NCBI GenBank assembly: GCA_029262835.1
Contig: JAJCYQ010000044.1
Location: 1 to 50,440 of the forward strand
Reading direction: 5' to 3'
Origin: Bacteroidota bacterium
GTDB taxonomy: Bacteria; Bacteroidota; Rhodothermia; Rhodothermales; UBA10348
Length of the DNA stretch: 50,440 nt
Of the stretch, positions 1-50,440 are shown one piece after another (position 1 is the stretch's first letter; each line of letters begins with the position of its first letter). The position numbers and the translations under genes are program-made. The notes beneath the pieces are model-generated. The model searched no databases. It was not told where the DNA came from and was given only the letters and a program-made list of their open reading frames with translations.

Positions 1-135
1 GGTGGGGCCCCCCCGCCTTCCTTGTGGCCCCGCCGTGTCCCAAATAATGGGGGGGGGGGGCCCTCCCGCCCCCCCCGCCCCTCATCATGGCGTAACGCCT
101 GTCATATCAACAGGCTCTTGTCACGAGCGCGGTCG
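1..135. other. Low-complexity G/C-rich window edge, no gene
   Basis: Bases 1-85 contain runs of C and a 12-base G run (49-60), unlike anything else in the window. No convincing gene is present. A weak hairpin (GCCTGT at 97-102, ACAGGC at 110-115, 7-nt loop) lies just downstream of the stop of the minus-strand gene at 136, but no T-tract follows on that strand. The homopolymer stretch may be a contig-end artefact, which is an inference. Confidence 0.4.
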
Positions 136-2358
136 TTACTTCAGCACGACCATGGTGCGCGTCACAACCTGGTCTTCGGTCTGGAGGCGGTAGATATACG
201 TGCCGCCCGCGAGGTTCGAGGCATCGAACTCGACCGCATGACGGGCTGCCGGTGCCATACCGTCAAACAGCGTCATGACTTCGCGTCCCAGCATGTCGAA
301 GACCTGCAGCGTGACACGGCCCGACTGCTCCAACTCGTACTCGATCGTAGCCGTACGGGCAAACGGGTTCGGGTAATTCTGCAGCAGAGTCACGCGCGAT
401 GGCAGTTCGCCGCCAACCTCCGTGTCCGTCACCACCTGATCGTTCTCCCCACCGCTCCGGACAGCCGTAGCAGTCGGAGGTGTAGACAGGTTGTCGACCA
501 GGATATACGGATCGTAGAGATTGTCATTGAAGGTCCCATCTGCTCCCAGCATGGCACCAAAAACAAGCGAGAGCTTCGGGTTGGCCTCGTCCACGTTTAC
601 CACGTGGTTTCCGGCGAACGTCGACTCGTTGTCAAATCCGTTCACACCAAACTTCAGGTCGACGCCACGCCGGGCATCTCCTGCGTTTTTGCTGAACGTG
701 ATAGTGTACACCGAATCTCCAGAAACAGCGTCGCCATTCGTACCGTCGTCAACCAGCGTGAGGCTGGCGATCGCGGCGAGGTTATCTCCCCAGTCTTCCC
801 AACCATTTGGCGATGCAAAGGGCCCATTGGCATGAAGCGACGTGAACTGTGTCACCGGATCGCCCGTCTGCACGTCAGCCGGCATACCCGACGAATCAGC
901 GATGTGATAGAAGGCGGGTCGTGCGTCCACTTCCACGATCACCTCGGTGTCTGCCGAGAAAATATCGTCGAACGTGACGCCCGAGAAGAATGGAATATCA
1001 ACGCCAGCAGCGGGGAAAGAGATATCAATGAAACCATTGCTGTCCGTATCGGGCTCGTCGCCCCGTATCTCAATGATCTTGTCCGCGCCACCTTCCCATC
1101 CAACGATGGTTCCACCGGCTCCATCTGGACGAACCGTCGTGAATTTGAACGCGATGTCGTCATTCACATTGAAGTTCTCCAGTTGCACGATACCTGTGTA
1201 GACGTTTGGATCCAGGAAGTCTGCGAACAAGGTATCCTGACCAGCCGTCCACCCGTTGAAGGAGCCCGTAGCGGTAACGATGTCACCACCGTCCGGGTTG
1301 AAGCCTCCATTGAGCAACTGTACGCCCATGTTGACCGAGAACTCAATCTCAACATCCACCGGAACGATGTCACTTTCACCGCCGGTGCGCACCACCTGCG
1401 CTGTCGGAGGCGTCGCGCTGTTGTCAATGAGGACATACGGATCGTAGAGCCCGTCAATAAACGTACCGTCCAGCTGAATCATGGCGCCGAACACCAGGGA
1501 CACCGCCGGATTGGCTTCGTCCACATTCATTTTGTGGTTGCCGGCAAACGTCGACTCGTTGTCAAAGCCATTGATGCCGAACTTCAGGTCCACATTGCGC
1601 TTGGCATCGCCGGCTGCTTTGGCGAGCGTGAACGTGTAGACAGAATCACCAGCCGCCGCATCACCCTTGGTGCCATCATCCACAAGCTGCAGATCGGCAT
1701 TCGATGCCAGGTTGGCACCCCAATCTTCCCATCCGTTGGGAGAGGCGAAGGGACCGTTGGCGAACACACCATCTATCGTCGACACGACATCGCCCGATTG
1801 GATGTCTGCAGGCAACGACGACGAGTCGGCAATGTGATAGAATGCAGGACGGACATCGACACTGACGACGACATCCGTGGCGCTCGTGAATACGTCATCG
1901 AACGTAATCCCGCTGAAGAACGGGGCGTCAGCACCGGCTGCGGGGAATGAGGCATCGATGAATCCGTTGCCGTCTCCATCGGTTTCGCTTCCCGTGATTT
2001 CAATGCGACGGTCAGAACCGCCTTCCCATCCAATGATCTGCCCACCGGCACCATCATCTTTGACTGTGGTGAATTTGAAATCAATGTTGCCCGGCGTGAA
2101 GTCCTCGAGCTGAACGATCTTGGTGTAGACGTTCGGATCGAGGAAATCTGCCGCCATGGTGTCGGTTGTAGCCGTCCATCCGTTGAATGAACCGGTTACG
2201 GTGATCTGATCACCGGCCGCCGGATCGAAGCCGCCGTTAAGCAGCTGCACCCCCATGTTGACCCGGAATTCCACTTCCACGTTGACCTGGGCCTGTGTGC
2301 CCTGGACGAGGAAGAATCCGAGTAACAGGATGCTGAGGCATCTGGTACCAATCTTCAT
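136..2358 (-). CDS. T9SS-sorted surface protein with two starch-binding-like repeats
   Basis: This 740-aa protein has a signal peptide (about residues 1-24, ending QAQ). Two near-identical repeats of about 305 residues follow, from about 25 and about 330. Each begins with VEF-VNMGVQLLNGGF and a GSFNGW motif typical of starch-binding (CBM20/48-like) beta-sandwiches, and contains a second module with NGPFASPNGWEDWG. The last ~85 residues are a type A T9SS sorting domain (LLQNYPNPF start, GTYIYRL, terminal VLK). It is probably secreted through the T9SS and attached to the cell surface, where it may bind alpha-glucan. It is the last gene of a five-gene minus-strand operon headed by a LacI regulator. 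The repeat identity suggests recent internal duplication. Binding specificity is inferred from motifs only. Confidence 0.82.
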   Translation of the reverse strand: MKIGTRCLSILLLGFFLVQGTQAQVNVEVEFRVNMGVQLLNGGFDPAAGDQITVTGSFNGWTATTDTMAADFLDPNVYTKIVQLEDFTPGNIDFKFTTVKDDGAGGQIIGWEGGSDRRIEITGSETDGDGNGFIDASFPAAGADAPFFSGITFDDVFTSATDVVVSVDVRPAFYHIADSSSLPADIQSGDVVSTIDGVFANGPFASPNGWEDWGANLASNADLQLVDDGTKGDAAAGDSVYTFTLAKAAGDAKRNVDLKFGINGFDNESTFAGNHKMNVDEANPAVSLVFGAMIQLDGTFIDGLYDPYVLIDNSATPPTAQVVRTGGESDIVPVDVEIEFSVNMGVQLLNGGFNPDGGDIVTATGSFNGWTAGQDTLFADFLDPNVYTGIVQLENFNVNDDIAFKFTTVRPDGAGGTIVGWEGGADKIIEIRGDEPDTDSNGFIDISFPAAGVDIPFFSGVTFDDIFSADTEVIVEVDARPAFYHIADSSGMPADVQTGDPVTQFTSLHANGPFASPNGWEDWGDNLAAIASLTLVDDGTNGDAVSGDSVYTITFSKNAGDARRGVDLKFGVNGFDNESTFAGNHVVNVDEANPKLSLVFGAMLGADGTFNDNLYDPYILVDNLSTPPTATAVRSGGENDQVVTDTEVGGELPSRVTLLQNYPNPFARTATIEYELEQSGRVTLQVFDMLGREVMTLFDGMAPAARHAVEFDASNLAGGTYIYRLQTEDQVVTRTMVVLK

Positions 2359-2391
2359 GTTGCACCTCCTTTGTTGTGCATGTTGTGGTTG

Positions 2392-3417
2392 TTAAAACGT
2401 CGCACCGAGTGTCCACATCTGTGGGGTGCCCAATTCGCCGAAGTCCTGAAAGACGTAGTCGAAATGAGCTTTCACATCGCGGGTTACCTGGTACTGAAGT
2501 CCAAATCCTCCTGTCAGCCCACCGTCGTCGATTTCGTCTGAAAACGCCTGACGGTAGCCTCCGCGGAGGAAAAAGAATTCCCTGAAAGCGTACTCGGCGC
2601 CGAAATTGGCACTTTCCGAATTGTCATTCGGATGTACCGCATCGATGGCGACCGTGAAACGCTGCGTCTCGCTGGCGACGGCGTCAAATGCAACGCCGAC
2701 GCGGAAACTGAGCGGCATGGGCCACTCGTCTGTTTCGAGGCTGGCTCCCAGCCTCGGGTTGTTACCTTCAATATTGGGATCGATGTCAATGGCGCGGCGC
2801 AGATCCTTCCCGGAGAGCTGCATGTCTGAGCCGAAATTCGTCATGGACATGCCAATGCGCAGATTCCGGAAGCCGGTATTGTAGTAGACGCCGAGGTCCA
2901 CCCCGGTGCCGGTCGCCTGTTCGTTCCAGATCTTCTGCCGCACGTACTTGACCGTGGCGCCCGCCGAAAACCGGTCGGTCACGTTGCGGGCCGCCGAGAC
3001 GCCGATGGAGATGTCCTGCGGCGTGAACGTCTCGCCCGTACCCTCCGGATTGGAAATGGTTGTGACCTCCATTTCGCCGTAGTCGAGGACCATGACGTTT
3101 ATGCCAAGATGGGCCACCGGCGTCTTGAACCCGGCACTCACATAGTAGAACTCCGAGTCAAGGAACCAGTCGGAGCGGACAAATCCGACCGCCCCTTCGC
3201 CTCCTATCTGGGCCAGCGTGGCCGGATTCCAGTGCACCACATTGGGGCCACCTTCGAGCGCCGCCTGGGCACTGCCCATGGCCGCTGCCCGGGCGTCCGT
3301 GGCAATGTTCAAAAACGGCGCCGCCGTCGTTGCCACCTTGTTCTGGCCGCGGGCTGGAAGCACGGAGACCACCATGAGCAGGGCAATCGGGATATATCGG
3401 ATGGGTTGCATCATCAT
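2392..3417 (-). CDS. PorV/PorQ-family outer-membrane protein
   Basis: The 341-aa product has a signal peptide (about 1-25, ending ARGQ) and the typical opening of this beta-barrel family: residues about 35-65 include ATDARAAAMGSAQAAL and NPATLAQIGG. The remainder alternates amphipathic strands and ends in an aromatic residue (LGATF), as outer-membrane barrels do. PorV-type proteins shuttle T9SS cargo to the attachment complex. Its position between two genes for T9SS-sorted proteins fits a dedicated role for those products. Three ATG codons are tandem at the start; AGGAA a few bases upstream overlaps the stop of the preceding gene, suggesting translational coupling. Whether it is the general PorV or a locus-specific paralogue cannot be told here. 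Confidence 0.82.
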   Translation of the reverse strand: MMMQPIRYIPIALLMVVSVLPARGQNKVATTAAPFLNIATDARAAAMGSAQAALEGGPNVVHWNPATLAQIGGEGAVGFVRSDWFLDSEFYYVSAGFKTPVAHLGINVMVLDYGEMEVTTISNPEGTGETFTPQDISIGVSAARNVTDRFSAGATVKYVRQKIWNEQATGTGVDLGVYYNTGFRNLRIGMSMTNFGSDMQLSGKDLRRAIDIDPNIEGNNPRLGASLETDEWPMPLSFRVGVAFDAVASETQRFTVAIDAVHPNDNSESANFGAEYAFREFFFLRGGYRQAFSDEIDDGGLTGGFGLQYQVTRDVKAHFDYVFQDFGELGTPQMWTLGATF

Positions 3418-3423
3418 GGCTTC

Positions 3424-6400
3424 CTACTTGATCAATGCGATTTTGCCGGTCGTCTCTCCGATGCCGGGTGCTTCGACGTGATAGAAATAAATTCCGTATG
3501 CCACATCCAGGTTGGCACGGGAGCGAAGGTCCCAACTGACCGTTCCGTCATCTATTCCACTGTCGTGGTGCAACGTGCGAACAAGTTCGCCGCGTGCTGA
3601 ATAAATGCGAATGGTTGCCTGGCGCGGCAGATGGATGAAGTCCACGCGGCGCTCCCCGCGACCACTTGTAATCGTGGGTGCCAGCGGACGCTCGAACGAT
3701 GCCGCCGCCACATACGGGTTCGGCACGACCTTGACGCGGTCGAGCCCTGCCGCCGCGGCGGTATCATCCACGCGTGAGGAAAAAGTGCTGTAGCGGAAGC
3801 GGTCTTTATCGCTGAACGGCTTGCGTGTGCCAATCGTAAACGTATCGCCAGCCGACGGGAAGCTACCCTGGTCCGAGTCCACACGGAGCGCAAAGTTCGG
3901 CTGCAGGCCCTGGTCGCCCTCCTCAAATATGAAAATGAAGTCGGTCGAACTGTCGAACAACCCGTTTGGCTGCGCTTCAAAAAACACAAAGGGACTTGGG
4001 CGGTCTTCCGTCAGGTTGAACACGGTGAAATTCGCTGGCCCGGCCTCGGCCTGCGGCCCGCGCGACCCGAGACGGAAGCCCCCGATGGACTGCCCATCAC
4101 CAGCCGCCCCAAAGCGGATTTCGTAATCGAACGGCACGATGCTGCCTGTGAAGCGCCATTGCGACACATTGGCGGGTGCGACAAAGAGTGGCACCATGCC
4201 GGTCGTATCGGCCCAGCGCGTACGGTCCAGGTCAAGCTGCGTCTGATCGTTGTTGAAGACGAGCCGCATACCATCGAAAATGACCGCCTCGTTGTCACTG
4301 ATGAGCGCATCCGTCACCACGTCAAACCCACTCTGCTCCACGGAGAAGGTCGACGAGGACGTACCCTCGCCAAATGTGACCGTGTACTCGGTGTTCTCCG
4401 TCAGCATACGTGGGTCCAGCACTTCAACAAATACTTCTCCTGTTGCCGGTCCGGCGATCTGCGTGACCGTCTCCGACACACCGCCCCGTTGGAAACCCAG
4501 CACAGGTGCGTTCGGAACGACTTCGACCACGTTCAGGTCGGTCTGCACCGTACCGTCTTCGCGCACGGTCGCCGTGCGCGAGTTCTCGGCCGGGAAGAAA
4601 GCGTTGCTGCCACGGTCGTACGCTGTGACCGCATAGTAATACGTGCGTCCGTTCTCAACGTCCGTATCGACGAACGAATGGGAGAGTCCCGTGTCATCAC
4701 CGAGGTTGAAGGGAACGCCACGAACCCGGTCCATGACCGTCGGGTCGCCAAACCAGAGCCCATTTATGCCGTCGTTCAGGTCGAACTGGGCGATTGGGGC
4801 CAGGAGTGACGGGTTTCCGAAAACGTCCGTGATGGGCCGCGGATCGCGGAAAAAAGGATCGGTGCTCTTGAAGATCCGGTAGCCCTGGAAGTCCATACCG
4901 AGCACGGGATCTATGGATGCCTCGGCCCGTGAGTCCCAGAAGAGCGTCACCTTGCCATCGCCCGGTACGGCCGACAGTACGGGCTTGTCCGGCGGCCGCG
5001 CAAAGTTGTAGTTCCGGTCGTAGATCTCCTGGACCGTTTCCACATTGTTTGTGATCGTCGCGAGCTTCTGGGCAAAGTCCTCGCCGTTTCCGAATACGAG
5101 CGCGAGCGAAAAGCGGTGCGTCTGGCCCGGGGCCAGGCGGAAGTAGCCGGACCCGAAAATGAAGTCGCCGTCGACGCCTCCCTGGCTTTGCTGGGCCACG
5201 AGTTCCTCGTTCGTGGTGAAGAACCCAGGCGTCATGGCTTCCCAGAGGCGCTGATCATCATTCATGCGCAGGCCACCGGGGGGCGTGAAATAGAAAAAGC
5301 TGGAAAGCCCGATCTGGTCCGTTTCGTTGACATCGACCAGGTCGAAATTGGGCTCACCCGGCGTCGGCACGCCATCACCCTCGCCCGCGTCGCCCGTGCC
5401 AGCCAGACCGTCAGCACCCACATCGTCCGTGAAGGAGTCCCAGTCGCCATCGTTGTCCACGCCATCCTGACCCGACTCATCGATCATCGGATTCAACAGG
5501 CCGTGCCGCACCGAGTCCTCGCGCGTGGCCGTGCGACCACGGATGTCTTCCGCAAACCCGATATAATTCTGGAATCGAACCGGGGGCAGCTCTTCGATCT
5601 CCCCAGAGAAATTCTGCTTGCGGCGCAGGAAGTGCAGTTCCTCGTCCTCATCGATCAGACCATCCAGATCGTCGTCAACCAGATTCTTTTCGACCACCTC
5701 CTGCTGCCCGATCTGCGAGCGGATGATGGTCCTGATTTCGTCGAGCTGTGTACCGGCACCCACGGTGTACGAAACGCCCTGGGACGACACGGTGATTTCG
5801 CTGCCGTTGTCCGGCACATACACGATGGAGCGTTCGAACGTCTCGGGATCGATCAACACGAGCGGATCGCCCGGTTGGATGTTTCGCGGCTGGAAGTCGT
5901 TGGGCGTGAATACATTGCCAACGCCCTCGAGTCCACCTGTCACGAACGGAAAGCCGTCGATGTCCCGACCGGGCACCTCGAAGGGGTCCCCGTCGCCGTC
6001 ATTGTCAATGCCGTCGAGCTCATTGCCTGGACTTTCCATGAAGGCATACCCGACGATGCCCACGTTCTGGCCCTCATTGCCTGTAAATGGCGGCGCATCG
6101 TACGAATACACAATCCGGTTGAGCTGGTCGAAGAAGGCCAGATCATCCTGCGAATCGCCATCGCCTCCAGCGAGCGTTCCGGCCGTGAGACCGACGGCCA
6201 GACGGGGAAACGTCACCGTCCCGGTATTGGTCACTTCATAGATGAAAAAGAGGGCATCCTGGGCCAGGAACTGCGTCCATTGTAGGCCGCGCATTTTCAT
6301 GGCGAGGCCAATACCATCGCGGGATGCGTCCGTCGAGTCCGCTTCGAACGACGGAAAGCGGGATTGGACTTCTTTGTCCGACTGGTCATCGACCCAGAAA

Positions 6401-7002
6401 TAGGACTCCAGGTCGGCATTGAAAATGCCGCGGCCGAAAAATCCGTTCCAGGGCGCACGGCCGGTCTCGGGATCGATCCAGGTCGGTTCATCGGGCCACC
6501 GCTCAGGCCACGTCGCAGGATCGGTCGAAATGGCCGGGCTTTCGTTATCATTTTCGTCGCTGGCGAATCCAGCCATGGGCTCGAATCCCCAGAATACGGA
6601 CCGGTTTTCCGGATCTGTATTGGAGCCAGCGCGCGGATGTCGCGGCGTGAGCGCCTTCACAATGAGTGTGTCCGCCACACCGTCGCCGTCCGAATCGACC
6701 GGAACTTCGGCCGCCACGACCGGCACCACGTCCCCGATATAGAAATCGCGCGATCCCTTGGGCCAGTTGCCGCGCGTCTCACCAACACCCGCCAGAAGAC
6801 CGGTATTGAAAAACGTGATGGCAATCTGGTTACCGTCGTGGATATTCTTCTTTTCGTTGTCCCGGCTGCCCTGGAACTGCGAATCGAACAGGAACTGGGG
6901 CAGGCTGGACCTGTCCTGGCTCGCGGCGTCAAAAGCCGGGCCTGCAAGCAGGAAGACAACAAGCAGGGAAATGCGTCCCATATAAGTGGTGCGTGCGTAC
7001 AT
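3424..7002 (-). CDS. Large T9SS-sorted extracellular protein
   Basis: This 1192-aa protein has an N-terminal signal peptide (hydrophobic core within residues 9-28). The N-terminal half contains several Asp-rich calcium-binding-like segments (DGIDNDGDGD, DDDLDGLIDEDEE, DGVDNDGDWD). A fibronectin type III-like region lies near residues 680-830 (PPDKPVLSAVPGDGKVTLFW onwards). The last ~75 residues resemble a T9SS sorting domain (RIYSARGELVRTL, GIYFYHV, terminal ALIK). It lies directly downstream of the TonB receptor gene (2 bp) and upstream of the PorV-like gene (6 bp), so it is surely co-transcribed. It may be the surface partner of the receptor; no SusD-like protein is encoded nearby. The start could also be the ATG seven codons downstream. 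Molecular function is unknown. Confidence 0.75.
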   Translation of the reverse strand: MYARTTYMGRISLLVVFLLAGPAFDAASQDRSSLPQFLFDSQFQGSRDNEKKNIHDGNQIAITFFNTGLLAGVGETRGNWPKGSRDFYIGDVVPVVAAEVPVDSDGDGVADTLIVKALTPRHPRAGSNTDPENRSVFWGFEPMAGFASDENDNESPAISTDPATWPERWPDEPTWIDPETGRAPWNGFFGRGIFNADLESYFWVDDQSDKEVQSRFPSFEADSTDASRDGIGLAMKMRGLQWTQFLAQDALFFIYEVTNTGTVTFPRLAVGLTAGTLAGGDGDSQDDLAFFDQLNRIVYSYDAPPFTGNEGQNVGIVGYAFMESPGNELDGIDNDGDGDPFEVPGRDIDGFPFVTGGLEGVGNVFTPNDFQPRNIQPGDPLVLIDPETFERSIVYVPDNGSEITVSSQGVSYTVGAGTQLDEIRTIIRSQIGQQEVVEKNLVDDDLDGLIDEDEELHFLRRKQNFSGEIEELPPVRFQNYIGFAEDIRGRTATREDSVRHGLLNPMIDESGQDGVDNDGDWDSFTDDVGADGLAGTGDAGEGDGVPTPGEPNFDLVDVNETDQIGLSSFFYFTPPGGLRMNDDQRLWEAMTPGFFTTNEELVAQQSQGGVDGDFIFGSGYFRLAPGQTHRFSLALVFGNGEDFAQKLATITNNVETVQEIYDRNYNFARPPDKPVLSAVPGDGKVTLFWDSRAEASIDPVLGMDFQGYRIFKSTDPFFRDPRPITDVFGNPSLLAPIAQFDLNDGINGLWFGDPTVMDRVRGVPFNLGDDTGLSHSFVDTDVENGRTYYYAVTAYDRGSNAFFPAENSRTATVREDGTVQTDLNVVEVVPNAPVLGFQRGGVSETVTQIAGPATGEVFVEVLDPRMLTENTEYTVTFGEGTSSSTFSVEQSGFDVVTDALISDNEAVIFDGMRLVFNNDQTQLDLDRTRWADTTGMVPLFVAPANVSQWRFTGSIVPFDYEIRFGAAGDGQSIGGFRLGSRGPQAEAGPANFTVFNLTEDRPSPFVFFEAQPNGLFDSSTDFIFIFEEGDQGLQPNFALRVDSDQGSFPSAGDTFTIGTRKPFSDKDRFRYSTFSSRVDDTAAAAGLDRVKVVPNPYVAAASFERPLAPTITSGRGERRVDFIHLPRQATIRIYSARGELVRTLHHDSGIDDGTVSWDLRSRANLDVAYGIYFYHVEAPGIGETTGKIALIK

Positions 7003-7004
7003 GG

Positions 7005-9728
7005 CTAGAAGCGGTAGGAGACGCCGACGGTTACGCGTCGGGGCTCGGAGAAAAAGTCGGGACGGGTATACCAGCGGTCCAGGAAAGCCGGATTGCCCTG
7101 GAAAGAGGCGGCATCGACCCGTTTCTGCAGGGAGTTGGTAGCGCGGCCTGTATCGCCGAACACCCCGAACTCATTCTTGCGGTCAAACAGGTTGTCGATC
7201 TTGGTGAAAATCTGCACCGTGGCATTGTTGATTTCGAACGTCTTGTCGGCCGTCAGGTCGACGTCCCACGTCGTCGGCTTCTCCTCGCTGTTGAGCTGGA
7301 TGGTCGTGGGCAAAATGACCCCCGTCTGCTGGGTGGTCTGAACAGGCGAAAAAGGCAGTCCTGATCCAAAAGAAGAAATGATGCCGAATCCCCAATTCAG
7401 GTTCGTGTCGCGGTAAATGATCTGGACATTGGCCGTGTGCGTCTGATCCCAGTCGAGTGGCACGATCTGCTGCTCCCGTTCCTGCTTGGCCTGGGCCGCG
7501 TTGAAGACCGCTGCCGGGTCCGATGCGTTGCCTTTGGCCACCTGGAACGTATAGTCTGTTGTGACCGACAGGTTACCTGTGACCTGCTGGTTGTACCGCA
7601 GGATCATGCCACGGATGAAACCGAAATCAGAGTTCACGAATTTCCCGAACCGGGCCGATGTGCCGTCGATCAGGATGGGATCGGTGGCCGTTCCCGCCAG
7701 GTCGTTGATATCGCGGAAGAAGGCCGTGATTTCCACGCTGGCACCGTCGGCCAACCCCTGTTTGAGGCCGATCTCACCGTTGATGGTTTTCTGCGGCTCA
7801 AGGTCGGCATTTCCGATAAGCCCGATCAGGCCCGAACCGGACGTTCCAAGGCGGAAGAACGGGTTGCGGTAAAGGAGTTCGAAATTGGGGACCTGGAAAA
7901 ACCAGCCGTACGAGAAGTGGACGACGCCGGTCTCTGAAATGGGAAACGATACGCCCAGGCGCGGACTTACCTGCGTCTTGGACGAGGCGCTCGCGAAGAC
8001 CTCTTCATCAGAGAACTCCTGTCGCCGCTCCTCGAATACGAAATCCGGATTGGTTTCGTCGGCAAAGATGGGTCCGTCCGAATCGAAGTAGTCGAACCGA
8101 AGGCCGGCATTTATAATGAGCCCGTCAAACTCAATCTTGTCCTGGATGTAGGCACTGAATTCGGTAGGTTTCCGGTTATATGCCCCGTTCGTCACCAGCG
8201 CCCGTTCGAACTCATTGCCCACTGGAAATACAGCCGTGAACTGATCCAGAAAGTCGAGCTCGTGTTGCCGATACTCAAGCCCTGCTTTGACCTGGTTACG
8301 CTGGTTGACCTGGCTCGTGACATCAAGCTTCCCCAGCCAGGTCTTGGTTTCACGGCTGAAACGGCCGTTGTCCGTTCCGCCTACACGGAAGTTCGACGTG
8401 ATGAGCCCGTCGGTAAACTCGATGTACGTATTGTCCAGGAAGCGATCGTCAAAGGGGTCCTCGAACATCCAGGAATCGAACTGGGAAAGCGTGCGCGTGA
8501 CACCCAACTCGTAGAACGTCGTGGCCGATATCGTATGCGTGAGCTTCAAGAAGCCCGTGAAGGCGTCTTTTTGTTCATCCCGGCGCACATCCGGCAGGAA
8601 TGTGGCATCCTGTGTGCCGACGCCACCCTTGAACTCTTCGCGGCTGGCAATGCCGGTGGCCGAGAGCTTCATGTTTCCGAATTTCCACGTGACCTTGGCC
8701 TGACCGGATGTTTTTTCGAATGGATTCAGCGCCACGAAAGAGCTGTCGCCCGATCCGGTTTCATTCAGCAGCGCGACGCGCCCGGTCTGGTCCAGGCCCA
8801 CGTCCTCGGGCAGAAACACACGACGACCGTACAGGTGACCATCGTTTGAGAAGTAGCGTATGGAGGAATTGAAGAAGACGCGGTCCCGTTTGATGGGACC
8901 CGACAGGTCGGCCTCGATGTTCTGGACGGCCGTCGGCGAAATGTCGTCTATATTCATGAACAGGTTGTCGTTGGACGACAGATAGTCACCGGCAAACGCC
9001 CTCATGCCCCCGCTGAACTTGTTCTGTCCGTCACGCGTGACAATGTTCACGATCCCACTCATGGCTTGCCCGAACTCGGCGTTGAAGGCTCCCGTCACGA
9101 CCTGGAGTTCTTCCACCATATTGTTCTCGACGCTCACGCCGAGGCTTCCGTCGAAGACATCGGTAACCGGCATGCCATCAATCCAGTATCCGACTTCTCC
9201 GGTGCGTCCACCGCGAAAGTGGCCATCCACAACACCCGCCTGCAGCGCGATCACGTCCGCGAAGTTCTCCACCGGAAGGGCCCTGATGTCCTCGCCGCTC
9301 ACGATGGCGGTCGTGGCGGTAAGGTCCTTCTGCACGACCGGACGCGAAGCCACAATGACTACTTCTTCCCCTTCGAACACTTCTTCGGACAGGACGATAT
9401 CGAGTTCGGCCGTGAGACCGGCATTCACCGCTACGCCGGTAACGGTCTTCTGCGCAAATCCGACGAACGATGCAACTACGTTGTAGGTACCCGGGCTGAC
9501 CCCAATAATCGTGTACTGGCCATCAAAATTTGTGGCCGTGCCCTGGGTTGTGCCTTCAATGAACACGTTTACACCCGGGAGCGGCGTTCCGGACTCGGAA
9601 TCGGTTACCACGCCGGCGATCTTGCCCGTGGTCTGGGCCAGAGCGGGAGCCGCCATGAAAAGAGGCAGCAGCGTGGCCAGTGCCATGGTCAGCAGCGCCG
9701 GGCGAATAAAAGTGCGGTTCGTGTTCAT
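7005..9728 (-). CDS. TonB-dependent receptor with carboxypeptidase-regulatory-like domain
   Basis: The 907-aa protein has a signal peptide (about 1-32). A carboxypeptidase-regulatory-like domain follows at about 36-115 (GKIAGVVTDSESGTPLPGVNVFIEG). The TonB plug lies at about 125-240, with GGRTGEVGYWIDGMPV and a stretch reading NAEFGQAMSGIVNIVTRDG. A 22-strand-type barrel ends in SYRF, the usual C-terminal Phe. Such receptors import large substrates across the outer membrane using TonB energy. The gene follows the LacI gene by 2 bp, which makes sugar or oligosaccharide uptake likely; the neighbouring starch-binding-like protein and the shared operator with alpha-glucan phosphorylase point to maltodextrins. 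No SusD gene is next to it, so it is not a canonical SusC/SusD pair. Confidence 0.88.
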   Translation of the reverse strand: MNTNRTFIRPALLTMALATLLPLFMAAPALAQTTGKIAGVVTDSESGTPLPGVNVFIEGTTQGTATNFDGQYTIIGVSPGTYNVVASFVGFAQKTVTGVAVNAGLTAELDIVLSEEVFEGEEVVIVASRPVVQKDLTATTAIVSGEDIRALPVENFADVIALQAGVVDGHFRGGRTGEVGYWIDGMPVTDVFDGSLGVSVENNMVEELQVVTGAFNAEFGQAMSGIVNIVTRDGQNKFSGGMRAFAGDYLSSNDNLFMNIDDISPTAVQNIEADLSGPIKRDRVFFNSSIRYFSNDGHLYGRRVFLPEDVGLDQTGRVALLNETGSGDSSFVALNPFEKTSGQAKVTWKFGNMKLSATGIASREEFKGGVGTQDATFLPDVRRDEQKDAFTGFLKLTHTISATTFYELGVTRTLSQFDSWMFEDPFDDRFLDNTYIEFTDGLITSNFRVGGTDNGRFSRETKTWLGKLDVTSQVNQRNQVKAGLEYRQHELDFLDQFTAVFPVGNEFERALVTNGAYNRKPTEFSAYIQDKIEFDGLIINAGLRFDYFDSDGPIFADETNPDFVFEERRQEFSDEEVFASASSKTQVSPRLGVSFPISETGVVHFSYGWFFQVPNFELLYRNPFFRLGTSGSGLIGLIGNADLEPQKTINGEIGLKQGLADGASVEITAFFRDINDLAGTATDPILIDGTSARFGKFVNSDFGFIRGMILRYNQQVTGNLSVTTDYTFQVAKGNASDPAAVFNAAQAKQEREQQIVPLDWDQTHTANVQIIYRDTNLNWGFGIISSFGSGLPFSPVQTTQQTGVILPTTIQLNSEEKPTTWDVDLTADKTFEINNATVQIFTKIDNLFDRKNEFGVFGDTGRATNSLQKRVDAASFQGNPAFLDRWYTRPDFFSEPRRVTVGVSYRF

Positions 9729-9730
9729 GC

Positions 9731-10771
9731 TTACAGCGCGATTCCTTCCCCAACAGTGCCTTCGGCAAGCGCACGCGTGGACTGTCGTTGGATGAGCGTA
9801 GGAGAAAACACCGTATGTACGGTCCCGTTGGCGGTCCCGGACATGCGGTTCATGAGCAGTTCGAAGGCCCGCCCCCCAATGTCATTCATTGGCTGGCGAA
9901 GCGTGGTCAGCCCGACGTAGCGGGCAATGGGCAGGTCGTCGTATCCGACCAGGTGGATGTCGGACCCTACCATCCTGCCGCTTTCCTTGAGGGCTTCAAG
10001 TGCGCCGACCGCCTGGGCGTCCGACGTGGCGAAAACGGCATCGGGCGGATTTGGCGCCGATAAAAGCGCTTTCATTCCGGCGTATCCCCCCTGTTCGTTG
10101 TATCCATCATTGAGCGGATGGCTGTTTTCAATGACAAGGGAGGGGTCGAGCGGAATGCCGTGCAGGCGCAGGCGCGCTTCGAATCCTGCGAGTCGATCAC
10201 TGGCCGGCACCGATTCCCGGTTCGCCATGAGTACGCCCGGCCGGCGGACGCCCCCCTGGGCAAAGTGCTCAGCTGCCAACGTACCCCCCTTCCGGTTGTC
10301 CGATGATATGGAGTCGATGGCGGGATGATAACCATCCACGAGCACGACTGGTTGCGAGGCCTTTCCGACGAGCGCTTCCAGTTCACCGGCAATGGGTGCA
10401 GAGAACACAAGTACTCCAGCCGAACGCCCCCGGTGGAGCGCACGATCGAGTTGAATGGCCATTTCGTCGAGGGAGCGGGCCGAGAAGACCAGCAGATCGA
10501 ACTCGGTTTCGGCCATTCGGTCCTGGAGCCCACGCAGGACCTCAGCAAAGAAATAGTTCGAGATCATGGGAATGACGGCCGACACGACGTCGGTCCGACG
10601 CCGCGCGAGCGAGCGCGCTGACGCATGCGGCTGGTACCCCAGTTCATCGGCGACAGAAAGCACCATGTCGCGCGTGGCCGGCGACACGCGGTCGCTGCCA
10701 TTGAACACCCTCGATACCGTCGCAATGGAGACACCGGCTTTCGAGGCGATATCGTAGATCGTAAGACCCAA
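9731..10771 (-). CDS. LacI-family transcriptional regulator
   Basis: The 346-aa protein has a LacI helix-turn-helix at residues 3-25 (TIYDIASKAGVSIATVSRVFNG without a break), a hinge helix near 48-60 (YQPHASARSLARRRT) and a periplasmic-binding-protein-like effector domain at about 62-335. It binds DNA as a dimer and is expected to respond to a sugar. The gene is first in the operon with the TonB receptor. A perfect palindrome TGTAAGCGCTTACA lies 12 bp before its ATG, and the same site type lies upstream of the alpha-glucan phosphorylase gene at 15583. This suggests autoregulation and control of alpha-glucan use. Its effector is inferred, not shown. Confidence 0.92.
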   Translation of the reverse strand: MGLTIYDIASKAGVSIATVSRVFNGSDRVSPATRDMVLSVADELGYQPHASARSLARRRTDVVSAVIPMISNYFFAEVLRGLQDRMAETEFDLLVFSARSLDEMAIQLDRALHRGRSAGVLVFSAPIAGELEALVGKASQPVVLVDGYHPAIDSISSDNRKGGTLAAEHFAQGGVRRPGVLMANRESVPASDRLAGFEARLRLHGIPLDPSLVIENSHPLNDGYNEQGGYAGMKALLSAPNPPDAVFATSDAQAVGALEALKESGRMVGSDIHLVGYDDLPIARYVGLTTLRQPMNDIGGRAFELLMNRMSGTANGTVHTVFSPTLIQRQSTRALAEGTVGEGIAL

Positions 10772-10782
10772 TGAAGTGGATG

Positions 10783-10796
10783 TGTAAGCGCTTACA
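10783..10796. promoter_or_regulatory. LacI-type operator O1
   Basis: TGTAAGCGCTTACA is a perfect 14-bp palindrome with the central CG typical of LacI-family sites. It lies just downstream of the predicted transcription start and 12 bp before the lacI-like ATG, where bound repressor would block the operon. Confidence 0.8.
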
Positions 10797-10810
10797 TCAG
10801 TGTGACCGTA

Positions 10811-10839
10811 AGGTTAACAAATGCGCATGAAAGGGTCAA
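10811..10839 (-). promoter_or_regulatory. Putative sigma70-type promoter of the LacI/TonB operon
   Basis: On the minus strand TTGACC (10834-10839) and TAACCT (10811-10816) are separated by 17 bp. The expected start near 10804 places operator O1 just downstream and operator O2 9 bp upstream of the -35 box. The -10 box is weak and many Bacteroidota-type promoters differ, so this is tentative. Confidence 0.4.
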
Positions 10840-10847
10840 GCAGAATT

Positions 10848-10861
10848 TGTAAGCGCTACCG
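10848..10861. promoter_or_regulatory. LacI-type operator O2 (imperfect)
   Basis: TGTAAGCGCTACCG keeps the left half and centre of the O1 palindrome but has a degenerate right half. Its centre is 65 bp from that of O1, about six helical turns, so repressor looping across the promoter is possible. It also lies upstream of the divergent glycosyltransferase gene and may affect it. Confidence 0.55.
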
Positions 10862-10922
10862 GAATTCGAATATCCCTTCCCGACGGGGGACCCGACCGAA
10901 AGAAATTCCGTTCATCCGCGCT

Positions 10923-12092
10923 GTGCATACCGATCCTCCATATGGCCTTCCTTGTGCAGAGACCGACATAGCATTCGCCATGACGGGCGACCTGTATCGG
11001 AATGTGCGGGCGCTCAAGCAGGTGCGCTCTCTCGCCGCGCGCGGTCATTCCGTAACGGTGCTCGCTCTGGCCGGGACGGCACCGCCGCTGGCCCTTCCGC
11101 GCGCCGTGCGGGTTCGCACCATGCCCTTTCCCGCAGGTGGCGGCCCCCGATGGTTCCTCGACGTTCACCGGGGCATGCAGGACATGCTGGCCATGCTCGC
11201 GCCGCGCCACGTGCACGCCTCCGACCTGTATGTACTGACAGCCTGCGCCCAGCGGGCACGCCGCAGCCGCCTGCGCCTCACGTACGATGCCCGTGAGCTC
11301 TACCCGTATGTGGCGGCTACCACCGGAAAACCATGGGCCACATGGTTCTGGCGCCTCATCGAAGGCCACTCCATACGGCAGGCCGACACGGTCTTCACAG
11401 TAAGCAATCGCATTGCCGATCACTTGGCGAGCACCTATGGCGTGCAGCGCCCGCGCGTCGTCTACAACGCACCGGACCTTACCCCGGACCTCGCGCCTGG
11501 CGAAACGAATCCCGCAAGCAGCGGCGCACGGCCGGATGTCCGTAGCGCGCTCAGCCTCGACGCTGCCACTCCACTCGTCGTTCACGTGGGCCAGATCCGC
11601 GAGGGACGCGGCGTCGACACCCTGGTCCGCGCACTCCCCCACATGCCCGGCGTCCATATAGCGCTCGTCGGATACGGCCCACAGCTGGAAACTGTCAGCA
11701 TGCTGGCCCGCGCTGATGGAACGTCGGAGCGCCTGCATGTGCTTGAGCCTGTCTCGCCATGGGACGTTCCACATTTTATCCGAACGGCGACCGTCGGCGT
11801 AACACTCCTCGACGACTCGTGTCTCAACCACAGGTATGCGCTCCCCAACAAACTCTTCGACTACTTCGCCGCTGGATTGCCCGTCGTCGCGTCGGATCTT
11901 CCCGAAATCCGGGATGTACTCAACCGGTTCGGTGCAGGCAGGACGACCCTGGCGGGTGCCGACGCGCTCGGCCGGACCATTCTGGAGGCCATCCAGGATT
12001 CAGGACGGCTGGGAGCCGGCTCCCGCGCCGCATCCATCGAAATGACCTGGCAAGCCGTCGAAACGGATTTCTGCTCCGCTTTTCAATCTTGA
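10923..12092 (+). CDS. GT4-like glycosyltransferase
   Basis: The product resembles retaining GT-B glycosyltransferases of family 4. The N-terminal Rossmann half opens with DIAFAMTGDLYRNVRALKQ. The second domain begins near PLVVHVGQIREGRGVDTLVRAL and includes the donor-binding stretch NKLFDYFAAGLPVVASDLPE with its conserved acidic residues. It would transfer a sugar from a nucleotide-sugar to an unknown acceptor at the cytoplasmic face. The start is uncertain: an ATG at 10821 with a TAAGG 7 bp upstream would add 34 basic residues and would place operator O2 inside the gene. The GTG at 10923 better matches where the fold begins. It is divergent from the LacI operon and followed 6 bp later by the thioredoxin-like gene. 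Confidence 0.75.
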   Translation: MHTDPPYGLPCAETDIAFAMTGDLYRNVRALKQVRSLAARGHSVTVLALAGTAPPLALPRAVRVRTMPFPAGGGPRWFLDVHRGMQDMLAMLAPRHVHASDLYVLTACAQRARRSRLRLTYDARELYPYVAATTGKPWATWFWRLIEGHSIRQADTVFTVSNRIADHLASTYGVQRPRVVYNAPDLTPDLAPGETNPASSGARPDVRSALSLDAATPLVVHVGQIREGRGVDTLVRALPHMPGVHIALVGYGPQLETVSMLARADGTSERLHVLEPVSPWDVPHFIRTATVGVTLLDDSCLNHRYALPNKLFDYFAAGLPVVASDLPEIRDVLNRFGAGRTTLAGADALGRTILEAIQDSGRLGAGSRAASIEMTWQAVETDFCSAFQS

Positions 12093-12098
12093 ATTCTG

Positions 12099-12617
12099 AT
12101 GACCCGACTTCTTTTCCTACTCGTCGCCGGCGTACTCGTCGCCTCCCTGCCCGGCGCCCACGCTGTGGCACAGATCCAGACCGACGAGAACAACCAGATT
12201 GTGTGGCCCTCCTTCCCGGAAGCCGTGGCCCGAGCCGAGGAAAACGGGAAAATCCTGCTTATCGACGTCTGGTCAGCCCACTGCCCGTGGTGCAAGAAAC
12301 AACAGACCCAGGTCTACACGCAGCCGGAACTCCAGGAATTGATAGCCCGCTATTTCGAGATCGGGCGGATCAACCTGGATAACACCACCGACACCGTTTC
12401 CTTTCGCGGATACGACCTGACCTACCCCGAGCTGGCCGGTGGACTCGGCGCAACCGGAACGCCCACAACGGTTTTCCTCGAAGCGTCAGGGGCCTACATA
12501 ACGCGTCTTGCTGGCTTTCACCCGGCCCCGGACTTTTCCCACGTCCTGGAATTCATCGGTACGGAAGCATTCCGGGATACGTCCTACGAGGATTTCCTGG
12601 CGGCAAAAGGCCGATAG
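12099..12617 (+). CDS. Exported thioredoxin-like protein
   Basis: The 172-aa protein has a signal peptide (about 1-25, ending AVAQ) and a thioredoxin fold with redox motif C62-P-W-C65 in the context WSAHCPWCKK. The conserved cis-proline region is GTPTTVFLEASG. It resembles thioredoxin_7/DUF255-type periplasmic thioredoxins rather than cytosolic TrxA. It probably reduces or isomerises disulfides of exported proteins. The start lies 6 bp after the glycosyltransferase stop, so the two are probably co-transcribed; no electron-donor protein is encoded next to it. Confidence 0.82.
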   Translation: MTRLLFLLVAGVLVASLPGAHAVAQIQTDENNQIVWPSFPEAVARAEENGKILLIDVWSAHCPWCKKQQTQVYTQPELQELIARYFEIGRINLDNTTDTVSFRGYDLTYPELAGGLGATGTPTTVFLEASGAYITRLAGFHPAPDFSHVLEFIGTEAFRDTSYEDFLAAKGR

Positions 12618-12689
12618 ACGACTGTCGAAGCAGCGCACCGCACCAGCGCGTGACGCGGCGCCAAAAGCGCTCAGGCCAATCAGCGGGCT

Positions 12690-12995
12690 TCAGGGGCGGA
12701 GATCGATCGCGGGGTCCTTGATGCCGCACAGCCGCTGAATCTCAAACTTCCAGGCTCCTGCGCCGCGCATGCGCATGATGAGCCGGTCTTCCGGGCCGAG
12801 CGACACGCGCAGTTCATCGCCCTGCCACGTAACGGCGGTGACTTCCGAAAGTGGAATGACTTCGCGGTGGAACAGGTCCGTTATGACGATCCGGTCATGC
12901 AGCAGCCGGGCGCGCCCAAAGACAAGCAGCATGCCGGGCACCCGCACACGCGCCTTCATGATCACGGCCTTGTTGTCACTACCGTTTCTCGTCAT
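12690..12995 (-). CDS. Small protein resembling a PH-like domain
   Basis: This 101-aa protein has no signal peptide or membrane segment. Its pattern of beta strands (ARLLHDRIVITDLFHREVI then PLSEVTAVTWQGDELRVSL) and a C-terminal amphipathic helix resembles short PH-like proteins, but no family can be named with certainty. The ATG overlaps the last 17 bp of the upstream hydrolase gene, so it is likely translated by coupling as the last gene of the minus-strand group beginning with prmC. Function unknown. Confidence 0.6.
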   Translation of the reverse strand: MTRNGSDNKAVIMKARVRVPGMLLVFGRARLLHDRIVITDLFHREVIPLSEVTAVTWQGDELRVSLGPEDRLIMRMRGAGAWKFEIQRLCGIKDPAIDLRP

Positions 12996-13818
12996 GGGAC
13001 TCCGTCAATCTGTGATACATGTCAGGGCGGCGGTGATGAAGAAACAGTTTTTTTGCGGGAGATTCGGCGACCTGGGACAGATCCAGATCCGCGTACAGAA
13101 TACCGGGTTGTCCCGACGGTGCCGTGGCCACAACCTGGCCCGTCGGCGATGTCACGAACGATGCACCCGAAAAGGTCAACACGTCTTCCTGTCCTACCCG
13201 GTTGCAGAGCGCGCAGAATATGCCGTTCTGGAACGATGCCACCTGCATCTCCGCCTCATACACGCCTTCCGGCCATTCACCATCGGCTCCAGCCTGCGGA
13301 ACAATGACCAGATCGGCGCCCTGGAGAGCCAAGTCGCGCATGTACTCCGGGTAGTGCCGGTCATAACAGATGGCCACGCCGATCCGGCCCACGGCCGTAT
13401 CGAATACGTGCGGGCCCGTGGGTGACGGATCGTAGTAATCCTGCTCCCAGAATCCTTCGTAGTGGGTAATATGCATCATACGTGCCACACCAAGAAGCGT
13501 GCCGTCGGCATCGATGACGGGCGAGCTGTCGTACGCCCGATCGCCTTCGCGTTCGAAAAGGTTGAGTACAATCACAATACCCAGATCCTTGGCCAGACGA
13601 CGGAAATGCTCGGTGGTTGGCCCCGGAACGGGTTCGGACCATGCAAACCGATCCCCGGACAGCCGGTGCTGCGGAAAGAAGGGCAAAAACGCCAGTTCCG
13701 GGAAGGCAACGAGGCGCGCACCCGCCCGGGCTGCCTCCCGCACATGGGCTTCGGCAGCCATCAATGTGTTTTCATACGAATCAGCAAGTGGTTGCTGAAT
13801 CAGGGCAATTCGGATCAA
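12979..13818 (-). CDS. Nitrilase-superfamily carbon-nitrogen hydrolase, atypical triad
   Basis: The 279-aa protein has the alpha-beta-beta-alpha nitrilase fold and length. The catalytic Glu lies in AFPELAFLPFF and the nucleophile Cys in GVAICYDRHYPEYM. It is nearest in appearance to N-carbamoylputrescine amidase or beta-ureidopropionase-like enzymes. At the place of the usual catalytic Lys (YRK-HIP in relatives) it reads ARMMHITHYEGF, with Met instead of Lys; the codons at about 13470-13480 are clear. It may belong to a subfamily with a changed triad or be inactive. No polyamine or pyrimidine degradation gene is adjacent, so the substrate is unknown. It follows the lipoprotein gene by 29 bp and overlaps the next gene by 17 bp. 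Confidence 0.82.
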   Translation of the reverse strand: MIRIALIQQPLADSYENTLMAAEAHVREAARAGARLVAFPELAFLPFFPQHRLSGDRFAWSEPVPGPTTEHFRRLAKDLGIVIVLNLFEREGDRAYDSSPVIDADGTLLGVARMMHITHYEGFWEQDYYDPSPTGPHVFDTAVGRIGVAICYDRHYPEYMRDLALQGADLVIVPQAGADGEWPEGVYEAEMQVASFQNGIFCALCNRVGQEDVLTFSGASFVTSPTGQVVATAPSGQPGILYADLDLSQVAESPAKKLFLHHRRPDMYHRLTESHDEKR

Positions 13819-13847
13819 GGACGGAGGCTCTTCTTGTCGGGGTGGAC

Positions 13848-14543
13848 TCAGGATGACGGCACGGGCGTTGCGCTCGAGGAGGGGCTGAAAGCGCCGACGG
13901 CAAGCGTCAGGGCAAACAGAACGGCAACAACTATCCCGGCTGCTTTGGCCGCTCTACGCGCACCGCTCTCCTCGGATCCCTCTGCAGGGGAAACGGGGCG
14001 TGCCACGACCTCGGCATACGTGGAATCGGACAGCTGCTGTACGTATTCCACACCGATTTCATCTGTCACCTCCCTGCCCAGCCGCTCCAACCAGTAGAGC
14101 CCAATCATCCGGTCCGACGGACTGTCGCGACCCGAGATGCGCTGCAGACTCCCTTTCATCTGCACGAATGACAAATCGCCACGCTGCTCGGCGTTCACGG
14201 TAACCCGCATGAGCAGCTCAGACAGCCGGACGGACGGCGCCTCGATGGAGTCCGGGTAGGCACTTCGAAGCACATTCAGCGGCACATAGTCGGTCTGCAC
14301 GAGACCCAGGCGCTCGTTGGCGAGCGTTATCGTGAAATCTCCCCCCACCAGCACAGAGGTGGCCACGTCCAGCACATGCACACGGGAGCTGTCCGTTGTG
14401 AAAGCCACCGTCTCGACCCGGGTCGATGCGCCGCTCACGGCCGGGTTCGTGACTGGTCGCGGCGCGCACCCCACGACGAGCAGGCTCCAGGCCAGCGTGA
14501 GCGCCAGAACGGGACGTATGTGTTGCATGGTTTTCATGCTCAA
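13848..14543 (-). CDS. Lipoprotein of unknown function with C-terminal hydrophobic helix
   Basis: The 231-aa protein starts with a lipoprotein signal; the lipobox LVVGC places the lipid-modified Cys near residue 26. A middle domain of about 150 residues (VETVAFTTDSSRVHVLDVA to VEYVQQL) is not recognised. A second hydrophobic segment lies near the C-terminus (AAGIVVAVLFALTLAVGAF), followed by a short Ser/Pro-rich tail. The C-terminal helix is unusual for a simple lipoprotein. It sits 24 bp after prmC on the same strand. Function unknown; I found no homologue by eye. Confidence 0.6.
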   Translation of the reverse strand: MSMKTMQHIRPVLALTLAWSLLVVGCAPRPVTNPAVSGASTRVETVAFTTDSSRVHVLDVATSVLVGGDFTITLANERLGLVQTDYVPLNVLRSAYPDSIEAPSVRLSELLMRVTVNAEQRGDLSFVQMKGSLQRISGRDSPSDRMIGLYWLERLGREVTDEIGVEYVQQLSDSTYAEVVARPVSPAEGSEESGARRAAKAAGIVVAVLFALTLAVGAFSPSSSATPVPSS

Positions 14544-14567
14544 GCTATCGACCGGTTTGCCATTGAC

Positions 14568-15467
14568 TCAAGGGGCGGGCGGCGCCTCCCACGTAGCCTC
14601 CACAATCCGGTCGCGACCAAATGGATCCGGAAGGCACCGGATATCCACAAAACCCATGTCTTCGAATACCGACACGACGCCTGCACCCCGGTCAGCATGG
14701 ATTTCCACGATCAGCATTCCGCCAGCATGTAGGTGCTGCGTGCCGAGCACGGCGAGTGCCCGGTAGAAGATGAGCGCACTTCCGGAGGCAAAAAGTGCCA
14801 CACCCGGCTCATGATGAACGACGCTCGTGTGGAGCGTCGTGCGCTCGGCGTCGGAGATGTAGGGAGGATTCGAGACAATCATATGCCACGTCGGATTCCG
14901 CTCCGGCTGCGTGGCCGGGGCGGCGTCGCAGGACAGGAATTCCAGCACGTCGCGTTCGAGGAAGGTGACTCCTGCGCCATGCCGCTCCGCATTCCGATGC
15001 GCATACTTCAGCGCCTGCGTACTTACATCCCACGCTTCTACGCGCAGACACGGGCGCTCGGCGGCCAGTGTCACAGCGAGGCAGCCGCTTCCGGTACCGA
15101 CATCGAGAACGGCCGCGTCCACCGGCGCCGACGCCAGGCCGCCGAGCGCCCGCTCTGCCAGAAACTCCGTCTCGGGCCTCGGAATAAGGACACCCGGCCC
15201 GACAAAGAACATGCGCCTCAGGAAAGGCGCTTCGCCCAGTACGTATTGCAGGGGTTCCCCGGCCGCCCTGCGCCGGACCAGGTCTTCGAAGGCCGCAACT
15301 TCAGGTGCCGGTGGGGTCTCGTCCAGAACGGCCAGGAGCTCCGCTCCGTCGCGGCGCGAGGCCGCCTCAAGCAGCCATCGGCCCTCCCGTTTCGCCGTGT
15401 GACCAGCGATCGGACGGAGCGCGTGCTGCGCATCGAACAGCATTTTCCTGCGTGTGGGTGGGTTCAT
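14568..15467 (-). CDS. prmC: Peptide chain release factor N5-glutamine methyltransferase PrmC
   Basis: The 299-aa protein has the N-terminal helical release-factor-binding domain (PLQYVLGEAPFLRR, LIPRPETEFL near residues 72-103). The SAM-binding motif LDVGTGSGCL lies at 121-130 and the catalytic NPPY at 200-203. It methylates the Gln of the GGQ motif in release factors RF1 and RF2, using S-adenosylmethionine. It is the first gene of a four-gene minus-strand group and is divergent from the phosphorylase gene. prfA is not in the window. Confidence 0.93.
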   Translation of the reverse strand: MNPPTRRKMLFDAQHALRPIAGHTAKREGRWLLEAASRRDGAELLAVLDETPPAPEVAAFEDLVRRRAAGEPLQYVLGEAPFLRRMFFVGPGVLIPRPETEFLAERALGGLASAPVDAAVLDVGTGSGCLAVTLAAERPCLRVEAWDVSTQALKYAHRNAERHGAGVTFLERDVLEFLSCDAAPATQPERNPTWHMIVSNPPYISDAERTTLHTSVVHHEPGVALFASGSALIFYRALAVLGTQHLHAGGMLIVEIHADRGAGVVSVFEDMGFVDIRCLPDPFGRDRIVEATWEAPPAP

Positions 15468-15526
15468 GGATAGGCCGTATATTGGCAGTCTTCAACAACC
15501 CAGAATCCATGCCGATCCTCGATGTG

Positions 15527-15548
15527 CCCGTTACAGACGGGTTTTTTT
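15527..15548 (+). terminator. Intrinsic terminator or attenuator upstream of glgP
   Basis: CCCGT (15527-15531), a 5-nt loop and ACGGG (15537-15541) are followed by seven T residues. No plus-strand gene lies upstream, so it would act on a glgP leader transcript, as an attenuator, or on antisense transcription from prmC. Confidence 0.55.
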
Positions 15549-15559
15549 CGGGGCATCCA

Positions 15560-15573
15560 TGTAAGCGTTTACA
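15560..15573. promoter_or_regulatory. LacI-type operator upstream of alpha-glucan phosphorylase
   Basis: TGTAAGCGTTTACA differs from operator O1 at one central base and keeps the TGTAA/TTACA arms. It ends 9 bp before the ATG at 15583, over the expected ribosome-binding region. Bound repressor could act as a block to initiation or elongation. Confidence 0.75.
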
Positions 15574-15582
15574 CCATACGGA

Positions 15583-17613
15583 ATGACAACGATCGATCAA
15601 CTGCACGAACTGGGCCGCAATATGTGGTGGGCCTGGCATCCGGAAGCGATAGACCTGTTCCAAAGACTGAACCGGGACGCCTTTCGGGCGACGGGCAATA
15701 ATCCGCTCATGGCCCTGCGCGACGCCGACAAACTCGTCCTCGAAGATCCCCAGTACCAGTTCCAGGTAGACAGCGTATACCGCACGTTCCGCGCCTACAT
15801 GGACACGCCGGGTCCCCGCGCCAGCGCACCCCGCACGAGTTATTTCTGCATGGAGTTCGGACTGCACGAAAGCCTTCCGCTCTACAGTGGTGGTCTCGGC
15901 ATCCTGGCCGGCGACCACACGAAGGCGGCATCGGACGTCGGGCTCCCCTTTACCGGCGTCGGACTCTTTCTTCGCGACGGCTACTTCCGGCAGTATTTCG
16001 ATGACAAAGGGCAGCAGTACGACGAATATCCGTCCATCGATGCCACGTTTCACCCCATGAAACCCGTTCGCGACGAGGATGGGCACGACATCACGGTCAC
16101 CGTCCACTTTGCCGACCGGCCGGTGCATGTTCGCGCCTGGCGCGTCGAGGTGGGCCGCTCCACGCTGTATCTGCTCGATACGGACTTCGGCGCCAACCCC
16201 TACGACCTGCGATTCACCACGCGTCGCCTCTATCAGGGCGACCGGACCACGCGGATCCGCCAGGAAATCATCCTGGGGATCGGTGGGCTGCGCATGCTGC
16301 GGCGACTCGGCATCGAGGCCGACGTCTACCACATGAACGAAGGCCACTGCGCCTTCCTGACGCTCGAAATGCTGCGCGAGCAGAAACAGGCGGGAAACGA
16401 ACACGGCGCCGCCGAGGCCGTGCGCAAGGAGTGCGTCTTCACCACGCACACGCCCGTCATGGCCGGACACGACCGCTTCGACGCCGGCCTGCTGCTCCAT
16501 GAGCTCTCCACGTTCCGTCACGAGTGGGGCGTCAGCGAACACGACCTGCTCGCCCTGGGGCGCGTGAACGCCGACGACCATTCCGAGCAGTTCACCATGA
16601 CCGTGCTCGGTCTCCGACTGGCCCGTACGTCGAACGGCGTCTCCAAGCTCAACGGCGAAGTGGCCCGGCGCCAGTGGCAGCACATGTACCACACGGACGA
16701 CCCGGCTGACGTGCCCATTACCCACATTACGAACGGCGTACACCTGCCCACGTGGGCGGCTCCGGCCTCGCGTACCTTCCTGAATGTGCACCTGGGTGAC
16801 TGGCAGGCTGACCGCGACCGCAAGGAGACCTGGAACAGGATCGATTCCGTGCCAGATGAAGACCTCTGGACCTATCGCCGGAAACTGCGCCGCAACCTGA
16901 TTGACTTCGTCAACGACTACACGCACACGCAGACGCTGCCGCAGTCGCCCCAACTGGATCCACATGCCCTCACCATCGGGTTTGCACGGCGGTTTGCCAC
17001 GTACAAACGAGCACCGCTGCTCTTTCACGATTTTGAGCGCATCATGCGGCTTTTCGAGGACACCGACCGGCCCATCCAGGTCATCTATGCCGGCAAGGCC
17101 CACCCGCAGGATGCAGGCGGCCAGCGCTTCATCCAGGAAATATTCGAATACACCAACCGGCCCGAATTCCACGGACGGCTTGCCTTCCTCGAGAACTACA
17201 ACATGGAAATTGGTCGCAAGCTGGTATCAGGCTGCGATGTGTGGCTCAACAATCCGCGCCGTCCCTACGAAGCCAGCGGAACGAGTGGCCAGAAAGTTGC
17301 CATTCACGGGGGGCTGAACCTGTCCATTCTGGATGGATGGTGGCCCGAAGGCCACGACGGCACAAATGGCTGGGCCATTGGCAAGGATGCCTCACACGAG
17401 TACAAAGATCCCGCCGTCCAGGACCCGGAAGATGCCCTGCTCCTCTATGAGGCCCTCGAAAAGCATGTCATTCCGACGTTCTACGACCGGAATGCCGACG
17501 GCCTGCCAGATAAGTGGATAGCCATGATGCGCTCCGCCATGAAGAGGCTCACATACCAGTTTTCGGCCCACCGCATGATTTCCGACTACATCGACCGCAT
17601 TTATTCCGTCTGA
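15583..17613 (+). CDS. glgP: Alpha-glucan (glycogen/maltodextrin) phosphorylase
   Basis: The 676-aa protein belongs to the GT35 phosphorylases, in the shorter bacterial/archaeal subgroup. It has the N-terminal NMWWAWHPEA, the central EFGLHESLPLYSGGLGILAGDH and NEGHCAFL, and the pyridoxal-phosphate region EASGTSGQKVAIHGG with Lys571 as the predicted PLP-binding residue. It releases glucose-1-phosphate from alpha-1,4-glucans using phosphate. It is somewhat shorter than the 700-850 residues common in the family, but both halves and the motifs are complete. A LacI-type operator lies 9 bp upstream and an intrinsic terminator before that, so control by the nearby LacI regulator is likely. It is monocistronic and convergent with the hydroxylase gene. 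Confidence 0.93.
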   Translation: MTTIDQLHELGRNMWWAWHPEAIDLFQRLNRDAFRATGNNPLMALRDADKLVLEDPQYQFQVDSVYRTFRAYMDTPGPRASAPRTSYFCMEFGLHESLPLYSGGLGILAGDHTKAASDVGLPFTGVGLFLRDGYFRQYFDDKGQQYDEYPSIDATFHPMKPVRDEDGHDITVTVHFADRPVHVRAWRVEVGRSTLYLLDTDFGANPYDLRFTTRRLYQGDRTTRIRQEIILGIGGLRMLRRLGIEADVYHMNEGHCAFLTLEMLREQKQAGNEHGAAEAVRKECVFTTHTPVMAGHDRFDAGLLLHELSTFRHEWGVSEHDLLALGRVNADDHSEQFTMTVLGLRLARTSNGVSKLNGEVARRQWQHMYHTDDPADVPITHITNGVHLPTWAAPASRTFLNVHLGDWQADRDRKETWNRIDSVPDEDLWTYRRKLRRNLIDFVNDYTHTQTLPQSPQLDPHALTIGFARRFATYKRAPLLFHDFERIMRLFEDTDRPIQVIYAGKAHPQDAGGQRFIQEIFEYTNRPEFHGRLAFLENYNMEIGRKLVSGCDVWLNNPRRPYEASGTSGQKVAIHGGLNLSILDGWWPEGHDGTNGWAIGKDASHEYKDPAVQDPEDALLLYEALEKHVIPTFYDRNADGLPDKWIAMMRSAMKRLTYQFSAHRMISDYIDRIYSV

Positions 17614-17638
17614 TGGATGCGAACAGGTCTACCCCGGC

Positions 17639-18469
17639 TCAGACGAATACGCGATCGGAAATCAGGCGCTCGCTGCGGGCCCATGCGGTGAAATCCTCGA
17701 CCAGTTGACGGAACTCTTCGAGCGCAAAGAGGATGGGCTGAACATGCCAGACCTCGTATTCCTGCGCGGTCACCGCTTCGATACTGAAGGGCTGGACTTC
17801 CACGTCGTCCGAGAGCGAATGAGTCAGCTCGTTCGATGAGGACATGATTCCGGCACCAAACACGCGGAGCCCCCGGGATTCCCGTATAAGGCCGAACTCG
17901 ATCGTAAACCAGTGCAGACGCTCAAGCGCCGTACGCTGCGCGCCACGGGCAAGCAGCGCCGCGCGGCCGAACAGATGGTAAAAATCGGCAACGGCCGGCT
18001 CGGTCAACATGGGCATGTGGCCGAACATGTCGTGGAAACAATCGGGCGCCGGCGTGTAGTCCAGTTCGTGCGCTTCCCGGATGTAGTCGGTCGAGGGAAA
18101 AGTGCGTTCCGAAATGAGCCTGAAAAAGTCCTGTTCGTGTAGCAGCCCTGGAATCCGGGCCACACGCCAACCGGTTTCACGCTCCATCACCGAACTCAGG
18201 TCGCGCAACAGCGGAATCCGATCGGGCGTCATTTCGAGCAGGTCTATGCCCTGTAGAAAGGCTTCGCCCGCCCGCCCTGGCAAGAGCTCCTTCTGGCGGT
18301 CAAAAAGTACCTTCCAGTTGGCGTGCATTTCCGCCGTGTAGCGCGGCGCCTCAATCTCGCTGCCGACCGGCGTATGTCCCGTCAAATACTGTGGAATACA
18401 CCGCGGGTCCACCCCTTGTTCTGCTGCCTTGTCATAGGCTGATCTGGGCTGCGATGCGTTCGTATCCAT
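17639..18469 (-). CDS. phhA: Phenylalanine-4-hydroxylase
   Basis: The 276-aa protein is a bacterial monomer-type aromatic amino acid hydroxylase without the eukaryotic regulatory domain. The iron ligands are visible as His146 and His151 in CFHDMFGHMPML and Glu191 in HWFTIEFGL. It converts phenylalanine to tyrosine with O2 and a tetrahydropterin. The ATG is preceded by a strong GGAGGA, one of the clearest ribosome-binding sites in the window. No pterin dehydratase (phhB) gene is adjacent. Upstream lies a 9-bp inverted repeat and then the antiporter gene. Confidence 0.92.
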   Translation of the reverse strand: MDTNASQPRSAYDKAAEQGVDPRCIPQYLTGHTPVGSEIEAPRYTAEMHANWKVLFDRQKELLPGRAGEAFLQGIDLLEMTPDRIPLLRDLSSVMERETGWRVARIPGLLHEQDFFRLISERTFPSTDYIREAHELDYTPAPDCFHDMFGHMPMLTEPAVADFYHLFGRAALLARGAQRTALERLHWFTIEFGLIRESRGLRVFGAGIMSSSNELTHSLSDDVEVQPFSIEAVTAQEYEVWHVQPILFALEEFRQLVEDFTAWARSERLISDRVFV

Positions 18470-18511
18470 GGTATTCCTCCGCCGTGCCTTGACACGCTCT
18501 GTCTCTGTTGG

Positions 18512-18559
18512 TGAACACTGTTAACCCCAAGTAGTACGCCTGGCGTGCAGCAGTGTTCA
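18512..18559. repeat. 9-bp inverted repeat between the antiporter and phhA genes
   Basis: TGAACACTG (18512-18520) and CAGTGTTCA (18551-18559) are perfect inverted arms separated by 30 bp. The pair lies in the 114-bp gap between the antiporter stop and the phhA start. It could be a regulator site pair for phhA or a stem behind the antiporter gene; there is no T-tract. Confidence 0.4.
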
Positions 18560-18583
18560 GAGCCCTTCTCGCGCCGGTCCGGA

Positions 18584-20014
18584 TCAGCCCATCCAGCCCG
18601 CCAGCAGGAAACCCAGGAAACTCACAACAGCGAGGCCTGCCGCATACGGCATCTGCGTATTGATGTGATCCACGTGATCACTTGCTGCGGCCATGGAGGA
18701 AATCAGGGACGTATCGGAGAGGGGCGATGCATGGTCCCCGAATATGCCACCCGCCAGCACGGCACCGAGCATGAGCGGGAGGTGAATACCCAGTCCCTCG
18801 GCGAGCGGCATGGCGATGGGAATCAGGATGGCAAACCCGGTCCAGGACGAACCAAGCGTGAATGACACGAAGCACCCGATCAGGAAGACGAGCGCCGGAA
18901 TCCACCATACCGGCCATCCATCTCCCAGAAGACTGACCACATACGGGCCCATTTCAAGCGCGCGACTGACCTGCCCGAGCGCAAAGGCCAGCGCAACCAG
19001 GAAGACCATGCCCACCATGCCCCCGGAACCCTTGAGCACGAGCGCCATGGAGTCGACCGGCTTCATCAGGACGCTGCCATCCCGGGCCGACCCCGGCAGG
19101 GCCAACATGATCATGCCGACGGCAACAGCCGCCGCGACGGCCCAGAGCGCCGACGTGGAGCCGCTGCCCTGCATGATCTGACCTTCCCCTGTGACATACA
19201 GGCCGAATACGATCATGCCAATCATGACCCCGATGGGAATGAGCAGGTTGCGCGCACGCTCCGGAGCGCCACTCAGAGGTTCGAGCCCAACGACCTCATC
19301 GGCCACCAGCGGTACAGCACCTTCGCGCAGCAATGCGCCCGTCGTCTGCGCCCGGACTTCTGCCTTTTTCATGGATCCGAACCCCCAGCCCGAGAGGGCC
19401 GTGAAGAGCCCGAAGGCAATCGAGAGGAGCGCATAGAAGTTGAACAGAAGCGACTCGGCCAGCAGGCCGACACTCCCCGCGGCCAGCCCCTGTGCAGCCA
19501 GGAGTCCCAGCACGTAGGCGCCCCAGCCGTTGAGTGGTACGGTCATACAGACCGACGCGCTCGTCACATCCGCATACCAGGCCAGCTTCTCGCGCGGTAT
19601 TCGGAGCCTGTCGAACAGTGGCCGATTGATGGCGCCAACGGCCAGACAGGTAATACTCGATTCCACGAAAATCACCATCCCCGTCGCCCAGGCCAGCAGC
19701 TCCGCCCCCCGCCGGGTCTGTCCCCATCCCCGTTTCTGCGCCCAGGAAATGAACCCTGCCACGCCGCCCGACGCCTGAACAAGGGCAATCAGCCCACCGA
19801 CCAGCATACTGAACAGCAGGATGCTGGTGTTGCTTCGATCCTCGAACACGGTCACCAGTTGACTCATGAGCTCCCGCAGTCCCAGAACGGGATTCCCGCC
19901 GACCAGTATGGTCGTCCCGAGCCATAGCCCAGTGAGCAGTGACAGGTAAACCTCGCGGGACCAGAGGGCCAGGACGATGGCCACGACAGGTGGTAAGAGT
20001 ACAATCCAGTCCAT
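18584..20014 (-). CDS. NhaC-family Na+/H+ antiporter
   Basis: The product of about 476 aa is a polytopic inner-membrane protein of about 11-12 helices. It carries family features such as SREVYLSLLTGLWLGT near the N-terminus, an ESSITCLAVGAINRP segment and, near the C-terminus, SFTLGSSWTGFAILIP and GGIFGDHASPLSDTSL. It probably exchanges sodium for protons or carries an organic substrate in the wider ion-transporter superfamily. I chose the ATG at 20014 because the first helix starts directly after it; a GTG at 20032 would add six residues. It is divergent from the phosphatase gene. Confidence 0.82.
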   Translation of the reverse strand: MDWIVLLPPVVAIVLALWSREVYLSLLTGLWLGTTILVGGNPVLGLRELMSQLVTVFEDRSNTSILLFSMLVGGLIALVQASGGVAGFISWAQKRGWGQTRRGAELLAWATGMVIFVESSITCLAVGAINRPLFDRLRIPREKLAWYADVTSASVCMTVPLNGWGAYVLGLLAAQGLAAGSVGLLAESLLFNFYALLSIAFGLFTALSGWGFGSMKKAEVRAQTTGALLREGAVPLVADEVVGLEPLSGAPERARNLLIPIGVMIGMIVFGLYVTGEGQIMQGSGSTSALWAVAAAVAVGMIMLALPGSARDGSVLMKPVDSMALVLKGSGGMVGMVFLVALAFALGQVSRALEMGPYVVSLLGDGWPVWWIPALVFLIGCFVSFTLGSSWTGFAILIPIAMPLAEGLGIHLPLMLGAVLAGGIFGDHASPLSDTSLISSMAAASDHVDHINTQMPYAAGLAVVSFLGFLLAGWMG

Positions 20015-20052
20015 GGAAACAGTTGTTGGCACGTTGAAATCGGGATTTTAAT

Positions 20053-20102
20053 GTACATGTTGTACGGCATGCACGCACCCAATCCATTTTTGTATCGTAC
20101 AA
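20053..20102. promoter_or_regulatory. Two short dyads in the divergent NhaC/SpoIIE gap
   Basis: GTACA-TGT-TGTAC (20053-20065) and TTGTA-TCG-TACAA (20090-20102) are both 5-bp arms with a 3-bp spacer. They fill the 98-bp divergent gap and could bind one regulator. This is pattern-based only. Confidence 0.25.
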
Positions 20103-20130
20103 TTGCCCCTTCACGCCCGTTCAGGTACCC

Positions 20131-21216
20131 ATGCGCCGCTACGCGAAACACTTCGATTCCGCCTCTGATTTCACCCGACAGATGGTCGACGATATCAATT
20201 CGGGCGAACTCCCGACGACGATCCGACGCGACCTCAAGGAGACCTGGGACTTCTATCTCGATCCGGAGGAACGGCGGCAGCTTGCCGCCATGAACCGGTT
20301 CAAGAGGGGCGTCTACTCGACCGGCTACCTGTTCCGGGGCCTTTTCCTGAAGCTGACCCCGCTCCGGCGCGCATTCCTGCTTTTCTCCCTCTACCTCATG
20401 TGGATCGGGTTGCCGGACAACGCGCTCCAGACCGTCTCCGGCTTCACCCTCGTACTGTTCGTACTGGGCCTTGAGCTCAAGGACAAACTGCTGGCACGCG
20501 ACGAGCTCGAAGCAGGCCGGGCGGTCCAACTGGCCCTCATGCCCGCCCGCCTTCCTGATGTTCCAGGTTGGGACGTCTGGATGTACACGACACCCGCCAA
20601 TGACGTGGGCGGCGATCTGATCGATCATATGATGCACGGCGAGGACCGGCTCAGCCTTGCGCTTGGTGACGTAGCGGGCAAGGGTCTTCCGGCGGCGCTC
20701 ATGGCCGCCCGATTGCAAGCCACGCTCCGAGCACTGCTTCCCGAAACATCCGATCCTGGTCGGCTGATGGATACCCTCAACCGGGTGGTCTGCCGCGATG
20801 GACTACCCAGCAAGTTCGCTTCAATGGTCGTCATTGACGTAGCATCGGGCGGCTCGGATGTGGCTCTCGTGAACGCCGGTCACCTTCCTCCCATCCACGT
20901 CCACGAGGACGGATCAACCGGCCTCGGCCGGGGTGGGCCGGCCGTCGGCCTGATTCCAAGCGCCCGCTTCGCATCGACCCGTGTCACACTAGAGGTTGAC
21001 GACATGCTGGTCGTCTGCTCGGACGGTGTCACAGAGGCGCGCAATGAACTGGGCGATTTTTTCGGGGACGAACGGTTCCTCGATCTTATCCACCGCGTGC
21101 ACGGACTGTCTGCCGAGGATGTAGGCGAGCGTATTCTACGCGCCGTCCATGAATTCATGGGAGCGGCTCGTCCAAACGACGATCTTTCCCTCGTAATATT
21201 GCGAAAAACAATATGA
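20131..21216 (+). CDS. SpoIIE/RsbU-type PP2C serine phosphatase, membrane-anchored
   Basis: The 361-aa protein has a basic N-terminal region, two predicted membrane segments (about 80-95 and 98-114) and a PPM-type SpoIIE phosphatase domain from about 125. Metal-binding motifs are visible: NDVGGD (157-162), GDVAGKGLPAAL (179-190), LVVCSDGVTEAR and the C-terminal NDDLSLVIL. Such enzymes dephosphorylate anti-sigma antagonists in partner-switching pathways. No RsbV/RsbW-like partner is in the window, so its target is unknown. The stop overlaps the ridA start by 4 bp (ATGA). Confidence 0.87.
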   Translation: MRRYAKHFDSASDFTRQMVDDINSGELPTTIRRDLKETWDFYLDPEERRQLAAMNRFKRGVYSTGYLFRGLFLKLTPLRRAFLLFSLYLMWIGLPDNALQTVSGFTLVLFVLGLELKDKLLARDELEAGRAVQLALMPARLPDVPGWDVWMYTTPANDVGGDLIDHMMHGEDRLSLALGDVAGKGLPAALMAARLQATLRALLPETSDPGRLMDTLNRVVCRDGLPSKFASMVVIDVASGGSDVALVNAGHLPPIHVHEDGSTGLGRGGPAVGLIPSARFASTRVTLEVDDMLVVCSDGVTEARNELGDFFGDERFLDLIHRVHGLSAEDVGERILRAVHEFMGAARPNDDLSLVILRKTI

Positions 21217-21608
21217 ACAGCGCCATCACCCGTGTTTCGTCGGGCCGTCCGTGGGAGCCGGTGGTCGGCTACTGCCGCGCCGTGCGGGCAGGTGACTGGG
21301 TGCACGTCGCTGGCACGACCGCCGTTGATGACCAGGGAAATGTGCTTTTTCCTGGAGATGCGGCGGCCCAGACCCGCGTCGTCCTCGAGACGATTGCGCG
21401 CGCACTTACCGACGCGGGGGCTTCGCTTGAACAGGTCGTCCGGACGCGGATGTTCGTTGTCAACATATCGGAGTGGGAAGCCATCGGGCGTGAACACGGC
21501 CGCGTCTTCGGTGACATCCGTCCCGCATCCACGATGGTCGAGGTGTCAGCTCTTGTCGATCCGGATTTGCTTGTTGAAATTGAAGCCGAAGCATACATCG
21601 GATCTTGA
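21213..21608 (+). CDS. RidA/YjgF-family protein
   Basis: The 131-aa protein has the chorismate-mutase-like YjgF fold. Features include VHVAGTTAVDDQGNV and the hallmark helix and strand LEQVVRTRMFVVNIS, with the Arg used for substrate carboxylate binding. The C-terminal STMVEVSALVDPDLLVEIEAEA is typical. RidA enzymes hydrolyse reactive enamine/imine intermediates formed by PLP enzymes; many subfamilies have other roles, and this one is not assigned. Translation is coupled to the phosphatase gene by a 4-bp overlap. Confidence 0.88.
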   Translation: MNSAITRVSSGRPWEPVVGYCRAVRAGDWVHVAGTTAVDDQGNVLFPGDAAAQTRVVLETIARALTDAGASLEQVVRTRMFVVNISEWEAIGREHGRVFGDIRPASTMVEVSALVDPDLLVEIEAEAYIGS

Positions 21609-21704
21609 CTGGCGCGTTATGTGTCCAGGCACTATATTTTTTGGTCGTACCGTCTTTTTCACGCGACGAATCTTCACGCCCAGCCAGTAAGCAATCCCAG
21701 CTGC

Positions 21705-22670
21705 ATGAGTTCACCCACATTCCGGTATGATCCCGATACGTGCACCTATGTGCCCGTTAAAAAGAACCGTACCCGGTTTGTTGCGCGCGTCGTGCTGGCG
21801 GGACTTGCCGTCGGACTGGTGTCGATGTTCGTCCTGGACAGGGTGGCTTCCACGCCTGAAGAGCTGGCACTTGAAAACGAGAACGCCGTCCTGCGCACAC
21901 AGCTCGAGCACGTCGCCTCCCGTCTTGATCAGCTGGCCGGAGACCTGGGTGAGCTCAAGGAGCACGACTCCGAGCTCTACCGTACACTCTTCGCCATTGA
22001 CGATATCCCGGGTGATGTACGCCAGGTTGGAACGGGTGGCACGGAAGCCTATCCAGAATTCAGCGGCTTCCGAAATGAGACCCGGCAGTTGCTCATTGCA
22101 ACCGCCAGTCGCATGGACAAGGTCGAGCGCCAGTTGTCCCTGCAGAATGACAGTTACCGCGAACTCTCCACGCTGGCCGGGGAATACGAGAGGCGTCTCG
22201 CCGAAATGCCGGCCATTCTGCCGGTAAACGGTCCCATCACGTCTGGGTTCGGCATGCGCACGCATCCGGTGCTCAAGGTCAAACGCATGCACGGAGGGCT
22301 GGACTTCCATGCTCCCCGCGGAACGCCCGTCCACGCCACAGGAGACGGCGTCATTGTCCAGACAGGAACGTCGGCTGGGTATGGCCGCTTTGTGAAAATA
22401 CGGCATGAAACGGCTGGACTGACAACAGTTTACGGCCACCTGTCCCGCGTACCACGGGAAATCCGGCGCGGCGCTGTGGTCGGACGCGGCGACGTAATCG
22501 GGTTCAGCGGAGACACAGGATTGGCCAATGCACCTCATTTGCACTATGAAGTGCAGGATCTTGAAGGTCGGTCACTGAATCCTGTTTATTTCTTTGCGCC
22601 CAGTATGACGCCCGACGAGTACGAACGTCTGGTGACCCTGGCAGAGAGCACGACACTGATGTTCGATTAG
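21705..22670 (+). CDS. M23-family (LytM) cell-wall metallopeptidase
   Basis: The 321-aa protein has a short cytoplasmic N-terminus, a membrane helix (about 25-45), a coiled-coil stretch (about 52-90 and 135-168) and a C-terminal M23 domain. Zinc ligands are visible as His196 and Asp200 in MHGGLDFH and His280 in HLHYEV; His245 and His278 are the probable catalytic residues. It is predicted to cut peptidoglycan cross-bridges in the periplasm. I placed the start at 21705 because the upstream part of the frame (from 21621) looks non-coding. The TM, coiled-coil and M23 architecture is common in Bacteroidota. Confidence 0.88.
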   Translation: MSSPTFRYDPDTCTYVPVKKNRTRFVARVVLAGLAVGLVSMFVLDRVASTPEELALENENAVLRTQLEHVASRLDQLAGDLGELKEHDSELYRTLFAIDDIPGDVRQVGTGGTEAYPEFSGFRNETRQLLIATASRMDKVERQLSLQNDSYRELSTLAGEYERRLAEMPAILPVNGPITSGFGMRTHPVLKVKRMHGGLDFHAPRGTPVHATGDGVIVQTGTSAGYGRFVKIRHETAGLTTVYGHLSRVPREIRRGAVVGRGDVIGFSGDTGLANAPHLHYEVQDLEGRSLNPVYFFAPSMTPDEYERLVTLAESTTLMFD

Positions 22671-22742
22671 TTGTCTTGCTTTTGTCTCTTCCGCGGCCTA
22701 TTGTCCGTGGAAATGTCACTGTGAACTGTTCGTCTGCATTAC

Positions 22743-22961
22743 ATGTACTGGACGCTGGAATTAGCCTCGCATCTTGAGGACGCACCATGGCCCGCCACAC
22801 GGGAGGAGTTGATCGACTACGCCGAGCGGACGGGTGCGCCGCTGGAAGTCGTAGAGAATCTGGAAGCCATGGAGGACGATGGCGAACCCTACGAAAGCAT
22901 AGAGGAGGTGTGGCCGGATTTCCCTACGCAGGACGACGACTTCTATTTCGAGGACGAATAG
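22743..22961 (+). CDS. DUF2795-family small acidic protein
   Basis: The 72-aa protein is complete and matches the DUF2795 pattern: MYWTLELASHLEDAPWPATR, then LIDYAERTGAPLEVVENL, and an acidic end with PYESIEEVWPDFP. It is cytoplasmic, helical and strongly acidic. Function is unknown. Its last bases overlap the probable start region of the BamA-like gene in another frame, implying coupled translation. Confidence 0.85.
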   Translation: MYWTLELASHLEDAPWPATREELIDYAERTGAPLEVVENLEAMEDDGEPYESIEEVWPDFPTQDDDFYFEDE

Positions 22962-25399
22962 GGGCCGCCCTCCGTTTGGCGCTTGTCGCCTTCGCACTCG
23001 TCCTTGTTGCTCCCCTGCCGCGTGCCGATGCCCAGCGGATTTCCGATAGCGAGCGGCCCCTCATCACGGACGTCCGATTTGCCGGTAATCCGGTCTTCCC
23101 GCGGGAGCAGCTCGAGCTCTACGTTCGAACCAGCACGAATCGGCGCATCCTGAATATTCCTGGCGCCACATGGTGGCGCTGGATTTACCAGTTCGGGGCG
23201 GAGACGCTGAATGGTGGAGCGGCAGGGCGCGTTTTCATGGCAACAGGGGAACCCCCGGCCTTCCTGGACTCCACGACCGTAGCCGCGGACGTGGAGCAGC
23301 TCCGATTGTTGTATCTCAGAGAGGGATTCCGGGATGCATCCGTTACGTTTGAGGTCACGCCCCCTTCCGACCTGAACCGCGTCCAGGTCACATTTCGTAT
23401 TGACGCTGGTCAGCCCACGTATTTCCGCACTGTAGCTTACGTGGGACTGGACAGTCTGACGACCACCGAGCGGGAGGAACTGCTCGAGGCCTCCCTCTTC
23501 GACGCACGGCCCGGTCCGTCGTCCGTAGCCGAGCTACGGCTCGAACCAGACGGTCAGCGCTACTCGGAGCCTCTCCTGCTCGAAGAAGGGCGCCGGCTGC
23601 TCGGCTTCCTGCGCAATCGCGGTTTCGCAGAAGCAACGCGTGAAGGAATCCATGCCGTCGTCTATCCCATCCGACCCGATTCCTTTGATGTTACGTTCGC
23701 TATTGACCTGGGAGAACGGTTCCTGTTCGGAGACGTGTTCATGACCGTCGAGGGGCCGGACCCGACCGCCCCACCCCGATCAGACTCCACGTTTCTTGCC
23801 TCTACCACCCCCGACACCGAGGGGGGCATGCTCCGGGCGACGTTCTCTGCCGAACCGCGCCTGAACTTCGGCCTTCTTGAACGAACGCTGCAGTTCCGTC
23901 CGGGCGATGTCTTCGACCAGAGCCGCCTGATTGCTACGAAGAGACGCCTCGATGCGACAGGTGTATTTTCGTTCACCGACCTTTTGGAGTCAGAACCCGA
24001 TTCGTCGGTCACTACCGGCATGCCAAGACGTGTACATTTTTACACCCTGCGTCCACGAATCCGCCACCAGATCCGGTTCGAGACGTTCATGTTGCAGCGC
24101 AGCGGTGCACTCGCCGACTCGGACAATGAACTCGGTGCCGGTCTGGGTGTGACGTACTCCAACCTGAACCTGTTCGGTGGCGGTGAGGCCTTCCGGGTGC
24201 GCGCTACAGGCAGTATCGCGGCTGACCTGGCCGGACTTGGTGGCTTTACTTCCGCGCAATGGGAAATCAATACCTCCCTGTCCTGGCCCTATCTGACCTT
24301 CCCGATGGGTCGGTTCGACCGACTCTCGTCACTCTACGATGCCCGGAGCCAGTTCAGCGTGACGTTCCTCGCGGCACGCCGCGACGCACTGCGCCTCATC
24401 CTGCGCGGGCGCGGTGGCGCCTCCTACCGTTTCGAACTGCGCCATACGGAAACGTTGACCTCGTTTGTGGACCTTCTCGACATCACGCTGTCCAACCCGG
24501 ACACGCTCAATGGATTCAATGACATTTTTCTGACCGACATCCTGAACGCCGTCGACGACCAGGTGCAACGCGCCCAGATCATAGAGGATTACACGCGCCC
24601 CCAGTTCAACAACGCCCTTCGCTATACCATCCGATCCATGACGACCGATCCGTTCCGGCGCACTCCCGGCCACTCCCGGGAGGCATCGTTCGAGGTGGGT
24701 GGCAACATGGGCTACCTGCTTGACCGTTTCGTCTTCACGCCATCCGAGGTCGAGGGCTCGCTTCCCGGTCTTGGTCTGTTCGGCGGAGGGTCAGAGGCCC
24801 GGCTTATTTACCGACAGTACATCCGTACGTCTACCGACATCCGATCCTACCGCCCGGTGGGTCGGCGCAGCATCCTGGCTCTGAGAGCCAATGTTGGCGC
24901 GGCCCACCCCGTGGGCCGCGCCAACGTCATTCCCTTCGACCGGCGCTTCTACGCCGGTGGCGCCAGTAGCGTGCGTGCGTGGCGACTGCGCGAACTCGGA
25001 CCGGGAGCGGCTACATTCGAGACCGAGGGCGACTCCCTCTCGACCGAAGGCACGAACATCCTGGGCGGTGAAATCAAACTCGAGGGCAGTGCCGAACTCC
25101 GGCTGACCGCCCTTCAGAGTTTCATGGAGGCGCGGTGGATCGTCGCCCTTTTTGCCGATGCCGGGAACGTCTGGACGGGACCACGTAATCCGGGCAGCAG
25201 CGCCGGACAGTTCCGGCTGCGCACGTTTCCGGGGGAGCTTGGTGTAGGCGCAGGATTCGGGCTGCGTCTTGCGTGGGAATTCCTTATTGTCCGGCTCGAT
25301 ACAGCCTACAAGGTCCACGACCCCCGACGCCAGGGCGAATTCCTGCCCGACAACTTCAATGAACCGGTCCTGCAGTTCGGTATCGGACACACATTCTAA
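22910..25399 (+). CDS. BamA/TamA-family outer-membrane assembly protein
   Basis: The product has a signal peptide (hydrophobic LALVAFALVLVAPL ending ADAQ), POTRA-like repeats (ITDVRFAGNPVFPREQLELY; LNFGLLERTLQFRPGDVF with RLDATGVFSF) and a 16-strand-type barrel with the RRFYAGGASSVRAWR loop motif and a terminal Phe (FGIGHTF). It probably inserts proteins into the outer membrane. The start is uncertain. The frame is open from 22787, but its first ~45 codons overlap DUF2795 and do not look coding. I used GTG at 22910, which gives an Arg-rich signal peptide; TTG at 22976 is the other choice. Its place beside a small DUF2795 gene, not beside skp/lpxD, argues for a paralogue rather than the main BamA. 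Confidence 0.85.
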   Translation: MAGFPYAGRRLLFRGRIGAALRLALVAFALVLVAPLPRADAQRISDSERPLITDVRFAGNPVFPREQLELYVRTSTNRRILNIPGATWWRWIYQFGAETLNGGAAGRVFMATGEPPAFLDSTTVAADVEQLRLLYLREGFRDASVTFEVTPPSDLNRVQVTFRIDAGQPTYFRTVAYVGLDSLTTTEREELLEASLFDARPGPSSVAELRLEPDGQRYSEPLLLEEGRRLLGFLRNRGFAEATREGIHAVVYPIRPDSFDVTFAIDLGERFLFGDVFMTVEGPDPTAPPRSDSTFLASTTPDTEGGMLRATFSAEPRLNFGLLERTLQFRPGDVFDQSRLIATKRRLDATGVFSFTDLLESEPDSSVTTGMPRRVHFYTLRPRIRHQIRFETFMLQRSGALADSDNELGAGLGVTYSNLNLFGGGEAFRVRATGSIAADLAGLGGFTSAQWEINTSLSWPYLTFPMGRFDRLSSLYDARSQFSVTFLAARRDALRLILRGRGGASYRFELRHTETLTSFVDLLDITLSNPDTLNGFNDIFLTDILNAVDDQVQRAQIIEDYTRPQFNNALRYTIRSMTTDPFRRTPGHSREASFEVGGNMGYLLDRFVFTPSEVEGSLPGLGLFGGGSEARLIYRQYIRTSTDIRSYRPVGRRSILALRANVGAAHPVGRANVIPFDRRFYAGGASSVRAWRLRELGPGAATFETEGDSLSTEGTNILGGEIKLEGSAELRLTALQSFMEARWIVALFADAGNVWTGPRNPGSSAGQFRLRTFPGELGVGAGFGLRLAWEFLIVRLDTAYKVHDPRRQGEFLPDNFNEPVLQFGIGHTF

Positions 25400-25409
25400 C
25401 AAAGACTCC

Positions 25410-26822
25410 ATGCAACCTTCCATAAAGAAAGGCGCCGTACTGACGCTGGAAATCGAAAAGTTCGCCGATCGGGGCAAGTCGTTGTGCCGACGGGACGGAT
25501 ACGTGATTTTTGTGCCCGGAGCAGTTCCCGGGGACACCGTCAAGGTGCGGGTATACAAGCGCCGCAAGAAGTTTGCAGAGGCCGCCATATTGGAGATCGT
25601 AACGCCCAGTCCGCTGCGCGTGGCGCCGCGCTGTCGGTACGCATCCAGTTGCGGGGGGTGCAAGTGGCAACACGTGGATTACCAGGCCCAACTCGACGCC
25701 AAGACCCAGTCCGTACGCGAGGCGTTCGAACACGTGGGTGGATTCGACGAGGTCGACGTCCGGCCGGCGATTGGGGCAGAGGACGTGTACTACTATCGCA
25801 ACAAAATGGAGTTCAGCTTCAGCGCCATGCGTTGGCTCACTCCCGACGAAATTGCTTCGGGCGCGACGTTCGATACGTCCTTCGCTCTTGGCCTGCACGC
25901 CCCGGGTAATTTTGCCAAGGTCATTGACCTCGAGGAGTGTCATCTGCAGTCCGAGTTGAGTGCCCGCATGGTGAACGGCATCCGGACATTCGTCAAGCAG
26001 CAGGAGTGGTCGGTTTGGCATGTCAGGCGGCAGCAGGGCTACCTGAAGCACCTCGTCATCCGCGAGGCTGCGCACACGGAGGACCTCATGGTCAATCTGG
26101 TCACCGACCATTGGAGTGAAGAGCGCATGGCGCAGTTCGCCGCATTCCTCCAATCGTCTTTCCCCGAGGTCACCACGCTCGTCAACACCATAAACAGCGG
26201 TGTCGCACAGACGGCCTTCGGCGAGGAAATGCACACGGTATTTGGCCCGGGAACCATCCGGGACCGGATTGGCGATGCCACGTTCGAGGTCGCCTCGAAT
26301 GCGTTCTTTCAGACCAACACCAAACAGGCACACGTCCTTTACGAAGCGGTCCGGGAAGCGGCGGGCTTTTCTCCGACAGATCTGGTATACGACCTGTACG
26401 CAGGAGCCGGTACGATATCCATCCACGTCGCTCCGCATGTCAGACACGTCGTTGGCGTCGAACTGATCGAAGAAGCCGTCGAGAACGCCCGGCGCAACGC
26501 CAAGGCCAACGGGATCGAGAATGTAACGTTTGAGACCGGCGACATGCTGGCGCTTTTCAACCCCACGTTCACGGACCGACACGGCAAGCCTGACGTCCTT
26601 ATTGTCGACCCTCCACGTGCGGGCCTGCACTCCAAAGTGGTCGCGCAGATTGCCCAGCTTGCGCCCGAGCGCTTCATCTACGTGAGTTGCAACCCGCTCT
26701 CCCAGGCCCGTGACCTTGCCCTTGTCCGTGACGCCTATGATTTGCATTACGTGCAGGCGGTCGATCTCTTCCCACACACCCACCACGTCGAATCGGTCGC
26801 TCAACTGACGCTGAAAAAATAA
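25410..26822 (+). CDS. rlmD: 23S rRNA (uracil-C5)-methyltransferase, RlmD/TrmA family
   Basis: The 470-aa protein has an N-terminal TRAM domain (LTLEIEKFADRGKSLCR, VPGAVPGDTVKVRV). A 4Fe-4S cluster site follows, with Cys75, Cys81, Cys84 and Cys177 (RCRYASSCGGCKWQH). The SAM-binding motif is DLYAGAGTISIHV, followed by DPPRAGL and the catalytic Cys in YVSCNP. It methylates a uracil at C5 in 23S rRNA; the exact position cannot be read from sequence. The ATG at 25410 starts at the TRAM domain; the frame upstream lies inside the BamA-like gene. It starts 10 bp after that gene's stop. Confidence 0.9.
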   Translation: MQPSIKKGAVLTLEIEKFADRGKSLCRRDGYVIFVPGAVPGDTVKVRVYKRRKKFAEAAILEIVTPSPLRVAPRCRYASSCGGCKWQHVDYQAQLDAKTQSVREAFEHVGGFDEVDVRPAIGAEDVYYYRNKMEFSFSAMRWLTPDEIASGATFDTSFALGLHAPGNFAKVIDLEECHLQSELSARMVNGIRTFVKQQEWSVWHVRRQQGYLKHLVIREAAHTEDLMVNLVTDHWSEERMAQFAAFLQSSFPEVTTLVNTINSGVAQTAFGEEMHTVFGPGTIRDRIGDATFEVASNAFFQTNTKQAHVLYEAVREAAGFSPTDLVYDLYAGAGTISIHVAPHVRHVVGVELIEEAVENARRNAKANGIENVTFETGDMLALFNPTFTDRHGKPDVLIVDPPRAGLHSKVVAQIAQLAPERFIYVSCNPLSQARDLALVRDAYDLHYVQAVDLFPHTHHVESVAQLTLKK

Positions 26823-26832
26823 CACGTACAAC

Positions 26833-27849
26833 GTGACGTCCGACCATCCACAACGAAATGCCGCGCCCCGCGGCCCTGTTGCCGTCACCGGCGGCACCGG
26901 ATTTGTAGGCAGCCACCTGGTCGAGTGCCTTTTGGCGCGCGGCTACACGGATGTCCGCTGTCTGGTTCGCCGAGACGCCCGGTGGCTCGAGGGCCTTGAT
27001 GTAACGCTCGTCACAGGAGACATGAACGACGAGGAGGCGCTTCGAACGCTTGTCGGCGGCGCGGAGCAGGTTTTCCATGTCGCGGCCATGACGCGGGCGC
27101 GCTCGTGGGAAGCCTTTCACCGCGCCAACGTGGAGGGCACGGAAAACCTGCTCCGCGCCGCCGAGAACGCAGGTACGAACATCCGGCAGATCGTGCTTAC
27201 GAGCAGCCTGGCAGCGGTCGGGCGCTCGTCCTCCGCCCTGCCCGACGAGACGGCGCCGCTCCACCCCGTATCCATGTACGGGCGCAGCAAAATGGAAATG
27301 GAGCGCGTCGCCCACACGTTCATGGATCGCCTTCCCATTACTGTTATTCGTCCTCCGGCCGTCTACGGGCCCCGCGAAACGGACATTTTTTCATTCATAC
27401 AGACCCTCGAGCGCGGTATCTGCCCCATCATCGGGCGTGGACACGAGCCGGCGCTCAGCCTGGTTCATGTGACAGATCTCGTGACTGGGATGGTCGGCGC
27501 GGCAGAGAGCGATGCATCGACAGGAAAAACCTGGTTCATGGGAAGCGACGAGGCCTACTCCTGGTACCAGATCCGTGACGCGGTACGCGAGGCGCTCGGC
27601 CGCCGCGTAATCACGGTGCACGTGCCGCGGGCCGTGGTCCCTCTCGTCGGCGCCCTATCGGAATGGACGGGGCGCATGCTGGGGAAGTACCCCCCGCTGA
27701 ACCGGGAAAAAGCTGCCGAAATCATCCATGCAGCCACGATGTGCACCAGCGAAAACGCGAAGCGAGTGCTCGGCTTCCGGCCGCAGATCCCGCTCGCTGA
27801 CGGCATGCGCCAGACAATCGAATGGTACCGCAAAGCAGGGTGGTTGTAA
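26833..27849 (+). CDS. NAD(P)-dependent extended short-chain dehydrogenase/epimerase
   Basis: The 338-aa protein begins with the Rossmann nucleotide site VTGGTGFVGSHL (G20-GTGFVG26) and has the catalytic Tyr149-x3-Lys153 in SMYGRSKMEME with a Ser in LTSSLAAVG. It matches extended SDRs such as nucleoside-diphosphate-sugar epimerases and dihydroflavonol reductase-like enzymes; the substrate is unknown. The start codon is GTG. It follows rlmD by 10 bp and precedes the E2-E1 fusion by 85 bp. Confidence 0.85.
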   Translation: MTSDHPQRNAAPRGPVAVTGGTGFVGSHLVECLLARGYTDVRCLVRRDARWLEGLDVTLVTGDMNDEEALRTLVGGAEQVFHVAAMTRARSWEAFHRANVEGTENLLRAAENAGTNIRQIVLTSSLAAVGRSSSALPDETAPLHPVSMYGRSKMEMERVAHTFMDRLPITVIRPPAVYGPRETDIFSFIQTLERGICPIIGRGHEPALSLVHVTDLVTGMVGAAESDASTGKTWFMGSDEAYSWYQIRDAVREALGRRVITVHVPRAVVPLVGALSEWTGRMLGKYPPLNREKAAEIIHAATMCTSENAKRVLGFRPQIPLADGMRQTIEWYRKAGWL

Positions 27850-27934
27850 AACCGCCATCTCCGTGAAAACGGGCGGATCATGCCGCGCCGTTCATCGTTT
27901 CCCCGACACTTTCCAACGACCCCGCACCACTTCT

Positions 27935-30900
27935 GTGAGTACCCTCGGCTTCAACACCGGATATATCGAAGAACTTTATCGCCAGTACCTGGAGAATCCT
28001 GACAGCGTAGGCGAAACCTGGAAGGAGTTTTTCCAGGATTACAAACCCGGGCAGGGATTCGTGGCGGCAGAATCGGCCCGCCAGGCCTCGCAGCCTGTTC
28101 CCGAAGAGGCAGAATCGGCCCAGAAGCCAACAGGAGAAGAGGCCGCGGTCGAAGACAAACCACTGGAGGATGCCGACGAGAAAGCGCTCCGAGGTCCCCA
28201 GGGAAAGATCGTGGAGAACATGGAGGAGAGCCTCCAGGTCCCCACAGCCACGTCCGTGCGCACCGTGCCGGTGAAGCTCATGGCCGAGAACCGGGCACTG
28301 ATCAACGAACACCAGCGCTACGTCGGCGGCGACAAGGTGTCGTTCACGCATATCATTGCGTTTGCCATTGTGCGGGCCATCCGGGACGTGCCGGCCATGA
28401 ATACGTCCTTCCGGAAACATGCCGACGGCACGCCCTACGTCGTGACCCCGCATCATGTGAACCTGGGTCTGGCCATCGATATCGAAAAGCGTGGCCGCCG
28501 TTCGCTCGTCGTACCGAACATCAAGTGCGCCGAGGACATGAACTTTGCGCAGCTGCTCGGCACGTACAATGACCTGGTGCGCCGCGCCCGCGACGGAAAG
28601 CTGGACCTGAACGACTTCATGGGGACCTCGGTCTCCATCACCAACCCGGGCATGATCGGTACCGGTCTCAGCGTACCGCGCCTCATGCCGGGTCAGGGCA
28701 CCATCGTGGGTATCGGGTCCATCGGCTATCCGACAGAATATTATTCGTTCTCCCCCGCGCTCATGGGCAAGACCGGCGTCTCGCAGGTCATGACGCTCAC
28801 CTCAACCTATGATCACCGCGTCATCCAGGGTGCCGAGTCCGGCGCGTTTCTGGCTCGAATCGAGGAATTCCTGCGCGGCGAGCACGACTTCTACGAAGAA
28901 ATTTTCGCCGATCTGGGCATCCACGCCGCCCCGTGGACACTGACGCAGGATTCCACACCGGGCATGGTTCGGGATGCGCTCTCCGACCAGGACATGATCC
29001 ACAAGCAGGCCGCCGTCCTGCAGCTCATTCGGGCCTACCGCGTGCGCGGGCACCTGCAGGCCGACGTAAACCCGCTCGGTTATGAGTGGATGTACCACAA
29101 GGAGTTGGACCCGGCAACCTACGGCCTGACCATCTGGGATCTGGACCGGGAGTTCGTCACGGGTGGGCTGTCCGGCTCCGACGTGCTGCCACTGCGCACC
29201 ATATTGAATCTTCTGCGCCGCTCCTACACGCGTCGCATAGGGATCGAGTTCATGCACATCTCGGACCCGGAGGAGAAGCGCTGGATCCAGGAGCGTATTG
29301 AACCCAATGGATCGGAATACACCATTTCCGACGCCGAGAAGCGCCGTATGCTCGAAAAGCTGAATGCGGCGGAAGCATTTGAAACCTTCCTGCATACGAA
29401 ATACATCGGCCACAAGCGGTTCTCGCTCGAGGGCTCCGAAACCGTCATTCCGATGCTGGACCGCATTCTTTCAGATTCGGCCGAGAAGGGCGTGCAGGAA
29501 GTGATCATGGGAATGGCCCACCGCGGGCGCCTGAACGTGCTGGCCAATATCCTCGAAAAGCCGTACGAAGTCATTTTTTCGGAGTTCGAAGGCAGCATTG
29601 ATCCGACGACAACCCAGGGGTCGGGCGATGTGAAGTACCACCTGGGGGCCAATGGCGAGCATCGCAGCCCCGAAGGAAAGGCGATAAAGCTGCAGTTGGC
29701 CTCCAACCCGAGCCACCTTGAAGCCGTGAGCCCGGTCGTGGAAGGCATGGTCCGCGCCAAGCAGGAAGCACACATCGAACAGCGGGCATCGGCCACGGCA
29801 TGGGGCGACTACCTCGACTCCATCATCCCCATCCTGATCCATGGCGATGCCGCGTTCGCTGGCCAGGGAGTGGTCGCAGAAACGCTGCACCTGAGCCAAC
29901 TTCCGGGATACATGACGGGGGGCACCATCCACGTCGTAATCAACAACCAGATTGGATTCACGACCGGCCCGGCGCATGCCCGCTCATCGACGTACGCCAC
30001 GGACAGTGCGCGCATGATCCAGGCACCTATTTTCCACGTCAACGGGGATGACCCCGAGGCGTGCGTGCGCGTTGCCCGCCTGGCGCTCGAATACCGGCAA
30101 CAGTTCAACAAGGACGTGGTCATTGATATGCTCTGCTACCGCGTCCGTGGCCACAATGAGGGGGACGAGCCGACCTATACGCAGCCCATGCTCTACCGCC
30201 GCATTGAAGAAAAGCGGTCTCCGCGGAAAATGTACACGGAGCTGCTCCTGCGCCGGGGCGACATGACGCCCGAGGAAGCGGAGCAGATGCTCGAAGACTA
30301 CCGGTCGCGCCTGCAGGATGCGTTCGAGCGTACGAAGGAGCTGGCCGAAGAGGACAGGAAGCCCACGGCAGAGGAACTCCTCGCCGAGCGCCCGGTCGCG
30401 GATCTGCCCGTCATTGAGACGGCCGCCGACGAGGCATCGCTACTGTCCGTGGTCAAGTCGCTGTCGAACCTGCCCGCGGCTTTCCACACGCACAAGAAAC
30501 TGGTTCGCCAGTTCGAGCGGCGCGAGAAGCTGTTTCGCGAAGAGCAGCGCATTGACTGGGGCTTCGGAGAAGCTCTTGCGCTGGGCTCGCTGCTGCTCGA
30601 CGGTACACGTATCCGTCTCAGTGGGCAGGACTCGCGCCGTGGCACGTTCAGTCACCGGCATGCCGTGTTGTACGACCAGGAATCTGCCGAAGAGTACATC
30701 CCGCTCAACAACATCGGTGACGATCAGGCCCACCTGTACATCTACGACAGTCTGCTCTCCGAATATGCCGCATGTGGTTTCGAGTATGGATACTCGGTCG
30801 CCGATCCGGCATCGCTCGTGATCTGGGAGGCGCAGTTCGGGGATTTCGCCAACGGAGCCCAGATTGTGTTCGACCAGTTCCTTTCGGCAGCCGAAGAGAA

Positions 30901-31579
30901 GTGGGGACAGACGAGCAGCATGGTCCTCCTCCTTCCGCACGGCTACGAGGGCCAGGGTCCGGAACACTCCTCGGCTCGTCTGGAGCGATTCCTGCAACTG
31001 TGTGCGGAGAATAATATGATTGTGACCAATATCTCGACGCCGGCCAACCTGTTCCATGCCCTCCGCCGGCAGGCCCACCCGGAGCTGACGAAGCCGCTTG
31101 TCGTCATGTCACCCAAGAGCCTGCTGCGCCATCCAGCCGTGATTTCGAAGCCCGAAGAACTGACGACAGGCCGTTTCCAGGAAATCATACGGCCAGAAAG
31201 CGACCTTTCGGCCACAGAGCGCGTCGTGTTCTGTTCCGGCAAGATCTACTACGATCTGATGCAGCACATGGAAGATACCGGCGCCGGAGAGCACGTGGCG
31301 GTCGTACGTGTCGAACAGCTCTACCCGTTCCCGAAACAGGCCATCAAGGATGTGATGACCAAGGTACCCAAGAAGGCCCCGGTGGTCTGGCTGCAGGAAG
31401 AGCCGGCCAATATGGGCGCGTGGACCTTCATCCGCGAACAGATGGACGATCTGCTCGGCAGCAGGAGGCGCGTCGAATATGCAGGACGACGGGCGTCGGC
31501 ATCTCCCGCTACGGGCAGTTCACACGTTCACCAGGCCCAGCAGCAATATCTGCTCAACCAGGCACTCGGCGCGGAGTAG
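27935..31579 (+). CDS. kgd: Fused E2-E1 2-oxoglutarate dehydrogenase (Kgd/OdhA type)
   Basis: The protein of about 1214 aa joins two enzymes. Residues 1-40 are an OGDH-type N-terminus (YIEELYRQYLENPDSV). An acidic linker leads to an E2 succinyltransferase catalytic domain (about 100-330) with SVSITNPGMIGTG and the catalytic His294 in TYDHRVIQGAESG. The rest is a thiamine-diphosphate E1 with MAHRGRLNVLANI, GDAAFAGQGVVAETL (about 636-650) and INNQIGFTT. No lipoyl domain is seen. This is the architecture described for mycobacterial Kgd and corynebacterial OdhA, where the lipoyl domain is supplied by another E2. It converts 2-oxoglutarate towards succinyl-CoA in the TCA cycle. The GTG at 27935 starts the conserved N-terminus; no good Shine-Dalgarno is visible. 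Confidence 0.92.
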   Translation: MSTLGFNTGYIEELYRQYLENPDSVGETWKEFFQDYKPGQGFVAAESARQASQPVPEEAESAQKPTGEEAAVEDKPLEDADEKALRGPQGKIVENMEESLQVPTATSVRTVPVKLMAENRALINEHQRYVGGDKVSFTHIIAFAIVRAIRDVPAMNTSFRKHADGTPYVVTPHHVNLGLAIDIEKRGRRSLVVPNIKCAEDMNFAQLLGTYNDLVRRARDGKLDLNDFMGTSVSITNPGMIGTGLSVPRLMPGQGTIVGIGSIGYPTEYYSFSPALMGKTGVSQVMTLTSTYDHRVIQGAESGAFLARIEEFLRGEHDFYEEIFADLGIHAAPWTLTQDSTPGMVRDALSDQDMIHKQAAVLQLIRAYRVRGHLQADVNPLGYEWMYHKELDPATYGLTIWDLDREFVTGGLSGSDVLPLRTILNLLRRSYTRRIGIEFMHISDPEEKRWIQERIEPNGSEYTISDAEKRRMLEKLNAAEAFETFLHTKYIGHKRFSLEGSETVIPMLDRILSDSAEKGVQEVIMGMAHRGRLNVLANILEKPYEVIFSEFEGSIDPTTTQGSGDVKYHLGANGEHRSPEGKAIKLQLASNPSHLEAVSPVVEGMVRAKQEAHIEQRASATAWGDYLDSIIPILIHGDAAFAGQGVVAETLHLSQLPGYMTGGTIHVVINNQIGFTTGPAHARSSTYATDSARMIQAPIFHVNGDDPEACVRVARLALEYRQQFNKDVVIDMLCYRVRGHNEGDEPTYTQPMLYRRIEEKRSPRKMYTELLLRRGDMTPEEAEQMLEDYRSRLQDAFERTKELAEEDRKPTAEELLAERPVADLPVIETAADEASLLSVVKSLSNLPAAFHTHKKLVRQFERREKLFREEQRIDWGFGEALALGSLLLDGTRIRLSGQDSRRGTFSHRHAVLYDQESAEEYIPLNNIGDDQAHLYIYDSLLSEYAACGFEYGYSVADPASLVIWEAQFGDFANGAQIVFDQFLSAAEEKWGQTSSMVLLLPHGYEGQGPEHSSARLERFLQLCAENNMIVTNISTPANLFHALRRQAHPELTKPLVVMSPKSLLRHPAVISKPEELTTGRFQEIIRPESDLSATERVVFCSGKIYYDLMQHMEDTGAGEHVAVVRVEQLYPFPKQAIKDVMTKVPKKAPVVWLQEEPANMGAWTFIREQMDDLLGSRRRVEYAGRRASASPATGSSHVHQAQQQYLLNQALGAE

Positions 31580-31610
31580 CGCCCGCGAGCCTTCCTGGTA
31601 ACGTGAGCGG

Positions 31611-31802
31611 CTAGTACCGCGAGCGGCGGCGTGCGTTGCGGGATGCTTTCTCACGAGCCAGGCGGCGTTCTTCACTCGGCTTGGTGAACGCCATGTTGCC
31701 GCGGTAAATCCGCAGGACACGGCTTCTGTTCACGGCGCGCTTGAAACGGCGCAGTGCGCGGTCAATGGACTCGTTATCCCTTACCTTGATACCTACAGGC
31801 AC
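31611..31802 (-). CDS. rpsU: 30S ribosomal protein S21
   Basis: The 63-aa protein from GTG at 31802 has the S21 pattern: IKVRDNESIDRALRRFKRAV, then FTKPSEERRLAREKASRNA and a basic C-terminus RRRSRY. It is a small-subunit protein near the 16S 3' end, important for initiation. It is convergent with kgd (31 bp) and its start is only 23 bp from the divergent rdgB start, so the two promoters must reach into each other's coding region. Confidence 0.92.
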   Translation of the reverse strand: MPVGIKVRDNESIDRALRRFKRAVNRSRVLRIYRGNMAFTKPSEERRLAREKASRNARRRSRY

Positions 31803-31825
31803 AATAGCTCTCTGTTCGATTCGTT

Positions 31826-32461
31826 TTGAAAAATGCACAGATCAGTAATATAACACTCGTCCTGTCTACACGCAATCCAGGCAAAGTGGCGGAATTTGAG
31901 GCCCTGTTCGCTCCCTCCGGATACGCGATAAGGACGCTGAATGCCTTTCCCGGGGCTCCGGAGGTGGTCGAAGACCGCGATACCCTGGAGGGAAACGCAG
32001 CCAAAAAGGCAGAGACCATCATGAAATTCACAGGATATCCGACGCTTGCCGATGACACCGGACTGGAAGTCCAGGCGCTCGACGGAGCCCCTGGCGTCTG
32101 GTCGGCACGCTGGGCCGGTCCCGACTGCTCGCCGGAAGACAACAGGAAAAAACTGCTGCAGGAGCTTCTTGACGAGAACGACCGCCGGGCCCGCTTCCGG
32201 ACCGTTATTGCGCTGGCCACTCCCGCCGGCACGTCGCTCTACGAAGGCGTTTGCGAGGGAGAAATAACAACACGGGAGTACGGTCAGGACGGGTTCGGCT
32301 ACGACGCCCTCTTCCGCGCAGACGGGTATACACAGACGTTCGCCGAAATGGACGCGGCTGTCAAAAACGCCGTCAGTCACCGGGGCCGCGCGCTCGGAGC
32401 GCTCCTTGCCGCGCTGGAGGTGGATCCCGGCCTCGTCGCCTTCTCCCACCGACCGTCATGA
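31826..32461 (+). CDS. rdgB: Non-canonical purine NTP pyrophosphatase (RdgB/HAM1)
   Basis: The 211-aa protein has the Ham1 signature STRNPGKVAEFEALF near the N-terminus, LEGNAAKKAETIMKFTGYPTLADDTGLEV with the catalytic acidic pair, and the C-terminal FGYDALF and SHRGRALGAL. It hydrolyses ITP/XTP-type nucleotides to keep them out of DNA and RNA. The start is TTG, since no ATG precedes the conserved region. It overlaps dtd by 4 bp and begins a seven-gene co-directional run ending at 37693. Confidence 0.92.
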   Translation: MKNAQISNITLVLSTRNPGKVAEFEALFAPSGYAIRTLNAFPGAPEVVEDRDTLEGNAAKKAETIMKFTGYPTLADDTGLEVQALDGAPGVWSARWAGPDCSPEDNRKKLLQELLDENDRRARFRTVIALATPAGTSLYEGVCEGEITTREYGQDGFGYDALFRADGYTQTFAEMDAAVKNAVSHRGRALGALLAALEVDPGLVAFSHRPS

Positions 32462-32934
32462 TGGCACTCCTGCAGCGCGTCGCCCAGGCGCATGTTGAAA
32501 TTGCCGGAGAAACCGTCGGGCAGATTGGCCCGGGCCTCCTCATCCTGCTGGGAATCCATACGGAAGATACCGGGGACGATCTCGACTGGGTAGCGCGCAA
32601 GTGTGCCAACCTCCGCATTTTCCCGGACGCCGAAGGTCGCATGAACCGCTCGGTGCGCGATGCGGGCCACGACGTCCTGGTCGTGTCCCAGTTCACACTC
32701 TACGGAGACACCCGTAAAGGGAACCGTCCGTCCTTCATAGATGCTGCCAGGCCCGAACGCGCAGAGCCGCTCTATGAAGCCTTCTGCCAGTCACTGTCCG
32801 ATCTTATTGGCAAGCCCGTCGCGACCGGACGCTTCGGGGCCATGATGCAGGTCCACCTCATTAATGACGGCCCTGTGACGCTACGCGTGGAGAAACGCGG
32901 AGCGCGCAGCCGTGTAAAAACAGATCCCACCTGA
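32458..32934 (+). CDS. dtd: D-aminoacyl-tRNA deacylase
   Basis: The protein of about 158 aa matches DTD throughout: MALLQRVAQAHVEI at the start, the active-site motif SQFTLYGDTRKGNRPSF and the second motif NDGPVTLRV, with the Gly-cisPro used for chiral proofreading. It removes D-amino acids from mis-charged tRNAs. The ATG overlaps the rdgB stop (ATGA). A second ATG is adjacent (32461) and may be the real start. Confidence 0.92.
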   Translation: MMALLQRVAQAHVEIAGETVGQIGPGLLILLGIHTEDTGDDLDWVARKCANLRIFPDAEGRMNRSVRDAGHDVLVVSQFTLYGDTRKGNRPSFIDAARPERAEPLYEAFCQSLSDLIGKPVATGRFGAMMQVHLINDGPVTLRVEKRGARSRVKTDPT

Positions 32935-32945
32935 TATTCCAGCCC

Positions 32946-34634
32946 ATGAACACACCAACAACGCTTCTGCTGCTCCTGACCGCCCTGCTGCTGTCCGCCT
33001 GCAAGGCGGGACCCGCCGGCAATACGTCGCCCGGCGACACGCCGCGCCCGTCCTTCCTGCTGACAGATGCCCGCATCCACACGGGGAACCCGGATCAGCC
33101 CACGGCCAGCGCCATGGCCATACGTGAAGGCCGGATCGTCGCTGTAGGCGATGCCGACGCCCTCGCTGATGCCCACGGCGACCTGCCGGTGCGCTCGGCG
33201 GCCGGGAACACAGTGATCCCAGGCCTCATCGATGCCCACGCCCATCTCCGGAACCTGGCACAGATGCGACTCAGCGCTGATCTCGTCGGTACGGGCAGCA
33301 TCGCGGAGATCATCCAGCGCCTCCAGGCCCATGAAAAAAACCTGGCGCCTGGCGAATGGCTGCGTGGTCGCGGATGGGACCAGAATGACTGGCCGACGCC
33401 TGCTTTCCCGACGCGTCAGGACCTCGATGCCGCCTTCCCCGACCGTCCGGTCTGGCTCGAACGAATTGACGGCCATGCCATGTGGGCGAACACGGCGGCT
33501 ATACGCGCTGCCTCGGACGCCCTCCTTCAAGACGCTGAAGCACCGCCCGGTGGCCAACTCTTCCGACTCGAAGACGGCACGGCCAGCGGAGTTTTCATTG
33601 ACGATGCGGAGCATCTCGTCGGCTCAGCCGTCCCGCCCTTCAGCCCCGAGGCGCTCGATCGCGGGCTCGACATGGCATTGAAGGAGGCCAACCGGTACGG
33701 CCTTACGGGAGTCCACGAAGCAGGGGTCGATACGTCGGATATCAACCGGTTCATCCGGTTCGCTGACGAAGGGCGGCTGACGGTCCGCGTCCACGCCATG
33801 GTCGAGCCGGGACCTGCGTTTGAACGCTACTGCTCGGATCACTATTCCCGAGAGGATGACCTCATCAGTATACGATCCGTCAAGATCTATCTGGACGGCG
33901 CGCTCGGAAGCCGGGGCGCGGCCCTCATGCAGGAATACTCGGACGACCCTGGTAATCATGGGCTCATGAGGACCGCACCCGCCGATTATGCTGACCTCGT
34001 GGACCGCGCCCTCGCCTGTGGGTATCAGATGAACACCCACGCCATCGGCGACTCGGCCAACCGGCTGCTGCTCGACACATACGAGGCGGCAGGCATTTCT
34101 CCGGAGGGACGGCACCGCAACGAGCACGCGCAGATCCTTGCGCTTGAGGATATTGACCGGTTCGCCAAGCTCGGCATCATCGCCTCCATGCAGCCCACCC
34201 ACGCTACGAGTGACATGTACTGGGCGGAAGACCGGCTGGGCGCCCATCGCATCAAAGGGGCCTACGCGTGGCGGTCGCTGCTCGACGCCGGTGCCCATCT
34301 CGCCTTTGGTTCAGACTTCCCGGTGGAGCAGGTCAACCCCATGCTCGGCATCCACTCGGCGCTGACGCGGCAGGACGACCAGCTCTGGCCGGAAGGGGGA
34401 TGGTATCCGGAAGAACGCCTGGAGAGGGACGAGGTGCTGCACGCCTTCACGCTGGGCGCCGCCTGGTCCGGCTTCCAGGATCAGGTGACCGGATCTCTGG
34501 AGCCTGGAAAATGGGCTGATTTCGTCGTCCTGGACCGGGACATCATGCAGGTCGCACCACCTTCCATTCTGGATACGCGCGTGGAGGCCACGTTTCTCGC
34601 GGGTGAAGCGGTCCACGGTGCCCTCTCGCCATGA
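32946..34634 (+). CDS. Lipoprotein amidohydrolase (YtcJ-like)
   Basis: The 562-aa protein starts with a lipoprotein signal (LLLSAC, Cys19). It contains an amidohydrolase_3 domain with the metal-binding DAHAHLRNL, the likely Lys ligand in RSVKIYLDGALGSRGA, THAIGDSANRLLLD, EHAQILALEDI and the catalytic Asp in AFGSDFPVE. It is anchored outside the cytoplasm, where such enzymes hydrolyse amide or related bonds of unknown substrates. It lies between dtd and moaA, overlapping moaA by 4 bp. The operon context gives no clue to the substrate. Confidence 0.87.
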   Translation: MNTPTTLLLLLTALLLSACKAGPAGNTSPGDTPRPSFLLTDARIHTGNPDQPTASAMAIREGRIVAVGDADALADAHGDLPVRSAAGNTVIPGLIDAHAHLRNLAQMRLSADLVGTGSIAEIIQRLQAHEKNLAPGEWLRGRGWDQNDWPTPAFPTRQDLDAAFPDRPVWLERIDGHAMWANTAAIRAASDALLQDAEAPPGGQLFRLEDGTASGVFIDDAEHLVGSAVPPFSPEALDRGLDMALKEANRYGLTGVHEAGVDTSDINRFIRFADEGRLTVRVHAMVEPGPAFERYCSDHYSREDDLISIRSVKIYLDGALGSRGAALMQEYSDDPGNHGLMRTAPADYADLVDRALACGYQMNTHAIGDSANRLLLDTYEAAGISPEGRHRNEHAQILALEDIDRFAKLGIIASMQPTHATSDMYWAEDRLGAHRIKGAYAWRSLLDAGAHLAFGSDFPVEQVNPMLGIHSALTRQDDQLWPEGGWYPEERLERDEVLHAFTLGAAWSGFQDQVTGSLEPGKWADFVVLDRDIMQVAPPSILDTRVEATFLAGEAVHGALSP

Positions 34635-35641
34635 CCGCCGTTCCCTCGTCCGGCTCGTCCGCGCTGACCGATACGTTCGGGCGCCGTCACACCTACCTTC
34701 GCATTTCGCTGACCGAGCGCTGCAACCTGCGTTGTACGTACTGCATGCCGGCTGACGGCGTGGATCTGCTCCCGCGTCATCATCTGCTGTCGTTCGAGGA
34801 AATTATCCGTCTTTCTCGGCTTTTCGCCGCATTGGGGGTTTCAAAAATCCGCCTGACGGGCGGCGAGCCCCTGGTTCGAAAGGACGTCTCGGCGCTCGCC
34901 GCCGCACTGGCCCGCCTCCCGGGCATTGAGACGCTCGCCATGACTACCAACGGCCTCCTCCTCGATCGCCACCTGGACCTGCTCTGCGCCGCCGGTCTGC
35001 GAATCGTGAATATCTCACTCGACACGCTGCGGGCCGATCGCTTCCTGACCATTACGCGCCGAAGTGGACTCGAACAGGTAATCCGCAGCGTAGACCTTGC
35101 GCTCAATGCGGGCCTCGACGCGGTAAAAATGAACTGCGTCGTCATGCGCGGCGTGAACGACGACGAGCTCGTAGACTTTGCACGGTTCGCCGCAGATCGT
35201 GACATCGAAATCCGGTTCATCGAATACATGCCCTTCGGCGGAAACGGTTGGCAAAACAAGACCTTCGTGCCCTACCCGGAAATGATCCGTGTGCTTCAGG
35301 AAGCGTTTCCCGGCATGCACCCGACCAGCGATGACCCACACGCAACGGCCAAGACGTGGCGCATTCCAGGGTTCACAGGGGAGCTCGGATTCATCACATC
35401 CATGAGCGAACATTTCTGCGGCGGCTGCAACAGGATTCGCCTCATGGCCGACGGCAACCTGAAAGTGTGCCTTTTCGGCCGCGGCGAAGTCAGCCTGCGG
35501 GACGCCATGCGCGATGGCGCTTCCGATGACGAGCTTACGGCGCTCATCGACGCGGCCATCAACGGCAAGAAGGCATCGCATGCCGGAATGGAAGCGCTCG
35601 CTATTCAGGACAACAGGCCCATGATCCGCATTGGCGGTTGA
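34631..35641 (+). CDS. moaA: GTP 3',8-cyclase MoaA
   Basis: The 336-aa radical-SAM enzyme has the N-terminal cluster C31-x3-C35-x2-C38 (CNLRCTYCMP), the LTGGEPLVRKD motif, and the C-terminal 4Fe-4S cluster Cys263, Cys266 and Cys280 (CGGCNRIRLMADGNLKVC). It ends in the conserved GlyGly that is required for turnover. It makes 3',8-cyclo-7,8-dihydro-GTP, the first step of molybdenum cofactor synthesis. moaC follows 31 bp downstream; other Moco genes are not in the window. Confidence 0.95.
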   Translation: MTAVPSSGSSALTDTFGRRHTYLRISLTERCNLRCTYCMPADGVDLLPRHHLLSFEEIIRLSRLFAALGVSKIRLTGGEPLVRKDVSALAAALARLPGIETLAMTTNGLLLDRHLDLLCAAGLRIVNISLDTLRADRFLTITRRSGLEQVIRSVDLALNAGLDAVKMNCVVMRGVNDDELVDFARFAADRDIEIRFIEYMPFGGNGWQNKTFVPYPEMIRVLQEAFPGMHPTSDDPHATAKTWRIPGFTGELGFITSMSEHFCGGCNRIRLMADGNLKVCLFGRGEVSLRDAMRDGASDDELTALIDAAINGKKASHAGMEALAIQDNRPMIRIGG

Positions 35642-35672
35642 ACCGACGCCCTTGGCGTACGTTGACAGACGC

Positions 35673-36149
35673 ATGACAGATTTCACGCATATTCACCCGG
35701 AAGGCGGCGTCCTCATGGTCGACGTCTCGGACAAGGAAGAAACATCCCGGACAGCCATCGCCACCGGGCGCGTCCTCCTCGGTGAGGATGCCTTCGCCCG
35801 CGTGCGGGAGCAGACTATTGCCAAAGGGGATGTGATCTCCGTTGCACAGGTGGCCGGAATCATGGGCAGCAAGGAAACCAGCCGACTCATCCCGCTCTGC
35901 CATCCAGTCCGACTACAGCGCGTGGAAGTAGACATCACGCTCGATCATGAACGCCACGCGCTCCAGGTGCGGGCTTTTGCGAAATCGACCGGCAAGACCG
36001 GTGTGGAGATGGAGGCACTCACGGCTGTTTCGGTCGCCTGCCTGACCATCTATGATATGTGCAAGGCCATCACGAAAGAGCTCATCATTGACGACATCCA
36101 CCTGCTCGCCAAGACAGGCGGGCAAAGCGGCGACTACCGCAAAACCTGA
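35673..36149 (+). CDS. moaC: Cyclic pyranopterin monophosphate synthase MoaC
   Basis: The 158-aa protein has the MoaC signature: MVDVSDKEETSRTAIATG, AGIMGSKETSRLIPLCHPV and TGVEMEALTAVSVACLTIYDMCKA. It converts the MoaA product to cyclic pyranopterin monophosphate. I placed the start at ATG 35673 because conserved sequence begins there; the frame upstream is short and non-conserved. It is co-directional with moaA. Confidence 0.95.
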   Translation: MTDFTHIHPEGGVLMVDVSDKEETSRTAIATGRVLLGEDAFARVREQTIAKGDVISVAQVAGIMGSKETSRLIPLCHPVRLQRVEVDITLDHERHALQVRAFAKSTGKTGVEMEALTAVSVACLTIYDMCKAITKELIIDDIHLLAKTGGQSGDYRKT

Positions 36150-36160
36150 ATTGAATACAC

Positions 36161-37150
36161 ATGGAACAACTGTTTACCGCCGGCAGCCTGATGGTGATCG
36201 GACTCGTCCTCCTGGGCCTGATCACGTTTCTCTATTTCGTACCGCTGGGATTGTGGGTCACCGCCTACTTTTCGGGTGTTAAACTGAAGCTCATGCGGGA
36301 CCTGGTCGGCATGCGACTCCGTAAAGTCCCGCCTGCGCAGATCGTCAAGCCGCTCATTACCGCCCATAAAGCCGGTATTTACCTCGATCCGCCGCAGCTT
36401 GAGGCCCACTATCTCGCTGGTGGACACATCCAGAGTGTGGTCAATGCGCTCATATCGGCTGACAAGGCCAGCATTGACCTGACGTTTGAGCGCGCGACGG
36501 CCATTGACCTTGCGGGCCGGGATGTGTTCGAAGCCGTACAGGTATCGGTCAACCCCAAGGTCATCGAGACGCCAGCCGTGAGCGCAGTTGCCAAGGACGG
36601 TATCCAGGTCAAGGCCATTGCCCGCGTTACGGTGCGCGCCAACATTGAACGCCTCGTCGGTGGCGCCGGTGAAGAAACCATCATGGCGCGTGTCGGCGAG
36701 GGGATTGTCTCGACCATCGGTTCGGCGGAGTCCCACAAGGCGGTCCTTGAAAATCCTGATTCCATCTCAAAAGTCGTACTGGCAAAGGGGCTCGATTCGG
36801 GTACCGCCTTCGACATCCTGTCCATCGACATCGCCGACGTGGACGTGGGCGAGAACATCGGTGCCAAGCTGCAAACCGACCAGGCCGAGGCCGATCTGAA
36901 GGTGGCCCGTGCCAAGGCGGAAGAGCGCCGCGCGGCAGCCGTTGCCCGCGAGCAGGAAATGAGAGCTGCGGTCGAAGAACAGCGTGCCCGCGTGGTCGAA
37001 GCAGAAGCCGAGGTGCCGCGCGCCATGGCCGAGGCCTTCCGGTCCGGACGCCTCGGGGTCATGGATTATTACACCATGAAAAACATTGAGGCGGACACGT
37101 CCATGCGCCGATCCATCGGCGGTGACGAGCCGTCATCATCCACAGAGTAA
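36161..37150 (+). CDS. floA: Flotillin-like protein FloA
   Basis: The 329-aa protein has an N-terminal membrane hairpin (about 8-38), [20 protein letters not shown], a SPFH-like domain with [28 protein letters not shown], and a charged C-terminal coiled coil ([20 protein letters not shown] onwards). It is the bacterial YqfA/FloA type and scaffolds functional membrane microdomains. It starts 11 bp after moaC and the next gene begins 6 bp after it; the usual NfeD partner gene is not present here. Confidence 0.92.
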
Positions 37151-37156
37151 ACCTAC

Positions 37157-37693
37157 GTGTCCATCCACAGCCAGGTCGCCGTATTTGCCGGCATGGGTAT
37201 CCTGTCCACGACGCAGGAAGTAGCGGGTAGCGCCCTCTCGCTCATGCCCGATGCCGGCGGAGAACTCGTTGCCGAAGAAACGCTGACGCTTGTTTCGATC
37301 CTGTCGGCCCGCATATGTGAAGTGGTCGCCCCAGGCGAAAAGCCCCTGGCGGCATCGCTCATGGCCGCTCCATTCCTTTACCGGGACTGGCTGGTTGGCG
37401 CCACCATGGTCGAGGCACAGTCTGGTGACCTGTCCCGCGAGGGCGCCGAGATCGGACGCCGACTCGAGAAGAAGGCGGCCTTCTACGCCGCTCACCTGCC
37501 GCCGGGGCAGATTCCCTCGCGCAAGAATCTGGAAAACGTCATGCTGCTCTGGATGGGTCGGATTTCACCGCCGCGCATGCCGGAAAGTCCGGAAAAACGT
37601 CTGGGTCAGTTGCCTGTCCTCGAGCGCGTGCATACCCATGCACGTGTCGTAGCCGCCCAACTTAAACATGCGTTTCAACCGCCGGCAGACTAG
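37157..37693 (+). CDS. Uncharacterised protein downstream of floA
   Basis: The 178-aa protein starts at GTG. It has no signal peptide or clear membrane helix; the first half is Ala/Gly-rich and mildly hydrophobic (AVFAGMGILSTTQEVAGSAL) and the second half is basic (AEIGRRLEKKAAFY). No family is recognised. Close spacing to floA (6 bp) suggests joint expression. Its TAG stop lies in a CTAG that is the left target-site duplication of a MITE, and the same palindrome ended the convergent carboxylase gene before insertion, so the gene is intact. Confidence 0.6.
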   Translation: MSIHSQVAVFAGMGILSTTQEVAGSALSLMPDAGGELVAEETLTLVSILSARICEVVAPGEKPLAASLMAAPFLYRDWLVGATMVEAQSGDLSREGAEIGRRLEKKAAFYAAHLPPGQIPSRKNLENVMLLWMGRISPPRMPESPEKRLGQLPVLERVHTHARVVAAQLKHAFQPPAD

Positions 37694-37958
37694 GGTCTGT
37701 TAACACGACGCCAGAACCCGCTGTCGCTGACGAAAATGGCGTTTATCAAGGCGTGAGGAGCGAAGTATGGCAGCGTCATTCGAGCGACGAGCAACGCAGA
37801 GAAGCGCCATTTTCGGCGCTACCCTATGGGACGGGACCAATTTCGCGTCCGCCGTCGTTGTTCTCACCTCGAGTAACGCTGCTACACTTCGGTTCGTCCG
37901 CCTTGGCGGACACGAAATTGGCTACCGTCAGCGGGTTCTGGCGTAGTGTTAACAGACC
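37694..37958. mobile_element. 265-bp MITE with 30-bp terminal inverted repeats and CTAG duplication
   Basis: The ends 37694-37723 and 37929-37958 are inverted repeats with 29 of 30 matches, beginning GGTCTGTTAACAC. CTAG flanks the left end (37690-37693). The right copy is split by an IS but can be rebuilt from CT at 37959-37960 and CTAG at 39406-39409. Inside are two more perfect or near-perfect stems: an 11-bp pair CGAAAATGGCG at 37731-37741 and 37805-37815, and a 17-bp pair with one mismatch at 37837-37853 and 37905-37921. No transposase is encoded. End sequence and CTAG target suggest mobilisation by an IS5-like transposase, which is an inference. Confidence 0.82.
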
Positions 37959-37966
37959 CTTTTATG

Positions 37967-37999
37967 TAAAGAAGCAAGTCTCAGGTGGTGGTATGGTAA
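37967..37999 (+). repeat. Left subterminal inverted repeat of the IS110/IS1111 element
   Basis: It begins TAAAGAAGCAAGTCTCAG and is inverted with 39364-39396 (28 of 33 bases). It starts 6 bp inside the predicted element end. Confidence 0.7.
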
Positions 38000-38049
38000 T
38001 TGGGAGGCGCTGTTTTCATAGGCACTCGTCAAGTTTCTGCGGCGAACAA

Positions 38050-38200
38050 GAACCACATGACCAGCCTTTTATAAGCAGACAGCCCTTTGGGTCGCTGCAT
38101 TTCGGTGATCAGGTACAAGTGGGTGTGCAGGCGCAGTCTAGCTGGAAGCAGACAGCATGCGTGCATGCGCTGCAGGGCCTGTTCGGCGCCTGCACAATTC
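38050..38200 (-). ncRNA. Candidate bridge (seek) RNA of the IS110/IS1111 element
   Basis: Downstream of the transposase and read on its strand, two related stem-loops occur. Both carry CGCTGCA (plus-strand 38168-38174 and 38093-38099) and AAGCAGACAGC (38146-38156 and 38073-38083) around an inner hairpin. The first is closed by an 11-bp perfect stem (38124-38134 with 38186-38196). Its RNA segment AACAGGCCCU (38183-38174) matches the left junction AACAGACCCT (37951-37960) except for one G-T wobble, and it contains CUAG for the right junction. The second loop has a segment complementary to CTTTTAT, identical to the element's left end with core (37959-37965). This is the expected target-loop then donor-loop order. 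RNA ends are approximate. Confidence 0.6.
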
Positions 38201-38215
38201 CAATGGATCATGAGG

Positions 38216-39316
38216 CTATGCCGCCAGCGGCATGGGGATATAAGGGGTCTCGTTCTTGAGCACGAAGCGGATTCGATTTAATTGTTTGCGAGCGATCCGG
38301 ATTATGGCATCAGTTTTTTTCATGCGTTTGGTGAGTCGGTGAAAATCCTGGATCAGACGGGGGTCCTTGCGTACGGCTACCCACGCGCTTTCGATCAGAA
38401 TATGGCGAAGCACAGCGGAACGTCGCGTCGTCAGGCGTTGGGTGGGATCATGATCACCGGAAGACTTCTTGCTGGGAACCAATCCAACGAAGCTTGCCAA
38501 ACGGTCCAGTGTCGCAAACCGATCGATGTCTACGAGTTCCGTCATCAGCACCATGGCCGAGATGAGCCCTATGCCTTGGATCGTGACCAAGTGCTCGACG
38601 TCCTCTCTATAGCGTTCCGTATGGGCAAGCCGGCGGATAGCACGCGTTACCTCCAATATTTGGGCTCGCAGCGCCTGCAACTCGTCCAGGTGCAACTTCA
38701 GCGTCAACGCCCCACTTTGATGGAGCAAGGTCTCGGTGTCGTCTCCTATGTCGGCCAACGTTCTCAGCCATTCGATAAACGGCCTTGACCAGTGACGCCG
38801 TGCAAACGTCTCGGGAATACTGATCCCCAAGTGACGTAGTAAGGCCTTGATCTGGTTTTTGACCCTGGTCTGCTTGCTGACCAGACGAGAACGGGTGCGA
38901 ACCAGTTGTCGATCTTCCAGAACGTCTCGCGCTGGAACATAGATACCGCGAAGTTCGCCTGAACGCAGGCTGCGAGCCAACTTGCTGGCATCAGCACGAT
39001 CGTGCTTGTAGACGCGCTCATGTCCTGTCGTCGGCACGTCGGCCGGATTGATAACCATCATCTTGATTCCGGCCGCCATCAAGGCCTCATAAATCCAGAA
39101 TCCGCAGTATCCAGCCTCGTATACGCCATGGTATTGCCCTCCAGGAAAATGGCGGTGCAGGTAGCGAACGAGCGGCTCGGGCTGAGCAGCCTGAGAAAAC
39201 GTCTTATGGTGAAGTCTGCTCGTATAAATAGCCACGGTCCAGGAGCCAAGGTGCACGTCTATGCCGATATAGATATCTTCTCCGGTGAAGTCGAGCTCTT
39301 GAGCTTGATCTTTCAT
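38216..39316 (-). CDS. IS110-family DEDD transposase
   Basis: The 366-aa protein has the RuvC-like DEDD N-terminal domain, with the first Asp in YIGIDVHLGSWTVAI and later acidic residues in VYEAGYCGFWIYEAL and HDRADASKLARSL. A coiled-coil linker and a C-terminal Tnp20 domain follow, with ISAMVLMTELVDIDRF, LASFVGLVPSKKSSGDH and a conserved Ser region. Length is normal and no frameshift is seen, so it may be active. These recombinases act with a bridge RNA at sites sharing a 2-bp core. Its ATG directly abuts a hairpin arm at 39317. Confidence 0.93.
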   Translation of the reverse strand: MKDQAQELDFTGEDIYIGIDVHLGSWTVAIYTSRLHHKTFSQAAQPEPLVRYLHRHFPGGQYHGVYEAGYCGFWIYEALMAAGIKMMVINPADVPTTGHERVYKHDRADASKLARSLRSGELRGIYVPARDVLEDRQLVRTRSRLVSKQTRVKNQIKALLRHLGISIPETFARRHWSRPFIEWLRTLADIGDDTETLLHQSGALTLKLHLDELQALRAQILEVTRAIRRLAHTERYREDVEHLVTIQGIGLISAMVLMTELVDIDRFATLDRLASFVGLVPSKKSSGDHDPTQRLTTRRSAVLRHILIESAWVAVRKDPRLIQDFHRLTKRMKKTDAIIRIARKQLNRIRFVLKNETPYIPMPLAA

Positions 39317-39390
39317 AGTAAGCCTCGTGGTGTAGGGAAGGGAATTGGATCGGTTAACCCAATTTACCTTACCAGCATCTGAGGCTTACT
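39317..39390 (-). promoter_or_regulatory. Leader hairpin immediately upstream of the transposase ATG
   Basis: AGTAAGCCTC (39317-39326) pairs perfectly with GAGGCTTACT (39381-39390), and AATTGG (39343-39348) with CCAATT (39359-39364). The first arm touches the ATG, so the folded RNA could hide the initiation site. The outer arm is also part of the right terminal repeat. Confidence 0.5.
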
Positions 39391-39396
39391 TCTTTA
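39364..39396 (-). repeat. Right subterminal inverted repeat of the IS110/IS1111 element
   Basis: On the minus strand it begins TAAAGAAGTAAGCCTCAG and matches 37967-37999 at 28 of 33 bases. It ends 9 bp inside the predicted right element boundary. Confidence 0.7.
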
Positions 39397-39405
39397 GCAT
39401 ACCGT

Positions 39406-40962
39406 CTAGAGTGGGATGTTGCCGTGCTTGCGTTTCGGGTTCCGGACGGCTTTGTTGCGCAGCATGTGCAGTCCGTCTACGAGCCGTTCTCGCGTGTCGG
39501 AGGGCCGGATGACATCGTCTACGAAACCGTACTCTGCGGCTACATACGGGTTGGCGAATCGCTGCCGGTACTCTCCTGTGATCCGCTCCTCGGTGGCCCT
39601 GGGATCGTCCGCTGCCGCCAGTTCGTGGCGATAAATGATTTCCACCGCCCCTTTGGGGCCCATGACGGCTATTTCCGCTGTGGGCCACGCCAGGTTCAGA
39701 TCGCCCCGGATGTGTTTGGAGTTCATGACGTCATAGGCGCCGCCGTAGGCTTTGCGCGTAATGACGGTCATCTTGGGCACGGTGGCTTCGCAGAATGCGT
39801 AAAGCAGTTTGGCTCCGTGGCGGATAATGCCACGCCATTCCTGGTCGGTCCCCGGCATGAAGCCAGGCACGTCCTCAAACACCACGAGCGGAATATTGAA
39901 TGCATCGCAAAAACGAACGAAACGGGCCCCTTTGACGGATGAATCAATATCCAGGACGCCAGCGAGCACACCCGGGTTGTTGGCCACGATGCCTACCGGC
40001 TGCCCCTCCAGTCGGGCAAAGCCCACAATGATGTTGGCCGCAAAATCCGGGTGTATCTCAAAAAATGACTCCTCGTCCACAATGCGCCCAATGACGCCGT
40101 GCATGTCGTACGGCTTGTTCGGGTTGGTGGGGACCATTTCATCGAGCGCGGCAGCGTCCTGGGCGCTCGGCCCAGCGGCCTCGTGGGACCGCGGAGCCGG
40201 CTCTTCGCAGTTGGACGGGATGTAGCCCATGAGCTGCCGGATGGACATCAGGCAGTCTACTTCATTTTTGCACGCCCGGTGCGCCACGCCACTCTTTGAT
40301 GCGTGCGTTTCTGCGCCCCCGAGTTCTTCCGACGAGATATTCTCCTGCGTGACAGTTTTTACGACGTTCGGGCCGGTCACGAACATGTAGCTCGTGCCCT
40401 GTACCATGAACACGAAATCCGTGATGGCGGGGCTGTAGACCGCACCGCCCGCGCAGGGCCCCATCACGGCCGATATCTGCGGCACGACACCGGAGGCGAG
40501 CGTGTTGAGCAGAAAAATGTCCGCGTATCCGCCGAGCGACACCACGCCCTCCTGTATGCGGGCCCCGCCCGAGTCGTTGAGCCCGATGATGGGTGCGCCG
40601 TTCTCGAGCGCCAGGTTCATGATCTTGACGATCTTACGGGCATTCGCATCCCCGAGCGATCCTCCAAAGACGGTGAAGTCCTGGGAGTAAACATAGACGA
40701 GTCGCCCGTCAATCCGGCCGTACCCTGTGACGACGCCATCCCCGTACGGCCTGTTGTCTTCCAGACCGAAATCCTTCGTCTGGTGCCGGACGAACATTCC
40801 CAGTTCCACGAAGGAATCCCGGTCCAACAACACATCCAGCCGTTCACGGGCCGTCAGTTTGCCTTTCTCGTGCTGCTTGTCCATGCGCGCCTCTCCACCA
40901 CCAAGCAGGGCTTCGGCTCGGCGTGCTTCCAGGTCGGCATAGAGTTCTTCGTGGGTGGACAT
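39406..40962 (-). CDS. Acyl-CoA carboxylase carboxyltransferase (beta) subunit
   Basis: The 518-aa protein is a PccB/AccD-type carboxyltransferase with the crotonase-like N and C halves: [15 protein letters not shown], the oxyanion-forming [14 protein letters not shown] and, in the second half, [15 protein letters not shown] with [13 protein letters not shown]. It transfers the carboxyl group from carboxybiotin to propionyl-CoA, methylmalonyl-CoA or a similar acyl-CoA. The biotin carboxylase subunit is not adjacent. It lies 16 bp downstream of the unknown 415-aa gene. Its TAG stop is in the CTAG once shared with the convergent gene and now lies next to the IS end. Confidence 0.92.
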
Positions 40963-40978
40963 GGTCTTGGTGTTGGAT

Positions 40979-42226
40979 TCAGTGAGTATAGCGGGCCTCG
41001 ACGGCGTTGGTAAAGGCTACGGCGTCGGCGGAGTAAATGTCGATATCGAAACGTTTGAAAACGTCGCGGGCCACGATGGTACTGGCATCTGACCACGACG
41101 CGGCCTCGCGGAGCCGCTCCATGACATTCTGGAAGGCGGCATGATCACCCCGGAAGAGGGTGGCCATAAAATGTTCAGCCTGTCCACTGGACCGTCCAAG
41201 GACATCCTGGACCGTAGCTGCGAGGTCCTTCCCGTCCGGTCGCGTGTCGGCGCTCGGGCCGGTGCCCGCGCCTCCCGACTGGAGGCGATCCTGGAATGAT
41301 TTCCAGAGCGGCGCATCTGGTTCCGCGTACTGCTGCCAGAGCGGCTTCGGCTCCGTACTGCCGTGGTCTTTCGACGTGTGCGCCGCTGTAGGCGGCACAG
41401 CCGTCTCGGTGGCCGCCGCGTCCGGCACGGCGTTCGCCTCGGTCTCTACCGTCGCCAGCGCATCTCCCAGGAGTCGCCGAAGCGTGCTGGTGGATATCAT
41501 ATCGGCCTTGGCCATCCGTGCTTCCATCTCGACGATCCTCGCCGCATCCGGTTGATGATGTGCAGCAAGGAAGTCGACGACGAACGCGACCGGCAATCCG
41601 CCATCCACGTGACCCGAGATGTGCACGAATTCGAAGAGAGGCTCGAGGGTGCGCATCCAGTCGTCTTCCGAGAAGTCGGACGTATACTGCTGGACCACAT
41701 GATGGAGTGTTGCCTGCAATTCGTGACGCGATATACGCCGGTCACCCTTTTTCTGCGAGTAGGCCTGTACGGCCTGCACTACGTACGGATATTCCCGGAA
41801 ATAACCAGCCCGTCGGCGCAGATCTCCGACCGATACGGCGGCCGTACCCTGCGCAAAACAGAAGTCGAGCAGCGTCGGGACCGGATCAATCAGGTAATCC
41901 AGCATGGTGCCGACGGCATGATGCACGGCTTTGGGCCATTCATCCGGCGGAAAAAGAGCCGCGTCGGTGACGACGTGACGCAGGTTCTCGAGCGCCGCCT
42001 GGACGTGGTCTCCCGACATGTCAAACCACTCGAAAGCCCCAGAGAACTTCTCCGAAACCTCCAACTGGGCCCGCCGGGCAAGTGTCCGTTGCAGAAAGTG
42101 GATGACGCTTCGTGGCGCGCCGAGCGATGCAAGTTCGGACTGGGTGCATCCACGCGAGGCTCCCGGCGTTGCACCCGCGTCGCGGATCACATTCGCGGCT
42201 AGCGCGTGGGCAATATTTTCCCGCAT
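40979..42226 (-). CDS. Uncharacterised protein upstream of the carboxylase gene
   Basis: The 415-aa protein has no signal peptide or membrane helix. It appears mostly helical, with a Trp/His-rich N-terminal part ([20 protein letters not shown]), a middle segment [21 protein letters not shown] and a low-complexity Ala/Thr/Pro linker near residues 270-310. The C-terminal ~100 residues form another helical region ([18 protein letters not shown]). I do not recognise a family. The 16-bp spacing to the carboxylase gene suggests one transcript, which could mean a related role, but nothing in the sequence shows one. Confidence 0.6.
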
Positions 42227-42308
42227 GAAACGAAATCCCTGGTTGGTCGAACGGATGCATGAACCCGTTGTCGTACGCAGGCTGCGCTCACAGGTTTGTC
42301 CCCATCTA

Positions 42309-42316
42309 TATAATTG
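42309..42316 (+). promoter_or_regulatory. Possible -7/-10 element before the flavin reductase gene
   Basis: TATAATTG is one base from the Bacteroidota -7 consensus TAnnTTTG and also contains a sigma70 TATAAT. It lies 14 bp before the TTG start; no convincing upstream box was found. Confidence 0.25.
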
Positions 42317-42329
42317 ACAGCGAACCGAT

Positions 42330-43766
42330 TTGAAAACGACCGACTATGACGTAGTGGTGATCGGTGGCGGGGCGGCCGGCCTTACGGCATCTGCCACGGC
42401 CGTCAGTCTGGGAGCCAGGACGCTCCTCATAGAAGCCGACCGGTTGGGCGGCGACTGCACCTGGTTCGGTTGCGTGCCGAGCAAGGCACTTCTCGCCCTT
42501 GCTGATCTGGTGCGATGCGGCGACCTGCGCCGCGAAGACGTGCCTGCCCGCGTGCAGGCCATTCGCGAGCAGATCTATAAGCATGCCGATACGCCAGAGC
42601 GCTTTGAAGCCCTCGGGATGGATGTCACCTTCGGCCGTGCCCGCTTCACAGGCCCGGGCGCGATCATTCTGGACGCGGTCGGAGGCGGGACGCGGGACAT
42701 TACCGCGCGGCGGTTCATCCTGTGCGCTGGAACGCGCCCGGCCCTGCCTCCCATTCCGGGACTGGGCGATGTTCCTTACGCTACGACCCATTCGTTTTTT
42801 GAATTGGACCGCTATCCCGATCGCCTCATCATCCTTGGGGCGGGAGCCGTGGGCGTTGAACTCGGCCAGGCCTGCGCGCGGATGGGCATCGACGTGACGC
42901 TCGTCGAAAAGGCGGACCGCATTCTGCCAGCTGGCGACGCGCTATGGGCCACGCACCTGGCACCGGTGCTTGAGCGGGACGGCGTACGCATACACACCCG
43001 AGCAGAGGCGACGCGCGTAGATCAGGTCCCTGGCGGCGGCGTTCGTGTTGCCATCGGGTCGACGTATTTTGAGGCCGACATGCTGCTCGTGGCCGCCGGT
43101 CGCGCCCCGGCAACAGAAGGCCTCGGACTCCAGAAGGCAGGAGTGGCGACAGAAAACGGTTTCGTGACAGCAAATGACGTCGGGCGTACAACCAACCGAC
43201 GCGTGTACGCTGCTGGCGATGTTACCGGAAAGGACCTCTTCACCCATGCAGCCGGCGCGCAGGCGCGCGCCGCCGCCGTTCATGCCGTGCTCTGGTTTCC
43301 GCAGAAATACGACAGCGCCGCCATCCCGAAGGTGGTTTACACGCACCCCGAGTGCGCGTCGCTCGGCATGTCATCGGAGGATGCGGCGCGCGCCCGCGCC
43401 GGGGGGCAGCGTGTAAAAACGTGGACGTTGCCTCTGTCGAGCCTGGATCGGGCCGTGACAGATGGCCACACGGACGGGGTGTTACAGGTCGAGACGACGC
43501 CTGGGGGCCGCATTCTTGGCGCTACGCTCGTCGCCGAGCGCGCCGGTGAACTGCTCGGAACGATTGGTCTCGCCATGCAGCAGGGTATCGGGCTCTCCGC
43601 TTTCAGTGAGCTTGTCGTTGCGTATCCCACCTGGACGGACGGGCTTCGGAAACTCGGCACACAGCACCGGCTGTCTCGGCTGCCGACAATTATTCTCCGC
43701 CTGGCGGCCCGCATCCTGCGTCTGCGGGGGCCAAAGGTTGGTATTTCACCCGACGATATAGTCTGA
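42330..43766 (+). CDS. FAD-dependent pyridine nucleotide-disulfide oxidoreductase (MerA/Lpd-like)
   Basis: The 478-aa protein has the FAD-binding VVVIGGGAAGLTAS (about 9-22) and the redox-active Cys43-x4-Cys48 in GGDCTWFGCVPSK. The NAD(P) site is ILGAGAVGVELGQ, the second FAD motif is VYAAGDVTG, and a dimerisation domain follows. The usual His-x4-Glu pair near the C-terminus is replaced by AYPTWTDG, as in mercuric reductase-like members rather than true lipoamide dehydrogenase, so it is probably not the E3 of the nearby dehydrogenase. No MerR or N-terminal HMA domain is present, so mercury reduction is not implied. The start is TTG. Confidence 0.86.
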   Translation: MKTTDYDVVVIGGGAAGLTASATAVSLGARTLLIEADRLGGDCTWFGCVPSKALLALADLVRCGDLRREDVPARVQAIREQIYKHADTPERFEALGMDVTFGRARFTGPGAIILDAVGGGTRDITARRFILCAGTRPALPPIPGLGDVPYATTHSFFELDRYPDRLIILGAGAVGVELGQACARMGIDVTLVEKADRILPAGDALWATHLAPVLERDGVRIHTRAEATRVDQVPGGGVRVAIGSTYFEADMLLVAAGRAPATEGLGLQKAGVATENGFVTANDVGRTTNRRVYAAGDVTGKDLFTHAAGAQARAAAVHAVLWFPQKYDSAAIPKVVYTHPECASLGMSSEDAARARAGGQRVKTWTLPLSSLDRAVTDGHTDGVLQVETTPGGRILGATLVAERAGELLGTIGLAMQQGIGLSAFSELVVAYPTWTDGLRKLGTQHRLSRLPTIILRLAARILRLRGPKVGISPDDIV

Positions 43767-43991
43767 TGCTCGGGCGCTTGAAGCACCGGGCGCGTGATTC
43801 GTCGCAAGCGTGCCTGAATGTGAATAAAAGATAAACCCGCGATATGGGTGCAATCGTTTCCCTCGACGCGTCGTCACATAGTATGTTTTCTGCTCATCAT
43901 GGCAACCCCTTAAGAAGGTTTCCATCGCGGCCGATACTCTTTCCGAGGCACAATCTTGTTCATCCAGGATATGTCTCAAGGCGGTTTGTCC

Positions 43992-44030
43992 GGGAAGAGC
44001 TTGGCCGAGAGGCCAGGCTCTTCCCATTTT
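43992..44030 (+). terminator. Strong terminator-like hairpin in the leader of the outer-membrane protein gene
   Basis: A 15-bp stem, GGGAAGAGCTTGGCC (43992-44006) with GGCCAGGCTCTTCCC (44011-44025), has one G-U pair and a GAGA tetraloop. It is followed by ATTTT. It ends only 10 bp before the likely ATG at 44036. It may end a small RNA or the upstream transcript, or attenuate the gene. Confidence 0.6.
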
Positions 44031-44035
44031 ATCCT

Positions 44036-45325
44036 ATGCCCACCATGCTCATCCGTGCCTGTCTTCTGACAGTGATGCTGCTTGCCGCAGCCCTTTCCGC
44101 TTCGGCCGCTCGCGCCCAGGATACGCGCCCGGCAACGATCAACCTCTTTTTGGACTGCCAGCAGACCCGGTGCGACTCCGAGTTCATCCGCCGTGAGCTG
44201 AGTTACGTGAACCACGTGCTCGACCGCGTAGGCAGCGACCTTCATCTGCTTGTCACGTCCCAGTCATCCGGCTCCGGTGGGCGCACCTACAACCTGGAAT
44301 TCATTGGCCAGGGTGACTTCGCGGATCTGCGCTACACGCTGACGGAATCTGCCAATGTGAACGATTCCGACAATGAAGAGCGCGCGGCGCTGACGCGCGC
44401 CATCGAGCGGGGTGTTATTCCGTTCATAGTCCGAACCCGCGTGGGCGACCGTGTATCGATCATGGTCGATGACGCCGTTGGTGAGACGCTGGCCGATGCC
44501 ATCTCGCCCGTTGAGGATCCGTGGGACTTCTGGGTATTCAATGTGGGGGCCAGTGGCAACTATGAGGCGGAAGAGAGCAGTAATTCTGTCCGGGTCAGCA
44601 CGCGTCTCTCCGCTAACAGGATTACCGAAGCATGGAAAATTCGGTCCAGCGGGCGGTTTACCTACCGGGAGAGCAATTTTGACGTCACGGGCGGGACCGT
44701 TTCAAATATCCGATGGGACGGGTCCCTGTTCGGACTGGTTGCGAAGAGCATCGGGGACCACTGGGCCGCCGGTGGCACCTTCTTTTCCGAGACCAGCACG
44801 AGCCGAAACATTGAATACTCTGTCTCTGCGTCTCCCACGATCGAGTACAACATTTTTCCCTACAGCGAATCGTCCCAACGCGAATTTCGCTTCCAATACG
44901 AGCTGAATTTGCGCCACTTCAATTATGACAACATCACGGTGTTCAACCGGCTGAGTGAAACGGTCATGCAGCAGCAGTTTTCGGCCGAGCTCGACCTGTC
45001 GAGACCGTGGGGAAACGCCAATGCGCGCCTGCAACTGGAGTCGTTCCTGACCGACTTCGAAAAGTCCCTGACCGACCTGAATCGGGTCCGGCTTGGCGCA
45101 TCGGTCTTTTTCCGCATTGTGCGTGGACTCACCTTTGATGTGGGCGGCGAGATCTCTTCTGTCAACGACCAGATCTACCTGCCGCAGTCCGATGCATCGG
45201 ACGAAGACATTCTGCTCGGCCGCGTCAGCCTGCCGACGAGTTTCGAGTACGAAGTGGACTTTGGCTTCAGCTATCGCTTCGGATCTGTTTCCAACAACGT
45301 GGTTAATCCTCGTTTCGGTTTCTGA
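44036..45325 (+). CDS. Uncharacterised outer-membrane beta-barrel protein
   Basis: The 429-aa protein starts at ATG 44036 (or 44045) with a clear signal peptide (LLTVMLLAAALSASAARAQ). An N-terminal domain of about 140 residues contains Cys-x5-Cys (FLDCQQTRCDSEFI) and a repeated theme of strands. The C-terminal ~270 residues alternate polar and aromatic residues as barrel strands and end in RFGF. It is probably an integral outer-membrane protein; no family was recognised. The frame is open upstream to 43844, but that part overlaps the terminator-like hairpin and has no signal-peptide logic. It is followed 54 bp later by the oxidoreductase gene. Confidence 0.72.
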   Translation: MPTMLIRACLLTVMLLAAALSASAARAQDTRPATINLFLDCQQTRCDSEFIRRELSYVNHVLDRVGSDLHLLVTSQSSGSGGRTYNLEFIGQGDFADLRYTLTESANVNDSDNEERAALTRAIERGVIPFIVRTRVGDRVSIMVDDAVGETLADAISPVEDPWDFWVFNVGASGNYEAEESSNSVRVSTRLSANRITEAWKIRSSGRFTYRESNFDVTGGTVSNIRWDGSLFGLVAKSIGDHWAAGGTFFSETSTSRNIEYSVSASPTIEYNIFPYSESSQREFRFQYELNLRHFNYDNITVFNRLSETVMQQQFSAELDLSRPWGNANARLQLESFLTDFEKSLTDLNRVRLGASVFFRIVRGLTFDVGGEISSVNDQIYLPQSDASDEDILLGRVSLPTSFEYEVDFGFSYRFGSVSNNVVNPRFGF

Positions 45326-45379
45326 TCGCGTCCGTACTATCTTGCAATTTGACGACGACCAGAACAAGCGAGACAGCAC

Positions 45380-46645
45380 GTGCCCAGCAAAAAGCCCCTC
45401 GGAATTGGCTTCATCGGAAGCGGTTTCATGACCCAGTTCCATATCCGATCGTGGCAGGCCGTCCGCGAGGCGGATATCCGGGGCATCTGGAGCCCGAATC
45501 GGCAGCATGCCGAACAGGCCGCCAGCCTAGCCAACGAACTTCGCGTCGGCGATGCGCGCGCATTCGGCTCCATCACGGAAATGATAGCCTCTCCAGACAT
45601 TGACTGTCTTTGGATCTGTGGGCCGAATCATACCCGTGTCGAGAACATGGAGGAGATTGTAGATGCGCTCGAGCGCGGTGTGGGTACGCTCGTCGGACTG
45701 GCCTGTGAAAAACCGCTGGCCCGGAATGTGGCGGAAGCCAAGCGTGTCGTGGAGCTCGTGGAGAAATCCGGACTGCTGCACGGATACCTGGAAGACCAGG
45801 TCTTCTCCCCATCGCTCGTCCGTGGCCGCCAACTTGCCTGGAAGCGCGGCGCCGCGCTCAGCGGGCGGCCGTATCTGGCCCGTGCCGCCGAAGAGCATTC
45901 CGGGCCACACGCCCCCTGGTTCTGGGACGGCACGAAACAGGGCGGCGGTGTGCTCAACGACATGATGTGCCACTCGGTGGAAGTGGCCCGGTTCCTGCTC
46001 ACGCGGCCGGGCGCCGCACGGAGCTCCATCCGGCCCGTCGCCGTCACGGGGCATATCGCCTCACTCAAATGGACCCGCCCGGAGTACGCTGAAATCCTGC
46101 GTGAACAGTACGGCATGGACTACGCGCAGCAACCCGCCGAGGACTTCGCGCGCGCGACCATTGAATACGTTGACGATCAGAATCACACGCTGATTGCCGA
46201 AGTCACGACGAGTTGGAGCTATGTCGGAGCCGGGCTTCGGCTGTCCTCTGAACTCCTCGGTCCGGAATACTCGCTGCGCATTAATTCGCTGGATGCTGGC
46301 GGGACCGTTTTTCTGAGCCGCAATGTGACGGGCCGGGCCGGCGAAGATCTCATCGAGAAGCAGAATGCCGAGCAGGGCGACATGCCCTTCGTTGGAAACG
46401 AGGCCGCCGAGTACGGATACGAAGATGAGAACCGGTACATGGTGCGCTCATTCGTCGACGGTGTCCAACCGGCCCTCGATTTCCATGCTGGACTCGATGT
46501 CACGGAGATGCTCATGGCGGCCTACATGAGCGCTGAACAGGGGCGCCGCGTGCCCTGGAGACCCGACGACCTCGATACGTTCCTGCCCCAGGTGGCTCGC
46601 GGCATCTGGAAGCCGGGGCATTCGGACTCTGAGCCTCTGCTGTAA
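45380..46645 (+). CDS. Gfo/Idh/MocA-family oxidoreductase
   Basis: The 421-aa protein has an N-terminal Rossmann domain (GIGFIGSGFMTQFHIRSW), the CEKPLARN motif whose Lys is catalytic in the family, and the C-terminal alpha/beta domain with GGGVLNDMMCHSVEVARFLL, where the His is usually the second active-site residue. It probably oxidises or reduces a sugar or polyol with NAD(P). The start is GTG. No sugar-transport or sugar-kinase gene is adjacent; substrate unknown. Confidence 0.88.
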   Translation: MPSKKPLGIGFIGSGFMTQFHIRSWQAVREADIRGIWSPNRQHAEQAASLANELRVGDARAFGSITEMIASPDIDCLWICGPNHTRVENMEEIVDALERGVGTLVGLACEKPLARNVAEAKRVVELVEKSGLLHGYLEDQVFSPSLVRGRQLAWKRGAALSGRPYLARAAEEHSGPHAPWFWDGTKQGGGVLNDMMCHSVEVARFLLTRPGAARSSIRPVAVTGHIASLKWTRPEYAEILREQYGMDYAQQPAEDFARATIEYVDDQNHTLIAEVTTSWSYVGAGLRLSSELLGPEYSLRINSLDAGGTVFLSRNVTGRAGEDLIEKQNAEQGDMPFVGNEAAEYGYEDENRYMVRSFVDGVQPALDFHAGLDVTEMLMAAYMSAEQGRRVPWRPDDLDTFLPQVARGIWKPGHSDSEPLL

Positions 46646-46695
46646 CAAGCTGACAAAACAAACTGCCTTTTTCATCAGCCGCCCTGCACAACGCC

Positions 46696-49600
46696 ATGCG
46701 ATATTCAATCCCCTTCATGTCTTTGTGCGCCGCCATTGTGATGGTGGCCGCACTGTCCCAGCCCGCTGCCTCGGCCCAGTCGCTCGACATGGACCTGCTT
46801 GAAGCCATGAAACCGCGTAATATCGGGCCCGCCGGCATGAGCGGTCGCGTGACAGCCATTGATGCTGTTCACACGGATCCGTCGGTCATCTGGGCCGGAA
46901 CGGCGTCAGGTGGCCTCTGGAAGTCGACCAGTCGCGGCGTGGACTGGAAGCCCGTTTTCGAGGAGGAGCCGGATCACAGTATTGGCGCTGTTGCCGTTTT
47001 TCAGCCCAACCCCGACATCGTCTGGGTTGGAGCCGGCGAGGGGAATCCCCGCAACAGCCAGTCATCCGGCGGCGGTCTCTACAGGACCATCGACGGCGGC
47101 GCCACGTGGCAACACCTTGGACTGAAGGAATCCCGCAATATCCATCGGATACTGGTGCATCCGACCAACGAGGACGTGGCGTTCATTGGCGTGCAGGGGC
47201 CGGCATGGGGGGATAGCGAGCAGCGCGGCGTCTATGTCACGCGCGACGGCGGCCGAACGCTTGAGCGCGCACTCTTTGTGAACGAAAAAACAGGCATCGG
47301 GGACCTTGTCATGGACCCCTCGAATCCCAATCACCTCATTGCGGCCATGTGGGAATTCCGCCGCTGGCCGTGGTTCTTCCACTCCGGCGGTGAAGGTTCC
47401 GGGCTCTGGGAAACGTGGGATGCCGGGCGTACGTGGACGAAAATGACGTCCGAGCGCGGACTTCCGGAGGGTACTCTCGGCCGGATTGGCCTCGCCTTCG
47501 CCCACAACGAACCCGAAGTGGTCTACGCCCTGGTCGAATCGAAAAAAAACGCGCTGTACCGGTCGGATGACGGCGGCGCGTCGTGGAAGAAAATCAATGA
47601 TGATGAGGGCGTGAATGACCGTCCGTTCTACTACGCCGACATTTTTGTCGATCCAGAGAACGAGAACCGGGTCTACCGCCCCGGTACATTCATCCATGTC
47701 AGTGAGGACGGTGGCCGCAGCTTCCGTCAGTGGCAGGCCGGATACAGCCAGAACGGTATCCACCCCGATCATCATGCGTTCTATGTGTCCCCGGTCGATC
47801 CGGACTTCATCGTGGAAGGCAACGACGGGGGCATGTCCATCACATATGACAAGGGACGCACGTGGCGATTCGTGGAGAACCTGCCGCTGGCCCAGTTCTA
47901 CCACATCAATGTGGACAACGAGTACCCCTATAACGTCATGGGTGGCATGCAGGACAATGGTTCCTGGGTTGGCCCGGCATACGTCTGGAAGAGCGGTGGC
48001 ATCCGCAACAGCTACTGGCAGGAAGTGGCCTTCGGGGACGGCTTCGACGTGAGCCCGGACCCGGAAGACAGCCGGTTCGGGTACGCCATGAGCCAGGGGG
48101 GCAACATATCGCGGTTCGACAAGGAAACCGGGAACTCGAGCCGCATCAAACCGCTGCATCCAGAGGGAGAATTCCTGCGTTTCAACTGGGACGCCGCCTT
48201 CGCGCAGGACCCGTTCGATGCGGCTACGATCTGGTTTGGGAGCCAGTACCTGCATCGCAGCACGGATCGGGGGCAGAGCTGGGACATCATGTCCCCGGAC
48301 CTGACCACGAACGACCCGGAAAAACAGAAGCAGCTGGAGTCGGGCGGTCTTACCTACGACGTAACCCAGGCTGAAAATCACACCACTATTGTCTCGATTG
48401 GCGTCTCGCCCGTCGAACCGGGTATTCTCTGGGTGGGGACGGACGATGGGAACGTCCAGCTCTCGCGCGATGGGGGCGGATCATGGACCAATGTGGCGCC
48501 CCGTATGAAAGGCGTACCGGACGGATCCTGGGTCAAACAGATCAAGCCGTCGCCGCATAACGCCGCAGAAGCGGTCATTGTGATCGAAGATCACCGCCGC
48601 AACAACTGGGAGCCCTACGTCTACCGGACGCGCGACTACGGGCGTACGTTCGAGCGCCTGGCGGACGCAAACACCGTCTACGGTTTCGCTCTTTCTTTCG
48701 TGCAGGACCCCGTGGAGCCACGCCTGGCCTTCCTTGGGACCGAATTCGGGCTCTACGTGACAATCGACGATGCCAGGACCTGGACGAAGTGGACAGCGGG
48801 ATACCCCACGGCATCGACCATCGACATGGTCATTCATCCGCGCGAGCACGACCTCGTCATAGCCACATTCGGCCGCTCGGCGTGGGTACTCGACGATATC
48901 CGGCCGCTGCGCGCGCTGGCCGCTGAAGGTGCCGACCTGCTGCGCTCGCCCATCCACGTCTACGATCCGCCCATCGCCTATCAGGCGAGTACCATCCAGG
49001 CCAGCGGAACGCGGTTCATTGGAGATGCCATGTACGCCGGTTCCAACCGGCCGGGTGGCGCCATGATCACGTACTCGGTGCACGTTGACAGCACACTGGC
49101 CGATTCGGTGAAGAAGCAGATGGATGAGGTCAAGATTGAAATCCTGGACGGCGACGAGGTCATTCGCACCATGAACGGACCCGCCGAAGAGGGCATGAAC
49201 CGGATGTTCTGGTCCATGACACAGAAGGGCGTACGGGGCCCGAGCCGCTCGGCGCCGCGAAAGGATGCGCCCGAGCCCAGCGGCGCCCGCGTGCTACCCG
49301 GCACGTACACCGTCCGCATTACGCTGGGCGATCATTCATCCCTGGCGGAACTTACCGTGGCGCCCGACCCGAGGCGTGATTTTGACCGTGTCGCGGCCCA
49401 GGCGCGGCTCGCGCTCTACTCATCGTACGAGGAGGTGGCAGCGTCGGCAGCTGACGCGACCACGCGGCTGCGCGACATGAAGAAGGCTGTTGATGAGGTC
49501 AGCGCCAAACTCAAGGAGCGCGATGACTCGCTGTCCACGCAGGCCATGGACCGCGGCCGTGTGGTCCAGGACAGCGTGAAGACGCTCCTGGACGACTTCT

Positions 49601-49860
49601 TCGGCGAGACGGGCAAGCAGGGCATTTTCAGGAGTCCACATACCGTTTCCAACACGCTGGGCACGGCCCGCTCGTACATTTTCTCGAGCGACCGGGCGCC
49701 AAACACACCGGAAGACATTGCCCTTTCCCAGGCGCAATCGGCCATTTCAGCCTTCAACGAGCGGGTGAATCGGCTCATTGACGGCGAGTGGGCGGCGTTC
49801 GCCGAGGCGCTTCGCCGCGTGGATCTGGCGTGGCTGCCGGAGGTTGACCCCGTGCGTTGA
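46696..49860 (+). CDS. Secreted VPS10/BNR-repeat beta-propeller protein
   Basis: The 1054-aa protein has a signal peptide (about 1-27, ending ASAQ). A long series of BNR/sortilin-like propeller blades follows with repeated Asp-box motifs such as SGGGLYRTIDGGATWQ, VTRDGGRTLERALF, YRSDDGGASWKKI and LSRDGGGSWTNV. After about residue 740 there is a beta-sandwich-like region and then a helical C-terminus (AADATTRLRDMKKAVDEVSA). Many Bacteroidota carry such proteins annotated as glycosyl hydrolase or VPS10-domain proteins; the catalytic role is not established. No T9SS sorting domain is seen at its end. Confidence 0.82.
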   Translation: MRYSIPFMSLCAAIVMVAALSQPAASAQSLDMDLLEAMKPRNIGPAGMSGRVTAIDAVHTDPSVIWAGTASGGLWKSTSRGVDWKPVFEEEPDHSIGAVAVFQPNPDIVWVGAGEGNPRNSQSSGGGLYRTIDGGATWQHLGLKESRNIHRILVHPTNEDVAFIGVQGPAWGDSEQRGVYVTRDGGRTLERALFVNEKTGIGDLVMDPSNPNHLIAAMWEFRRWPWFFHSGGEGSGLWETWDAGRTWTKMTSERGLPEGTLGRIGLAFAHNEPEVVYALVESKKNALYRSDDGGASWKKINDDEGVNDRPFYYADIFVDPENENRVYRPGTFIHVSEDGGRSFRQWQAGYSQNGIHPDHHAFYVSPVDPDFIVEGNDGGMSITYDKGRTWRFVENLPLAQFYHINVDNEYPYNVMGGMQDNGSWVGPAYVWKSGGIRNSYWQEVAFGDGFDVSPDPEDSRFGYAMSQGGNISRFDKETGNSSRIKPLHPEGEFLRFNWDAAFAQDPFDAATIWFGSQYLHRSTDRGQSWDIMSPDLTTNDPEKQKQLESGGLTYDVTQAENHTTIVSIGVSPVEPGILWVGTDDGNVQLSRDGGGSWTNVAPRMKGVPDGSWVKQIKPSPHNAAEAVIVIEDHRRNNWEPYVYRTRDYGRTFERLADANTVYGFALSFVQDPVEPRLAFLGTEFGLYVTIDDARTWTKWTAGYPTASTIDMVIHPREHDLVIATFGRSAWVLDDIRPLRALAAEGADLLRSPIHVYDPPIAYQASTIQASGTRFIGDAMYAGSNRPGGAMITYSVHVDSTLADSVKKQMDEVKIEILDGDEVIRTMNGPAEEGMNRMFWSMTQKGVRGPSRSAPRKDAPEPSGARVLPGTYTVRITLGDHSSLAELTVAPDPRRDFDRVAAQARLALYSSYEEVAASAADATTRLRDMKKAVDEVSAKLKERDDSLSTQAMDRGRVVQDSVKTLLDDFFGETGKQGIFRSPHTVSNTLGTARSYIFSSDRAPNTPEDIALSQAQSAISAFNERVNRLIDGEWAAFAEALRRVDLAWLPEVDPVR

Positions 49861-50048
49861 TGGGCGTTGCTTCCAGGCGGTTTCGGCAACCACGATCAAA
49901 GAAGCAGGCTCATCTTTCATGAGCCGGGACGCCGACCACGGCGAGTAATTCCCGGCTCTGCTGGCAAATTCGGGGGTTATACATCGAGGTGCGCCGGGTC
50001 TATGACGTGTGGAAGTGAGATACCTGGAGCACCTGATACCCGAACACC
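49861..50048. other. Non-coding gap with a hairpin after the BNR-repeat gene
   Basis: GGCTCAT (49907-49913) and ATGAGCC (49919-49925) form a 7-bp stem with a 5-nt loop, about 50 bp after the stop codon. No T-tract follows. I see no gene in this gap. Confidence 0.35.
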
Positions 50049-50307
50049 GTGCAGACCGACAGCCCATGGAAGGAGATATTGGACGAATTTTTTCCGGACT
50101 TCACACGGATGTTGTTCCCGGAACTGTACGCTGCGGTGGAGTGGAGCCGTGGTTTCAGGTCACTCGATAAGGAGCTGGCAGGGCTGGGCGGTGGCGCGCG
50201 CTCCGGTCGGGGCGGAAACAAGGGGACATTGATTGTCGACAAGCTGCTGAGCGTGTACGGGCGGGATGGAGAAGACATGCGCGTGTTGATCCACATTGAA
50301 AGCGTGT
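50049..50307 (+). pseudogene. Truncated Rpn/YhgA-like PD-(D/E)XK nuclease (putative transposase)
   Basis: From GTG at 50049 the frame reads QTDSPWKEILDEFFPDFTRML, then EWSRGFRSLDKELAGL, VDKLLSVYGRDGED and VLIHIE. This is the start of the Rpn/YhgA-like recombination-promoting nuclease family, up to the point where relatives continue VQ. After IHIE (about 50302) the similarity stops and the frame runs into sequence with hairpins and no family resemblance. About 85 of the usual 250-300 residues remain. The gene was probably broken by insertion or recombination; the rest may lie beyond the window. Confidence 0.7.
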
Positions 50308-50440
50308 TGAAAAACCATCGCACACCCTACTGCGGCGGCGAAACGCCATCTGCTGCGTTGTCCCTCCTTCGAATAGCGTTGCTATTCGGCGTCGGGACGC
50401 CTGGCATCTGGCATTCCGGCGCTCGCATCTTGGCGCACGC
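50308..50440. repeat. Probable end of a repeat or MITE-like element
   Basis: Sequence after the break in the nuclease gene starts near GTGTTGAAAAACC. It has a perfect 8-bp hairpin (CGAATAGC 50370-50377, GCTATTCG 50381-50388) followed by GGCGTC-GG-GACGCC. On the opposite strand it shares short words and order (AGGCGT, ATTCGA, CAACGCAG, GGCG) with the interior of the MITE at 37.7 kb. It is cut by the window end. Confidence 0.45.

Follow-up and report, generated by a model that had tools for sequence, protein, structure and literature searches.

IS4321 and IS5075 target the ends of Tn21-family transposons. Bridge RNAs are the latest class of programmable guides for recombinases; predictions assign one to 85.7% of IS110 elements and to 93.0% of IS1111 elements (PMC11208160). 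The IS621 recombinase carries the residues D11, E60, D102, D105 and S241-G242 (PMC11208158), and the transposases of the IS1111 group are given in the cited description as 330-350 aa long (PMC11187229). The locus described here lies in a 50,440-base stretch of contig JAJCYQ010000044.1, referred to as the window, and is almost certainly, as judged from its sequence, a complete IS110-family insertion sequence whose bridge RNA (seekRNA) lies in noncoding sequence downstream of the transposase gene. A candidate bridge RNA had been proposed at this place in a first-pass annotation of the window, whose observation is confirmed, whose interpretation is supported and whose main points are all right.

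The element, ~1.45 kb with one core copy counted, occupies 37961-39407 on the minus strand, its limits being set by element-free copies of an adjoining repeat on one side and by three left ends on the other. Its transposase/recombinase gene (38216-39316, minus strand), assigned to the IS110 family by open reading frame, domains and active site, is open and full length and encodes 366 aa. Both Pfam domains, PF01548 and PF02371 (DEDD_Tnp_IS110 and Transposase_20), are present in the protein, and NCBIfam NF033542, "IS110 family RNA-guided transposase", scores 205.7 bits, above its cut-off of 140. A three-sequence profile shows that the transposase resembles the enzymes of IS621 and ISCro4, whose structures are solved; mapped onto IS621, the active site is kept, with D20, E67, D106 and D109 together with the serine S286 (S286-G287). 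The named elements among the plasmid matches, ISEc45 and ISSso6, are 30-31% identical to it, a similarity that does not decide on membership of the IS1111 group. Downstream of the gene, 253 nt of noncoding sequence separate the stop codon from the right-end anchor.

The ends of the element are flanked by a CT core at both junctions. At the junction of target and right end, the core is read directly at 37959-37960 (plus strand), and at the left-end junction it is placed at 39406-39407 (plus strand; AG on the transposase strand) from the three left ends. Among relatives, CT (with AG) stands at the corresponding core position in 28 of the 45 with both ends placed, and the core AG is found at the left-end junction in 59 of 62 loci. 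Repeat comparison places a left subterminal inverted repeat starting TATGCTAAAGAAGTAAGCCTCAG at 39357-39401 (minus strand) and a right one starting TATGTAAAGAAGCAAGTCTCAG at 37963-38004 (plus strand); the pair TATGCTAAAGAAGTAAGCCTCAG.../TATGTAAAGAAGCAAGTCTCAG... is long and imperfect, with a best local score of 26.0. A search of the element's own genome (G000) returned one full copy and two further left ends of 139 bases each, 100% identical to the window and running off contig ends (G000:C51:1-139 and G000:C43:160984-161122), so these other two copies are known from their left ends, and the full sequence, including the RNA gene, is read in the window copy. On the transposase strand all three left ends read TAG followed by ACGGTATGC, while the base preceding TAG varies (C, T, T), as does the sequence further out. 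The element is absent from three same-genus genomes (G001-G003) by protein search; the right-hand gene is conserved in three of three same-genus genomes and the left flank is not, and no empty site was seen there.

We observe that the site of the element is the end of another small, MITE-like repeat. This repeat, recognised from copies in the same genome, lies at 37692-37959 (no strand assigned), has terminal inverted repeats GGGTCTGTTAACAC and carries the element at its right end. It is ~270 bp long with GGGNCTGTTAACAC ends and is present in seven near-full copies and two more cut by contig ends, located in the window and on contigs C3, C11, C25, C32, C43, C49, C52 and C92. The 15 readable ends comprise GGGCCTG (7), GGGGCTG (5), GGGTCTG (2, both of the window copy) and AGGGCTG (1). 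In free repeat copies, CAGRCCC or CAGCCCC is followed by flank, which places the insertion at CAGACC/CT/AG with CT at both junctions. Searching the genome with the pattern GTTAACAGNCCCTA gave 11 sites, all 11 in repeat-matching places; four of them carry the guide sequence unaltered. With the reversed pattern there were none. A TA duplication was at first considered for the repeat, but TA adjoins seven of eight left ends and only two of six free right ends. Titles and the beginnings of abstracts showed no earlier paper on this lineage or on MITEs as targets, a scope that does not prove absence.

The bridge RNA coding region spans 38044-38203 on the minus strand, with a predicted target-binding loop followed by a donor-binding loop. 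Covariance model R1, built from 23 relatives with the window excluded, matches this region at full length with 55.5 bits (E 1.6e-8) and no non-standard pair marked, bearing out the earlier placement of a bridge RNA downstream of the IS110-family gene. Within the 50,440 bases, R1 has no other match with E up to 10, and an unfiltered search also returns only 38044-38203 on the minus strand. The target-binding loop (38124-38196, minus strand), delineated by single-sequence folding and by the target-loop-only model R2, is closed by an 11-bp stem between 38186-38196 and 38124-38134. R2 scores the window at 15.7 bits (E 6e-4; 2 kb, unfiltered); in a 528-kb search at E 0.05 this less sensitive model did not list the window.

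Each loop contains an inner hairpin of the form GCAGC...GUCUGC on the minus strand, located at 38148-38173 in the target loop (helix 2 of alignment A2, 98.9% of cells paired) and at 38075-38098 in the donor loop (helix 3, 100% of cells paired). The repeats AAGCAGACAGC and CGCTGCA, read at first as a sign of internal paralogy, are the arms of these two paralogous hairpins. When single sequences are folded, loop 1 is moderately supported (z -1.97; 7 of 200 shuffles do as well), support for the whole 249 nt is weak (z -1.40) and loop 2 receives none (z 0.68); the predicted loop 2 rests on comparative evidence. Rfam returned nothing relevant at the element, its one row being a chance-level snoRNA below the gathering score.

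Relatives were collected with an alignment query on genome contigs, the best 80 of 193 being kept (40-53% identical), and a phylum search added more; single-protein scans found no relatives in genome contigs (77 pattern stretches, 0 confirmed) or viral contigs (1, 0 confirmed). By eye, the noncoding regions of the relatives share one layout. Comparison of the sequences reveals the RNA fold itself: RNAalifold on 23 aligned relatives without the window gives 17 pairs in three helices. A lack of conserved two-loop structure had been named in the first-pass annotation as evidence against its reading; the structure is present, with compensatory change in 16 of the 17 pairs. The pair counts exceed 500 of 500 shuffles on five of five measures, and the signal is lost when the partners are slid. 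R1 was run on the window together with 90 of the relatives, leaving out L104, L112 and the exact duplicates L125, L127, L129 and L132, with the distant loci L007-L022 outside the set. It produced 81 matches, namely the window and 80 of the 90 relatives (the 23 seeds and 57 of the 67 non-seeds), while 10 of the 90 gave no match. The transposase strand carries all 81; for 80 the start lies from -4 to 170 nt relative to the stop codon, the exception being L086 at 1,994 nt.

Pairing of four guides is observed in the window. The left target guide AACAGGCCCU (38174-38183, minus strand; target-strand letters), core CU included, pairs with the occupied flank AACAGACCCT at 37951-37960 through nine Watson-Crick pairs and one G-T wobble; six of seven non-core positions are matched and the seventh is the wobble. 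Coordinates and bases agree with the 10-bp pairing to the left junction, with one wobble, that had been read there before. The same guide is the exact complement-strand reading of GGGCCTG, the commonest repeat end, and so fits 7 of the 15 ends at 10 of 10 positions. The right target guide CUAG (38138-38141, minus strand), core AG included, equals CTAG at 39406-39409. The assignment of CUAG to this junction, called the right junction in the first-pass annotation, holds for the CTAG of the window, but the three left ends have only TAG in common: CUAG fits the window site and UAG alone fits the other two copies, with non-core matches at two of four positions in the former and one of four in the latter. 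This guide is weak, with UAG its only constant part, because the DNA past the repeat end and the adjoining TA differ from site to site.

In the donor loop, the right donor guide AUAAAAG (38066-38072, minus strand) pairs with CTTTTAT at 37959-37965 at seven of seven positions, and it is the segment complementary to CTTTTAT that had been noticed in loop 2. The left donor guide ACCG (38103-38106, minus strand) reads as ACCG at 39401-39404 (plus strand) of the left end, with its register taken from the model alignment, and three of four positions are matched in the window (ACCG and the preceding A). ACCG had already been named as a possible left donor guide and called unclear; the motif stands, and the uncertainty is resolved by the register of the relatives and by donor-guide covariation. 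When the 249-nt noncoding region was dinucleotide-shuffled, only 6 of 3000 shuffles gave an equal match to the occupied flank, in line with the earlier view that the matches exceed chance. Against the commonest repeat-end form, which was chosen after the repeat copies had been seen, the same test gave 0 of 3000 on the same strand and 1 of 3000 on either strand.

Covariation of all four guides with the adjoining DNA is observed over the family. The guide register was set by model alignment with the flanks unused, and the element ends were placed through the TATG motif of the subterminal repeats with the guides unused; a right-end anchor is present in 68 and a left-end anchor in 72 of the 81 model matches. 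Identical guide-target pairs were counted once and a few too-short flanks were dropped, leaving 61 and 62 loci, and misplaced ends were kept, with low scores (e.g., L074 and L049). For the left target guide, 314 of 427 non-core positions agree across 61 loci, where permutation gives 153 on average and never more than 190 in 5000 trials (z 17.7); for the 54 distinct guides the figures are 276 of 378 against 134, with a maximum of 163 (z 17.0). For the right target guide, 193 of 248 agree across 62 loci, where permutation averages 66 and peaks at 91 (z 17.9). Because the loci are related, these z-scores overstate independence and the true significance is lower. Flanks that vary past unchanging guides had been set down beforehand as evidence against a bridge RNA; what is seen at both target guides (z 17.7 and 17.9) is change in step. 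The match is confined to the predicted register, and shifting the target outwards by 1-12 bases lowers the mean from 5.13 of 7 to 2.2-3.6 on the left and from 3.14 of 4 to 0.8-1.3 on the right. A first, unanchored test was weak, with the own target best in 11 of 45 loci, since it scanned the noncoding region in full and included some misplaced ends.

The donor guides follow the element ends in the same set. At the left donor guide, 245 of 288 positions match over four bases (168 expected, 0 of 5000 permutations), and 134 of 168 do so when distinct pairs are counted (against 87, 0 of 5000). The right donor guide varies at two bases, and there 109 of 136 positions match (71 expected, 0 of 5000 permutations); over its 26 distinct pairs the signal is weaker, at 31 of 52 against 19 (2 of 5000). 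As we read these alignments, descent alone cannot give such covariation of guide and flank, the guides being too diverse.

Several relatives depart from the common form. In a second subgroup (L079, L090, L093, L097, L107 and similar loci) the right donor guide is TGGAAAG, not ATAGAAG, and the right end is CTTTCCAG, which is a natural change of donor specificity. L133 and L139 (genome G252) have the core CC, not CT, and their right donor guide ATAGCGG fits CC. A Bacteroidetes MAG (JAPLDF010000062.1; L047) carries two tandem full target loops, at 4101-4178 and 4245-4322, followed by one donor loop; they score 41.7 and 41.5 bits, and only the second fits the flanks of the L047 insertion. Among the 69 loci with a target-loop match, L047 alone has two at full length. 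The site predicted for its first loop is not enriched in its own genome, with 13 places at up to two mismatches compared with 44 for the reversed pattern. At the circle junctions of other relatives (e.g., L056, L069 and L088), TTTG would stand 19-21 bases before TAnnTTTG. These boxes have the form of a Bacteroidota promoter; TTTG at promoter spacing is seen at 18 of the 52 distinct junctions, compared with 1.5% of shuffles, 16 of the 52 have the two boxes together, and neither is found at the circle junction of the window element.

These data suggest how the element could move. The 5' side of loop 1, AACAGGCCCU, would pair with one strand of the repeat end, and its 3' side, CUAG, with the opposite strand across the core. 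Loop 2 would read the joined element ends of a circle as donor, ACCG on the left and AUAAAAG on the right. The recombinase would hold both DNAs on the RNA and exchange strands at the common CT core, and the element would enter at CAGRCC/CT/A with no larger duplication; at a repeat end GTTAACAGGCCCTA, insertion is expected between CAGGCC and CTA. From studies of IS621 and of IS1111-type elements, we infer that the RNA is made and bound by this recombinase, and the same studies point to recombination through a circle and a serine-linked intermediate.

The position of the region directly after the stop codon, together with a folding energy only moderately better than that of shuffles, would also suit a mere structured 3' tail of the transposase transcript, serving as a terminator or stability element, with the flank matches being chance or inherited junk. 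We consider this scarcely credible, since the guides change in step with the flanking DNA across relatives, unlike those of a terminator. More weight is due to the view that the bridge RNA is real while the window copy is at present inactive and all three copies go back to old insertions. Only three left ends occur in the genome and none in the three same-genus genomes searched by protein, and there is a wobble at the occupied repeat end; these points are set against an open reading frame, the presence of all active-site residues and the identity of the 139 visible bases of the other two copies to those of the window. Present inactivity is judged unlikely, though it is the most probable of the alternatives considered.

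The copies might also have spread as passengers of the MITE-like repeat and not by three guided insertions, and two contigs do break inside the repeat. The flanks of the three left ends, which agree with insertion at a repeat end, are compatible with this view. Yet the element lies outside the right terminal repeat, so that movement of the repeat itself should leave the element behind, and the cut repeats read GGGCCTG against GGGTCTG in the window, which makes them different copies, the cut repeats not being assigned to particular left ends. Passenger spread is improbable on this evidence. The preferred reading is that of an insertion sequence guided by its bridge RNA into repeat ends.

A wider reading of the whole family is plausible but falls somewhat short of being probable. 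A lineage found mostly in Bacteroidota may have re-programmed its target and donor loops many times, with 54 distinct left guides in 61 loci. The window member would then be a specialised hyperparasite of a MITE-like repeat: the long guide would read the terminal sequence of that repeat, and the second target guide would have been reduced to UAG, since no two sites share the DNA that lies past the repeat end. L047 might carry a dual-address bridge RNA. Four guides tracking DNA over ~60 natural elements are direct evidence of the re-writing of both target and donor specificity in nature, here in the downstream-RNA arrangement. The family supplies candidates with known natural sites, and the window element is an example of a two-sided guide system using a site with only one constant side.

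The kind of system is already known; what is noteworthy is that natural elements present such a clean succession of guide changes, and that the end of a different repeat serves as the site. As IS621 is described in the cited accounts, the window element resembles it in its two loops, target then donor, each with a longer 5' and a shorter 3' guide, and in its CT core, its DEDD and serine enzyme and its guides that covary with target and donor (PMC11208160, PMC11208158). It differs from that description in having its RNA downstream, not upstream, of the gene, in a guide order reversed relative to the transposase strand and in its long subterminal inverted repeats (PMC11208160, PMC11208158). A downstream noncoding region and subterminal inverted repeats are shared with the IS1111-type ISEc11, ISPa11 and ISKpn4 as reported (PMC11187229), as are a top-strand match placed 5' of the bottom-strand match (38174-38183 and 38138-38141) and the lack of a larger target duplication (PMC11187229). 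The IS1111 type proposed in the first-pass annotation stands for downstream placement and guide order, but not for membership of the group proper, since the transposase, at 366 aa, is outside the range reported for that group (PMC11187229), and the likeness is one of layout. The element is placed in the IS110 family, with a layout of the IS1111 type, and not in IS1111 proper, because its protein length is out of range. Like IS4321 and IS5075, it is an IS110/IS1111-type element whose site is a terminal inverted repeat belonging to a different transposon; in contrast to theirs, this site is a short MITE-like repeat end of the host's own genome.
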